Shown here: positions 1 to 64,000 of the stretch, piece by piece
How positions within the stretch are numbered: the stretch's first letter is position 1
Layout: the number at the start of each line of letters is the position of its first letter
Source: Paracamarosporium sp. OC-R06-R3
Lineage: Eukaryota; Ascomycota; Dothideomycetes; Pleosporales; Didymosphaeriaceae
Direction: 5' to 3'
Assembly: GCA_019828545.1 (NCBI GenBank)
Contig: JACVRA010000071.1
Location: 124,001-188,000, forward strand
Length of the DNA: 64,000 bases
Notes under the pieces: generated by a model
Seen by the model: the letters and a program-made list of their open reading frames with translations, nothing else
The model's database searches: none
What the model was told of the DNA's origin: nothing
Position numbers and translations under genes: made by a program

Positions 1-1358
1 AAGCGAGAATTGAAAACGTATAGATACACTGCACTTATGAAACAACGACGAGAAAGGCTGATAGGGCAGTTTAAATTCACGAACGGAGCCTCTGAAATCA
101 AGAGCAAATCCCGTCTTGTGTCTACATAGATCCTACCAACAAGTATAGCAGTATGTCAAGCAAAATTTGCTTCTCTTCCTATAGCCAGACTTCAAGCCAC
201 AATGTGCGAGTGGTCATGACTAAGGCTCAAGATGGAACGAGCCACCAAACCCCGCGGATGGTGTGCAGGCTATAATACTTAATGATACGTTTCGCACCTC
301 GCGGGTATCTGGTAGGGTGTAGAAGAAAGATCTTATCACGTCGTATCAGTATCTTTTCCGATCATGCCTTCCATTAGCACTTGTCTCGGCAGCATCAGTA
401 ATTCCGTCGTTCAACTCGTTCATGTCGGATGTATTTTTGCCAACCGAAATAGAGTTTTGATTGGCAGGGACGTGCAGGTGGTCTGGTTCTGCTTTATTGG
501 TCATCTAAACTAGGGTCTGATTCGTATTTCGATACGATGAAAATTATGCCAGCATAACACACCAAACTTCTCAAGATAGATGCAATTAACTTGTGTAATC
601 GTCTGGTAGGTGCGATAAGAAGCTTTCTAGCAAATGCATCACGCGACACACTTTGGGAACTAGCCCTGCTGATCGGTGTTGATCGTCATGGGCAACGATG
701 TTTGATGGGACACCGGGCTGCCTTTTAACACGTGGAAAAATGGTCAAAAGAAGTCGATTTAAGAGCTAATCATTTTAGGTACGGTGACAGGAACCAAGGA
801 GTAGGAAATGTGGAAGACTCGGTCTGTGGGTCTAGGCGAAAATCGGTATAGTGGGAAGTATAAAAGTTACACACTGCTGGTGCCAAGCCTCTGCATGAGA
901 TGCAATGCAACGGCGCCAAACTCTGCAGCCAACATCGAAATGATGCTGCGCCTTGTTTCTGTTCCACAGTTTCGTTACGCGCTCGCGCAGACCAAGTCTG
1001 TGCGGGCAAGCCCGTTTTAGCTGCCGAGAAAGCCGCCGAATGCTGTAACAGACGGATTCGCTCGGTTGTAACGCTTCGATACATCCGCTCGTTATTCCGC
1101 ACCAATTACATGAACACACGGCGATTATCCCCACATAACATACGAGCTTAGTGCGTATTAGGGGCCAAATCACTCGAGTGTTCCTCTGCCGTGCATGCTA
1201 ACCAGCATTAGAGCAGACACCTTGCTTCTACCGGCTTAGGCCAGCCAAGTCATATGATCTGCCCATCTCAAAAGGCTTCTAGCCGATTCCTCTCCACTTC
1301 TACAGTTCTCCTACTGCGCAGTGTCGCGACCACTTCATCAGGCTGCTAGGCAGCTATA
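1..1358. other. Left-edge non-coding stretch
   Basis: No convincing gene was found here. Short open frames between 770 and 1173 overlap on both strands, lack recognisable domains and look like chance. The last 150 bases are the likely promoter and leader of the gene starting at 1359. A gene entering from the left beyond the window cannot be excluded. Confidence 0.5.
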
Positions 1359-3681
1359 ATGCCCAAGATAACTGCAAATCGTCGCGGTCGCTTCTTAGGC
1401 CCGTACCGCTTCGCACCGTCCGAACCTCCTGACGACAGCTCCGACGCAGCGACTGCTGCGCGTGCAACGACACTCACGCCCAGAACTGGGCCCAAGCCTC
1501 GCATTAAAGGACATGAGCTTGTGTTCTTAGTAAATTGGCTCGACCTCTGTATATTACAAGGAGAAGACGATCAATTCCAAGAAACGCTTGTCAAGGAATT
1601 CCAAAAGCGCTTCGGACGTGTAGTGAATGCGAAAACCGCCGAAGGAAAGGTTGTCGTAAATTTACAGGAATTAGCAGGTAGAATAGGGTCCAAATATGTT
1701 AGCAAAAGGGAAGTGTTGTCGAAGGGTAGTCGGTGCATCGAGTGGCACCGCGCGCCCGAAGAGCTGAGTACGTAACCTACAGACGCTTCACACCCAGATC
1801 CTGTCCGGTCCAAATGATTCGAAACGAGCGTTACTAACCGAAACTGCCGCTAGTATTCGAATACAATACTATGCGACAAGAGTTGGGACTTCCACTTATC
1901 ATTGTAAGTTGTGTCATTGGGAGCGATGAGTGCCTCTGTCAGACAACAATTAACCTTGAGTGGCAGGCCGACGAAGCGGAGACATTACGGAATAAACTTT
2001 TTCGAGCTGAAGAATCAGAATCAGAATCAGATTCGGAATCGGCTTCGACGCCAGATCTCGACCTTGAGCCAGAGCCAGAGTCAGAACCAAGACGACAACT
2101 ACACCTACCCCCTCCTACACGACCTTCTCCCTTCCGACATCAACCCTCATCTATTTTGAAGAATACTTCTTCTACTATCACGAGCAAAGCGAAATCTACG
2201 ACAACTACGATAACTGCGATTACGCCGCCCGCCTCGGCCCCGCTCCGAGCGGAGTCTGAGTGTTTCCAAACCGCTATAAGAAATCAAGATCCTAGTGAAA
2301 CGGATTCTACTGTTATTAGTAATCATCAAGAGGAGGCCGATCAGACAGATCAGACGGAACTTTCACAAACAAATTGGCAAGCTCCTGGAGAACAGCTTCC
2401 AGGTACAAACGAGCATCAACGGGATGCTCGAGACAGGAAGATCAATATGCTCTCGAACATGATATCGTGGTTGTTGCAATGCCACAGAGATGGTTGGAAT
2501 GGGTCAGACGCCGAGCTGGAGAAATTAGAGAGCGTGCGTAAAGAGGTGACCGGTGACAGCGACAATGTGTTTACATCACTTCTAAATGCATTGGCCGGGG
2601 AAGAAAGAAAAACAACCAAGTTTCAGGGTATCATAAAGGGTGTGGTCGGCAAAGTCAGCGTTATTGAAGCGGAAACTATACGTTGCCCCCAGGCTCCTTG
2701 CACGAAGGCGATTGATGGCGAATGGAGGTTATTATGGGAGAGATGTCGATTGTTAACGCGGACCATTCTGGTTGACAGGAAATTCACGGGTCCAGATTTT
2801 CAGCGATTGTATGAATCGATCGATGTAACTTTTTCAAGCGATCCGCACTACAGAGCCGTCATTCAACAGAGCGCCGAGTACCCTACAGCGTACGAAAACG
2901 ATGTGCTTCTCAAGTTGCACGGTTCCATGGCACGTCTACTGTTTATATTTGTGTTCGAATACCCGACACCCTTGCTTCAAGATCAACACTCAGAATTGCT
3001 CAAAAATCTATATGCTATGATTGGAGCAGCAGGTACGCCGTTTCCAAAACATTTGCCGAACGAGTCTCTGCAGCCGACGACACATGCGGATCTTTTGGTC
3101 TACTGAACGGATCTCGTTCAAAATGCCTGCTACCCAAACATTTTGTATTCATGCTAACTGATATAGGAGACATGTCTGAGGTTAAGCGCTTGGACTTGCT
3201 TGCAACAGAGATGCTTCTCAGAGAAGATCGCGTCCAGAACAGCCTGATACACCAAAAGGCAGAGCAAAGATCTGCCTGGATCAGCCAAATGCTTGGGCTT
3301 ACTTCATCTCCCAATCCTTACGACACGATCGCAGGGGACCTCAGGGAATTGTGCTTCCGTGCGATTAAGCTCTACTCACAGCTTCTGGTGAGTCCACTGG
3401 AATATTGCATCCATTTCTTCCCACGGGGCACGTTGTTCGATGAACCTTCTATGATTGTGGAAGACACATTTGGAGTAACACTGCCAACGTCACGGTGCAT
3501 CGGCAGGACAGTGCAACTATGCCTGTTTCCAGCAATCTGGCAGTATTGCGACCAGCCGTTGAACCAAACTAGGGATGTTGACGATGCTTTGACGGTCAAC
3601 AGGAAGTTTTTGAGAACAAACATGGGCGACTCGAACGTGCACCTATCTCTTGTTTCCAAGGCTGTAGTGCTTCTGGAATAA
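1359..3681 (+). CDS. Unrecognised three-exon protein, about 700 aa
   Basis: I read three exons: 1359-1767, 1854-3032 and 3167-3681. Intron 1 has donor GTACGT and a TACTAAC branch before TAG. Intron 2 has donor GTACGC and GCTAAC before ATATAG. Both junctions keep frame and give 700 residues. The N-terminus is basic (MPKITANRRGR). Residues 40-135 look globular. Roughly residues 175-290 are low complexity, first Ser/Glu repeats (SESESDSES) then Pro/Ser/Thr-rich. The C-terminal half is helical and ordered in appearance. I do not recognise a family and assign no function. The gene stands alone, with over 2 kb to the next gene. The frame-preserving introns make a real gene likely, but its role is unknown. 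Confidence 0.7.
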
Positions 3682-4403
3682 GCGGCATGACAACACAATC
3701 TGCCTACGCAACATCAGGCCACAGTGGCCTGCATCATCCGCGTTTGCGTTTACATTACGAACTTCGGGTGTTTCCTAGAAGTCGAATATAGTTCTGTCGA
3801 AATGTAGCAGTTCTTCGTCCCACGGCAGACGTGGGCGAACAACAAGGCACCATAGCGAGGCGTTACCGGATATGCTCGATACTGTCGATCGACCGAGCGT
3901 AGGAACCTATCAGTGGAGATTTACAAAACGCCGGTTTCACGTTTTATACCCAAGGGGAATTTGTACAAAGAGCGATCGAGGCACTCTGCGAAGGTGTACA
4001 AAATCGGCGTTCGAGGCACACAGATCATGATACCATAACGAATTTCCTTGAGCGATTATGAACATGCTTGGTGCTGAAAAGGATTGCGGATCAAATATTG
4101 GATTTATAATGTCGATATTCTTGTCCCGGGGCATGCCTTACGGGTAGTGCATTTCTATAATCCATCTACCGTTCTATGTAAGAGCATTACGATGTGTGGT
4201 ACTGGTGAGAAATTCCATTCAAAGTCAAAACAATGCAATTCGATTCCATAGTGTCGTGATCGCCGCCTTTTATCCTCATAAGAAAGACCCCCTTTCTATT
4301 TCTTGGCTCGATCCTCTTCAAATCTTTTCCATATCGGTGCAATGGTCTTCCCATTGACGGCGACACCGACATTAACGACTCAAACTCAAAGCCCCATCCA
4401 CAG

Positions 4404-4434
4404 CATCCCATCCCATCCCATCCCATCCCATCCC
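4404..4434. repeat. ATCCC pentanucleotide tandem repeat
   Basis: Six consecutive ATCCC units on the plus strand, an ordinary microsatellite. It lies about 1.4 kb upstream of the flavohemoglobin start. Confidence 0.9.
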
Positions 4435-4972
4435 AACCCCGTAATACGAGCACACCGTGTCATACTCCCCATACACTCACCCATTAACCCTCCCAGGAAA
4501 CCACACGCAACCCAATCCAGCAACCCCACGCATCACGCACGTCCAACCCCGCGGAGAAACCCTCTCAACTCAACCAGAAAACTTCCCACCGCCGAGTGAC
4601 CGTACACAAATAAGTTCCCGCGCGAGGTGGCGCTCCCAATGACGGCGGGCTTGATTCCGATTATGCGCTTGGCCTGGGCTGGCGGAGTCGGGATTTCTCG
4701 GCGCTGCCAGCGCACGCGCGCACGTGGTGGGGTGATGTTTAGTCACACCGTGCGAGGGCCGGTGAGTCTTGAGACGGAAGGGGATGTTTGGAGCTTGGAT
4801 TGCGAGGTAGGCTTGGGAGTGTAGTGCTGGGAAGCGGATGGGGTTTGGTCTCCGACGGGGTGTGTGCAGCTAGTGTAGATAGAGACACGCGAAGAGAGAA
4901 GTTAGAGCTCTGTACAGTGAGCAGCCTCGATAGAAACCGGTACCGCTTGCTCGATGTCGATCTTAGAATATC

Positions 4973-4974
<2 letters not shown>

Positions 4975-5020
<46 letters not shown>
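4975..5020. repeat. (TG)23 microsatellite
   Basis: Forty-six bases of uninterrupted alternating TG. It is likely length-variable between strains and could adopt a Z-DNA-like structure. It is 0.8 kb upstream of the flavohemoglobin gene. Confidence 0.95.
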
Positions 5021-5025
<5 letters not shown>

Positions 5026-5769
5026 AGCTCTCGCCGAGCCATTCCTTATCTGCCTGCTATCTGGCACCTACTATGCGAGCAATATTGTCTTATCCGACCC
5101 TTGCCTACCATCGCCCTGCAATGCAGCCCAGGAATCTCAAATAAAGTATTTGCATTGTCCTCCAGCGAACGATGTCCCAAAGCACTGCACACACACGCAC
5201 CGTCCCAACGCCTACCAGCGGAAGTGGCGGAGATGCGGAAACCCACCGCGTGCTCGCCCGACCCGACACACCCCGACCCTGCATCTCCCTCGCGCTACTA
5301 CGTAACAAAGTCGCTTACCCAGCCCTATTTTTTTCTTTCCCGTAGGCGCAAATGGGATCGGGCCCTGGAATAGAGTGGTGACGCCGGCGGTGCGGAGTGA
5401 GGGTGAGCTGATATTTTCGTGTGCTCCTGGGCTGGTCCGGCATGGCCTGTTCGACAGTGAAGTTTGCGAGTTTCCGCGGAAATGCTTGAGAAGATGAAGA
5501 TAGTGGTGGGTGGTGGGCGTATATAAGATGCTGGGTTGAGATGGATGTTGCTTTTTTCTAGTCACAGAGAGAACAAGAAGAAGAATTGATTGAGAGGTTG
5601 TGCTCGACTGCGACCTCCTTGGGACCGATATCGAGTATCATCTATCTGCTACGACGACAGTTTACAGAAAGAGCAAAGGGATTTCATCTATCGGATCGAA
5701 AACTTACATCAAGCGTCCGTCATCCTTTGCCACACCAGACCAGCACAACATAATAGCGACGATACACAA

Positions 5770-5819
5770 CCACCGCTGAACACATCCCACCGTTGAACAC
5801 ATCCCACCGTTGAACACAC
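5770..5819 (+). repeat. Three 17-nt tandem units in the flavohemoglobin leader
   Basis: Three near-identical units of CCACCGYTGAACACATC run to within 19 bases of the flavohemoglobin ATG. The first unit differs by one base, and the last is 16 nt and ends differently. The array lies in the probable 5' untranslated leader. Confidence 0.9.
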
Positions 5820-5837
5820 ACACCACCACCACCCACC

Positions 5838-7100
5838 ATGGCAACCCCACTAACCGCCTCCCAAACCGCCATCATCAAGTCCACAGTCCCCGTCCTCGCC
5901 CAGTACGGCGAAACCATAACGACCAAATTCTACGCCACCATGATCGCCGCAAACCCGTCTTTGAAAAACATCTTCAACAACACGCACCAAGCAACGGGCC
6001 ACCAGCCGCGCGCCCTCGCCGGCGCCCTCTACGCCTACGCCGCAAACATCGACGACCTGGGCAAACTCAGCCCCGCCGTGGAACTCATCTGCCACAAGCA
6101 CGCCAGCCTGAACGTCCAGCCAGAGCAGTACGACATCGTCGGCGAGTACCTCCTCAAGACGATGAAAGACGTCCTCGGGGACGCGGCGACAGAGGAGATT
6201 CTCGACGCGTGGGGCGCCGCCTACTGGCAGCTGGCGAACATCATGATCCAGAAGGAGGCGCAGATGTACGCGGATACGCGGTACTGGGCGGGCTTCCAGG
6301 AGTTCCGCATCGCGCGTAAAGAGCGGGAGTCGGAGGAGATCACGTCGTTTTACTTCGAGCCTGTGGACGCGGGGCTCAAGTTGCCCGTTTTCAAGCCCGG
6401 GCAGTACGTCTCTGTGAATGTGTTTGTCGAGGAGCTAGATGGGGGCGTCTGGCAGGCGAGACAGTACAGTCTGAGCGATGCGCCGGGGAAGCCGTATCTA
6501 AGGGTCAGCGTGAAGAGGGAGGCGGGCATAGAGGTCGGCGACCCAAAGCATGTCACGCACCCGGGGTACTTGTCGAATATCCTGCATGATAGGAAGAGCG
6601 TGGGCGACGTGGTGAAGCTGTCGCATCCGTTTGGGGATTTCTTCTTTGAGGAAGAGGAGGGGCAGGAGGAGGCGCCGGTTGTGTTTGTGTCGGCGGGCGT
6701 GGGGCTGACGTGCTTGATGAATGTTTTGAATGCGTTGGTTGAGAAGGGGACGGGGAGGCAGATTACTTGGGTGCATGGGTCGCGCGATGCGAGGGTGCGG
6801 GCGTTTAGGGAGCATGTGGATGGGCTGGCGGAGAGCAATAAGAATATCCACAAGGTGTATTTCTCGTCGGCGCCGGCCGAGGGCGAGGTCCAGGGGAGAG
6901 ATTACGATGTCAAGGGCCGCATTGATCTGGATCAAGTCGGGAAAGAGTGGTTGTTCACCGAGAACAAGAAGACGCAGTATTTCACTTGCGGACCTACGCA
7001 GTTCATGCTGGACGTGGAAGCCAAGCTGAAGAGCTTGGGTGTGGATAGCGACAGGGTGCACATGGAACTGTTTGGCACGGGAGGCGTTCCGAGAGTGTAG
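5838..7100 (+). CDS. Flavohemoglobin (nitric oxide dioxygenase)
   Basis: Single-exon protein of 420 aa, the usual family length. It converts nitric oxide to nitrate using O2 and NAD(P)H, protecting cells from nitrosative stress. The globin domain fills residues 1-150. The family's B10 Tyr (Y32), E7 Gln (Q56) and proximal heme His (H86, in CHKHASLNV) are visible. An FAD-binding barrel follows with RQYSLSD, then an NAD-binding domain with GVGLTCLMNVL and YFTCGPTQFM. It ends in the typical FGTGGVP-like tail. No signal or targeting peptide is obvious, so it is probably cytosolic. The ATG sits in an ACCATGG context right after the 17-nt repeats. Orthologue of yeast YHB1 and Aspergillus fhbA type enzymes. 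The family call is very secure. Confidence 0.97.
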   Translation: MATPLTASQTAIIKSTVPVLAQYGETITTKFYATMIAANPSLKNIFNNTHQATGHQPRALAGALYAYAANIDDLGKLSPAVELICHKHASLNVQPEQYDIVGEYLLKTMKDVLGDAATEEILDAWGAAYWQLANIMIQKEAQMYADTRYWAGFQEFRIARKERESEEITSFYFEPVDAGLKLPVFKPGQYVSVNVFVEELDGGVWQARQYSLSDAPGKPYLRVSVKREAGIEVGDPKHVTHPGYLSNILHDRKSVGDVVKLSHPFGDFFFEEEEGQEEAPVVFVSAGVGLTCLMNVLNALVEKGTGRQITWVHGSRDARVRAFREHVDGLAESNKNIHKVYFSSAPAEGEVQGRDYDVKGRIDLDQVGKEWLFTENKKTQYFTCGPTQFMLDVEAKLKSLGVDSDRVHMELFGTGGVPRV

Positions 7101-8686
7101 TGGGACACGTCAAGACGCAGAGACCGATGTGGTCTTGGAGATTTCTTTCACTGCTCGCATTGGGCACTTGGAGCGTTGGTCACGTATGATACGCCTTTGG
7201 ATGATCCCCTTCTCAGATACTCCCTGTTTTCTTATCCGTTTTGTACTATAGATGATAAGTAGTTGCGGCATCGGTTCCAATTGCATCTTTGTTTTTGACA
7301 GGATTGCTGCAGGATTTAGCAGTTGTGATGTGGCGTGCTGACCGCAAGGAGGAACGCGCGGTGATAGGCTAGGTTTTGTCTAGAAACGTTGTCTCGATAG
7401 TTCACATTTCAGACCGCATAGACGGCGCAGTTCGACCCATGCCTTCGTCAGCTGTTGCATCTGGACTGCTCCTGCATGTCTGCTTGAGTCTCATATTGCA
7501 AAGGATATATCTGTAGATTGTACATTGCGTGTACGCCGTCATGCCGCGGCGGCGCCCTGTCTTAAGTGTGCATAATTTTGGCTAAGAGAGAGAGATGCTA
7601 AAAGCGACGAGTCTCAATATTGTCTGTGCACGTCACTTGGGAACTGAGTTGGTTGTGCATCTTCGAGTGCGTTGGTACAACGCGTTATAGTGTTGGCTCT
7701 TTTCCGTAAACCATCTATACGGCAGCTCGCACTGACCAGACGACACATGGCAAGACAGATCTGCCTATAACCTCCGATGGCACTGCGGAGATGCTGTGAC
7801 AGGAAAGGCCCCGGATGCAGGACGGGGTGAAAATCGCTCAGCATGTACTATGATGCAGCGTGTCCTCCCGGTACCTGCACTTGGGTATATTGGCTCTGTT
7901 AAAAGGGGCAAGTGCGTGTCCACATCTCGATCTCCAGCCCGTAGCTCCAACAGACGCCAGTCACACCCGTTCGACTTTGCGAGAAGTATTTGTACTTGCA
8001 AGGTGAAGCTAAGGCCTCCGCAACGTGCCGAGTCGAACTGACCACGGTGCACAACGTGAGCGCGGGATGACGCAGAGGACCCCTACGGCGACGGCAGGCA
8101 CCAGCGGCGGAAGATTAGGGTAAAAGGGGTAGTCTTCTGGAAACAAGGGGGCGGCGCACGACGCACTCGGTGACGCGGACTGCGGTGGGCGGACATCCTT
8201 TTTCAAATTACGAGGCAGCGGTCAGCGTGGCACTAACGCCAACGCGGCAGGCTTCTAGAAAGCGCTTGGATGCTTTCGGAGCCTCACGGGGGTTGGATTG
8301 CAAGGCGCTCCATGCTTTGGTGCCCGAGCGGTGTTGGTTTGAAGACGGCGCCGTCGGAGATGATGCACGCGGAAGATGGGGCTGCAGCCGCTTGGCCAGT
8401 GGCATGCAGCAGATGCTCCACAAAGTGTGCGAGCATGCCCAAGCGACAGCGAGCAACAAATGCATGCAGAACTGGAGGCATGTGTGCTTGTGAAACGTCG
8501 GCGCCCAGTCGCAGCTTTACCCGGCAACCGTGACAGGTCGGCGCCAGAGCACACTGCATGTGCTTGCCTGTTAGCGGGCAGGTTTTCAGCAGATGGCGCA
8601 TGTTTCTGGCGCTGCGCTCCTCGTTCCCCGATATGAGAGGAGCGGTCCTGTCTGGGGTGTTGAACGGAGACCTCGCACCAGCTCTG

Positions 8687-8690
<4 letters not shown>

Positions 8691-8732
<42 letters not shown>
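8691..8732. repeat. (GA)21 microsatellite
   Basis: Forty-two bases of uninterrupted GA. It is purine/pyrimidine asymmetric and creates the artefactual Ser-Leu and Arg-Glu repeats in all overlapping frames. Confidence 0.95.
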
Positions 8733-8736
<4 letters not shown>

Positions 8737-9632
8737 ATAAAGGGCCTGAGACGATCGACCGGAGACAGCGTGCATTGAGGCTCCAGGTGGATCCGGCTAG
8801 GATATACCGGTATCCCCGTGCACCATCGCATCTTGGTAACGAGCACAGACGGGATCTCGTCCAAAGTATCGTGGAGCCTCGCAAGTCGGCGTCTCCTGGC
8901 GGTGCTGACTCGCACGCTGCTCTCGTCGCCCTCGGCCTGCAATCTGATGGCCCTTGGGAGGGGACGAGGGCTCTTGTGCGGCAGGCAGACGATGCTAGGG
9001 CTGCGCCTGATGGCTTTGGACGCAGCCTCGCTGTCGTACGACACATCGCTGCCGTGTCCCCGGCGGAAGCCCGTGTCGATCCCGATGCGCAGAGCCCAGA
9101 CGAGACGCACGTCGACAGCAGGAGGGTGGTGTGACGGTGGCTCTGTGGCCGTTGCAGGCGGACGAGGTGCGCATGCCATCTGTTCGAGAGGCTGCGTGCC
9201 ACAGCTTGTCCATGTACATGCAGATTGCTGCCGTGATGTCATGCACCTTGCCGCCGCCTCGTGGGTGGCGGCGCGTAGCTGGGGACGTGTGTTTGCTTGT
9301 CTCACGGAGGGCGCTCATGGCGCCCAAGTCGTGGTTCGCTGTGGCTCCCGGGGTGTCTCGGACAGCCCTCTCTTCTCCCAACTGCTGCCGCGCTCGTGTT
9401 GCCCATTGCATGCCATGTTTCGCAACAGGCTAAAATTGGGTTGCAGGCAGGGATGGTGTTGTTTCTGAGGCCCGTGGCTATTGTGCATGGGCCGTGGAAG
9501 CCCGCTAGAAGGTCAAGGCCGAACGAATGCTGCTTGGAGAGCCCCTGGCTGTGCCCGTATCCATGCGGTCGGCGTGGGATCCAAGGCTCGCGGGCTGCCC
9601 TTCTGCTCGCCAGCGCCACAGCGCCTTGACTC

Positions 9633-9656
9633 TGGTGGTGGTGGTGGTGGTGGTGG
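9633..9656. repeat. TGG trinucleotide run
   Basis: Eight TGG units on the plus strand, in a region with no supported gene. Confidence 0.85.
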
Positions 9657-10933
9657 GTCTGGCAGCCGGTCGTGGGGATGCTGAGGCCCTGGCGGCTCAA
9701 GGAAAAGCCATGATGCTGATGCCGTATAAACAAGCGTGATCTACGTGTATTAGGGTGAAGGGAGCGCGTCGTTATTATCCTGCTCCAAGGCACCGTGACG
9801 CACACTCATAGCCTCCTCGCAGCAAGCAGTTGACCGGTACACGTCCACATCCACGCCCACGCCCACGCCTTCGCCCACGCCCGCAATCGCAGTCGGGCAT
9901 CCGCAGCCGCATCCGCATTTGCATTTGCATTTCCATTACCTGACAGAAGGATTCCGATAATAGGGGCGCGCGGCCAAGCTGAGTAGGTGAGCATCCCACC
10001 GCTTCCCTTGACACAGTCAGCCAGCGGGCTCCACCCCCGAGACGACTGTTATCCTCGTCCAACGGCCACCGGGGCGAGCGGGCAGGATCGCGTTGGAAGA
10101 AGCCAGGCACGGGAGCATTCAGCGCACTTGCTTACGACGGAGCGCAGCCCAGCAGCGCCGCCCAGCAGCACCGTAGCCAGCGGGCCGTTAGTCATCTCCA
10201 TCTCAGGAGGAGCGCAGCGGGCACGGCGAGTTTCAGGGCGCCCAAAGCAGCCAGCAGAGTCCGCCGGGGCCTCCTGACTGCGCTGGCCTGAGCGTACGGC
10301 TGCACATCGTCGGCCACATTGCTGGGGTTGCTCGACTCGGAACTAGCCGACTCTGCATCGGGCTAGGCCAAGAAATCACAACACGCGCAGCCCAGGAAAG
10401 AAGTACTCTGTACCTTTCACCTCCACACCCCCATCAACAGCCATCCTCTGCCCTGCCCTCCCGCTCCCTCGAGCCCTCAGGTACGTCCTCCCCGCTGCCC
10501 GTCGCGTCCGCCGCCCGCCGCCTGCCGCCCAAACGCCCAAGCCGTGCCCCTATCCCGTCCTCGACCCGGCGAGGGCGCCTGCGTGCTGCCACGCCCTCGA
10601 CGACTCGACGTGCCGCTGCCACAAAACAAACCGCCGCCGTCCAGCCGTTTCCTCTGGCTGACTCCCGCTCTCTAGTCCACCCTCAGCATTGGCCTGCGCG
10701 CGGTCCGCCCATCTTTCAACATCAACGGACGGGCCACCCCGACATCGTCCTCCTTCACCTCGCCCGACACCCTCCCTGCCCGCCGCCATCGCCCATCACC
10801 ACCGCCGTCGCGCCGGCCCCGTCCTTCACCTCGCCGCCGCAGGCTCACCGCCTAGCTCTCTGGTGCGCACCCACCGTTCTTTCACGCCGGGCCCTGCGCC
10901 CGCTGTCCTCAGACGCGACTTGTTTCCCTGCCG

Positions 10934-12464
<1,531 letters not shown>

Positions 12465-13573
12465 TCGCATCGCTACCCTATCTGTACAACTAATGCGAAA
12501 GACTAAAGTTGAAGGTTTCGATTCATTACATCGGTGTTCACGGCAGGACTTATACCCCTGTTTCTCACTACCCAAAAATTTCGTTACTTCTGGCGTGTTT
12601 GCTCGATCTCGGGTCATCCTGCATGGCGGTTACATGGATCTGTGGGGTTTTCGTTGACTGCTTGTTCTTCTCCGTGCAGTCTTTTCTGAATTTGGTCTGG
12701 GTTTGGTTTGGTTGGGCGATTCTATATCTCCTATGTTGCATTCTCTACTCGTCTGGCTCTGCCGCCAAGTCGGTGAGCGTCTCCTTGCGGACCTGGGGCA
12801 CTGATGGAGTTGGGTGTCCCTTTAAGACTGGCAAGGGCGTCTGCGGCTCGCGGGTCGATTGGGTGTTTCCTTTGCAAACTGGCAATTTTAGACTGGTACT
12901 TAATGAAGGATGTAAATCCGCGTCTTAGACTACTATCAAACTGCGCTGTCGCGCTTCAATAATTCGTGTCCTGACATTGATGTTGGTGTGGTGGTGTGTG
13001 GTGGGCACGCTCAAATTGGGGAACGAGCGTTGATCATTACCGTTTTGCACGTCGAAACCACAAGAAGCCAAAAGACCGGGCTGCATCAAACAACGAAGAC
13101 TGGCTGGATGACTTCGTACCTCATAGGCTGGTTGGGCAGGTTGTTGAATGTGCGCTTGGGCCATTTCGTCGGCCGGAGTGATGCAGGTTGGTCGGCATCG
13201 GCGCCCAGCCTCGCTCAGACCGCGGTGACGAAGCTCCCTGAACCAGTCTTGCTCACCCGCACGTTGCAGAGCCGCCACTTCACAGCCCCGTGCACCACGA
13301 CGACTCTTACTTACTAAATACCCCTCGTTTTCAGTCCGCGCTCCATCGCTACACAAGCCCGTACTCATCGGCGACTCGACCAGCTGCGCCAAGCCAGCCG
13401 CCGTGGTGCTTCGACTGCTTGCATCATCCTCAGACTACATCACTACGCCGCCGAAATCGACCCCAGGCGATCACCGACCCTTTCTGCGGCCATTCTCGCA
13501 CCCGGGTTCACGAATATCCTGCCATAGAGCTGCGCGCGCAATCCCGCTGTGCTAAGCTCCATCCTCGACAGCC
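12465..13573. other. Intergenic: 3' flank of C2H2 gene and epsin promoter
   Basis: About 1.1 kb with T-rich 3'-flank sequence after 12464 and a C/T-rich stretch before 13574. Open frames here lack domains and overlap on both strands. Confidence 0.5.
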
Positions 13574-15438
13574 ATGTCGAAGGTAGTGAGAAGTGTCAAG
13601 AATGTCACCAAGGGCTACTCTGCCGTTGAGGTGAAGGTCCGAAATGGTACGCCAACCTAAATCGCAATTCCCATGCAGATACTGAGAAATGCAGCGACCA
13701 GCAACGACCCGTGGGGTCCGGTAGGCTCCGACATGGCCGAGATTGCTCAGATTACCTTCAACAAGTAGGCAAGACCTCACGATGGCCTTCGCAATGCGCT
13801 AATCGCAAGCAACAGCTCGACCGACTTTTACCAAGTCATGGACATGCTTGACAAGCGGCTCAACGACAAAGGAAAGAACTGGCGCCACGTCTTGAAGTCT
13901 CTCAAGGTCCTGGACTACTGCTTGCACGAGGGCTCTGAGCTAGTCGTTACATGGGCACGGAAAAATATCTATATCATCAAGACTCTGCGCGAGTTTCAAT
14001 ACATCGACGAGGACGGTCGGGATGTGGGCCAGAACAGTGTGTACACCTGCGCAATTGGAGAGGCAATGGCTAACCTGGGGCAGTTCGTATCGCAGCCAAA
14101 GAGCTTACTTCGCTAGTCATGGACGAAGAACGCCTCCGCGCAGAACGACAAGACCGAAAATCGTGGAAGTCTCGCGTCACTGGCATCGAGGAGTACGGCG
14201 GAGGCGCCCAGCATCATGGTGGTCCGTCGTCGGAAGGACGTCGTCGCGAGGGTCGCCAGCGGCGCGAAAACGACGAAGACCTAGAATTCAGGTTGGCGCT
14301 TGAAGCGAGCAAGAATGAGGCGGAAGAGGAACGCAGACGCCGTGAGCGTAACAATGCTACCGTCGACGATGACGACGATCTCGCAAAAGCCATTAAGCTC
14401 AGTAAAGAGGAAGAAGAGCTACGGCGGAAGGAGCTTGAATCGTCCAATGCAGATCTGCTCTTTGGCGATGCTCCCACCCAACCGACAGCCTACCAACCCA
14501 CGGGCAACAACCAAGGTTACCAACAGCAAGGCGCAGTTGATTGGTTTGGTAACCTGATGGATCAGAACCCGCAGCAGCAGCCTCAGAGTACCGGATTTCT
14601 CAACAACGCATATGCCCAACCCACGGGCGTGCAGCCGCAGCAGACAGCTTTCCAGACTGGCTATGGGGGTTACAATGGTCTCCAACAGCAGCAGCAGCAG
14701 CCCAACTACGATGCCTTTAACCAGCAACAGCAACAGTTCCTGCAACCTCAGCAGACTGCTTTCAACCAGAACAATCCATATGGTCAGATGAACAACGGCT
14801 TTGGTCAACAACAACAGCAGCAGCAGCAGCAGCAAGACCAGAGCACCCTACAGCCTGGAAGTCACAATCCTTGGGCGATCAACAAGCCTCAAGAATCACT
14901 CGTACCGCAACCTACAGGATCCAACAACCCCTTCGCACAATCGTTTAACCGACCACAGACGGCGCAACCACAAACGCAAAGGCAACCAACGCTCAACACG
15001 CTCTACGAGCAGAAGACACAGTCGCAATTCAACAACACCAACTTCAACCCTCCTGTATCCTTTTCGACGCCAACCCAGCCCCAGAAGGAGATGGACCCGA
15101 ATGCAGCGAGGCTCAACGCTCTACTTGCAACGGGAGAAGGGCAGGACACGTTTGGAAACGTGGGCAACCTTCGTATCCCGGCACAGCATACGGCTCCAGG
15201 AACCTTTGTCAACTCGGCTGGTGCCGGTCTGAACCAGGTCAATGCCAACGCCACAGGCAACAATCCTTTCCTCAACTCTCAATTTACTGGCCTGCCACAG
15301 CAGAACCGCTTGATGCCTGCACAAACGGGACCGGCTGGAGGATTCGGCGCCAACCCATACGGTAGCTCGAACCCATTTGGCGCACCGCAGGGTAACAGGC
15401 AGCAAGGCGGCGCTGCCGGCCCCCTGATAGACTTATAG
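13574..15438 (+). CDS. ENT1: Epsin (ENTH-domain endocytic adaptor)
   Basis: Four exons: 13574-13646, 13695-13764, 13816-14036 and 14084-15438, giving 572 aa. All junctions keep frame and restore the conserved ENTH sequence (ATSNDPWGP, KNWRHV, FQYIDEDGRD, AAKELTSLVMDEERL). The ENTH domain spans about residues 5-140 and binds PtdIns(4,5)P2 at endocytic sites. Two ubiquitin-interacting motifs follow near residues 185-205 and 215-235 (DLEFRLALEAS, DDLAKAIKLSKEE). A long Gln/Asn-rich region has repeated PTG motifs and NPF motifs (at least three, for EH-domain partners such as Ede1/Pan1). The extreme C-terminus is LIDL, a clathrin box. This is the complete epsin plan, equivalent to yeast Ent1/Ent2. 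Its role is linking ubiquitinated cargo, membrane and clathrin during actin-dependent endocytosis. Confidence 0.95.
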
Positions 15439-16250
15439 GGTAAGATGAGCAATGAAGAAAGGGGTTGCGTATTTCTTTTGTTTGATATTTGAGCGCTGCA
15501 ATGCAGACGGCTTGGTGGAGCTTCATCTATTTCGGACGTTCATTGGGATAACAGTCGAAAAGCTTAAGCAGGGTGGTCCGGCTTTATCCCCAACATATGG
15601 TGGACGTGGACCGGGGCATGGCATTTTCTCGTTCGCGAGTAGAGATACTTTACCGTGGTTTTAGCAGGAGGTGTGTTGAAGCCGCAGGCTTGGTGAATTA
15701 CATGCACTTCATTGTGTTTCTAATAGACGGTGGCAGGTTTCGACCCGTGCGTGCAATGAAGAAGATGGATCTGTTTGATGCCACTCGAAGTGTGCCGCTA
15801 ATGTGTGCCATGCATTTTTTAATTCTTACACGCGCGTGACAGCAGCAAGCCTGGAGGATCTTGAACATGGGTTAGATTAGGTTAGGATAATCCACCCCGC
15901 ATCTATCATAGTGCGGGCCAAGACGCCGCTCCATCAGTCCCCAACATCACCCCGGCAGCTATCCACGCCTTGCATTCCCGCACGCTAGGCCGCGAATTAC
16001 TATCTTCCGTATCCTCAATTGGATTTTACTTTTGGTCTCCCACTGCGCAGTCTAGACGTTGGATTGTACAATACCGACTGTCGCTAGGCTGCTCTGGACG
16101 ACGTCGTTTCCCCACACTGGCTTGACTTGAGACGCACATCGGTACTCGGACTCGAATCGGACATCTCTTATATATACTACACTCGCAGTGGAATAGGCAA
16201 GAGCTAAGTACAATTCGATACGCTTCTACGGAACTCCGGGGCTTCGCACG
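15439..16250. other. Intergenic between epsin and 2EXR-like gene
   Basis: No gene is supported. A TATATATAC-like element near 16170 could serve as a core promoter for the gene at 16251. Confidence 0.5.
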
Positions 16251-17411
16251 ATGACGCACTCGAAACGAGATGTACTACTCGACCGTTCCCCAACCTCCCC
16301 CCGCTCTTGTCCGGTGGGCACAACACCCGATTTGACTGTGCAGTTTGATGCGCAGAACAAGAAGAGAAAGGTAGGGAATCAGAAAGGAAAGGTGAAATAT
16401 CCTGGCCCGGTGCGTGCTGCGCGGGATCCCGCGAATGCGCCCCAGGTTCCCGCACTGCACGACACCAATCTGCCTACACCGCAAGGCAGCACTTCGACCG
16501 AAGAGCAGCAGTCGATGGACGAAACGTTTCCGTTCCTAAATTTGCCTGCCGAGCTGCGGATGAACGTCTACCGCTGGTGCCTGTGCAGTGACGAGCCGCT
16601 GCTGCTGGACATAGCGCCTAAGGACGAGCAAAAGGATAAACAAAAGAATAGGCAAGAGGATACGTTAGAGGACTTCGAAGTAGTATTGAAGCCGACGCCG
16701 AAGCACAGCACAGTGAAAAACGCCGGTCTCAATGTCACGCTCCTCCAAACTTGCTCCCTCGTTTACAAAGAAGCGCGTCAAATTCTGTATTCCGAAAACA
16801 ATTTCATCCTCTCCATTGAATCGAGCGTCGCTACGCTGGGACACCTGCATCAGCGCTCTCGCTCGCTCATCAGATCCGTCACTCTTGCTATCCCTTCCCA
16901 TCACGATATCCTGGATAGCTTTGCAGACATGGTGCGTCTGGGACTACGCTACTGCTGGGGCCTCAGGATGCTCACTATACATCTTGACGTCATGCTTCCC
17001 GATTTCGACAACCTACCCAAAGGCCACTCCGGCGGCATCTACGCAAACGCGTTCCGGATCCTGAGGTGGCTGCCGAAAGGATGCAAGGTGATTCTCGAGG
17101 GCAACGTCAACGAGAGCGTGAAGAGGGTTGTCGCAGAGGAAGGCCGGCTGCTCGCCGAGCTTGACGAGGTGAGTTAATTTTGTTTTCCTTTTACCGGTGT
17201 TTTGGAGCGTAAAGGACTGACTCCGAACCAGGTCAGCTACTTCAGAAGACAACATCAGATGTCCGGTCGGGTCTCCGGCCATTCCTTCACGCCTAGCCAG
17301 CGGCTCGCAATGGAGCGCATGGCGCAGTCTTCAGGCGGCCGCATCTTCGACGATAACTTGCCCGTCACGGAAGAATCGTACTCGATCCGATCTCGCAGCT
17401 CGACCGGGTGA
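16251..17411 (+). CDS. 2EXR/DUF7730-like fungal protein
   Basis: Two exons (16251-17168, 17232-17411) joined in phase 0, donor GTGAGT and acceptor ACCAG, giving 365 aa. The N-terminal 95 residues are basic and disordered, with a KKRK nuclear-signal-like patch. The middle starts with FPFLNLPAELRMNVYRWCL and continues through LLQTCSLVYKEARQILYSENNF. That is the hallmark of the large ascomycete 2EXR/DUF7730 group, which is F-box-like in its opening helix pattern. A Lys/Glu/Gln-rich insertion sits between these blocks. The C-terminal exon is Ser/Arg-rich. Members are numerous in plant-associated fungi and mostly uncharacterised. No function should be inferred beyond the family. Confidence 0.8.
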
Positions 17412-18101
17412 ACCAAGGAATGAACGCCACGGTGCTTGTTCTGAAGCCATGCTCTGATCGCTTAGGCGGATTATCCCCGCCATACCGAGCGTTATGCGGC
17501 GCCATCTTACGATACGACGTCTCCAGCTTTTCTTCGGTATGCCGACATGTACTATTATAACTATGCCTCTTGGATGCGCACATCATTGTTTGCGATTATC
17601 TATCTATTTCCAGCCCGTGTCTTGGGGCTCGGGACTTCTGGATCTGGCGTAACGAAGTGGATGGGATGGGATGTTTCGTGCAGCTTTAGCATTGCAGTTC
17701 CTCCATATCTCTCCCCCTTACGAGGTACGTGCCGCGGTGGCGGAGGGCGATTCAACGAACACAAATAGTAACGTCTCTCTCTCTCTCTTTCTTATCTCGT
17801 TTTGCGGATCTTGTGTTTCGTGGCGGCTTTGTAAGTATGTATATCACGTAGGAATGCAGAATGCACTATGCAAATCATTACAAGAAATGTCCGGTCTTTG
17901 TTGTACTTCACAGCACTTCGTATCATATCATGACTATGTCTAGTCTATCTCTCTCAGCCTGTGCTAGCCCATCCCATCTCTCTGGTCTCATCCCAGCTTC
18001 CCTCCCCCCCGTTACACGCTTACACACTACCAAGCCTTGCCCTTCCCCTTCCCCTTGCCCTTATCCACACTCCCAAGACATCTAACCTAACCTAACCTAC
18101 T
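17412..18101. other. Intergenic 3' region between convergent genes
   Basis: Contains CT-rich runs (about 17775-17795) and CCCTTCCCCTTCC tracts near 18040. Short TAACC repeats at 18083-18098 lie just beyond the stop of the minus-strand precursor gene. No gene is supported. Confidence 0.5.
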
Positions 18102-18575
18102 CTACTCGTCCTCCACCTTGACCACGTTCTTCCCATGGTACTGAGGCTCGCGCTTCTCGTCTGTGATCTTAACCACGTTCTTCCCGTGGTACTGGCGTTT
18201 TTCATCTACCAGCTTGACAACGTTTTTTCCGTGGTATTGAGGCTGGGGGGAGCGCTTCTCCTCGGTAATCTTAACCACGTTCTTGCCGTGGTACTGAGGT
18301 TGGGGGGAGCGCTTCTCGTCTGCGATCTTGACGACGTTCTTCCCGTGGTACTGCCTTTTCTCATCTACCAGCTTGACGACGTTCTTTCCGTGGTATTGCG
18401 GTTCGCGCTTTTCTTCGGCGATCTTGATGACGTCCTTTCCGCGGTAGACCTCCGGCTCTATGTCACTAGATCAGCGTCTGGAAAGGATTGCTCCTGTAAA
18501 GGGCTTGTACTTACCCACAGGGGCAGCAACCGCAGCCACAACGATAGCGGTGAGGGTAATGATTGTGAACTTCAT
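18102..18575 (-). CDS. Secreted Kex2-processed repeat protein, candidate RiPP precursor
   Basis: Two exons on the minus strand (18575-18515 and 18457-18102; donor GTAAGT, acceptor CATAG) give 138 aa. Residues 1-18 form a classic signal peptide (MKFTIITLTAIVVAAVAA). The rest is seven tandem units of 15-19 residues, each of the first six ending in Lys-Arg, the Kex2 protease site. Six units carry an identical core YHGKNVVK. The first, nearest the signal peptide, is degenerate (YRGKDVIK). Units differ in the spacer before the core (EPQ, Q or SPQPQ) and the acidic run before KR (IADE, LVDE, ITEE, ITDE). Family knowledge: this layout defines Kex2-processed repeat proteins, including precursors of ustiloxin-type RiPPs and some pheromones. 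The adjacent UstYa-type gene favours a RiPP. It is not a known core to me, so the product is inference. Confidence 0.9.
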
Positions 18576-19344
18576 GTCGGGAACGTTCTTGTTGGCTTGA
18601 TGCACAGTGAGCGAGGTTCAGAACACTGACGTTTCAGGTCTCATCCGATGGATAGATATACGAGTCTATACATTGGCATTCGTGGTAATCGCTAATCGAT
18701 CACAGCGATTTCCCGCCCCCCAGAGCAGGCAGGTTTCCCTTACAGTCTTGATATGCTGCGTAATTCTGATGTGACCTGCCGATTTCGTTGAAAGGCCAAA
18801 GACGCTCTAGCCAAAACCATTTCTCCAGCCCTCTGGCTTTCCGAGTGTATAATCCTGGAGGATTCGTGGTTGTTCTACCACAGTGGGGGGCACACAGATT
18901 GATAGATACCTGGAACGAAGTGGAGCACAGCTCTAGTAAACTATTGGGTGCCTCTGGTGCTTAGCTCCCTATCCAGTGGCGTAATCGTCTAGCTGCAAGG
19001 CGTAAACGAGATATGCATTGCGAGGCTTAGCTACAACAAGAAGCTTCGCAAGCCTTTCCAGCACGTGAGCCGATCGCGTTCGTACTCGGTGTTGCTTAAC
19101 GGTGTACGAGCATAATCTCCTTCCGCAAGAAGTTAAGCGAACCATGGTATCTTGGTCGACGGTAGTCTATGGGAATCCTTGAGGGTTCGTAACGGTTATC
19201 TTACGGCCTTGTGAGGTATCATGGTGGGGTCCGAAAGATACTCGAGCAACTCGCCTACGATTACCGCGTTTGGTGCTGAGTTATCCACGGTCTTTCTTGA
19301 CATCCTCCGCAGTTCAGTGTCGCACTCTGCTATCGATATTCAAG
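18576..19344. promoter_or_regulatory. Shared divergent promoter of precursor and UstYa-like gene
   Basis: 769 bases separate the two divergent start codons. On the minus strand a TATATC element (about 18655-18660) lies some 80 bases upstream of the precursor ATG. A short inverted repeat, AATCC-TGGA-GGATT, occupies 18851-18864. A CACGTG E-box is at 19062-19067. These are visible sequence patterns, and regulatory function is inferred. A 5S-rRNA-like relic also lies here. Confidence 0.5.
19100..19192 (+). pseudogene. Degenerate 5S rRNA-like relic
   Basis: The stretch reads GTGTACGAGCATA at the left, AAGTTAAGCG in the middle and TATGGGAATCC at the right. These match, in order, the 5' arm, internal control element and 3' region of fungal 5S rRNA. 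It is about 25 bases short of the usual 119 and diverged in between, so I call it a relic, not a working gene. Dispersed 5S copies and relics are normal in Pezizomycotina. Identification is by eye only. Confidence 0.35.
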
Positions 19345-20429
19345 ATGAACGTCCGTACGTTCTTTCACAGGTTCAGGCCTTCACCGACAATCGAATACGC
19401 TAAACTTGAAGAATGCGAGAATGGTAGCACTGCGTCAGTAAGAAATAGAGTTCTTTTGTCGGTATGCCTCCGAGTTAACAAGGTCAAGACAGATTCCCAA
19501 TCTTCCAAAAACTCACCATCGTCCAGACGAAGGCTCAGCAATCACACATGTCTTAACATCTGCGTTTCCATAATCAATGTCGTCCTCCTTACTACTGCCG
19601 TTGTTGTCCTTCAAAAGTCGGACGACGCCAATTGGCTTCTCAAACGCGTAAACGCATATAGTACGTTGCGCATTACGCCCAAAGCAGATGCTTTCATCCG
19701 AAAACAGACACTGACACCTTGCTAGGCCCCGTGTTCGACTCTTTCCAGTTCAGCATGCGCGATGCAACATACAATGCCTCCTTCTTCAACGCACCCTACT
19801 CCATATACCGTGGCGACCCATCGCCCGAAGTCGATGCCGCCTGGGAAGCCATAGAGTACCCAGCACAACTACACTTCTCGCGCGAAGAAATCATCAAGAT
19901 GGGAAAGGACCCAGAAGCTGCTGCCAAACTACCGGAAGAATGGGGTCTGCATCCCACCGCAGCATCCATTACTACATACTGACCATGTTGATTAGGCTAC
20001 GGAAAAGACCGCTACTTCGGTGTCCTAGACGGACAACACTTAATTCACTGCCTCAACCTCCTCCGCCAATGGTCCCACTTCGACTACTATTTTCCAAAAT
20101 ATACCCCGCAAGCTCGCGCCCCTCCCCTCGCATCCGCCCACAAAGATCACTGCGTCGCTATTCTCCTCGAACACTTAACATGCCAACCCAGCGTGAACAT
20201 GTTTACATACTATTGGATGGAGACGCAGCCAGAGCCATACCCAAACTTTGAGATTAACAGGAAGTGCCAGAATCACGGAGAGTTGTTAGAGTGGCAGAAG
20301 GAGAGAGAGATCGCAGAGGAGTATAGAGATCTGGTGTTTGAAAGACCTGAGGGGGTTAAGGTCAGGCCGGCTGATCCGCAGCTGGCGAAGATTGAAGGGT
20401 GGGTGTGGAATGGGTCTGCGCCGTTGTGA
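19345..20429 (+). CDS. UstYa-family (DUF3328) oxidase-like protein
   Basis: Best model: exons 19345-19437, 19483-19660, 19726-19944 and 19996-20429, giving 307 aa. The first intron is only 45 nt and could be retained without breaking frame (322 aa). The protein has a short cytosolic tail, one transmembrane helix (about residues 55-75), then a lumenal domain. Two copies of the family signature HxxHC are present: HLIHC at residues 178-182 and HKDHC at 212-216. Both are intact, and the second is followed by ILLEHLTCQPSVN. UstYa-family proteins act with Kex2-cut precursors in ustiloxin, phomopsin and asperipin pathways, where they catalyse oxidative ring closure or other oxidations. Head-to-head placement with the repeat precursor supports that role here. 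A DUF3328 protein in another kind of pathway is the main alternative. Confidence 0.92.
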
Positions 20430-20724
20430 GATGGATTCGCGTTAGCTTGGACATAATGTGTATAGTTTTACTTGAGGCCTTTGGGAAGAAGATCCCGATG
20501 GTAATGCAAGTTGTACATAAAAACGATGATACAGATAATTCGAGAAAGCTTCATACGGTAGCTGCCCCACCTTGCTCAACATGGCGATCAATTGCTACCC
20601 CTCCATAACATCATCACTCTACCATATCGCGACATCATCATACATCAAAGACACATTATAAACCACGACCTCCTTACACAATGGAATCAAGGTCGTCGCT
20701 CCTCCACCACACCAGCATCGAACC

Positions 20725-21972
20725 ATGGCAATCGCAGACATCATCCCAACCGGACCTCCAGGCCAGCCAGACATCAGCTACGCCCCAGACCACGCCAAAT
20801 TCAAAGCACGTACTGAGCGGCGTCTCACCACCGAGAAGCTCCCCACCACACTCCCGCCTGGGTTTCCCGAAAAGCTCGAATCAGATCTCGTCTGGGATAA
20901 CACAGACATAGCATCACGCTACGACTGGACATACGTGCTATCACCCTCAGACCTATCCGAAATCGACACCGCACTGCAGCATTTCAAGAGCTTAGGAAAA
21001 CCCCTCGGATACATCGACCAGAGCACATTTCCCTTGCAAAATCTCCACGAAAACCTGAGACAAGTGTCACGAGACGTGCACACTGGTTTCGGATTCAAAG
21101 TCGTTAGAGGCGTCCCGGTAGACAAGTACTCACGGGAAGACGTGCTCGCCGTATACGCGGGGATCTCGGCGCATGTAGCAAACACGCGAGGACGACAGGA
21201 TCATCAATGGGAGGGGAAACCCGCCGACGTGGTGCTAAACCACATCTTTGATCTCAGCGCGAAGGTAGACGCGAATAAGATCGGGGCTCCTGCTTATACG
21301 GCAGACAAACAGGTTTTCCATACAGACAGCGGGGACGTAATTGCGTTGTTTTGTCTAGGGGAAGCTGCGTCGGGCGGAGAGAGTAAATTGAGCAGCAGCT
21401 GGAGAGTGTACAACGAGCTCGCTGCCACACGCCCCGATCTCATCCGTACGCTGGCCGAGCCATGGATAAGCGAGACGTTCGACGGCCAGGGGAAGGGATG
21501 GTCCGAACGACCGCTACTATTCTATCAGACGCCTACGCAGACGAGCCCAGAGCACATGATCATCCAGTACGCACGGCGCACCTTCACAGGCTTCCAGGGC
21601 CTCCCTCGCTCGAAGAACATCCCGCCCATCACAGAAGCCCAGGCCGAGGCGCTCGACGCACTGCACTTCCTCGCCGAGCGCTTCGCCGTCACGCTGGACT
21701 TCCAAAAAGGAGACATCCAGTTCGCGAACAACCTATCTATTTTCCACGCCAGAGATGGGTTTACGAATAGCCAGGAGAAGCAGAGGCATCTTGTGAGACT
21801 GTGGTTGAGAGACGACGAGCTGAAGTGGGATATCCCGGAACAGTTGGGCCCGAGGTTCGATAAGGTGTATAAGGATGTGCAGGCCGAGAAGCAGGTTTTC
21901 CCGCTCGAGCCGTTTGTGAGGAGCAGTGCGGCGGGGAAGGGGGTGAAGGATGATGGGTCTGTTCAGCAGTAG
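20725..21972 (+). CDS. TauD/TfdA-type Fe(II)/2-oxoglutarate oxygenase
   Basis: Single-exon protein of 415 aa. Iron ligands are readable: H199 and D201 in VFHTDSGD, and H341 in LSIFHARDGF. R358 is a likely 2-oxoglutarate-binding arginine downstream (RHLVRLWLRDD). This is the clavaminate synthase-like fold of fungal TauD-family enzymes, which hydroxylate or otherwise oxidise small molecules using O2 and 2-oxoglutarate. Length is typical for fungal members. No signal peptide or membrane helix is apparent, so it should be cytosolic. It follows the UstYa-like gene by 295 bases on the same strand, making it a candidate tailoring enzyme. Many fungal members are stand-alone metabolic genes, so cluster membership is inference. 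An upstream ATG at 20592 is out of frame and not used. Confidence 0.93.
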   Translation: MAIADIIPTGPPGQPDISYAPDHAKFKARTERRLTTEKLPTTLPPGFPEKLESDLVWDNTDIASRYDWTYVLSPSDLSEIDTALQHFKSLGKPLGYIDQSTFPLQNLHENLRQVSRDVHTGFGFKVVRGVPVDKYSREDVLAVYAGISAHVANTRGRQDHQWEGKPADVVLNHIFDLSAKVDANKIGAPAYTADKQVFHTDSGDVIALFCLGEAASGGESKLSSSWRVYNELAATRPDLIRTLAEPWISETFDGQGKGWSERPLLFYQTPTQTSPEHMIIQYARRTFTGFQGLPRSKNIPPITEAQAEALDALHFLAERFAVTLDFQKGDIQFANNLSIFHARDGFTNSQEKQRHLVRLWLRDDELKWDIPEQLGPRFDKVYKDVQAEKQVFPLEPFVRSSAAGKGVKDDGSVQQ

Positions 21973-22844
21973 GGGCTGGATGTGTGAGTGGGTTTCATGT
22001 GCAGGCACTTGGCTAGCGTCTAGAGGTTCATCTAATCTTAACCATTTCAGATTGTACACTATCCCGTAGTCCTGTTCACTATTTCGGTCAGCCTAACGCT
22101 ATAATTTTCATCGCTTTCCACTCAAAAAAACATTCTGAGAACACCGATTCAACAGAACAAAAAACAACCCCCTCACAAGAACCGTACCAAACGAAACTTC
22201 ATATTCTCATACTTCCCTTCAAATACCAAGAAAATACACTTACACCTACTCCCCCTTAAACACACTCAGCTATCTCCAACCGCATACGATAAAACTACTC
22301 ATCCTACCCGCTTAACACGTTCTCCATGTATACACACGCCGTGCTGCTACATAGCACAGCACAATCTACAACACACCACCTGTCTAACGTCACCAAACAA
22401 AGCATCTTACCCACATCACCCACCAAACCACATCCCACCATGTCGTCTCTCCAAAGCACAACCCAAGACACCCGTACATATCTTAAAAAGGCAAATGCAC
22501 AGCGGTCAAAACCCTAGACAAGACGAGAAGAGACGAGATAAGAACCAACACAGCACATCTGCATAGTTTACCATCGCGTGCGAGTAAAACAAAACAATGA
22601 CTTGGTATCACTAGCAACACATACACAAGACGAAAAAAAAAAAGAAACGCCATGCACAACCACCTATCCAACCGCAATCGATCGACACAGCCACCTTTCC
22701 TCCGCTCACTACCTACCAAACCACATATGCAACGCAACGCAACGCAACGCTCACAACACAACCCACCAATGCATGCACCGACGACAAAGCGAAATGAGAA
22801 AAAGCCGCCCACCACCTCTAGCCAGATTTTAGAAACAGCTCACC
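21973..22844. other. Convergent intergenic region, A/C-rich
   Basis: Lies between the convergent TauD-like gene and SCT1-type gene. It is rich in A and C on the plus strand and contains a short AACGC array at 22731-22750. No gene is supported. Confidence 0.5.
22731..22750. repeat. AACGC tandem repeat
   Basis: Four consecutive AACGC units, a minor microsatellite in the 3' flank of the acyltransferase gene. Confidence 0.85.
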
Positions 22845-25265
22845 TCACCTATCCTTCCTCCCCATCGTCAACCCCTCATTCGAGGCCTCACTCCGAGGCG
22901 AGCTCGGCCCGCTTTCCTCCCCCTGATGCCACTCCTCAACGCTACTCCTCCTGTGCCCCCGACTCCGCATCCCGCTTTTAATCCTCTTGCTAACCTCGTC
23001 GAGATTCCCATCAATCGTGCTGAACGGCTTAAGCTGGAACCCCTGCCCAAAGCCGCCGCTCGCCCGGCGACTGTGATGCTTCTTAGGCGTCGACGGCCGC
23101 GTGCTGAAGATGTCCTGGTTCGCGAGATCGGTGTAGGACTCGTTCTTGGGGAGGCCGTTGCGGTCTGAGGAGGGCGATGTAGGGGAGGCGGGGAAGTCGT
23201 AGGACTCGACGGGCTCGGGTGCTTCTTTTTCGGCGTCTTCTTTGGATTTTTGGCGCGGGGGTGTTGTGGGTGGGGAGTGCGTGAAGGGATCCGAGATGAT
23301 GCGCTTGGAGTGGAAGTCGTCGAACATCTCGGGGCCGAGCGTGTTGATGATGTCGGTGAGGCGTTCGGCGAGCTTTTCGCGGCGGGCCTGCGCCCTCGCG
23401 AGTTCGTTGCCGGTCCAGGGGTTCATCATTTTGACGAGCGGACCGAGCGATCGGAGGATGTCCATGGCCACTTCTCCGAAGCGTAGTGCGGCGTATGTCA
23501 CGGTAGGGTAGATGAATATTTGCGCCAGGATGAGGTACCTCTTCCTTATTCCAGGTGGTAGATAGCCGAAACAATGATTGTAAGAATAGAGCCAGGTCAC
23601 AATAACGACGTAGTAGGTGTAAACCAGTGGCGCGACGGCCATGGCGACAAGAAGCTTCCAGGTGGCCAAGACGTCCCTCGCTTGTACCTTGACGTTGGAC
23701 TCTGCAAGTGCTTGTTTCGCCTTGACGTTTGAGTAGATTTTACAGGCGACGAAGACCAAGCCGAAAAGCAGAGTCCCAGGAACCACAAATATGGACAGAA
23801 CAGCGAGCTTCAAGAGTCGATACCAGAAAAGGAAGAAGCATGTGATGAAGCTGACTCTGGCGTATTGTACCTGATGATCTCTAACACGCAGGGCCAATAT
23901 TTGCTGGTTGTAGCTCAAGACTTCTTTTTTGAGGTCCACAATGCGTGGATCGTCCTTGTACTTGTTATATCCCTGGATGAGACGGCGGTTGAGCTCGACG
24001 ACGCGGGGTAACGGAAGCTTCGTGCCTTTGGGATTGTAGAGGCGACGCACAGCTTGAATCAACTAGTAAAACATGTTAGAGGGAGATGAATGAGGAAATA
24101 GTGCTGCATACCATGAGTGTGTCGTAGTCAGGGGCTGTCACTGTGACGGACATGAGCCCTTCGCGGATAGTCTCTAGCATTTGTCCAATAGCTTCTCGTC
24201 TTTCGCCAGCCTGAAACCTCTGCGCAAGTTCTACGGGCACTTCAATAGCATTGCCAAACTCGATGACAGCCCTTGAGCGGAACTTGTGAGCGTGGAAGTA
24301 GTTCATGCCGACCGGGATGATTTTCAAGTTACAATCCGGCTTCGAGGCTACTGTGCCTAGGGACATGATGGCAACACCGGCTGGGTGGTGTTAGTTGAGT
24401 GATTTATCGCTCGTTGCACCTTTTTACCCACCTTTAAGGGGTAAAAGTTCCGTTCGATCATGGCTACCGCCTTCAGGGAAGATAGCAATAGTACCTCCTT
24501 GGTGCAGCACGGTATGCACGGCATCGTAGACTTCCGTTTGGTTGAGCTTTGGTGCGATTTGGAAAACGGTCCCTTCGTAGCCGGGCGCAGGACCTATTGC
24601 AGACGATGCGCCGTTAACAAATGTTCCATCCTCGGTCATGTCGTTCCGGCCGGTCAACTGCTGCATGGCGACTCCGCCCTTAAAGGGTCGCTTGAGCCTG
24701 ATCTCTTCCGGACCCTTGATCTCCACTATCTCGGCAGAGGCAGCCACGTTGTTGACCTTGGGCAAAACCACGGAACCTCCAACCTGGAAATCGTTCGCCT
24801 CGAAGTTTGTGTCCACGCCGCGTAGGAGACAGGGATCGTTGATAGGATCTGGAAGGTATATCTTTCCCGGAGCGGGCCTTGTCTTGTCCATCGCTCGTCC
24901 TACAGGCACGGCACCCGAAGCCGCTGCCATGGTTCCCACAAACTTGCGCTTCATGGATTTCTCGGCGGTGAGGACGTGTATGCGGCGGTCGGTCTCTTTC
25001 TTGACCACGCGCATTAATATCAGAGGGTCGACGAACTGCCGACGTCAGTACCATATCGAAAGCACACCCACGGGTTATAGCTGACCTGGTTCGCGTGTGG
25101 TGCGCACACGAACAGTACGGGCCCTTCCTTGGGAACCTTCCAGCTCCCTCTTGGGTGCACTTCGCGGAAGAAGAGCTCCACCAGCACCGAGAACGTCCAG
25201 AGGAATGCATCGTAGACATATTTGTTCATGTACCCGATCTCCTTCTTCTTTTTATGAATCGCCAT
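22845..25265 (-). CDS. Glycerol-3-phosphate O-acyltransferase (Sct1/Gpt2 type)
   Basis: Four exons on the minus strand: 25265-25086, 25035-24432, 24380-24112 and 24062-22845, giving 756 aa, as expected for yeast Sct1/Gpt2. The enzyme makes lysophosphatidic acid, the first committed step of glycerolipid synthesis, at the ER. Motif HANQFVD (residues 57-63) is recreated exactly at the exon 1/2 junction and is the acyltransferase histidine-aspartate motif. FPEGGSHD, LPLKAGVAIM and IPVGMNYFHAH are further conserved blocks, two of them split by introns, which validates the model. Several transmembrane segments lie between about residues 430 and 590. The C-terminal 150 residues are polar and Ser/Pro-rich, a likely phosphoregulated tail. 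The start at 25265 gives the normal MAIHKKKK... amino terminus. Confidence 0.95.
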
Positions 25266-26220
25266 TTTGCTTGCTGCTGGTGCGCGCTGGCTCACACTCG
25301 AGGAGGGAAAGAATGTCTGTCCGAGGAATGGGCGCGAGCGAAGACTGCGGACTTTGTCGGGGTCAGAAGACGCGCGCAGGTGGATCTGGGCACTCAATGC
25401 CGCCTGGTGTGCTACGTTAGCCATTGCAGGGGCCGTCTTCACCCTCAGGCTTCACAGACCTCAATAAAGCCGGGGGTTCCGTCTTATCTACTGTCACCAA
25501 CGGTTGCGTTTTCGGGTCTGTCCGCGTCCAGCAATCAGGCCATGATAAGTCGAACCGTACCACCGCACCGGTTGGGCCGAGAATGATTTCTTGCGACAGG
25601 AGTAGCCGAGGGTCGGGCGGCGGATGCTGTTGCTGGGAACGGTAATGCGTATGGTGAGGCGCTATCGCTGCTGTTGAGCTTCCGGGCGTGTGGAGAAGGC
25701 AGGCCAGCAGCTCGGTGGTGTGCAATTACGCAGGGTTGTGGCGTGCCGAATGGCGGGGTCACTCGCGACCGCGGGCTAAACCGTGGACTTGACAGCCTTG
25801 CACAACTCAACTCCACCACGTCTGCAAATGCCTCGCCACGGCAAGGAATGTGAGCACTGCGTCACCAATATTGAACTTCACCCTGGGGCGAGTATCCGCG
25901 CATTCACAGCACCACAACTGGGTCATAGCATGTTGATCCACCAAATAAATTACTATTCAGGGCCTCTGCAACTTTTTTGCGAATAGCTGCGCTCTATATA
26001 ATGTGCCGCGAGTTGGCACGTAGCTTTGGCTCGTGCCAAGCCGCAAAACGAAAACGCCTCCTATGCAGACCTATGCTGGGCTGGAGTATTACATGCAATG
26101 CAGTGAAGAGAAGGGATATCTAAGTGAAGAAACAAGGAAACAAGATCCGTCGTGGATGGCAGCAAGAAAGGAGGGGCCCGCTCCGGAAATCGACCCAGGT
26201 ATATCGTATGTATCAGGCAT
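25266..26220. other. Intergenic: acyltransferase promoter and GH76 3' flank
   Basis: About 950 bases with no supported gene. Short frames on both strands lack recognisable domains. Confidence 0.5.
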
Positions 26221-28141
26221 CTACAAAAGAGCAGCCAGGACCGCTAGACCGGCCGCAGCGAAGACGGTGCTTGCGCCCATCTTGACGTTGGAGGCAGCAC
26301 CAGGGAAGATCTCGACGGCGCTGCTGTTGGCCGGCGGCGGCGGCGAAGGGGGAAGAGCACCGGTTGGGACGATCGTGGGAGTCGCAGGAGGCGCAGGCTC
26401 TGACGCCGGAGGAGCAGCTGGCGGCGTAGCCTCAGTGGGCGGGTTGACGTACACGGTGGTCGTCCTCCGTCCAGTGCAGGTGCAGGCGTGTGCGGTCGAG
26501 TTCTTGACCTCACCGAACTGACCACCGGGCTTGCTCGTTGGTGTGCTCGTGGGCGCAGGTGTCTCGATAGGAGCGTACACGCCAGCTGAGTAGGACAGCT
26601 GAGGAATATCGGTCGGGACGCTCGCAGTGTCGGACTGGCTCGAGGTCGAGTTTGCGACCGGGGCACCCGTAGGGTAGCCAGCTGAAGGCTCGCTGGGCTT
26701 CGGCGCGGCTTCGCTCGACTTGGGAGCCTTGCTGGATTCAGGGGCATCGCTAGACTTGGGGGCATCGCTCTTAGGAGCATCGCTGGTCTTGGGGGCTTCA
26801 CTGGACTCAGGGGCGGCAGTGGAGCTGGTCTTGGGGGCAGCAGATGATGAGGGTTCGGAAGAAGGCTTGGGCTCAGACGACTCTCCACCAGTGTTGGGAA
26901 GGGTACCCTGCTGGATCATAAGGCAGGCCTGGGTGACCTCCAACGCGGACATCTGCTGGCCAACACCGGTCTCGCCATCGAACTCCTGGTACCACCTAGA
27001 ACCGCAAGCACCGTTCTCACCAGTGCAAGATCCAGCCGCGGCCTTTGCAGATGTGGTAAGGTACGTGGTGATCTGGTCCTTGGTCGAAGGCACAAGGAGT
27101 GCAGTCTTTGCCATCCAACGTCCGAGATAGGCCTTGAATGACTGCTGGTCCAAGTTGCAGTTCTTGCCGCCAGCGCTGTGTTCGCAAACCTCGAACATGA
27201 CGTCCTTGATCTGCTTGGGGTTGTTGAAGAAGACGGCTGCACGGCTCAGGAATCCCTCGGTACGCTGAGTCCACTTGTCGTCCTTGGTGTAAGAGGCCAT
27301 GAAGGCAGAACCGTGGAGCATCATGGCGTTGTTGTAGGTCCACTCCGTCTTGTCAGCAACCTCCTTGCAGTTGGTCTTGTCGTCGGTTCCGTCAAAGACC
27401 TCGAAGTTGTCACCAATGAGGCCGACCTTCTTCTCCCAGTTGTAGATCTTCTCGGCCCAGTCCGCGTACGTCTGGTTGCCGGTGAAGCGAGCAAGGCGGG
27501 CACCAAGGGCAAAGGTAGCGCCGTTGCTGATGGAGTTCTTGTAGTTGTACCCGTAGTCGTTCTCCGGGTAGATCTGCCACTTCAAACCTCCGCCGCACGT
27601 GGAATCGTCCCAACGAGACACAATGTTGTTGAAGCAGTTCTTGCTCACTTCAAGGTAAGTTGCTGGCGCATCCTCAGGCTCCGGGAATCCATATTCAGCC
27701 GCCGACATGGTTGCAAGACACCAGAAGGCCTGGTCGTCATTGCCCTGCAGTCCGTTAGCGTGGAACGCCCCAGGTCCCGTGATCTAGGCATACCGTTTGG
27801 TCACGCTTGTAGTCCAGGATGAAGTTGTTGGCTGGGCCATAGTTGGCCGTCAGACCCTGTTGGATCGTCTTCACATAGGACTCGTCACCGGCAATGTTGG
27901 TGTACTCGACCATGGCTCCCCAGAGAGCACCAGACTCCCACCAGTAGTGAGGCTTGGGAATGTAGCCAACCTCTTCGGCGGGCAGGTCTGAGGCATTCGC
28001 GCTGTAGTATGACATCAAGCCATTGGCATACTGTGAGATGGCGGCCTTGAGCGAGGCCTCGTCGTTGACCTTGAGCTCCACGGCGCCCACAGCAGCAGCT
28101 AAGGGAAGGAGCGCAGCTCCGAGGGTAGAAAAAGACCGCAT
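26221..28141 (-). CDS. GPI-anchored GH76 endo-1,6-alpha-mannosidase (Dfg5/Dcw1 family)
   Basis: Two exons on the minus strand (28141-27794 and 27744-26221; donor GTATGC, acceptor CTGCAG, phase 0) give 623 aa. Residues 1-20 are a signal peptide. The GH76 domain covers about residues 25-440 and includes the conserved NDDQAFW block, whose Asp pair is expected to be catalytic and which starts right after the splice junction. TWCTYNNAMM-like (here TEWTYNNAMMLHG) and GVGQQMSALE blocks follow. Then comes a long Ser/Pro/Lys/Ala region with repeats such as PKSSDAPESSKAP, and a hydrophobic tail (VFAAAGLAVLAALL) typical of GPI signals. Family role: cross-linking GPI mannoproteins into the wall or trimming alpha-1,6-mannan at the cell surface. 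I chose the ATG at 28141 because it begins the signal peptide. Confidence 0.94.
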
Positions 28142-29228
28142 GGTTGATGCTGTGAAAGGAAAGAAACGCAGACAAGCAAAGTAAAGAATGTGGGCTTCGT
28201 GGAAGCAAAAGAACGTGTCGGTGAAAAGACAAGCGGCCACCGTTGACTGCGGAGGTGCAATCAATTAAAGGTAGCAGGTCAGCATGGGCTCGAACATTCA
28301 CTGGGCCGGCGTGGCTCTAGCGGGCGGCTGCCCCTGTGGAGGAGAGCCCGAACAGGCAAGCGCAGTTTCGAAACAGCAAAATAGATTGTGCCCCGGCCAA
28401 TCAGGCAAGTGCCATGCCCGTTTCACTCGGCGGCCCTGCGCATAAGCCTCGCCAATTGTCCGCCCGGAGTCCTTCACTTGGACGAGGGCCTCTCCCAATC
28501 TCTGCCCGTGGGCACGGGAGACCGCCGCCGATTCCCAGCGCCTCGATCTGCAAATCGCATCCACACGCGCCCCTAGAATCCATCTTTCGTTTCGCTAGCC
28601 AAGAGCTGCGCGCGTCTGTGGAGCCGCGAGCGCTACCCGTCGTTTTGTCTGGCCTTCTGGACTTCGATCTGCCCAGGCCCAGGCACCGGACTGAGGCATG
28701 ATGAGCGGAGGCGGCCTGACATAATTCGGAACTTTGAACAGTTCGGGGGGGGTACGCGAGATTGCCCCCGCGAGCACAGCCACCGCATAAGAGAGCGTGG
28801 AGGTGAGGTTTCCGTGCAAATCGTCTGGAGCAACAGTGGAGCAACAAACGCCCCCAGTGTCAATGCAAACCCGGGCACGATCGCTGTTTGCCCTGGAGAC
28901 TTCGCAAACGGTACGCTGCAGAGTAGACTCGGTTCTGCATCCATGTACCCTGTGCAGTGTGCTGTCGTGCGCTGTGAGACACCTTCGGGGTCGTGCTCGT
29001 GTTCGACGTTTTGGGATCGCAGCCTTACGGCCACACGTGCACTGCCGCTTTTGTGCGACAAGCGGACAAGACAAGAATACCAAAAGGGTAACAATGTTCA
29101 TTCCAATATGCCATGCAGTCGGGCTCTCAATCAGGCCCGTTGCCGAATACGCGTTACGCGTCTATACCAGAAGTCTATCCGTAAACTCCAAGCATGTCGC
29201 TAAGCCCAGAAACCAAGTCATTACGCCT
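28142..29228. other. Intergenic: GH76 promoter and CCDC124 3' flank
   Basis: About 1.1 kb. Overlapping frames on both strands (for example minus 28401-28847 and 28595-29101) have no domain and Cys/Arg-rich composition typical of non-coding GC-rich DNA. Confidence 0.5.
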
Positions 29229-29915
29229 CTAGGACGTACCACCCAACCTCTGCTCCTTCTTGACCCGCTCGCTTTCTTTGAATTCCGCAAGCTCCTCCTT
29301 TGTTGCGTTGTATGCCACCGTCGCTTGGTTCTTGGGGTTGTCGGGGTGCTTGTCGAATTCCTTCCGGATCTGCTCGATCTTTTGGTTCCGCCTCAGGCCC
29401 TTGTCGTCCTTCATCTCCTCCAGTCTCCGCTCCTCGTATGCTGCATAGGCGGCCTTATACCTCCTCTCCGGATGTCGGTCGACCTTGTCGCTGTCTTTGG
29501 CAGTGAGACTGAGCGCGTCGAGGGCGTTGTCGATACCTGTGGCGTTGAGCGAACCCAGAGCGGCATCGATACCGCGCGTCTTCTTCTCTGCCTTCTTAGC
29601 GCCAGCTCCCTTGGGCTTCGAGGGTTGTGATGCTTCCTCCTCCTTGAGCAGGGCATCTTTTTCGGCCTTCTTGCGAGCGGCCTCTTCCTTCTTCGCGGCG
29701 GCGGCATCGCTGTTACCTAGTAAGCACTGTATCGACAAATGATGCATGGTGACTTACGCCTTAGAGTTTGACTTGGAACCCTGGTCCCACTTCTTTGCCT
29801 CTGCTGCCTCTGCCTCTCGCTCTTTTTGAGCTTGCTTGCCCGCGGCCGCTTCTGCCTTGCGCGCCTGGCCTTGGGCCTTCTTGGAACCCTCGCCGCCACC
29901 TTTCTTAGGACCCAT
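29229..29915 (-). CDS. CCDC124/Lso2-like ribosome-associated coiled-coil protein
   Basis: Two exons on the minus strand (29915-29758 and 29709-29229) give 212 aa. The donor is GTAAGT. I chose the acceptor TAACAG at 29710, as the earlier CTAG would put a stop in frame. The N-terminus (MGPKKGGGEGSKKA) and long Lys/Ala/Glu helix (residues 10-100) match the family. The C-terminal block with DRHPERRYKAAYAAYEERRL and HPDNPKNQ is the diagnostic CCDC124 domain. Lso2 in yeast and CCDC124 in animals bind idle 80S ribosomes near the tRNA sites and help recovery from starvation. The protein is very basic, as expected for an rRNA-contacting factor. It is divergent from the GH27 gene, with an independent function. 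Confidence 0.92.
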
Positions 29916-30647
29916 GTCGAGCTGTGGTGATGTCTGAGTAGGCTTGAGAGATGAATAAACCAACGCTAGGTAAGGTCGTGTTGTATGAGCTCAAAAACGT
30001 TGTGACTCGAAACAAAAGCTGGGTGGGGTCAAGTGTTGATCTGCAGGTCCAGCGCGAGCGGGGCACGCCACGCCTTCACGTCACACGGCCCGCACGGCCC
30101 CGAGTTGACTAAGCTCCCGTGACACTTGCACCCTCGAGCCTTAGACTTTTGGTCTTGTTGTAATTTTCATGTACCTTGAGCTTTGATATGCTACGCCCTT
30201 GTCGAATTGAATGCAGCTGTTGCCATTCAGACACATCGTAAGAAAGCTGATAGGCTCTCGCGTTAACCTTATCTTGGACGCAATACCTCAAGCGAGATTC
30301 AAGACATCTCAGTGCTACCATGACTGCTAGCCCGATGTACGGTTATTGTGTACGATCGGCTATGCACATTCCCTAGAGACGCGACCCGAACACGTATGCA
30401 CATGGCCACTCAGATGAGATCTACCCGGTTCTGAACCCTGCAGATGCGTCTCTTGGTGCACAACACGACGATTCTCCATATTGCGGTTACAGTCAACGTG
30501 CATCGTAGAACGCGAAGTTACAATGGCCCTTGAATGATACTCGATGCTTTAGCGTATTCGGAATCCAGTCCTACTATTTAGCGTCGGCTAAAGTCAGCAT
30601 CCATTGTTGATAGACGGGGTGCGGGGAGATCGCTGCTGGGGAGAAGC
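29916..30647. other. Divergent promoter region of CCDC124-like and GH27 genes
   Basis: About 730 bases between divergent starts. No additional gene is supported. Confidence 0.5.
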
Positions 30648-32510
30648 ATGGTGACGATGGAGCGGCATGGGGTATTTAGATATGGTTCGATCCTGTTCGT
30701 TCTGTTATCGTGTGCTTGTCTCATCGGTTGGAGACTCTTTTCGAAGCCTCAATTGCATGACTTTGAGAGCACTGGGCTCGATTCAAGCTTTACTGACCTA
30801 CATCGTGACAGTAGCGAAACTTGCTCCATTAACAAGGCCATGGCGATGGCTTCGCTACCATATATTCTTTTCGCCACAATGGCATCAACAGCGTCTGCTT
30901 CGATCCAAGACCCCGAAGTATCCCCTCGGCCACCTATGGGCTTCAACAACTGGGCGCGCTTCATGTGCAACCTGAACGAGACGCTTTTCACAAAGACTGC
31001 CGATGCAATGGTGGAGAAGGGACTCCTAGCTGCTGGTTACAACAACATCAACCTAGACGACTGCTGGCACGTGCAAACCGGCCGCAACGCCAAAGGTGAG
31101 CTCGAATGGAACTCTACCCTCTTTCCTCACGGCATGCCCTGGCTCGGAGACTACCTCCATGATCGTGGTTTCAATTTCGGTATCTACACCAATGCCGGCA
31201 ATATGACCTGCGGATGGTATCCAGGCTCGCAAGATCACGAGGAAATCGACGCAAAGACGTTTGAGCGGTGGGGCGTAGACTACGTCAAAGTAGATGGATG
31301 CCATATGGATCTACAGCACAACCGGACATACTACGAGGAATTCGATTATCGATACAAGCTCTGGCACGAAGTTTTGACGACAAAGCTGAAGAAGCCGCTC
31401 ATCTTCAGCCAGTCTGCACCCGCATATTTCAGCCCGAACTTCCACCTCGACCAGAACAACACGGACTGGTACCGCACCATGGAGTACATCCGCACAACCG
31501 GGGAGCTAGCCCGCCACTCCGACGACATCAAAGTATACGGCAACAACCCCGAAAACACGTTCGAGCCAGGCGGGCACTGGGAATCCATGATGAACAACTA
31601 CATAATGGAAGTCCGGCTATCTCGCTACCAATCCTGCGGCTTCTTCAACGACCCGGATTTCCTCATCGTAGACTGGCCGGATCTGACGCTCGACGAGAAA
31701 AAAACACACTTCGCACTCTGGAGCTCCTTCTCCGCGCCGCTCATCCTCTCCGCCTGGATCCCAGACCTCACCCGCGAAGAAACCGCCTACCTAACCAACA
31801 AGGACATCATCGCCGTAGACCAAGACGCCCTCTGCGAACAAGCAACGCTCGTCTCCCAGAACGAAAACTCCGCCATCGACGTCCTAACCAAGTCCCTCGC
31901 CAACGGAGACCGCCTCCTCACAATCCTAAACCACGACAACAAAACGCACACTGCGTCCGTACCGCTGGACCGCCTCGGCATCGACCCCGAAACCGCGTAC
32001 AAAGCAAAGGACCTCTGGACCGGCAAAACAACCACCGTCCGCGACGCACTCCGCGTAAAACTAGCAAAGCGCCAAACAGCCATCTACCGCGTGTCCAGCT
32101 CGTCTTCCAAACCCCTCGCCGTCACGCCAACAGGCCAGATCTTCAACACGTTCTCGCTCAACTGTCTCACTGCGTCTTCGTCTCACCACGGTTCTTCAGC
32201 TGTCAAGTTTTCGGCTTGTGCAGGCGACGACGAGCAAGTCTGGCAGGTTTCTCCCCAGGGCTCGATCACCTTGCTGGCGGATGGTAGAACGTGTCTTGCG
32301 GTTGATGGAGGGGATATCCGTCTGGAAAGGTGTGATGTTAGGCAGAAGGGACAGCAGTGGGGGTACGGCATCAGCGGGAACCTAGTGAATAAGGCGAAGG
32401 GGCTTTGCTTGACGGAGGGGAACCGCGGGAGCGTCGGTGTGAAGAAGTGCGGAAAGGCGCTGGATAGCCAGGTAGTTGCTTTGCCAGGGGGTGTGAAGTT
32501 GGAAAGTTGA
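30648..32510 (+). CDS. GH27 alpha-galactosidase with C-terminal ricin-type lectin domain
   Basis: Intronless frame of 620 codons. The catalytic GH27 domain begins RPPMGFNNWARF. It contains NLDDCW, GIYTNAGNMTC, the nucleophile motif YVKVDGC (about residue 216) and the acid/base motif FNDPDFL. It removes terminal alpha-1,6-galactose from oligosaccharides and galactomannan. A beta-sandwich follows, then about 125 residues with two QxW-like repeats (EQVWQV, QQWGYG) resembling a ricin-B/CBM13 lectin. Two starts are possible. From 30840 the protein opens with MAMASLPYILFATMASTASAS, a normal secretion signal, and is 556 aa. From 30648 there is an extra 64-residue N-terminus with a hydrophobic helix (about residues 12-29) that would make a type II membrane protein. 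The secreted form is more likely. Confidence 0.94.
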   Translation: MVTMERHGVFRYGSILFVLLSCACLIGWRLFSKPQLHDFESTGLDSSFTDLHRDSSETCSINKAMAMASLPYILFATMASTASASIQDPEVSPRPPMGFNNWARFMCNLNETLFTKTADAMVEKGLLAAGYNNINLDDCWHVQTGRNAKGELEWNSTLFPHGMPWLGDYLHDRGFNFGIYTNAGNMTCGWYPGSQDHEEIDAKTFERWGVDYVKVDGCHMDLQHNRTYYEEFDYRYKLWHEVLTTKLKKPLIFSQSAPAYFSPNFHLDQNNTDWYRTMEYIRTTGELARHSDDIKVYGNNPENTFEPGGHWESMMNNYIMEVRLSRYQSCGFFNDPDFLIVDWPDLTLDEKKTHFALWSSFSAPLILSAWIPDLTREETAYLTNKDIIAVDQDALCEQATLVSQNENSAIDVLTKSLANGDRLLTILNHDNKTHTASVPLDRLGIDPETAYKAKDLWTGKTTTVRDALRVKLAKRQTAIYRVSSSSSKPLAVTPTGQIFNTFSLNCLTASSSHHGSSAVKFSACAGDDEQVWQVSPQGSITLLADGRTCLAVDGGDIRLERCDVRQKGQQWGYGISGNLVNKAKGLCLTEGNRGSVGVKKCGKALDSQVVALPGGVKLES

Positions 32511-33073
32511 GTTGAGTAGGCTTGATGATGGGATGGTACGACGAGGGAGCATGCTGGTTATATTGAGACATACGTAGACTCACCCGTCTGTTGTACACTG
32601 TTGACTTGACACTGCTGCGTACGTGATAGCTACGCACACCACCCTGCACATCACAGCGGTAAACAAGACAAGGCAATACAACATCCTTACACACAGGCAT
32701 CCAGACCTCCCACCCCATTAATTCATCTTCCTATACCATGACGACGATCCTGCCACCACTATCTACATCTCTAACATATCAACGCATCTAACACGACTGC
32801 GTCTTCCCCAACCATGCGAATGCGAATACAATGCGAGCAACCCCACCCAGCAACCCCTACCCACACATTACAACACGCTTCCATACGGTACACGATACCA
32901 GCGGGGTATTACTACAGCCGATGCATAAAAACCGGTACAAGCACATCGATTAGATAAAAGTGCCAAGACAGACGCCGCGCAAAATGCAAAATGCAGAGTC
33001 AAACGTAAAGGCAAAGGCAAAGGCAAAGTCGTTACTCGTCGTCCGAACATAGAGCCCAGGTGGTGCGATCTAT
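32511..33073. other. Convergent 3' intergenic region
   Basis: Between the convergent GH27 and Uds1-like genes. It contains a short AAAGGC array at 33007-33028. No gene is supported. Confidence 0.5.
33007..33028. repeat. AAAGGC hexamer repeat
   Basis: Three full AAAGGC units plus a partial one, just beyond the stop codon of the minus-strand Uds1-like gene. Confidence 0.85.
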
Positions 33074-36000
33074 CTATGCAGTCACAGCACCTGCCGTCAT
33101 CGACCGCGAGAGACTCGACTTTGGAGGCTGGGATTCCTTGCGTAGCTGGCGGATCATGGCTTCGAGTTTGCGGCGTTCTTCCTGCTCGGACTGTCGAGGT
33201 GTTAGCTTTGCTTTGCTATTTTCCCACTGCATTCTCAAGTGAAGATTGGCAAATAGATGAATGGAGAAACTTACCCTCAGAGCACGCAACGCCTCAGCCG
33301 TGCGATCCCGCATCATCTTCCTGAAGTCCTCCCTCAGCATGCGAATGCTCGTTGCGCCCTGGTCTGGTGCGCCCGGTGTCCCGGGGGCCACGCTCGGGCT
33401 CCTGATGCCCAGCCATTTGACTCTTTCGTCGCTCAGCTCGAGCTCGAGCGCTTCCTTCTCGTCTCTTAGCCTGTCGATGCTGGCTTCGAGGGCATCGCGG
33501 TCCTTTTCGTTTTGGATTGCGTCGCGAGTGAGCTCCTCGTACTCGGTCGCCATACCGGCGAGTTCGGCCTTGAGATTACGCTCGCTCTCGCGGGCTTCTT
33601 GCTCCGAATGTGATGCTGCTTCAGAAACCTTCTGGAGGGCTGTGATTTCAGCGAGAAGTTCTGTGTTGTTGGAAGCGAGCTCGTCAAGTTCTTTCTTGGT
33701 GGTAGCGCCAGATTCGGCGGCGCGTTCAGCGCGGGTGCCGTATGCGCCGTCGAGCTCGGCTTTGGCGAAGGTGAGCTCGGTAGTGAGACGGACAACTTCG
33801 CCTTCAAGATCGCGCAGCTCTTCTTCTTTTGCGGATAGTGCGGTTGCGGCTTCTTTAGCACGGGCTTCTGCAGCTTCTTTTTGGGCGGTGGCGGCGAGGA
33901 GAGCGGCAGACGCTTCGTCGATCTTGGAAGAAGACTGAGCAAGTTCGGCTTGTATGTTGGCGGCTTCGGCGTGGGCTTGCTCCTGGGCTTCTTTGAGTTG
34001 GGCTTCGAGGGCAAGTGTGCGTTCTTGAGCCTCGCGGATTTGAGCTTCGTAGCCCAAGCTGCGCTCCTGCGCATCACGGACCTGTGCCTCGTATGCTGTG
34101 CTCCGTTCCTCTGCATCCCGAACCTGTGCTTCGAATGCAATACTTCGCTCTTGCACCTCGCGAATCTGGGCCTCATATGCTGTGCTCCTCTGTTCGGCGT
34201 CGCGAACCTGGGCTTCGAACGCAATACTCCTCTCCTGTGCATCACGGATTTGGGCCTCGTAAGCCGTGCTCCGCTCTTCCGCGTCGCGAATTTGAGCTTC
34301 GAATGCAGTACTTCGCTCTTGCACCTCCCGGATCTGAGTCTCCAAGCCAGCGTTGCGCTCTTGCACGTCGCGAAGTGCGTGATTGTCAGCCTGGACCTTC
34401 TGCTCATCGAATACCGTCAATTGGCTCATTGCCCGCTCGAGCTCCGCCTCCATGGTCTTCTTCTCCGAGCGCGCGCTAAGCACTTGCTCGTTGAGTCTGT
34501 TGACCTGCTCTTCCCTCTGCGCGTCCGACTTGCTGTTGAGCTCGCGCTGTTGCTTGATCTGCCTGACCAAGATGGACTGCTTGTCCTTGAGGGACATGGC
34601 TCGGCGGAAGATGGTTTGCACCTTTGAATCGAAAGCTAGCAAAGAGAAAGGCTCTTCACCCATGTCACTCTCGTCAGGAGAAAGCTCTTCCGTGTTGTCT
34701 GGGTCCTCGGCAAGGAGTCGTCGTCGTTCACGTTTCCGCTCCCGTGCTTCTTCCTCGCCTCTATGTATCATCTGCCAGAGCCTCATTAAAGTGGTCTCGT
34801 ACTTCTCTACACCCTCTTTGTTGGCCGCATCTGCGCGCAGATCGTCAAGTTGGTCATTCAGAGCATACTGTAGCCGCTCAATACTGTAGAAAGAATCTTC
34901 CATATAATCCATCTGCTCCTGGAAGCCGTTACCGGTAACAGAAGGCGGCGGTGGCACGTTGGTATCCGATGCGCTGAGCATGGCGTACAACTGAGTATTG
35001 ATCCCCTGTAATCGCTCCTCGACCGCTGGATCTGCGCCACTTGAAGTCTTTTGCATCGCCTGCTCAGCGCTGATGTCGCGGAGACCTTGATCCAAAAAGT
35101 CCAACTGTCGCTCGAGCGCCGAAGCGTCCGACTTGGCTCCAGATGCTTGTGGAGGGCGAGAATACCCCTCATTCTGTTCCGGATTTGCTTGAATGACAAG
35201 TTCTCTCAGCCGGTCATTGAGCTCTTCAAGACGCTTGCTCATAGCAGTCAGCGACTGGTTCTGTTCATCTATTGCGTGCGAGTTGTGATGCGTGCCATTC
35301 TGCAGCGCGTTCATCAAGCTGTCCAAGTTTTCCGGCGACCGGTAGAGGCTCCGTTCATCAAATTCGTCTTCCTTTCCTCCAAATCCTCTCTCGTTTTCGT
35401 ATGTGTATATGCTCGCAGGACTGTCTGGTCTCCGATCCCCGCCGTTGGGCAGGTCCGAATTTTGTTTGCGCTTTCTTGGTCCATTGTGAGTCAGTTGCAA
35501 GACAGCGGAAGTGTGCATCAGCAGCTGCATGTCAATGAGGCGCATCCGAGACTCGATCTCCAATAGCTCGCGCGTTAAATCCTCCACCTTCCTGTTGCTC
35601 ACGTCCAGCTCATCTTGCGCCTTGGCCGAGGTGTCCTTGACTGGAGGACTGCTTCGACTGCTCAGACCTCTTCGGTGTCCTTTTTCCTCGCGCGAATCGA
35701 GGCGAGTCAATGACCGCGTAGCATCTCGAATCTTGGTCTCGGATTCCAGGCGCTTCCTGACAGTACCCAATCTGGCATCCAAGCCCTTTTGTTCCTGCTT
35801 GAGCGCCTCCACCTCTTCCACGGACAGGATATCGAAGTTCTGGCTGTCGATCATGGCCGTCTCGACCAGCAGGTGCATTGCGACGGGGTCGCTCCCCAGG
35901 GCTCCAGAGACGCGATTCTTGAAGGCGCGCGGGGTATAGGGCGCATTGTCCTGCGTGGAGCCGTTGCGGGGGTCTCCAAAGACGTCGGCGGGGGGTATGA

Positions 36001-36172
36001 AGGCACTGCCGCCAAAGCGCGGGCTGATGCTGTAGGCCATGGGGAAGAAGCTCGGCGAGGTGGCAGGAATGCCAGAGGGATAGTTTGAGGTCGGGGAAGG
36101 GAAGTCGTACATGGGGCGTGGGCTCAGGCCGCCGTACGGGTACTGGGTGCGCAGCCCATCGCTGTTCGCCAT
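33074..36172 (-). CDS. Uds1-type (up-regulated during septation) coiled-coil protein
   Basis: Two exons on the minus strand (36172-33275, 33190-33074). The 84-nt intron has donor GTAAGT and GCTAACACCTCGACAG at its end and is frame-neutral. The protein is 1004 aa. The N-terminus is Pro/Ser/Tyr-rich. Residues about 85-130 (TPRAFKNRVSGALGSDPVAM, then LLVETAMIDSQ) match the opening of the Uds1 domain. Most of the rest is coiled coil. Between about residues 600 and 720 there are tandem 14-residue repeats of the type ERSTAYEAQIRDAQ. Members are large ascomycete proteins linked to septation, probably structural. I place the start at 36172 (MANSDGLRT). An in-frame Met at 36676 would add 168 residues of unconserved, Arg-rich sequence and is unlikely. 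Confidence 0.88.
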   Translation of the reverse strand: MANSDGLRTQYPYGGLSPRPMYDFPSPTSNYPSGIPATSPSFFPMAYSISPRFGGSAFIPPADVFGDPRNGSTQDNAPYTPRAFKNRVSGALGSDPVAMHLLVETAMIDSQNFDILSVEEVEALKQEQKGLDARLGTVRKRLESETKIRDATRSLTRLDSREEKGHRRGLSSRSSPPVKDTSAKAQDELDVSNRKVEDLTRELLEIESRMRLIDMQLLMHTSAVLQLTHNGPRKRKQNSDLPNGGDRRPDSPASIYTYENERGFGGKEDEFDERSLYRSPENLDSLMNALQNGTHHNSHAIDEQNQSLTAMSKRLEELNDRLRELVIQANPEQNEGYSRPPQASGAKSDASALERQLDFLDQGLRDISAEQAMQKTSSGADPAVEERLQGINTQLYAMLSASDTNVPPPPSVTGNGFQEQMDYMEDSFYSIERLQYALNDQLDDLRADAANKEGVEKYETTLMRLWQMIHRGEEEARERKRERRRLLAEDPDNTEELSPDESDMGEEPFSLLAFDSKVQTIFRRAMSLKDKQSILVRQIKQQRELNSKSDAQREEQVNRLNEQVLSARSEKKTMEAELERAMSQLTVFDEQKVQADNHALRDVQERNAGLETQIREVQERSTAFEAQIRDAEERSTAYEAQIRDAQERSIAFEAQVRDAEQRSTAYEAQIREVQERSIAFEAQVRDAEERSTAYEAQVRDAQERSLGYEAQIREAQERTLALEAQLKEAQEQAHAEAANIQAELAQSSSKIDEASAALLAATAQKEAAEARAKEAATALSAKEEELRDLEGEVVRLTTELTFAKAELDGAYGTRAERAAESGATTKKELDELASNNTELLAEITALQKVSEAASHSEQEARESERNLKAELAGMATEYEELTRDAIQNEKDRDALEASIDRLRDEKEALELELSDERVKWLGIRSPSVAPGTPGAPDQGATSIRMLREDFRKMMRDRTAEALRALRVSFSIHLFANLHLRMQWENSKAKLTPRQSEQEERRKLEAMIRQLRKESQPPKSSLSRSMTAGAVTA

Positions 36173-36717
36173 GGTGTGGGCGCCTAAGACACGGCGTGGT
36201 ACAGTGACAGGAGGTGAGGCAGGGTAAGCGGGAAGGATGCGCACGAGCAAGAAGCAGGCCGGCAGGAGTCTGCAGGCGAGGGCCAGCTTTTCACCGGCAG
36301 CGCAGCATGGCGACGGACTGGTCAGGAGAATGCGCGAGTGGAGATTGCATTCGAGGCTAGCAAGCGCGAGGATGCGTCCTTGGGCGCGCATCCAAAGCCG
36401 CTGTCGCTTGTCCGCCATGCCAGCCAGGGGTAACGTACCGCGCCCGCGGGCCATCCCGCATTCGGACGCCGCTCCATCAGCCGCATACCCCACGGCCGCG
36501 TCCCTGCTTCTCGTCGTTGAAGAGCGAGGCATGCTGCTCGTGGACGCTTCTCGGTGGCCGACTCTGCTGCTGCACGACGACAGAACACCACCATGCCACC
36601 CTCGTGGCCCGGCCAAGTGCCCCCCGGCGTCTCCGCTGGTTTGCCGATCACCAAAATTTGACTCTGTGACGCCCATTCATCCCGTCTCACCGCGTCCGTG
36701 AACATCATTGCCCCAGC
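36173..36717. other. Divergent promoter of Uds1-like and NAT genes
   Basis: 545 bases between divergent starts, C-rich on the plus strand. The upstream extension of the Uds1-like frame crosses it but looks non-coding. Confidence 0.5.
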
Positions 36718-37692
36718 ATGTCATCTCCGCAACGCCCCAGCTACACCAGAGCACAGATCGCAAAGTATTTTGACCGCCTCAGGTTGCCCGAGGAACACCG
36801 CAGCTACCAGGTTGCAGGCTTGAACCCTGGGGATGCGCTGGCGTACCTAGCATTGCTCCAGAAACACCATCTGGCCCAGATACCCTTTGAGAACCTGAGC
36901 CTGCACTACTCGCCACACCACCAGATATCTCTCCATCCAGAAGAGCTGTTTCGGAAGATCATCGGGGATGAGAATGGGCGGGGTGGGTATTGCATGGAGA
37001 ACACGGGCCTGTTTTCGATAGTACTGCATTCACTGGGCTTCACCAGCTATACTGCCGGTGCTCGTGTATTCAATGAAGGACGCCTCGGTGGATGGTAGGC
37101 TTCTACACCCACGTGAACCAGATCCCATGGTAACTTCGACAGGGGTCACATGATCGTCATTGTAAAGCTCGGGGGCCAGAAGTATCACGCAGACGTGGGT
37201 TTTGGTGCAAACGGACCCATCATGCCCATGCCTCTTGACCGCTCGGGAACCATTCAACCACACATTGCCCCAGCCTCAGCACGCCTGCAGTGGAGGAACA
37301 TACCGCAGAACACAGACCCCGACCAGCGACTCTGGGTGTACGAGCATCGCATTGACGATAATAGTGACTTCGAAATGATGTACTGTTTTACTGAGCTCGA
37401 ATTCCTACCCAATGACTACCGCGTCATGAATCTGAGCACGAGCACCAGTCCCACGACTTTCTTCACGAAAATCATCTTCATGGAAAAGAAGCTGCTGGAC
37501 GAAGATGGGAACATAATAGGTAATATCATCCTAGGTAATGATGTGAAGTGGAGGATACACGGAAAGAAGGACAGGGAGATAAAGTTCGAAAGCGAAGAAG
37601 ATAGGGTGAAGGCGATTGAAGAGCATTTTGGAATCAAGCTGAGTGTTGCAGAGAGGGATGGCATCCTAGGGCTAGTCTCGCAGATCAAGTAG
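36718..37692 (+). CDS. Arylamine N-acetyltransferase (NAT)
   Basis: Two exons (36718-37094, 37143-37692; 48-nt intron, donor GTAGGC, acceptor GACAG) give 308 aa, a normal fungal NAT length. The complete catalytic triad is visible: Cys92 in GRGGYCMENT, His128 in GHMIVIV and Asp143 in YHADVGFG. The intron falls right before the His motif. The enzyme transfers acetyl (or in some fungi malonyl) from CoA to arylamines and hydrazines. In Fusarium a homologue detoxifies the plant benzoxazolinone by malonylation, but nothing in this sequence shows which acyl donor is used. No targeting signal is seen, so it is probably cytosolic. Confidence 0.95.
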
Positions 37693-37920
37693 GCTACCAG
37701 AAATGCCTGAAAAAAGTCTGGACTCGCAATTCAAAGGGCTTTCGCACATGATTTTTACGGTCTATAAATCAAGAGCAAAGGCGTGGATAGAAGGGCTCAT
37801 TTACATAGCGTCCTGCTTAGTGTCTCGGAGGAATAGCTGGCTCTGGAGTGACGCCATGCAGATGAAGGGTCGGAAAATGTACATTTGCTATTGAACAATT
37901 TGCTTGCTTGTGTATATCGT

Positions 37921-38378
37921 CTAGAGGTATCGTTGCTCCATCTGGCCACGGTCAGTACTGCCCATCCGGTCGTGCCTTCCGTACGTACCCTCCATGGATT
38001 GTTGAGCTCGAAGCCTGGCGGCGCCTCGGCCTTGTCTGTCTGTCCTCGAGCAAAGCCCGTCAATCTGCGGTCGCGCTCGAGCACTGCGATGGTTCAGTAG
38101 CCGGCATGAGGTCATCGTGGAGGTGTCATACTTTGCTGTGGCTGCGTTAGCAAGGGCCCGGAGGCGGCAAAAAGAGGCTCTGCTTACCCTGTCCCATGCG
38201 TCCATGCCGCGTCGTCCTTTCTTTCCGCCGTTCTGCATCTCCTTGAGCTTGCCGACAGACACTGCGCTGAACGCGAACATCTGCGAGGGTCAGCCGGGGC
38301 CTGCGGCGGCGAATTGGGCCATTGACGTACGCCGAGCATGATCCCGTACGGGAGGAGGGCTTCGAAGGGCACACCCAT
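37921..38378 (-). CDS. NDUFA1: Complex I subunit NDUFA1 (MWFE) homologue, five exons with 4-nt micro-exon
   Basis: Exons on the minus strand: 38378-38331, 38280-38188, 38135-38132, 38083-37989 and 37941-37921, total 86 aa, the usual size. The N-terminus MGVPFEALLPYGIM and the block AWDRQMLERDRRLTG...PPGFELNNPW match fungal NDUFA1-type subunits. It has a single transmembrane helix and sits in the mitochondrial inner membrane, in the membrane arm of NADH:ubiquinone oxidoreductase. The third exon is only CAAA. It is flanked by CCACAG and GTATGA, restores the reading frame and supplies the conserved Gln-Met. Without it exon 2 (phase 0) cannot join exon 4 (phase 1). A 10-nt version using the upstream GCAG acceptor is the alternative. 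Confidence 0.88.
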
Positions 38379-38982
38379 GGTTGCGACGCTCACGGAGGGT
38401 GCTGTGTGGGGGTTCGTTGGGGTTGGAGAAGAACAGCTTGGGGTGAGGTTCGGGTTGCGGTTAGCTAGAGGTTGGGACGTGGATGGACCGCCAAGCCTGC
38501 GACCTCACCACCCAACTCAGGAGGCAGCTCTTCAGACGGCCGAATCTCACCATCCACGCGCTCTCCCGCCCGGAGATATTTATTCTCGGTGTCGCTCGGC
38601 GCTGCAGATTTGCCAGGATCGCGAAAACCCGCACCTTTGCCCCCAAACCGGCCTCAAATATCGCACGCCGCGCCTCCCACGATCCGCCACAGCTGCACGG
38701 CAACGCGCAACACGCCTACAACCCTCCCGCATCCAATTCCAGCCTTCTGGGGCCTTGGGCGAACACATCACATCTCCAAAATACGGCATCAACGCATCAG
38801 GCACTTCACCGGGCACAACAACGCGCTACGACGCCTGCACGACGCGCCCGCGAACGCACTCCATGCTAACACCGCCGAGGTGTTCGCCGCCCGCTCGATC
38901 GATGCAGTAGAAGGGACAGGGATCACACACAGTGAATCTGGCGTATCTGGTGTCCAAGCTGGCGACTGTCGTGTCTTACGCG
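38379..38982. other. Divergent promoter of NDUFA1 and MYST genes
   Basis: About 600 bases between divergent starts. Overlapping frames on both strands have no domains. No extra gene is supported. Confidence 0.5.
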
Positions 38983-42453
<3,471 letters not shown>

Positions 42454-43157
42454 GCACGAAAGTGCGTTTGCTAATGCTGTTATTGTATTTTGATGTGTGT
42501 ACGTTTAAGATTGGTGTTTGGCAGGACATGATTTGGGCTTTGTACAAGCGCGGCCCCTTGGTTAAGGGCTGTTCAATGCTTCATTCGATTAGCACATGGT
42601 CACTTTGACGTTTGCATTAGGGAAGATACCTTGGGCAGGAGTTGACTTGAATATAACTACTCATAATTCTACAATCGCACCTTGACTCCCCGGCTTGGGT
42701 ATTCACTCGAACAGCACAAATCATCACGTGCTTTGTCTTCGCTCATCGGCCTGAGATGTTCCGGGCGCAGTGTTGATCGTCGCCTCCTCTCCACCCTCTG
42801 CCAAACCTCCACCTTCATTTTACCGGCGGAACACCCCGCAGGCGGCTCAGACTACGTACCCCACACCGGATCCCTCCGCTAGTCCAACCGCCATGTCCAG
42901 TATCGCCCTCATATTGTCAATTTCCTGAATGCTTGGCCGCGTTTTCAAGGCTAATGTACAGCACCCGTGCGCTAGCCTCAGCCTTTACCCGGATACTCTG
43001 GACGTCATATACAATGATGTGCGGGAATGACGCTAGTCGACAGGAGATGCTCCGGTCTTGAGAGAGTGCAATCTATAAACATGAAGGACTCAACTGCGCA
43101 ATTGCACGATCGTTCGCCATCTGAACTTCCCTGCGAGTATCCCCTCGGCAGTCGATC
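42454..43157. other. Intergenic between MYST gene and GH43
   Basis: About 700 bases. No gene is supported. The right half is the probable GH43 promoter. Confidence 0.5.
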
Positions 43158-45653
<2,496 letters not shown>

Positions 45654-46828
45654 ATACGGGGAGGGGGGGGCTCTGCGGAACCGGGTTGGGCCCCAGCCCT
45701 CGAGTTCCCAGCGTCGCACGAGACGGGTGGATGCCTCATCAGGCGTCGTGCTCCCTGCTCATTCTCCTGGCACATGTAGGTACCTGCACTGCAACTGCAA
45801 TAAGGCCTCTGTCTGGGATTAGACTCGGTATGTATACCCGTGCTGCGATTTTTTTTCCGTGCGTATTCGAGGACTCGAATGTAGTCACGGTATTACGCAG
45901 AATGTATGGATACTCGCATCATCCTGGCCATGCCGTTTAGAATAGATAGACGCGGGAACTACGCTGCTATTCGAAATGTACATGCCGTTTCATATCTGGT
46001 TTTATAATCAACCCCTACACCGTCCCGTCCCACATCCCACCCGGTTCCCAAACGAGCCCATGCACCCATCCAAGCACCAAACCCCCCAAACCCCTTCATC
46101 CCCTTCTTTCCTTTCTTCCCCTTCCGCCAACCTCACATCACTCAACACATCGCCACCACATCATCACCTCACCTCACGTTCCACAACACCAACCTACCGG
46201 TACATCTGCACGTACGCCCTGCACCTGCAAGCCCATACAAAAACGGCAGTTACATCTCATTTTCTCGTCGGGAGATATTTATGGAAAGAAAGATGACGGG
46301 CCGGGATGGGACATGAAAATAGGGAGAGTCAGCATAGTTAGGTTGGGATAGGTTAGGTTTGGGCTGGGCCGGGCTAGACGAGGGTTGCACGGCGTGGAGG
46401 TGCGGGTTTTGGTTCCGAGCATCGGCTGCGTATTGCGTTGTACATGTATGCTGGTGCGGGCTATGAGATTGTGGATGGTTAGGGTTGGGGTATCTGAACG
46501 GTAATGAGGATCCATGGATACGTTGGTGGGATGGTATGGTGTGGAGATGGGACTATGCTGCGCTAGGCTGGACAAGGAAATCCCGCGATGTACCGGTCAC
46601 GTGGAGATAATGGATCGGGACGGCGAGCGGGGGTCTCCACATGGACAGAGGCACTAGAATGATAACGCAGGGTACGGTGCCGTGCGTTGAGACGAGGAGT
46701 CACGCTGTGCGTTGTGTCCCTGGTCCGCCAGCCCTCTCTCCGCTGTACCTGTATACCGCTTCCATCCACGTAACACAGACTACGTCATCTAGCACGGCTC
46801 ACCCTGCATTATCCAGTGCAACCAGAAC
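45654..46828. other. Intergenic between GH43 and P450
   Basis: About 1.2 kb with C/A-rich and G-rich patches and short TAGGTT motifs near 46337-46360. No gene is supported. Confidence 0.5.
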
Positions 46829-48715
46829 ATGCAGCTCTTGACCTTTGCGGTGCTGTTGATTGCGCCCTTGATCGGCCAATTCGTTTATCGGTATTGGACC
46901 AATCCATTGCGGAAGATTCCCCCGGCGCATCCTCTTGCACATTTCACGTCGCTATGGATCAATTATGTGCGTTGGCGATCTGTCCAGAACGCGACGCTTA
47001 AGCATGCACACGAGACCAAGGGACCAATAGTGTGTCTTGGACCAAACGAGGTCAGCGTGAATTGTGTAAAAGGAGGTATAAGAGACGTCTATGCAGGTGG
47101 ATTTGAGAAGGCCAATTTGAACGAGACGTTCAATTGGTATGCGTTCTTTACAAACTATGGGTGAGTTATCTGTGCTCAGCGTATTGCGTGTCCCAAGTAT
47201 TGACGAATTACGTATAGTGAGCATAACATGTTCTCAACGGGGAGAAACAAACCGCATTCGACGCGTAAACGGATGCTCAGCAACATCTACAGCAAGTCTG
47301 TGATCACTGCATCGCCTGCTCTGCTCGCCCAGGTCAGCACAATAATCCATGAGCGCTTCTTGCCACGCCTCGCATCGACCTTCTCGAACGAAGACCCGGG
47401 AGTCTTGAATGCGTGCGCGCTGCTAAATGCTGCTACCATGGACATTGTGACCGGCTACATCTTCGGATTGAAATCGAGCTCTAACTTGATCAACAATCCA
47501 AAACAATTGTCCTGGTTCCTCGATCTATACAACTCTCGGCGGTCTTTCAACTTCTGGCCGCAAGAGCTCCCTGCCTTGACAACATTCGTGAAGAAGTGGT
47601 TTGGCTATGATTTGGTACCCAAATGGGTTGCCGAAGCGAACGGAGAGATCGAGGCTTGGACGAAGAGCATGTGCGAAAGCGCGGCCAAAGTCATAGAGCA
47701 GGGAGCTGGGAATATTGCTGACACACCGGTCGTGTACGAGCAGCTTTCTGCCGCACTATTCACCGAGGCCAAGAAAACCGGCCAGAATGAATTGGATCGT
47801 GATTCGAGAGCAGCGAGCGAGGTCTTAGACCAACTGGCTGCGGGCTTCGACACGTCTGGTATAACACTGACCTATGTTATCCACGAACTGTGCCGACATC
47901 CTGACGTCCAGGCACGCCTTCAGCAAGAGCTTCGCACATTGTCACCACCCATTCTATCCTCGTCTGCGCCCGCTCTTCCGGATGGGAAGGCAATGGACGC
48001 GCTGCCGCTTCTCCACGCCGTGATCTGGGAAACGCTGCGTCTTCATCCAGCAATTCCGGGCCCGCAGCCGCGTGTCTCCCCTCCGCAAGGATGCCGTCTT
48101 GGTTCCGAAGACAAAGCCTACTATGTACCTGGTGGTGTAAGGGTGAGTGCCAGTGCCGGTCTGTTGCACTTGAACGAAAAGGTATATCCAAAGGCGGACG
48201 AGTGGAAGCCAGAGCGGTGGCTGGAGCTTGAGAAGCTCGACGAGGAGAAGAGGAGAGAAATGGAAAGCAGGTGGTTTTGGGCTTTCGGAAGGTCAGTGAA
48301 TATCTTGTGTAAGGCTGACGCATTTGCTTACCTTATTCAGTGGTGGAAGGATGTGTGTTGGAAGCCATCTGGCCGTATATCGTAAGTTGCTCCTTTTCTT
48401 GTATGAACAGGTTACCTTATCTGTGCACTGCTACAATGTGCAGAGGTGCTTGGGACTGAGTCATGAAATGCTAGCCCAAAGCTGGCCCCTTCAGGCTGGG
48501 CTTGTGCAACACCTCCCAGCTCCCTAGCTTGGCTGGGCCCACGCCATGCGGCACCCGCTGACATCACTCTAGAGATGAAATACATCGTCGCAGCCTTGTA
48601 CTCCAACTACACAACGGCTGTCGTCGACGACACCGGTATCGAGCAATCAGACGCATATACCGCGCCCCCAAAGAACAACAAGCTTCTCATCAGACTGCAG
48701 GGGCTAGACTCGTGA
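46829..48715 (+). CDS. Cytochrome P450 monooxygenase
   Basis: Four exons (46829-47160, 47218-48291, 48341-48381, 48573-48715) give 529 aa. An N-terminal membrane anchor (about residues 3-22) is followed by a basic/Pro-rich hinge. The I-helix motif AAGFDTSG, the ExxR motif in WETLRLHP, PERW, and the heme loop FGSGGRMCVGSHLAVY are all present. The heme loop is rebuilt across the exon 2/3 junction, with the axial Cys in exon 3. Exon 4 restores the C-terminal beta region (ALYSNYTTAVVDD, then KNNKLLIRL). The last intron is 191 nt and could instead be read through for about 48 codons, but that frame lacks the family C-terminus. ER membrane enzyme of unknown substrate. Adjacency to GH43 gives no clear pathway. 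Confidence 0.92.
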
Positions 48716-51700
48716 GCTTGGGCATGTGAAAGCCCGGAAAATTCGTCTCGACTTTCCGGCGTGCCCCTCTTTGCCAGATACGGTGAGTTTACAGTGCCGG
48801 CTCCACGCAAGTTACACCAGATGGGTTCGCATTTGGGTAAAATCTGGGGAGAGGGGTAACGCTTCAAGAACGCTTGGTGTCGGCTGACATGCCTCGTGAA
48901 CGTTTTGTATCGGTGTGTGGACCTTATCGCGCTGTGAACCATGGTTGTAGATACTTGTTAGCGGCAGAAATGGGCTCATGGCGTATAATAGCCACTACCC
49001 GATGCAAAAAGAACTGAATTTCCGAAGACGGCGTGGCTAGTGTGGAGACTTTAGCTCGTGTGGGTGTATTGATTGGTTGGATTCAGGAAATGATGAGAAT
49101 GCCAACGGGATCGCGGTGGACGTCTGGATCCCTTTGCCCCACCCTTTCACGCTCGGGAAAGCACAGGTGACGGTATGACAAGCCGAAGGTAATCGCTTGA
49201 TGTCTGACCGTACGCTCTGATATCGAGATGCAAGCATGCAGCTTTGCTGTGAGACTGTATTAGTAGCCTAGCCTGCGTCACCTCGTCATCATGGCACGCA
49301 TGCGCATAACGCCTTTAGTCCCACTCATTTCGACACGACAGCGGTCGGCATGCCGTGACCGACCTTTTTGGTTTCTGGTGCAGATCATCCCGCTGCGGGC
49401 TGCAAGGACTCGAACGCGTTCTTGTAGTTGGAGTGCCATTATCTTTCGGAATGTGGGGCGTTTATCGGAGCAGCACTCACGGCTGAGCATCTCGAAGAGA
49501 CAAATGTTTTAGCAGTGGGCCCCACGGTCTTTGTGCTGCAGTCTACTTCATGTCATGTGTGGGATAGTGAAGGTCTATCGACAGTGACCACTCGGCGTCA
49601 TGGGATGCCTAACCTCGTGGCTAGATTGCCCTATCGAGCGGCTAGAGAATCAATACATGTTGCTTCCATGCATACTGTGGCATGAGGGGTTGACGAAAAG
49701 GTAACCTGACGGTATTGGCCCAAGCGTTGAGAGGCACATATCGCTCAGAAACCCTCGTTAGCACTATGCAGGCAAATGCAATCACCCATCAGCTCCGGCA
49801 GTAACGAAAGGGTGTTCAAGGGTAACAGTACATTTCTCAAAGCCCTCGGAGAGACCTGGCTTCGCGAGAACCAAATGCCAGGTTTGCGAATTCTCCGAGG
49901 AGCGTTGCAGTGACAGACAACATGGACGTAGCCAGGCACCGTGAAAGGCGGTGCAGATGATTGCAGCCCAACGTGCAGAAAGGCCGCAACATTACCTCAT
50001 GATCTGATGCTATAGAGTACGGTCCGCCGTGCGCGCTTACCGAAGCGACGCAATATGTTGGCCCGCCCGGAAAAATTGGCTGGAGCCATGATGCGTTGGT
50101 CGCCAGGATACGCTTGCTCGACGTGTTGAGCATAAATCGACCGTCTTTGGGACAGAGAAGCCCTGAGATTGCCTCTAATGGCAGCAGAAGAGTATTGAAA
50201 ATGTGCTATAGTGTTAGTGAGCATACGGCAGGCCGAGGGTCATCGAATGGCGAGGTTTGTTGGATGCCTGCCGGGCTGGTGACTGTCAACTATGCTGTGA
50301 CGCCCGTGACGCCCGTGAACCCCATGCCGTTCGAGGAAGGCGACGCCAGCCGTGGCTTCCTCATTCAGACGGGCGCCACGGCATGAGGAAGCTCCAAGGA
50401 AGGGCCAATTCACGGATCCTGACGTCTGAGGAAGGAGCTTTCCAGACGGGGCCGTGCAGAGAGGAGCGGAAGGCAACCCAGGCAGGGCGGGTCACACTGT
50501 GGGAGCCCGCAGCGGACAATGTGGGCTGTCTCAGGTCGAGGCACAGCGGAAGAGCGGCGTCCTGGATGGGGGATGGGGGCCCAGCGTTGATTAAGGCCAT
50601 ATGGAGGTGCCAACAGCGGCATATGCAGTCATATCTGCAGGTACCGCGGCGGAGGGGAGTAGGGGGCGCTGGACGGTGGAAGCGAGCTGTGTGGTGTGCT
50701 CCGCTGCAACGACGAGCACGGCCGCGTCGAGGCAGCGGGCGGAGGCTGAGGGCTCGAGCCCGGATGGCAGGCGTGCTAAGAGGATGCCGGCTATATTGGC
50801 GTGTGGCTATCAGAAGGCCATCGACTTGGGGTTGTTGGCTAAACGGGCAGCGAATGGAGCGGCCGGTTGTTGTGTAACATCGTAGAATTCCCACGGCGCG
50901 AGGAGCCTAGAGCGCCCCGTTCCATCCCCGCAAGCAATCTGGACGGCGATCGCCTCCCACATCGCACCTCACCGCGTCCCACGGCGGGATGCCCACTGGG
51001 TCCTCTGCGTCCTCTGCGTGTGCATTTTGCCGCCAGCCAGCCAGCCCGCCCGCACAGCACACAGCACAGTGCGCCCGCGCCCTCAGCAGCGACGCCTGCT
51101 CGGGGCCCTCTCTGCGCGCTGCTCGCTGCTCGCTGCCCGCTGCGCCGCTCACCACCACGGGCGCACGCAGGCTCCAAGCGCCGCCAGCTGGCTCGCCGTC
51201 GTCTGCGGTGCGACGTGCGTGTGCATGGCCATGCAGCCGGCACCCTTGGCTCGCCAGCGCCTGTCGGTCCTGGTGCTCGCCAGCGTCGACGTCTCCCAGC
51301 TCCGGCAGCCGCCATGTGCATCGACACGCCTCGTCCCACGCCGTGAGCAGCCTCAGGGCGCCGGGGCCGGCCGTGGGTCCAGCGTACGGGTCAGAGGAAC
51401 CGCCGACTCGCGGAGACATTGGGCCCCGGCGGCAGTTATATTCCAGTAGAGTAGTTGCAAAGGCTAAAGTCCGCGTGCTGTTTGGCTGTAGTGCAGCCCT
51501 CGCGGCCCTCGCGCGTCTCCAGAGCCCTGCCCGGCGCCCATACCACCCCTCGACCTGGGAATGCCGTTGAATCGACGCTTGATCCCCCCATGCGGCCGCC
51601 TTGCAGCCCTGCCCGCCGTGAGCGCGCTGCAGGGGTCTTCTCGCCGTGGGCGCTGGTGACGCCGGATGCTTGTCCTGTTCTTCTCAGCCATGAGTGCTGC

Positions 51701-52928
51701 GTGAAGCTCGCCTCTTCCCTGGATCCCGTCCGAAGTCTGCCTTCCCGTCGCTCGTTGTGCTGAACATTCACCAGACTGTCGCTCCTGCCTTGTTGCGTCG
51801 ACCAGAAAGAGAAGGCTCGCCCGGACTCTCAACACCAGCGCCGCCGCGTCGGCGCCATCGTGAAGCAACGTCGCCAAAGTTTGAGGGAGAGGCCTCGCCG
51901 GGCAGTGCGTGGGCGAGATATACCAAGCTCCGCGAACCCTACTGGCTGCGCTAGAGAGCACTTCACTGCAGCCCGTCGCGCGGCTCCGCCTTCTAGTGCC
52001 CACCTGCCAGCGACACCTCCTAGCCGATCACTGAAGGGCGAACCACATCTACGGGCTAGGCCATAGAACGATTGCGGAGACACCGGTGCTGGAGCGTTCG
52101 CAGAAAGCCATCGGCAGGCCCACTAAGCCGCATCTTCAACCTCTATCATCGCCGCCAAACCCTTTGTCGTCCTCCATCCACCCGACAAGTGCGCTTGATC
52201 AGCGCCCGCGACCTGCGTTGCACCGCTGCACCTTGCCCGGAGACAAGTGCAAGCTACCACGGCTGCCCGCCAACCGCTCCCTTTGTTCACCCCGTCTGAC
52301 AACCGCGGTTCTCACGGCCGCTGGACGAAGCGACCCATTCGACTATGCCGACGCACTGAGGAGCCCGCAGAAAGAAGAAAACACCCGCCCTCCCTTCCAA
52401 AGGCCTCCGGATTGCATCGTCTCTCTTCTTCTGGCCGCAAGTTTGACCGCGGGTGTGTGACTTGGCGCAGTGGAGTCGCTGCTCGCCCGCGAGCTCTCAG
52501 CAGAGACGCTGCGCCGCCCGCGGGCCTCTTGGGCCTGTTCAGGCAGCAATATCGTGGGCTCAACAGGCACGGCGCCTTGAAGCAGTCTCCAGCCCTCCTT
52601 CGTCTGATTTCCATTCGGGATCCCAGGACAGGTCGCACAACCGTCCGAGGACTATTTGTGGGGGCGTTCCGGTCTTTTCTTCTGCCCACTTTGGAGTAAT
52701 GGTAAAGCTGGTATTCGTTCAAACACAGTTTTTGATCTTGTTGGGGTGGATGGCGTTGCGGCTCCTTCCTCCCAACGCGCACACTCCTGCCTGCAACAGA
52801 CTTACCCAAGCGCAGCCCAGGCGGCGGCGACCACAACCACTTTTCTGCACCCGCTCCCAGTTCGGTTCGGGAAATCTTGTACTCCTCCGCTTCGATCGCA
52901 GCTCTTCCCCCAGGGCCAGATCGAAGCC
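48716..52928. other. 4.2-kb gene-free region upstream of velvet gene
   Basis: No gene is supported. From about 50.3 kb the sequence becomes GC-rich and C/G-skewed, with many overlapping open frames on both strands, none with a recognisable domain or splice pattern. The right part (about 51.4-52.9 kb) reads like a long leader rich in small upstream frames. One open frame runs continuously from 52656 into the velvet gene, but its extra N-terminus looks unconserved. Confidence 0.5.
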
Positions 52929-54122
52929 ATGGATATGTACGTGCATTCGCAGTACATGCCCTACACGCCGCATAGCTCCGTGCCTTACCATGGCGCCAAT
53001 CGTACCACCAGGAGCAAGCTCTCCGACAACATCATGACGGATGCGAAGGGAACCTTCAACAACCCCGATATCACGTTGGTAATGCGCCAGGAACCCAAGG
53101 AAGCCCTTGTCCTGAGCGCTGGCAAGGAGAAGAGCCGTAAGCCCGTGGACCCGCCACCCATTGTTCAGCTCAAGGTAAACTCGGATGTGGAGTCTAGTCA
53201 GCACTTCCTACAGAGCCCGTACCTGTTTCTGGTTGCGGATCTATGGAAGGCGGACAAAGACGAGCGCTGGGAGGACCGTAGCGGGAACAGCCTCTACGGC
53301 GGCCTCTGTTCGTCACTGCATCGCCTCAAGGATATTGACAACAAGGACGGCGGTTTCTTCATCTTTGGTGATATCTCCGTCAAGATGACTGGCAGCTTCC
53401 GTCTCCACTTCAGCCTGTACGACCTCCAAAAGGAACTCAACGCGGCAGTCTTTCTCGGAAGCATCGTTACTCAGCCGTTCAAGGTGATGCCTCCCAAGGA
53501 TTTCCAGGGCCTAGAAGAATCCACGTACCTCTCCAGAGCGTTCTCAGACCAAGGCGTCCGTCTTCGTCTGCGCAAGGAGCCGAGGGCATTTGCAGGCCAG
53601 AAGCGTCCCTACTTCGCCGAAACGATGCCTCCCACTCAATCAAACGCTCCAGTCAGGTCCGGCACTTCATACTACGACGACGACGCTCCGCAACAGAAAC
53701 GGTATCGTGCAAACACAGAGGATCGTAAGGAGACCTATGCCGACCACGTTGTTGTCACACAGCCAAGCTTCTCGTCGTCCTACACCCCGACTCCTCAGAC
53801 AAACTTCCCCGCCTCGACTTACGCCGCGCCGCTGCCTCAGGCAAGCTACACTTCTTCGTATACGTCGCTTCCTCAGACGAGCTATTCCTCGTCGTATGCG
53901 TCCCTCCCCCAGTCTAACTACGCTTCACAATACCTCTCGTCCTCATCATACCAACCTGTTCGCCCTTCAGCCGAAACAAGGTCCTACGTTGGAAACTACC
54001 CGAGTAATATCAACCTTGGAAGTATCCCGCAGCCAAATCTGTCACAATACCCGGAGATTCGCGCGGAGGATACATGGGACGTCCCCGGCGGCTGGCCTAA
54101 TCAGCCCGCTTCGGGTACTTAA
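52929..54122 (+). CDS. Velvet-domain regulator (VosA/VelC-like)
   Basis: Single exon, 397 aa from the Met at 52929. The velvet domain spans roughly residues 45-220. It contains LVMRQEPKEALVLSAGKEKSRK (read in two overlapping pieces), DPPPIVQLKV, SSLHRLKDIDNKDGGFFIFGDISV and the closing DQGVRLRLRKEPR. A QKRPYF motif follows. The C-terminal half is Ser/Tyr/Pro/Gln-rich with repeats of the SLPQTSYSSSYA kind. Velvet proteins are NF-kappaB-like DNA-binding factors that couple development, spore formation and secondary metabolism. The compact domain without VelB's long insertion and with RQEP...GKEK...PPPIVQL points to the VosA or VelC branch, which I cannot separate here. In-frame sequence extends upstream to 52656 but is unlike velvet N-termini. 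Confidence 0.9.
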   Translation: MDMYVHSQYMPYTPHSSVPYHGANRTTRSKLSDNIMTDAKGTFNNPDITLVMRQEPKEALVLSAGKEKSRKPVDPPPIVQLKVNSDVESSQHFLQSPYLFLVADLWKADKDERWEDRSGNSLYGGLCSSLHRLKDIDNKDGGFFIFGDISVKMTGSFRLHFSLYDLQKELNAAVFLGSIVTQPFKVMPPKDFQGLEESTYLSRAFSDQGVRLRLRKEPRAFAGQKRPYFAETMPPTQSNAPVRSGTSYYDDDAPQQKRYRANTEDRKETYADHVVVTQPSFSSSYTPTPQTNFPASTYAAPLPQASYTSSYTSLPQTSYSSSYASLPQSNYASQYLSSSSYQPVRPSAETRSYVGNYPSNINLGSIPQPNLSQYPEIRAEDTWDVPGGWPNQPASGT

Positions 54123-55673
54123 GGGGACCTCTCTGGTAGGCCATGGCGGTCATTGTTTCATTATTGTTTACAGGCCGGCGCTCGCGGTATGCAGGTCACA
54201 AAATAGACCTATCTTCTGGCCAGTTGTGGCTTTGTTTATGTTAATGTTTGCAGGCGCTCTTGGTTTCTGGTGCTTGGTAGGAAACCATTGAACAAAAGGA
54301 CGGATGTATTTAAAAGGAGTCCGGAGTACCGCGTGTCTGCACTGCCCGGATGGCATCGACGCAGAGTATCCAAACGTTTGTCCACGTTTGTATAGAAGTT
54401 TGCATTGGGACCCGGCGCTCGGCTATGTATCACAGTACAGCTTCATCAATTGATCATTACAGAATTCATCACCACCTGTCTTTTGGCGTGCACAAGTATA
54501 GTCTTCCGTAAACTATGATCATCGACAAGGCCGCCTTATTCTCCAACCCAAGCCCCGACGTGAATACGCGTGAAACACCGAACCGAGACACCACGCGACA
54601 CCCGAGCGGACAGCCTCACCCACCCAACCTTCGCTCACCTCACCTCAGCCCTCCCGGCTCCCCCTTCCAAACCACTAACAAGACATCTCCCCCCCCCGTC
54701 CCCGTCCCCACCCAGACCCGCACACACTGCAACCCCGTCCCACCGGAGGAACCCTCCGTGCAAAACCTCCGCTAGCCGGAGATCCCATCAGCCCAGGGCA
54801 GGCGTCAAAGAAAACCTGCATGCAAGCACGCCTGCATGTGAAGCCCGTGCGGTAAAATTCACCGACGCCGACCGACCAACCGCAGCGGAGACCGCGGCCG
54901 CCGTCTACGCCGCCTAGCGTAGTAGCCCGCGTAGTAGCCTGCATAGCATGGCGTAGCGTAGCGTAACGTAGGTACGTGCGTAGGTACGTGCTACGGCTCG
55001 CAGGCGGCGTTTTGACGCTCGTTCGGATGTGAGGGGCAGGAGCGAGCGCGGCGCTGGACGGGTGCGCGCTGGCGTTGCATGGACCGCGCGTGGGCTGCGT
55101 GGAATGGGGATGCCGGTGCGGTGCGGGCGGGCTTGGTGATGGTGCGCTGCGCTGGGGTTAGAGTTTTGGGCGGGGCGCGCGCCGGGGGGCTAGTGCGGAT
55201 GACGCGCATGAGGTGTCGGTCATGTGATGTTGAGCGGGTTTGATTGGTGGGTTGTGTGGGGCAGGGTGTAGGGGTGGGACAGGAAAGGAAAGGAAAGGAT
55301 GTGCGTTCAAGATGCCCGGTTTGGACGTTGGGATTGTTGCTGTTCTTTTAGACTGAGGATGCGATAAGTTGGAGATGCAATTCATAAGTGTGTAGAAAGT
55401 TCATTGAGGAATCTATCTGCGCATACCGTGAGAGCTCTCATTAAACCTTCGAATGGTTACCATCATATGGGAAGAAAAGTCCGCTCCTTGAGAGTGCCTT
55501 AATCTATCTGAGAAACTGCACCAAAGTCTCAATATTAAGTTCCTGGTTCAGAATCCGTATTGGATGTAATGGTGTGGTTCCCCTTCCCAGGAATCGGGCT
55601 GCATTTAGATGTAGATCAGCTAAGTATGCCCGAACGCTGCATGCTAGAAATCCGGCTTGTGTACCAGAAACTC
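54123..55673. other. Convergent intergenic region
   Basis: About 1.5 kb. It includes a C-rich segment (54600-54730), a CGTAG/GGTACGTGC repetitive patch (about 54910-55000) and an AGGAA run near 55280. No gene is supported. Confidence 0.5.
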
Positions 55674-57724
55674 TCAAGCATAATCCGCTGTGATTACGCC
55701 ATATTGTTCGTCGTCCACCCACAGTGAGAATTCGAGGCCAGATTGGACGCTGATATGAATCTCGTATGAAAGCTCGTAGTATAGTTTGTTGGAAATCCCT
55801 GTGCGCTTTCGGAAGGCTCGTCGGGGTACCTGCTCAAGATCCACATGAAGCCGAGCCACTTCATAGACCGCCTGTTTTATATCGTATCAGCAATGGCTAG
55901 AATCGAATCTGCTGATAGCACTCACCGCTTTGGTGGAGCGACTGGGGGCTTTATCCACATCGGCAGCCAGAAGATTCCAATGCGTAGATTTACGCTCATT
56001 TGGCCAGAAATGGGAATGCATATCGACCGTACCATGGACCTCTGCTGCAGTGGGGAGGTCTTGGCCCTTCGAGATCAACCAACTCATTTGATTAGCCGCC
56101 CTCTTATTTCCCGTATACTCGCATATGTAGCGATCTCTTAGGCGATGATTGTTAGCTTGGTAGGGAAGAGTGCATGATGTGCCGTAGTGACGGCGACATT
56201 TTCGCCCTTTGATCGAAGTCTCCCCGCGCTGCTCGAGCCCTTTCGCTACTGCACCTCGTAAGATAGCAGACCAGCTAACAGCAGATCAGCATTGACTAGC
56301 AAGTAATTGTAGAATACGCACGTGTGAAGAGGCTTGACAACTGTAACACAATAGTTCTCCAACAGCTTCTCTAGTTCCGTCTGCATATATTGCGACTCGG
56401 CAAACCCGCCCACAAGAAATGCGAGCTGTATCAATGTTAACGATCTTCGTAAGAAATGCCTTCAAATACATACTTTGATCTCCGTTTTTCCTTTCTGTCC
56501 TGCATCTTCGACTTGTGAGATGAGGAGTTCCCCGGTCCTACGAAGCCAATGACTGAACATCTGCTCTAAGTCCTTCCTGTTTCAAATTGGTTAGACAAGT
56601 TGCATTCATTGCACTGTAGTTTAAATTGTGCAGTTACTCACGCTGTGACCAGTATATCGCCATTGGAGATGCCGCGGCGTTGATCGCATGTGATAGTGTT
56701 CAAAGGTGCGGGAAGTCTCAGCTCATAGTCCTCAGTATCACTGCCGTGAAAACCGGGCTTGGCACAGGCTGTAAAATCCAACATCAACTTTGCAAGTCTA
56801 GATGGAAGTGATGTGCGAGATACGTCGGCCGCAGAGGATCCAGCAATCTCCCGGAAATCATCTTGGCCCAGTTTGTCCTCCAGCCATTGAAGGAAGGCTC
56901 TTTCCACAAAGCTTCCACCGCACTGGTCTCCAGTGCCGATAGTTGCTTCCTCAAGGATAATGGGATCAACTCCTGCAACCCTATACGATATAAGATCCAC
57001 GGTACCTCCGCCCATGTCGCAGACAACGAATCCATCACCAATCCTAAGCTGCTCAAATTGGGCGGTTCTGCGCATGTACGTAGTAGTATAAAGCGCTGCT
57101 GCCTCAGGTTCAGTTGCCGTGATAGTTCTCTTCAGTAGAGGCAGGTTCGTTTTGTTGAAGCCAGCTTGTGAAAACGCTTGCTGAGTGAGAGCCTTCGCTG
57201 AATCGCTCCATACAGCAGGATATGTTATGACGAGAGTGATAGGAAATGTCCTCCATAACTTCTCCGTATATTGGTTGTTGAGGTTCTTGATCAAGTGGAC
57301 CAAAACCTCTCCCAGGAAATCCGCAATGACGTCGACTGGACGCTTCACACCAGCGACGCCTCCATATCCAGAACAAAGTAACTCTTGGCGGATCCTTGCG
57401 GCCTCACCAGACCTGGGGGCATCGAGCTCCAATTTGGTCCACATATGGCGCTGAATATTCGGAGGAATCGACGCTCCCCACTTTATGCTGCCACCGAGGT
57501 ACGTGATTTCTGTAGGCGTTTTCTCCTTGGTTCCGATCATAGAGTGCACCGCTGGCCAGTTCGAGACAATATTGATATAATTGTCGATGTTGCCCGTTTC
57601 TAACGTGTCACAATAGCTCACCCCGGTGTAAGTTGTACCGAGGTCGACGCCTAAACTAGTAAGACATAATGTACGATGAAGAACGGAAGGCATACTGACC
57701 AATGACCAGGCGGTGTTCAACCAT
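55674..57724 (-). CDS. Hsp70-like ATPase (divergent, fungal)
   Basis: Six exons on the minus strand: 57724-57700, 57650-56642, 56576-56474, 56425-56322, 56274-55926 and 55871-55674, total 595 aa. The nucleotide-binding domain is clear: phosphate-1 loop GVDLGTTYTG from residue 9 (created across the intron 1 junction), phosphate-2 motif VVCDMGGGTVD and adenosine motif FLVGGFAES. ITATEPEAAALY is also typical. The C-terminal part does not resemble a canonical Hsp70 peptide-binding domain and there is no EEVD tail. This is one of the expanded Hsp70-like ATPases (HSPA12-like) frequent in filamentous fungi and mostly uncharacterised. It should not be assumed to be a general chaperone. It faces away from the coiled-coil gene at 58216. 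Confidence 0.9.
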
Positions 57725-58215
57725 GGCTGGTGGAAGAAGACTTTTGCGTGGCAATGTACAATGACAATCAGACTTAGATTGAGGTGTAGTGAAGGGTTGA
57801 TAGTGGGAGAAAGAGTGAGTGTCTGTTTGATCATAAGTAGTGGGATGGCGTTGTAGCCTGCACGCTTCACTTATCTCTCACTTTGAGACGACATCCACTG
57901 TCATCTTCATTTTAGCCTGGTGAAAGCGCATGAACTCCCTCTCTTACTTCACTTTGGACCTTCGACCCTAATGAGTCGGCGTTTGCGAAGGCGTCTCATA
58001 CTTTGACTTGCTGCGTCAACTTGGATGGTGAACCTAAACTATTAACCTGACCACATATGTCCTATTGAGCTAGAAGGTTTAAGCGCTTCACATCCATGCT
58101 TCGTGCTGTAAGTTCTAGAAGCTTCCTTTAGACTACGCTCATGACCTTCTAGATCTGATCGATCATCCCCGGATCTATCAGTTCCACCCTCGAAAACCGC
58201 TCAACTGAGACAAAA
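57725..58215. other. Divergent promoter between Hsp70-like and coiled-coil genes
   Basis: About 490 bases. An in-frame upstream extension of the Hsp70-like frame runs to 57870 but bypasses the first intron and lacks conservation. No additional gene is supported. Confidence 0.5.
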
Positions 58216-59899
58216 ATGAAATTGCGACCTCATGATAAGGAAGGTGCAGATGGACCTTCCGCCACTGGAGCTGCGATGCCTGACCAGTCTCGAACTACGC
58301 GAAATGGCACGCGATCCTCATATCATCGGTGCAGCCTCAGAGACACTAGCCAAGCATCTGGCCAGTTTATTGTGCGACAAGACATTAAAAATAAATCGCG
58401 GAGATGCCTTGCCATGGAGTTGGACAAAGCGAAACGGGACCGCAGGTCCGAAGAGGCCAATGTTTCGTGGCTCCAAACAGCGGTTACACAACATTCGATT
58501 GAGAATAATAAACTTCGTCAAGAAAACAACAAGCTTAGTAAAAGCATGGAAAGGCTGGCGACTAAGCATCAGATGCTAGAGGACGAACAGAACCAGCTGA
58601 AGTCCCAGTACGACTTTTCGGTCAGCCGCTATGATTATGTCGTGGCGCGCCTGTTCAGACCCTATGCTTCCGCCAACAACACGAGATTTCAAGACGGAGA
58701 CCGCGACAGCATCGACAGAATTCTTCGACCACTCCTACAGGATGCTACGACTTCTGCTTCAGACAAGGCTACTATCGAATCACTTGGGGCGAAAGTCCTG
58801 TCTCTTCAACAACAGTTGCTCTGCAACATCGAGAAGATTAACCCGGTACCTGACGATGTATTCGCAATAGAATTCCGCCAGCTGTCGGCTGCGGTCAAAG
58901 GTCTTAGCCGGCACATCGAAGTGGACAACACCGATTCCCTGCTATGCATTGATGATATCAAACAAAGTTTCCTAGTCGGCCAAGCGAGGCAAAATGTTTT
59001 GATTCCCGGCAAGCGTGTGAGGCCCATCGTCGAAGCATTCGTTTGGTCGGTCTTGTATTGCTGGGTCTTCGATAGCCCCTGTAAGTGCTGCTTCCAAGAA
59101 GCTGGCTTCTTCATTATCATTCTTAAAGCTGACAAGAATCTTCTTAGTCTTCATATTTGGCTCACAGGACCTGACGGATGATTTCATAGATTTATTTGGT
59201 AACGATCATCAGCATATGTGGCCTGTTCCCACCGCATCCTGTGAGCAGTGGCGATTGATTGGTCTAGAGCGGCTCCTATATCTTGTGGGGGAAGAGGCTA
59301 TTACCAAGGGCGTCATGAAAAACAAGTCTCCTCAGCTGGAGGATAAGATCCATCAAGTGCGCTCCAATATCAAGGACTGGATCATACAGCCTCTTGCCTA
59401 CGTATCTCCAGGCACAAATTTCTCGCTCGTCGACACCATTGTGGACAAGGCCTTCTCTCTGGCTCTCCATATTTTCTTCCAGCGATGCCGTATGCAAGTA
59501 GTTTTTCCGGAGGTTGGTGATCCGTATGAGCAGGGACAACCCCATCTCGATAGCATCGCAGAGAGCATCAGAGTCGAGAAGGGTAGCGTAGCTCTTGTCA
59601 ATTGCCCTGGGTTAGCAAAGTGGGGAGATGGAGAAGGAAAACATTTAGACCAACGCCTGGATCTGGTTCCCGCCATGGTCCTCGTTGAACCAGCCGCTAA
59701 GCAGAAAGATGTTTGCGTGGCTCCTATCAAGCAGACGACCAGCAAGAAAGACTTTGGGTCAATCCCCACCGAGCCTTCTACTCAGAAAAGGATCCATCCC
59801 AAGGTCGCCGTTAGCCCTAAGAAAAGCGATCATTCCATGATAAAGTTGGAAGACATTGGAATGACCGACAATAACTTTTGGAATTGCCCACCTGAATGA
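58216..59899 (+). CDS. Unrecognised coiled-coil protein
   Basis: Two exons (58216-59080, 59148-59899; donor GTAAGT, acceptor TCTTAG) give 538 aa in frame. Residues about 65-140 form a clear coiled coil (SIENNKLRQENNKLSKSMERL). The central section is helical and ordered, with a Trp/Cys-containing hydrophobic segment near residues 272-290. The C-terminal 70 residues are Lys/Pro/Ser-rich, with a possible sumoylation-like MIKLED. I recognise no family. The divergent partner is the Hsp70-like ATPase. A shared promoter is possible but functional linkage is not shown. Shorter starts are possible, since the first 20 residues are not distinctive. Confidence 0.7.
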
Positions 59900-60449
59900 T
59901 GGCGAACAAATGATTCCTGAGAGTGTCAGTGTAAGTCCAATACATTTTTCTCTGATTAAACACTCGCTTACTACATACTATAGGCTGAATGAACAGTATT
60001 GCCATTGCTGTTTCATGATCTACGGAATTGATAATTGGACTCTCAATGGCTGGAACTGTTTTCATTTCTTTTTTTCCTTTGAGCTTTTCTTTACGATAAA
60101 ATAGCAGCATGCGCGTGAAGACAAGCCAGCGAAGCTCGTCGGGTGCTCATCATGCTGCAACAGGGTGGAAAGCTGATCTACATCACTGCGGTCAGGACAG
60201 GTTTATCGAGATCTGGGTGTAGGTACTTAAGGAAAAGGTAGAATCAACAGAATCTTTCTTGCAAATGGAAATATTAAGTTCAGTGTCTGCTCTCCCTGAT
60301 AACTCTGATCGCACGTGTTCGCTCGCAGAATCAACGTCCGGGTCACGTGAAAGTGCGACTCACCATGGCTTGGCAACGCATACGCGTTGTACTATTTTGG
60401 CACTCAGCGCTTGCAAACGCTCTCCACAACACCAACACCCAGTCGCGAA
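59900..60449. other. Intergenic, T-rich
   Basis: About 550 bases. T-rich sequence after 60000 is likely the 3' flank of the coiled-coil gene. No gene is supported. Confidence 0.5.
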
Positions 60450-61844
60450 ATGGCGACACAACAAAGCAACACAAACCCCGGCGGCGGCAGAGGCGGCGCT
60501 GGCGGGGCTTATGAAGTACCGCCTCGCTTTGTTAACCAACTAACTGGCTCTCAAATCAAGAGAGCCCTCCAAACGACCGGCGTCCACCCAACGCGGCACA
60601 AGGATTGCCTGCGCTGTTGGCAGAAGAAATCGCCGAACCATCGAGCGAACTGGCTCGACTGCCCCGCGAAATGCGGATGGTGCAACGAACGTGTTCACCG
60701 CGGTCAATCATGTCCGAACTGGACCAAATTCTTCAATGATAACTGGTGGCACGACCACGCAAGTATGAGCCGAAATGGCGCGCTTGCGGGTCGATACACC
60801 TACCAAAATCTACCCTCAAACAACCCTGGTCCAGCAGGTAATCCCAACCTTGCTCAAGCTTACCACGAAGGTATGGAAGCAGGTCTTGCCCAAAACTCTA
60901 GTTTCAACCACAATCCCGTTACCGACAACGGTATCAACTTGGTAATCGTGTGTGCTCTCGCCCTAGGTGGTTGCAATTTCTTCGGTACACAACGTACCAA
61001 CTTCAGCTCAATTGCTGACAGTATGCCCAACCCTTACGACGAACGTCGTCTGGTTCCCAATTCTTGTGGCAGCAACTATCGTCAGCAGCCCGCGAATTTC
61101 CACGGCGGTAAAGCTAACCCCAACAACATCCCTGTAGGCAAATCACGTCCTAGAGGTCAAAGCCAACGTCACGATAACCCCGAGCAAGAAGGCGGGATGG
61201 TGGCAATCATGCAGATCGTCAGAGAGAAACGACGAGGTGCCGATGCTGATATGGCCGGTATTGAACCAGCGGTAGAAACTCCGCAAGCTAACAACAATTC
61301 GCTCGCTATTATGCCTGCTACTGCTGACAAACGTTTGCCAGCGCAAATCGTGAACGCAGCCACAGAGCATCGCACGTCGAACCTTGACCCACACATAGAA
61401 GATCAACTCCGCGCCATCGCCAGGCAAATTATCGTTGTCAAATCTCAAACAAGCCAACTTGGTGTTGCAGAAGCTCAGCGTCGAGTTGCCGAGTTAACGG
61501 CAAGAATAGTAGAAATTTCTACGATTAGGCCGCAGCCTGAAATAAGCGCGCAACAGCAAGGATACAATGCTGATGAAACCTTCGCTGGACCGCTGAATCG
61601 TGCGGCTCCGGTGTCGACTATCTGTGGCCCGAACATAGGACCTAAAAGATTTGTTAGACTAAGCTCTGAGACGACAGCTCTAGACGCATCAAATATCACG
61701 CTGGATACGGCGCCTCCAGAGATTTTGGAGGATGATAATAGCATCGAAAAGGAAGATGCTCCCAATCTCACAAACAATGAGAAACAGTATTGGTCGGACG
61801 ACGAGCCAGAAATCGACCCGTCGAAGTCCGAGCAGATAACATAG
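60450..61844 (+). CDS. Orphan protein with Cys/His zinc-knuckle-like motif
   Basis: Intronless frame of 464 aa from Met at 60450 (in-frame Met at 60387 would add 21 residues). The N-terminus is Gly/Gln-rich. Residues about 55-90 carry a dense Cys/His pattern (CLRCW, H, C, C, CGWC, H, C), suggesting one or two zinc knuckles and hence nucleic-acid binding. The remainder is Asn/Gln/Pro-rich, with a helical region near residue 330-370 (RRVAELTARIVEI) and an acidic tail. Knuckles of this sort occur in retrotransposon Gag proteins and in fungal single-copy genes. No protease, reverse transcriptase, integrase or LTR is seen nearby. A short hydrophobic stretch near residue 170 (NLVIVCALALGGC) may contain an unrecognised intron. 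Function unknown. Confidence 0.55.
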   Translation: MATQQSNTNPGGGRGGAGGAYEVPPRFVNQLTGSQIKRALQTTGVHPTRHKDCLRCWQKKSPNHRANWLDCPAKCGWCNERVHRGQSCPNWTKFFNDNWWHDHASMSRNGALAGRYTYQNLPSNNPGPAGNPNLAQAYHEGMEAGLAQNSSFNHNPVTDNGINLVIVCALALGGCNFFGTQRTNFSSIADSMPNPYDERRLVPNSCGSNYRQQPANFHGGKANPNNIPVGKSRPRGQSQRHDNPEQEGGMVAIMQIVREKRRGADADMAGIEPAVETPQANNNSLAIMPATADKRLPAQIVNAATEHRTSNLDPHIEDQLRAIARQIIVVKSQTSQLGVAEAQRRVAELTARIVEISTIRPQPEISAQQQGYNADETFAGPLNRAAPVSTICGPNIGPKRFVRLSSETTALDASNITLDTAPPEILEDDNSIEKEDAPNLTNNEKQYWSDDEPEIDPSKSEQIT

Positions 61845-62102
61845 GTTTTTTTTTTCAAATCTGAATTTTTCTTAACGGCTTTCTAATCCGAATCTGGGTG
61901 ATGTGTGATGTTTGTGATATGTGAAGTCCAAGCCGTGTTAATCCTTTGCTGCAGTTGAATGTACCATATATTGATGTAGTCTACTTGTCTCATGTAGCAC
62001 ACAAGGATTTATAGGATCGTAATGGTTAATAGGAATGGATATTACTGAATGATGCTAGGGCAGTGGTGTGTCACATCATATGCAGGAAACATTGGCACTG
62101 AA

Positions 62103-63711
62103 CTATTCCATTAAAGTTTCTATATGCCTATATAAAATATGAAAACCGCGCGGTAGAGTGTCGCGGGGAGAATCGGTTGGGCGAGAAGCCACGTAGTCCT
62201 GATACACTTTATCGTACATTGTCCACGCCTTCTTTTTGCTCATTGCCCATTTATAGGCCGCCTCAATTTCGGGCACAAGATTAGGTTCGTTCTCTTCGAA
62301 GTGGGGGCGTTTACGCTGCAAGATCTCATATGCCTCGATGGAATTTTCGACATCAGGCTTGTCTGCTTCGGCTTGCGTCAGCCATTTCTGATACTTAGCA
62401 TCAACATCTTCAATGAACTGGCGCCAAAAGTAAGCTTTGCGTCGCACAAGCTTCTTCGCGTTATTCGCTTCGAAAGGAGTGTTATCCAGTATGAACTCTG
62501 CCTTGTCCTCCCAATAATCGGCGTCTGTGTTGTGCAGACTCTCTGCATTGACACCTGGCCAGGCGAGGTTGAAACCACCGTCGAAGATTTAGGCACACAT
62601 GAAGCGGGTTGCGATAACCTCCACCCACGGGCTAAGTTCCTTGTCCTAGAGCAGGCCCACCACTTGGGGCTTGAATTTGTACTCTGATTCCGGGTACAGC
62701 ACTTTGCATGTAGCAATGAATAGGCATGCAAGCCAGTTGCTGGAATCGCCAGACCCACACTGGTTCTTGTGATTCACAGCGTCGACGGCATAGCCTACGT
62801 ACTGAGGTGGAGGCACTAGAAGTGTTTGTTTGGATTCCTGGCACTGCTTGTAGCGCCTTTTTACACCTCAAAACCAGCAGTGAAGCATATTCAGCTTCTT
62901 TTTAGAAAAGTCCTTTGTTTCGGACTGGAAATAGTGTCGATGCCCTTTGTTGGTATCTTCCTGCGTCCAGACGTAGTCGCCATCGGCAGTTCCAGCCGCG
63001 TCGATGCTAAACGCATCCTGCAAATAAAGCGGGTGTCGTTCGCCGTATGACTTCATTGATAACGCCACAGCTTTCAAATGTTGAAGCGGCATGGACTTAC
63101 CGTTCTTGTCGGTACACGTGCATACGTACACTGACGGGTGCGACTGGGCGCGGTCCATGTACAGGTCCAGCTGCTTTGCCAGATCAGTACCAGCCATTCG
63201 GCTTTGCTTGTAAGCTAGGTCAAGGTTGCCCGTAATACATTCCATAAGGCATTCATCGCCTGTAATTCCGAAGGTGGAGCAGGCTCCTTCCCACGTTCGG
63301 TCACCGTCTTCATCTCGAAGCTTTGTACCCAGAGGCGAGTCAGACATTATTTCGTCTTTCATATCAGCTTCTATGAGGGGCGTCCAACCGTCTTGCGGTA
63401 TCTTTCAAGCCAGCTCGAGGTATTTGCCAACATTGATGTTGTCAAATAGGGGAGATGAGTCAATTTCGACTCTGGAGAGAACACCTGGAACGGTGACAGT
63501 TTGTGTTTTCAGATGCTTGGAGAGAAGGAAAAGGCGGAGATGGCTCTTCCGCAGATTCACCAAGATTCTGGTGCTGGATCGTCATTTCGGTCGCTTCGTT
63601 ATCACTGTGCCGTGGGCTATTCGGCGCCGAGAAACACGCTTGTGTTTGATCGAGGAACTGAAAGTTGTCATAATCATCCTCCCAGTCACTGAGCCCCGGA
63701 GATGGAGCCAT
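62103..63711 (-). pseudogene. Decayed gene with four in-frame stops (RIP-like)
   Basis: On the minus strand a single frame reads from about 63450 to 62103 with protein-like sequence, interrupted by stops at 63405-63407 (TGA), 62868-62870 (TGA), 62646-62648 (TAG) and 62589-62591 (TAA). Each is one C-to-T step from an Arg or Gln codon (CGA, CGA, CAG, CAA), and flanking sequence stays compositionally coding. Upstream, from Met at 63711, an acidic Ser/Pro-rich segment (MAPSPGLSDWEDDYDNF) is in another frame and meets the main frame near 63460, by a frameshift or a lost intron. The protein family is not recognised. Blocks include STFGITGDECLMEC and RRKAYFWRQFIEDVDAKY. Introns covering individual stops cannot be fully excluded, but none has normal splice signals. 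Confidence 0.65.
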
Positions 63712-64000
63712 GGTGCAGTGTGGAAGAAGAACGGCTTGAACGTGGTCAGTGTTCCACATCGGGCGCGTTTATGCGTGACACGCTAACCCAAAACGCGTGA
63801 TCCCGTGATGCATGTCTTCGAAGTCCTATCTTATTAAGAATCCCCTTGTCGAATCATTGTAATATGACTTTTTTTTGCATTTGCATGGCCTGACGTATCA
63901 GAGTAGTTCTCTTTTCAGTGGAATCTCAGCTCCACAAGTCAATATACTTCTTACGTGCAAGTTTTCTCCCAATTGCTCTTCGTAACCGACCTCAAATTAT

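Follow-up and report, generated by a model that had tools for sequence, protein, structure and literature searches.

A putative two-gene, dikaritin-type RiPP module with a repeat precursor head-to-head with a UstYa gene in Paracamarosporium sp. OC-R06-R3

Introduction

A Kex2-processed repeat protein (KEP) has a signal peptide and, by the definition in PMC7329392, three or more tandem repeats, each 8 aa or longer, delimited by KR, KK, RK or RR sites; of the 7878 KEPs counted there, 22% have a UstYa gene nearby. Only five dikaritins had been reported by 2022, according to PMC10512285. As described in PMC12048977, the older definition of a dikaritin cluster asks for a tyrosinase, a methyltransferase and either a transporter or a peptidase, while the newer one rests on DUF3328, asperipin-2a also being without a peptidase; the same account takes two HxxHC motifs as the mark of a UstYa protein.

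The asperipin-2a cluster of Aspergillus flavus (aprA, aprY, aprT, aprR) resembles the locus described here in having a precursor with Tyr in its core and a single UstYa homologue, which serves asperipin-2a according to PMC6514808. The asperipin-2a core, FYYTGY, differs from the YHGKNVVK of our locus, beside which no transporter or reductase was seen and where, unlike in asperipin-2a, X-Pro spacers follow the Kex2 sites. The cores of epichloecyclin (gigA) and victorin are also different in sequence. In the account of PMC9233826, both of these have multicore precursors, presumed Kex2 substrates like ours, and undergo side-chain cyclisation, as proposed for our locus; victorin differs in being chlorinated and heavily modified. 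The ustiloxin and phomopsin clusters share the Kex2-cut repeat precursor and UstYa-family proteins, as reported in PMC6514808 and PMC9233826; they encode at least two UstYa proteins as well as a tyrosinase and other enzymes, whereas our locus has one UstYa and no tyrosinase match on its contig. In ascomycete alpha-factor precursors, too, X-Pro or X-Ala pairs come directly after the Kex2 sites, as described in PMC6339444.

Results

The window, meaning the whole 64,000-nt stretch of DNA that was analysed, contains three neighbouring genes at 18102-21972, which a first-pass annotation had read as a precursor, a UstYa/DUF3328 gene and a TauD-like oxygenase, and all three were confirmed:

18515..18575, minus strand: precursor exon 1 (putative signal-peptide exon, MKFTIITLTAIVVAAVAAPV), 61 nt, ATG at 18575
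18458..18514, minus strand: precursor intron, 57 nt, GT-AG (GTAAGT...ATAG)
18102..18457, minus strand: precursor exon 2, seven repeats, six KR sites, core [Q]YHGKNVVK, X-Pro spacers, stop ending at 18102
18576..19344, no strand: stretch between the start codons, candidate shared promoter region, 769 bp, divergent layout in 13/13 KEP loci
19345..20429, plus strand: UstYa/DUF3328 (PF11807) gene, 3 exons, 322 aa, both HxxHC motifs
20725..21972, plus strand: TauD-like Fe(II)/2OG oxygenase, 415 aa, single open frame, role in the module unsupported

The precursor gene (minus strand, 18102-18575, one intron) encodes a secretion-type protein of 138 aa, the N-terminus of which, read from the translation, is hydrophobic and signal-peptide-like. 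With seven repeats and six Lys-Arg sites it is a KEP by its repeats, and the six such sites noted earlier in this putatively secreted precursor were confirmed in the gene model. YHGKNVVK is present in six perfect copies and in one degraded copy, YRGKDVIK, which is the first repeat. Pfam matches of the precursor to TGL and Peptidase_M23_N were weak, both under their cut-offs, and were rejected. An Rfam scan of 16000-24000 gave no match at the gathering score.

The YHGKNVVK core is old and conserved, because the six perfect cores (15 pairs) show 40 synonymous and no non-synonymous differences, with a pS of 0.50, while the three residues after the core vary freely (pN 0.39); the core pN is 0.046 once the degraded seventh copy is included. 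As the perfect cores differ synonymously only, and no precursor-like frame was found in 135 shuffled neighbourhoods, the repeats are beyond chance. The bounds of the core proposed in the first pass were refined: in 6/6 perfect copies Gln precedes Tyr, and the core is followed by an acidic tail that varies. The repeats start with 0, 2 or 4 residues made of X-Pro pairs, and removing 0, 1 or 2 of these pairs gives a QYHGKNVVK start in all six perfect copies; Kex2 together with a Ste13-like peptidase would therefore always leave QYHGKNVVK-xx-[DE]E. The computed [M+H]+ of QYHGKNVVK is 1072.590 (minus 2H, 1070.574), that of its pyroglutamate form 1055.563 (minus 2H, 1053.548), and that of 13-mers such as QYHGKNVVKIADE 1500.781 (minus 2H, 1498.765). 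YHGKNV, YHGKN and HGKNVV had no match in the literature searched. The string YHGRN appears in a display-library paper.

The UstYa gene (exons 19345-19660, 19726-19944 and 19996-20429) encodes a protein matching PF11807 with an E of 2.7e-51 (a score of 175 bits, where the cut-off is 25), with one membrane stretch visible by eye at its N-terminus. Both HxxHC motifs are intact, as had been noted, in the form of HLIHC and HKDHC. Across 31 relatives, the first motif is invariant in its two His and its Cys; in the second, the first His is invariant and the Cys nearly so, and the second His is the majority residue, neither invariant nor nearly so. To call this protein divergent was too strong, as it is a normal family member that shares 85% identity with a protein of Paraphaeosphaeria sporulosa across 64% of its own length. 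No solved structure was related to it by sequence (best E 0.17) or by fold (best Foldseek E 0.83, with a predicted structure of P0001, the P. sporulosa relative, as the query; mean pLDDT 81.2).

The two genes are divergent with 769 bp between their start codons, a KEP beside a DUF3328 gene as in dikaritins. Of the 48 UstYa loci in the 43-Mb genome, 27 were sampled, not at random, and 13 of these (12/26 without the window's own) had a KEP in their neighbourhood. At all 13 KEP loci a UstYa gene lies head-to-head with the precursor, and at 12/13 no other UstYa is nearer. No precursor-like frame was found in control DNA, which was small (85 kb, about 4.7 KEPs expected at neighbourhood density by simple arithmetic). 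A weak match on C327 was rejected as not being a KEP. In the 13 divergent stretches no shared promoter word rose above background; ACCTTCCT (7/13 stretches, background reaching 7) and AGGAAGGTG (5/13, background reaching 5) were both rejected as motifs. The KEP-bearing UstYa proteins did not form one clade: their tree, without the KEP loci L026 and L029 (length filter, 85 residues), had 8 label changes, where shuffling gave 9.9 on average and 72/500 shuffles were as low.

The closest paralogous UstYa, on contig C172, shows 51% and 47% identity across two exons and also has a divergent KEP. Both precursors have a 61-nt first exon and a phase-1 intron, so the intron position is common, but the C172 core is YARADGVPLSFNIVK, and the only elements common to it and QYHGKNVVK are the Tyr and the N-[VI]-V-K at the end. 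In searches of 5.8 billion proteins, no homologue at E<=1 was found for the window precursor among 1167 word-sharing candidates, or for the C172 precursor among 3145.

The statement that no P450, methyltransferase or transporter is adjacent was borne out in a Pfam scan of 39 hand-chosen window proteins and frames (the window has 93 frames of at least 150 aa, many overlapping). The only P450 among them, at 47204-48385, lies some 26 kb from the locus, and methyltransferase and transporter families had no match, although short-exon genes may escape such a scan. Neither tyrosinase nor peptidase S41 was matched on the contig (C302), and none of the families in the older dikaritin definition was matched among the 39 window proteins and frames. 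Trimming and export would therefore rest on genes elsewhere.

Discussion

The window pair is probably a minimal, asperipin-like two-gene module of the UstYa-dependent, dikaritin type, judging from the sequence. The precursor would enter the secretory pathway, where Kex2 would cut after each Lys-Arg, a Kex1-type carboxypeptidase would strip the Lys-Arg and a Ste13-type dipeptidyl peptidase would take off the X-Pro pairs, leaving copies of QYHGKNVVK with a short acidic tail. The UstYa protein, putatively membrane-anchored with its HxxHC domain in the lumen, would oxidise the peptide, most likely by forming a bond between the side chain of Tyr and a beta carbon in the core, by analogy with asperipin, ustiloxin and phomopsin. 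The head-to-head layout could allow one promoter region to drive both genes.

The first-pass annotation had proposed a three-gene set. Its precursor-UstYa pair was retained and is well supported as a dikaritin-type module, as the pairing recurs at 12/26 other sampled loci and is always divergent. In a three-gene pathway the TauD-like oxygenase would also act on the peptide, perhaps as a hydroxylase of a Lys, Asn or Val in the core. The oxygenase lies on the same strand as UstYa with 295 bp between the genes, and its match to PF02668 (TauD/TfdA domain) is strong (E 1.1e-36), with HTDSGD and FHARDG present by eye, which we take to be the HxD and distal His. By sequence, FrbJ and gamma-butyrobetaine dioxygenase are among its relatives of solved structure, which makes a small amine or an amino-acid-like compound a plausible substrate. 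However, when TauD genes were mapped against UstYa matches, it was the only one of about 32 found within 45 kb of a UstYa match (same-contig pairs judged), its best paralogues are not near UstYa, and contig C172 of the sister pair has no TauD match. It also has no evident signal peptide by eye and is therefore probably cytosolic. A part for it in the module was set aside as unsupported; three-gene processing is unlikely and the oxygenase is probably a bystander of the pair.

Another possibility, which we consider rather improbable, is an unmodified linear secreted peptide acting as an alpha-pheromone-like signal, with UstYa being a neighbour with another substrate. X-Pro spacers are a Ste13 signature, generally dedicated to alpha pheromones in Ascomycota as stated in PMC6339444, and the majority of KEPs are not next to DUF3328 genes (PMC7329392). 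However, the KEP-UstYa pairing recurs in this genome, and pheromone KEPs, according to PMC7329392, are almost all without DUF3328 neighbours, unlike our precursor. YHGKNVVK also does not resemble PYG[L/M]P[I/V]G, the motif of Pleosporales pheromones in PMC6339444, and has neither of the known pheromone core features given there (PYGxPxG, for Pleosporales, and a pair of Cys). The genome gave no match to an exact DNA pattern of PYG[L/M]P[I/V]G, which is a weak check as the resident pheromone was not located. The degraded first repeat and the lack of a precursor homologue in the protein search would fit a decaying locus without a product, but this is very improbable given the open frames, usable splice sites, intact motifs and many, purely synonymous differences between the six perfect cores.

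For the two-gene module, a locus with such a sharply bounded core would be among the simplest substrates for learning the action of a lone UstYa, and the C172 sister pair, with its other core, offers a natural comparison. More tentatively, and perhaps doubtfully, this lineage may carry more than 12 interchangeable head-to-head precursor-UstYa cassettes, some from common ancestors with their cores replaced, the window and C172 pairs being enzyme and core diverging together. If so, the Tyr and N-[VI]-V-K common to both cores would mark residues that the enzyme needs. The head-to-head layout, if true of other genomes, would provide a simple rule for finding precursor genes. To summarise, the window pair is probably a new example of a known fungal route to small modified peptides.

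Gene models at the locus

The genome searched comprises 43.09 Mb in 337 contigs, the window lying in contig C302. The locus consists of three genes:

18575 to 18102, minus strand: precursor gene, one intron
19345-20429, plus strand: UstYa gene, introns at 19661-19725 and 19945-19995
20725-21972, plus strand: TauD-like oxygenase gene

Pfam searches assigned the UstYa (E 2.7e-51) and TauD (E 1.1e-36) families to the second and third products, while no Pfam family exceeded its cut-off in the precursor; the neighbouring frames encode ENTH, DUF7730, acyltransferase and GH76 proteins. The closest relative of the UstYa protein was from Paraphaeosphaeria sporulosa (85% identity over 64% of the query). 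Elsewhere in the window there is a flavohaemoglobin-like frame (globin and NAD-binding domains; 5814-7100, plus), a cytochrome P450 frame about 26 kb from the locus (47204-48385, plus), which is the sole P450 among the window frames scanned, and a Velvet-factor gene about 31 kb away (52608-54122, plus; PF11754, E 5.1e-39). Velvet factors regulate development and secondary metabolism in fungi.

A conserved core in the precursor

The precursor begins MKFTIITLTAIVVAAVAAPV, followed by seven repeats, the first with a degraded core (YRGKDVIK) and the other six reading YHGKNVVK. Across the 15 pairs of these six cores, which were picked as perfect copies, there were 40 synonymous and 0 non-synonymous differences, compared with 21 and 40, respectively, in the three residues after the core. 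The zero results from that choice of copies; the informative part is the synonymous differences, because they mark the copies as old ones whose protein sequence has been held constant, not as products of recent duplication. With the degraded copy counted in, core pN was 0.046. The precursor-UstYa observation is real and under selection.

The six KR sites are followed, in order, by EP, nothing, SPQP, SPQP, nothing and EP, with QYHGKNVVK next in each case. These spacers are X-Pro pairs, described as the signature of Ste13 (PMC6339444), and as they are 0, 2 or 4 residues long, trimming would give one common start, Gln-Tyr.

Divergent pairing at the sampled UstYa loci

A PF11807 profile search of the genome gave 75 exon matches, which formed 48 UstYa loci when split where match starts were more than 5 kb apart (one being a single match under the cut-off). 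Twenty-seven were sampled by hand and non-randomly, the 19 best-scoring with 8.2-10 kb and 8 more with 6 kb, for frames resembling a Kex2-processed repeat protein (KEP), defined as at least three segments between dibasic sites with a common exact 5-residue word; the minimum frame length was 50 aa in the first pass and 40 aa later. KEP-like frames were present in 13 of the 27 neighbourhoods (12 of 26 if the window's locus is set aside), leaving out overlaps of the same repeats in other reading frames (L010, L020). All 13 have a divergent UstYa gene, where random orientation would make about a quarter of pairs divergent. It is the nearest UstYa gene in 12, the exception being on C200, where a tandem copy is slightly nearer (864 vs 916 bp). 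Gaps from KEP frame to divergent UstYa match were 866 to 3183 bp, the longer of which may hold other genes.

The twelve other KEP-UstYa loci among those sampled
Contigs: C260 (four loci), C200, C110, C54, C42, C163, C241, C172, C142
Locus labels: L006, L009, L010, L013, L014, L017, L019, L020, L026, L027, L029, L033
Cores include: TEFAPWYRATNILPASD, QWYDLTYID, VDEGFSKIIY, YARADGVPLSFNIVK

No KEP-like frame was found in 135 shuffled neighbourhoods, or in 85 kb of control DNA. The control DNA comprised 57 kb from elsewhere in the window and three further stretches totalling 28 kb, among which L008 was non-random, having been taken for its weak match; as about 4.7 KEPs would be expected in 85 kb at the density of UstYa neighbourhoods, this control is modest by itself. 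As the published mean is 5.25 KEPs per ascomycete strain (PMC7329392), 13 in a few stretches is far above random scatter, and the pairing is more than chance. A head-to-head KEP-UstYa rule was not found in print in a narrow search, with subscription papers, including a 2016 Aspergillus survey, outside it; a word search of the main text of PMC7329392 matched no term for orientation, for a divergent, opposite or bidirectional layout, or for introns.

At C23:92428-96666, UstYa matches have a tyrosinase match less than 2 kb away, the layout expected for a ustiloxin-like cluster.

A sister pair on C172

The UstYa gene closest to the window's within the genome (C172:240757-241519; two exons matching at 51% and 47% identity) is also accompanied by a divergent KEP, in which YARADGVPLSFNIVK is present as three repeats. 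In both precursors the first exon is 61 nt long, the intron is in phase 1 and the putative signal peptide ends in AAP[VI]. Their signal parts are alike at E 0.002 in a single comparison, and no significant likeness was found outside the signal peptide (repeats E 0.22 or worse); the Tyr and N-[VI]-V-K common to both cores are a lead and not a result. A midpoint-rooted tree was built from 45 UstYa sequences. In it, the window's UstYa protein grouped with the relatives P0001 and P0002 (100/99), whereas P0004 and P0007 were the partners of the C172 protein (100/99); the two groups and P0006 together made up a larger one (99/98). From this grouping with separate relatives, the two pairs probably split before separation from the species of these relatives.

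A peptidase S41 match lies about 27 kb from the sister pair (C172:268338-268568); S41 peptidases are found in dikaritin clusters (PMC6514808).

The proposed module

The first-pass annotation had proposed a candidate three-gene RiPP set. Its precursor and UstYa gene are upheld by the recurrent divergent pairing, whereas the TauD-like gene lacks such support, its best paralogues not lying within 45 kb of a UstYa match. A PF02668 search of the genome gave at least 49 matches (at least about 32 genes), and among the matches listed only the window's TauD has a UstYa match within 45 kb on the same contig. The contigs of its best paralogues are C113, C128, C85, C330 and C96; UstYa is matched on just one of these, C330, at a distance of about 194 kb. 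Nevertheless, accessory genes vary from cluster to cluster, and the oxygenase may have a role in the module. Among solved structures, it is related by sequence to a predicted hydroxylase (7n7v), to FrbJ and to gamma-butyrobetaine dioxygenase.

A sequence search with the UstYa protein found no relative among solved structures, and Foldseek retrieved nothing from the PDB library for the catalytic domain of the P0001 model (the P. sporulosa protein) at E≤0.001, the best hit having E 0.83. The family therefore appears to be without a solved structure in that library, and its active site is known by motif only.

At the sequence level, the pair has a secretion-type start, Kex2-type sites, a kept core, a two-motif UstYa and divergent pairing. 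The precursor would be processed by Kex2, Kex1 and Ste13, and UstYa would oxidise the peptide in the lumen, putatively forming a crosslink at Tyr. Asperipin-2a is served by a single UstYa homologue (PMC6514808). As residue desaturation is also reported within the UstYa repertoire, for phomopsins (PMC10512285), a product with a dehydro residue instead of a ring is possible by analogy. The locus is probably a minimal dikaritin-type module of two genes, precursor and UstYa, of a kind already known.
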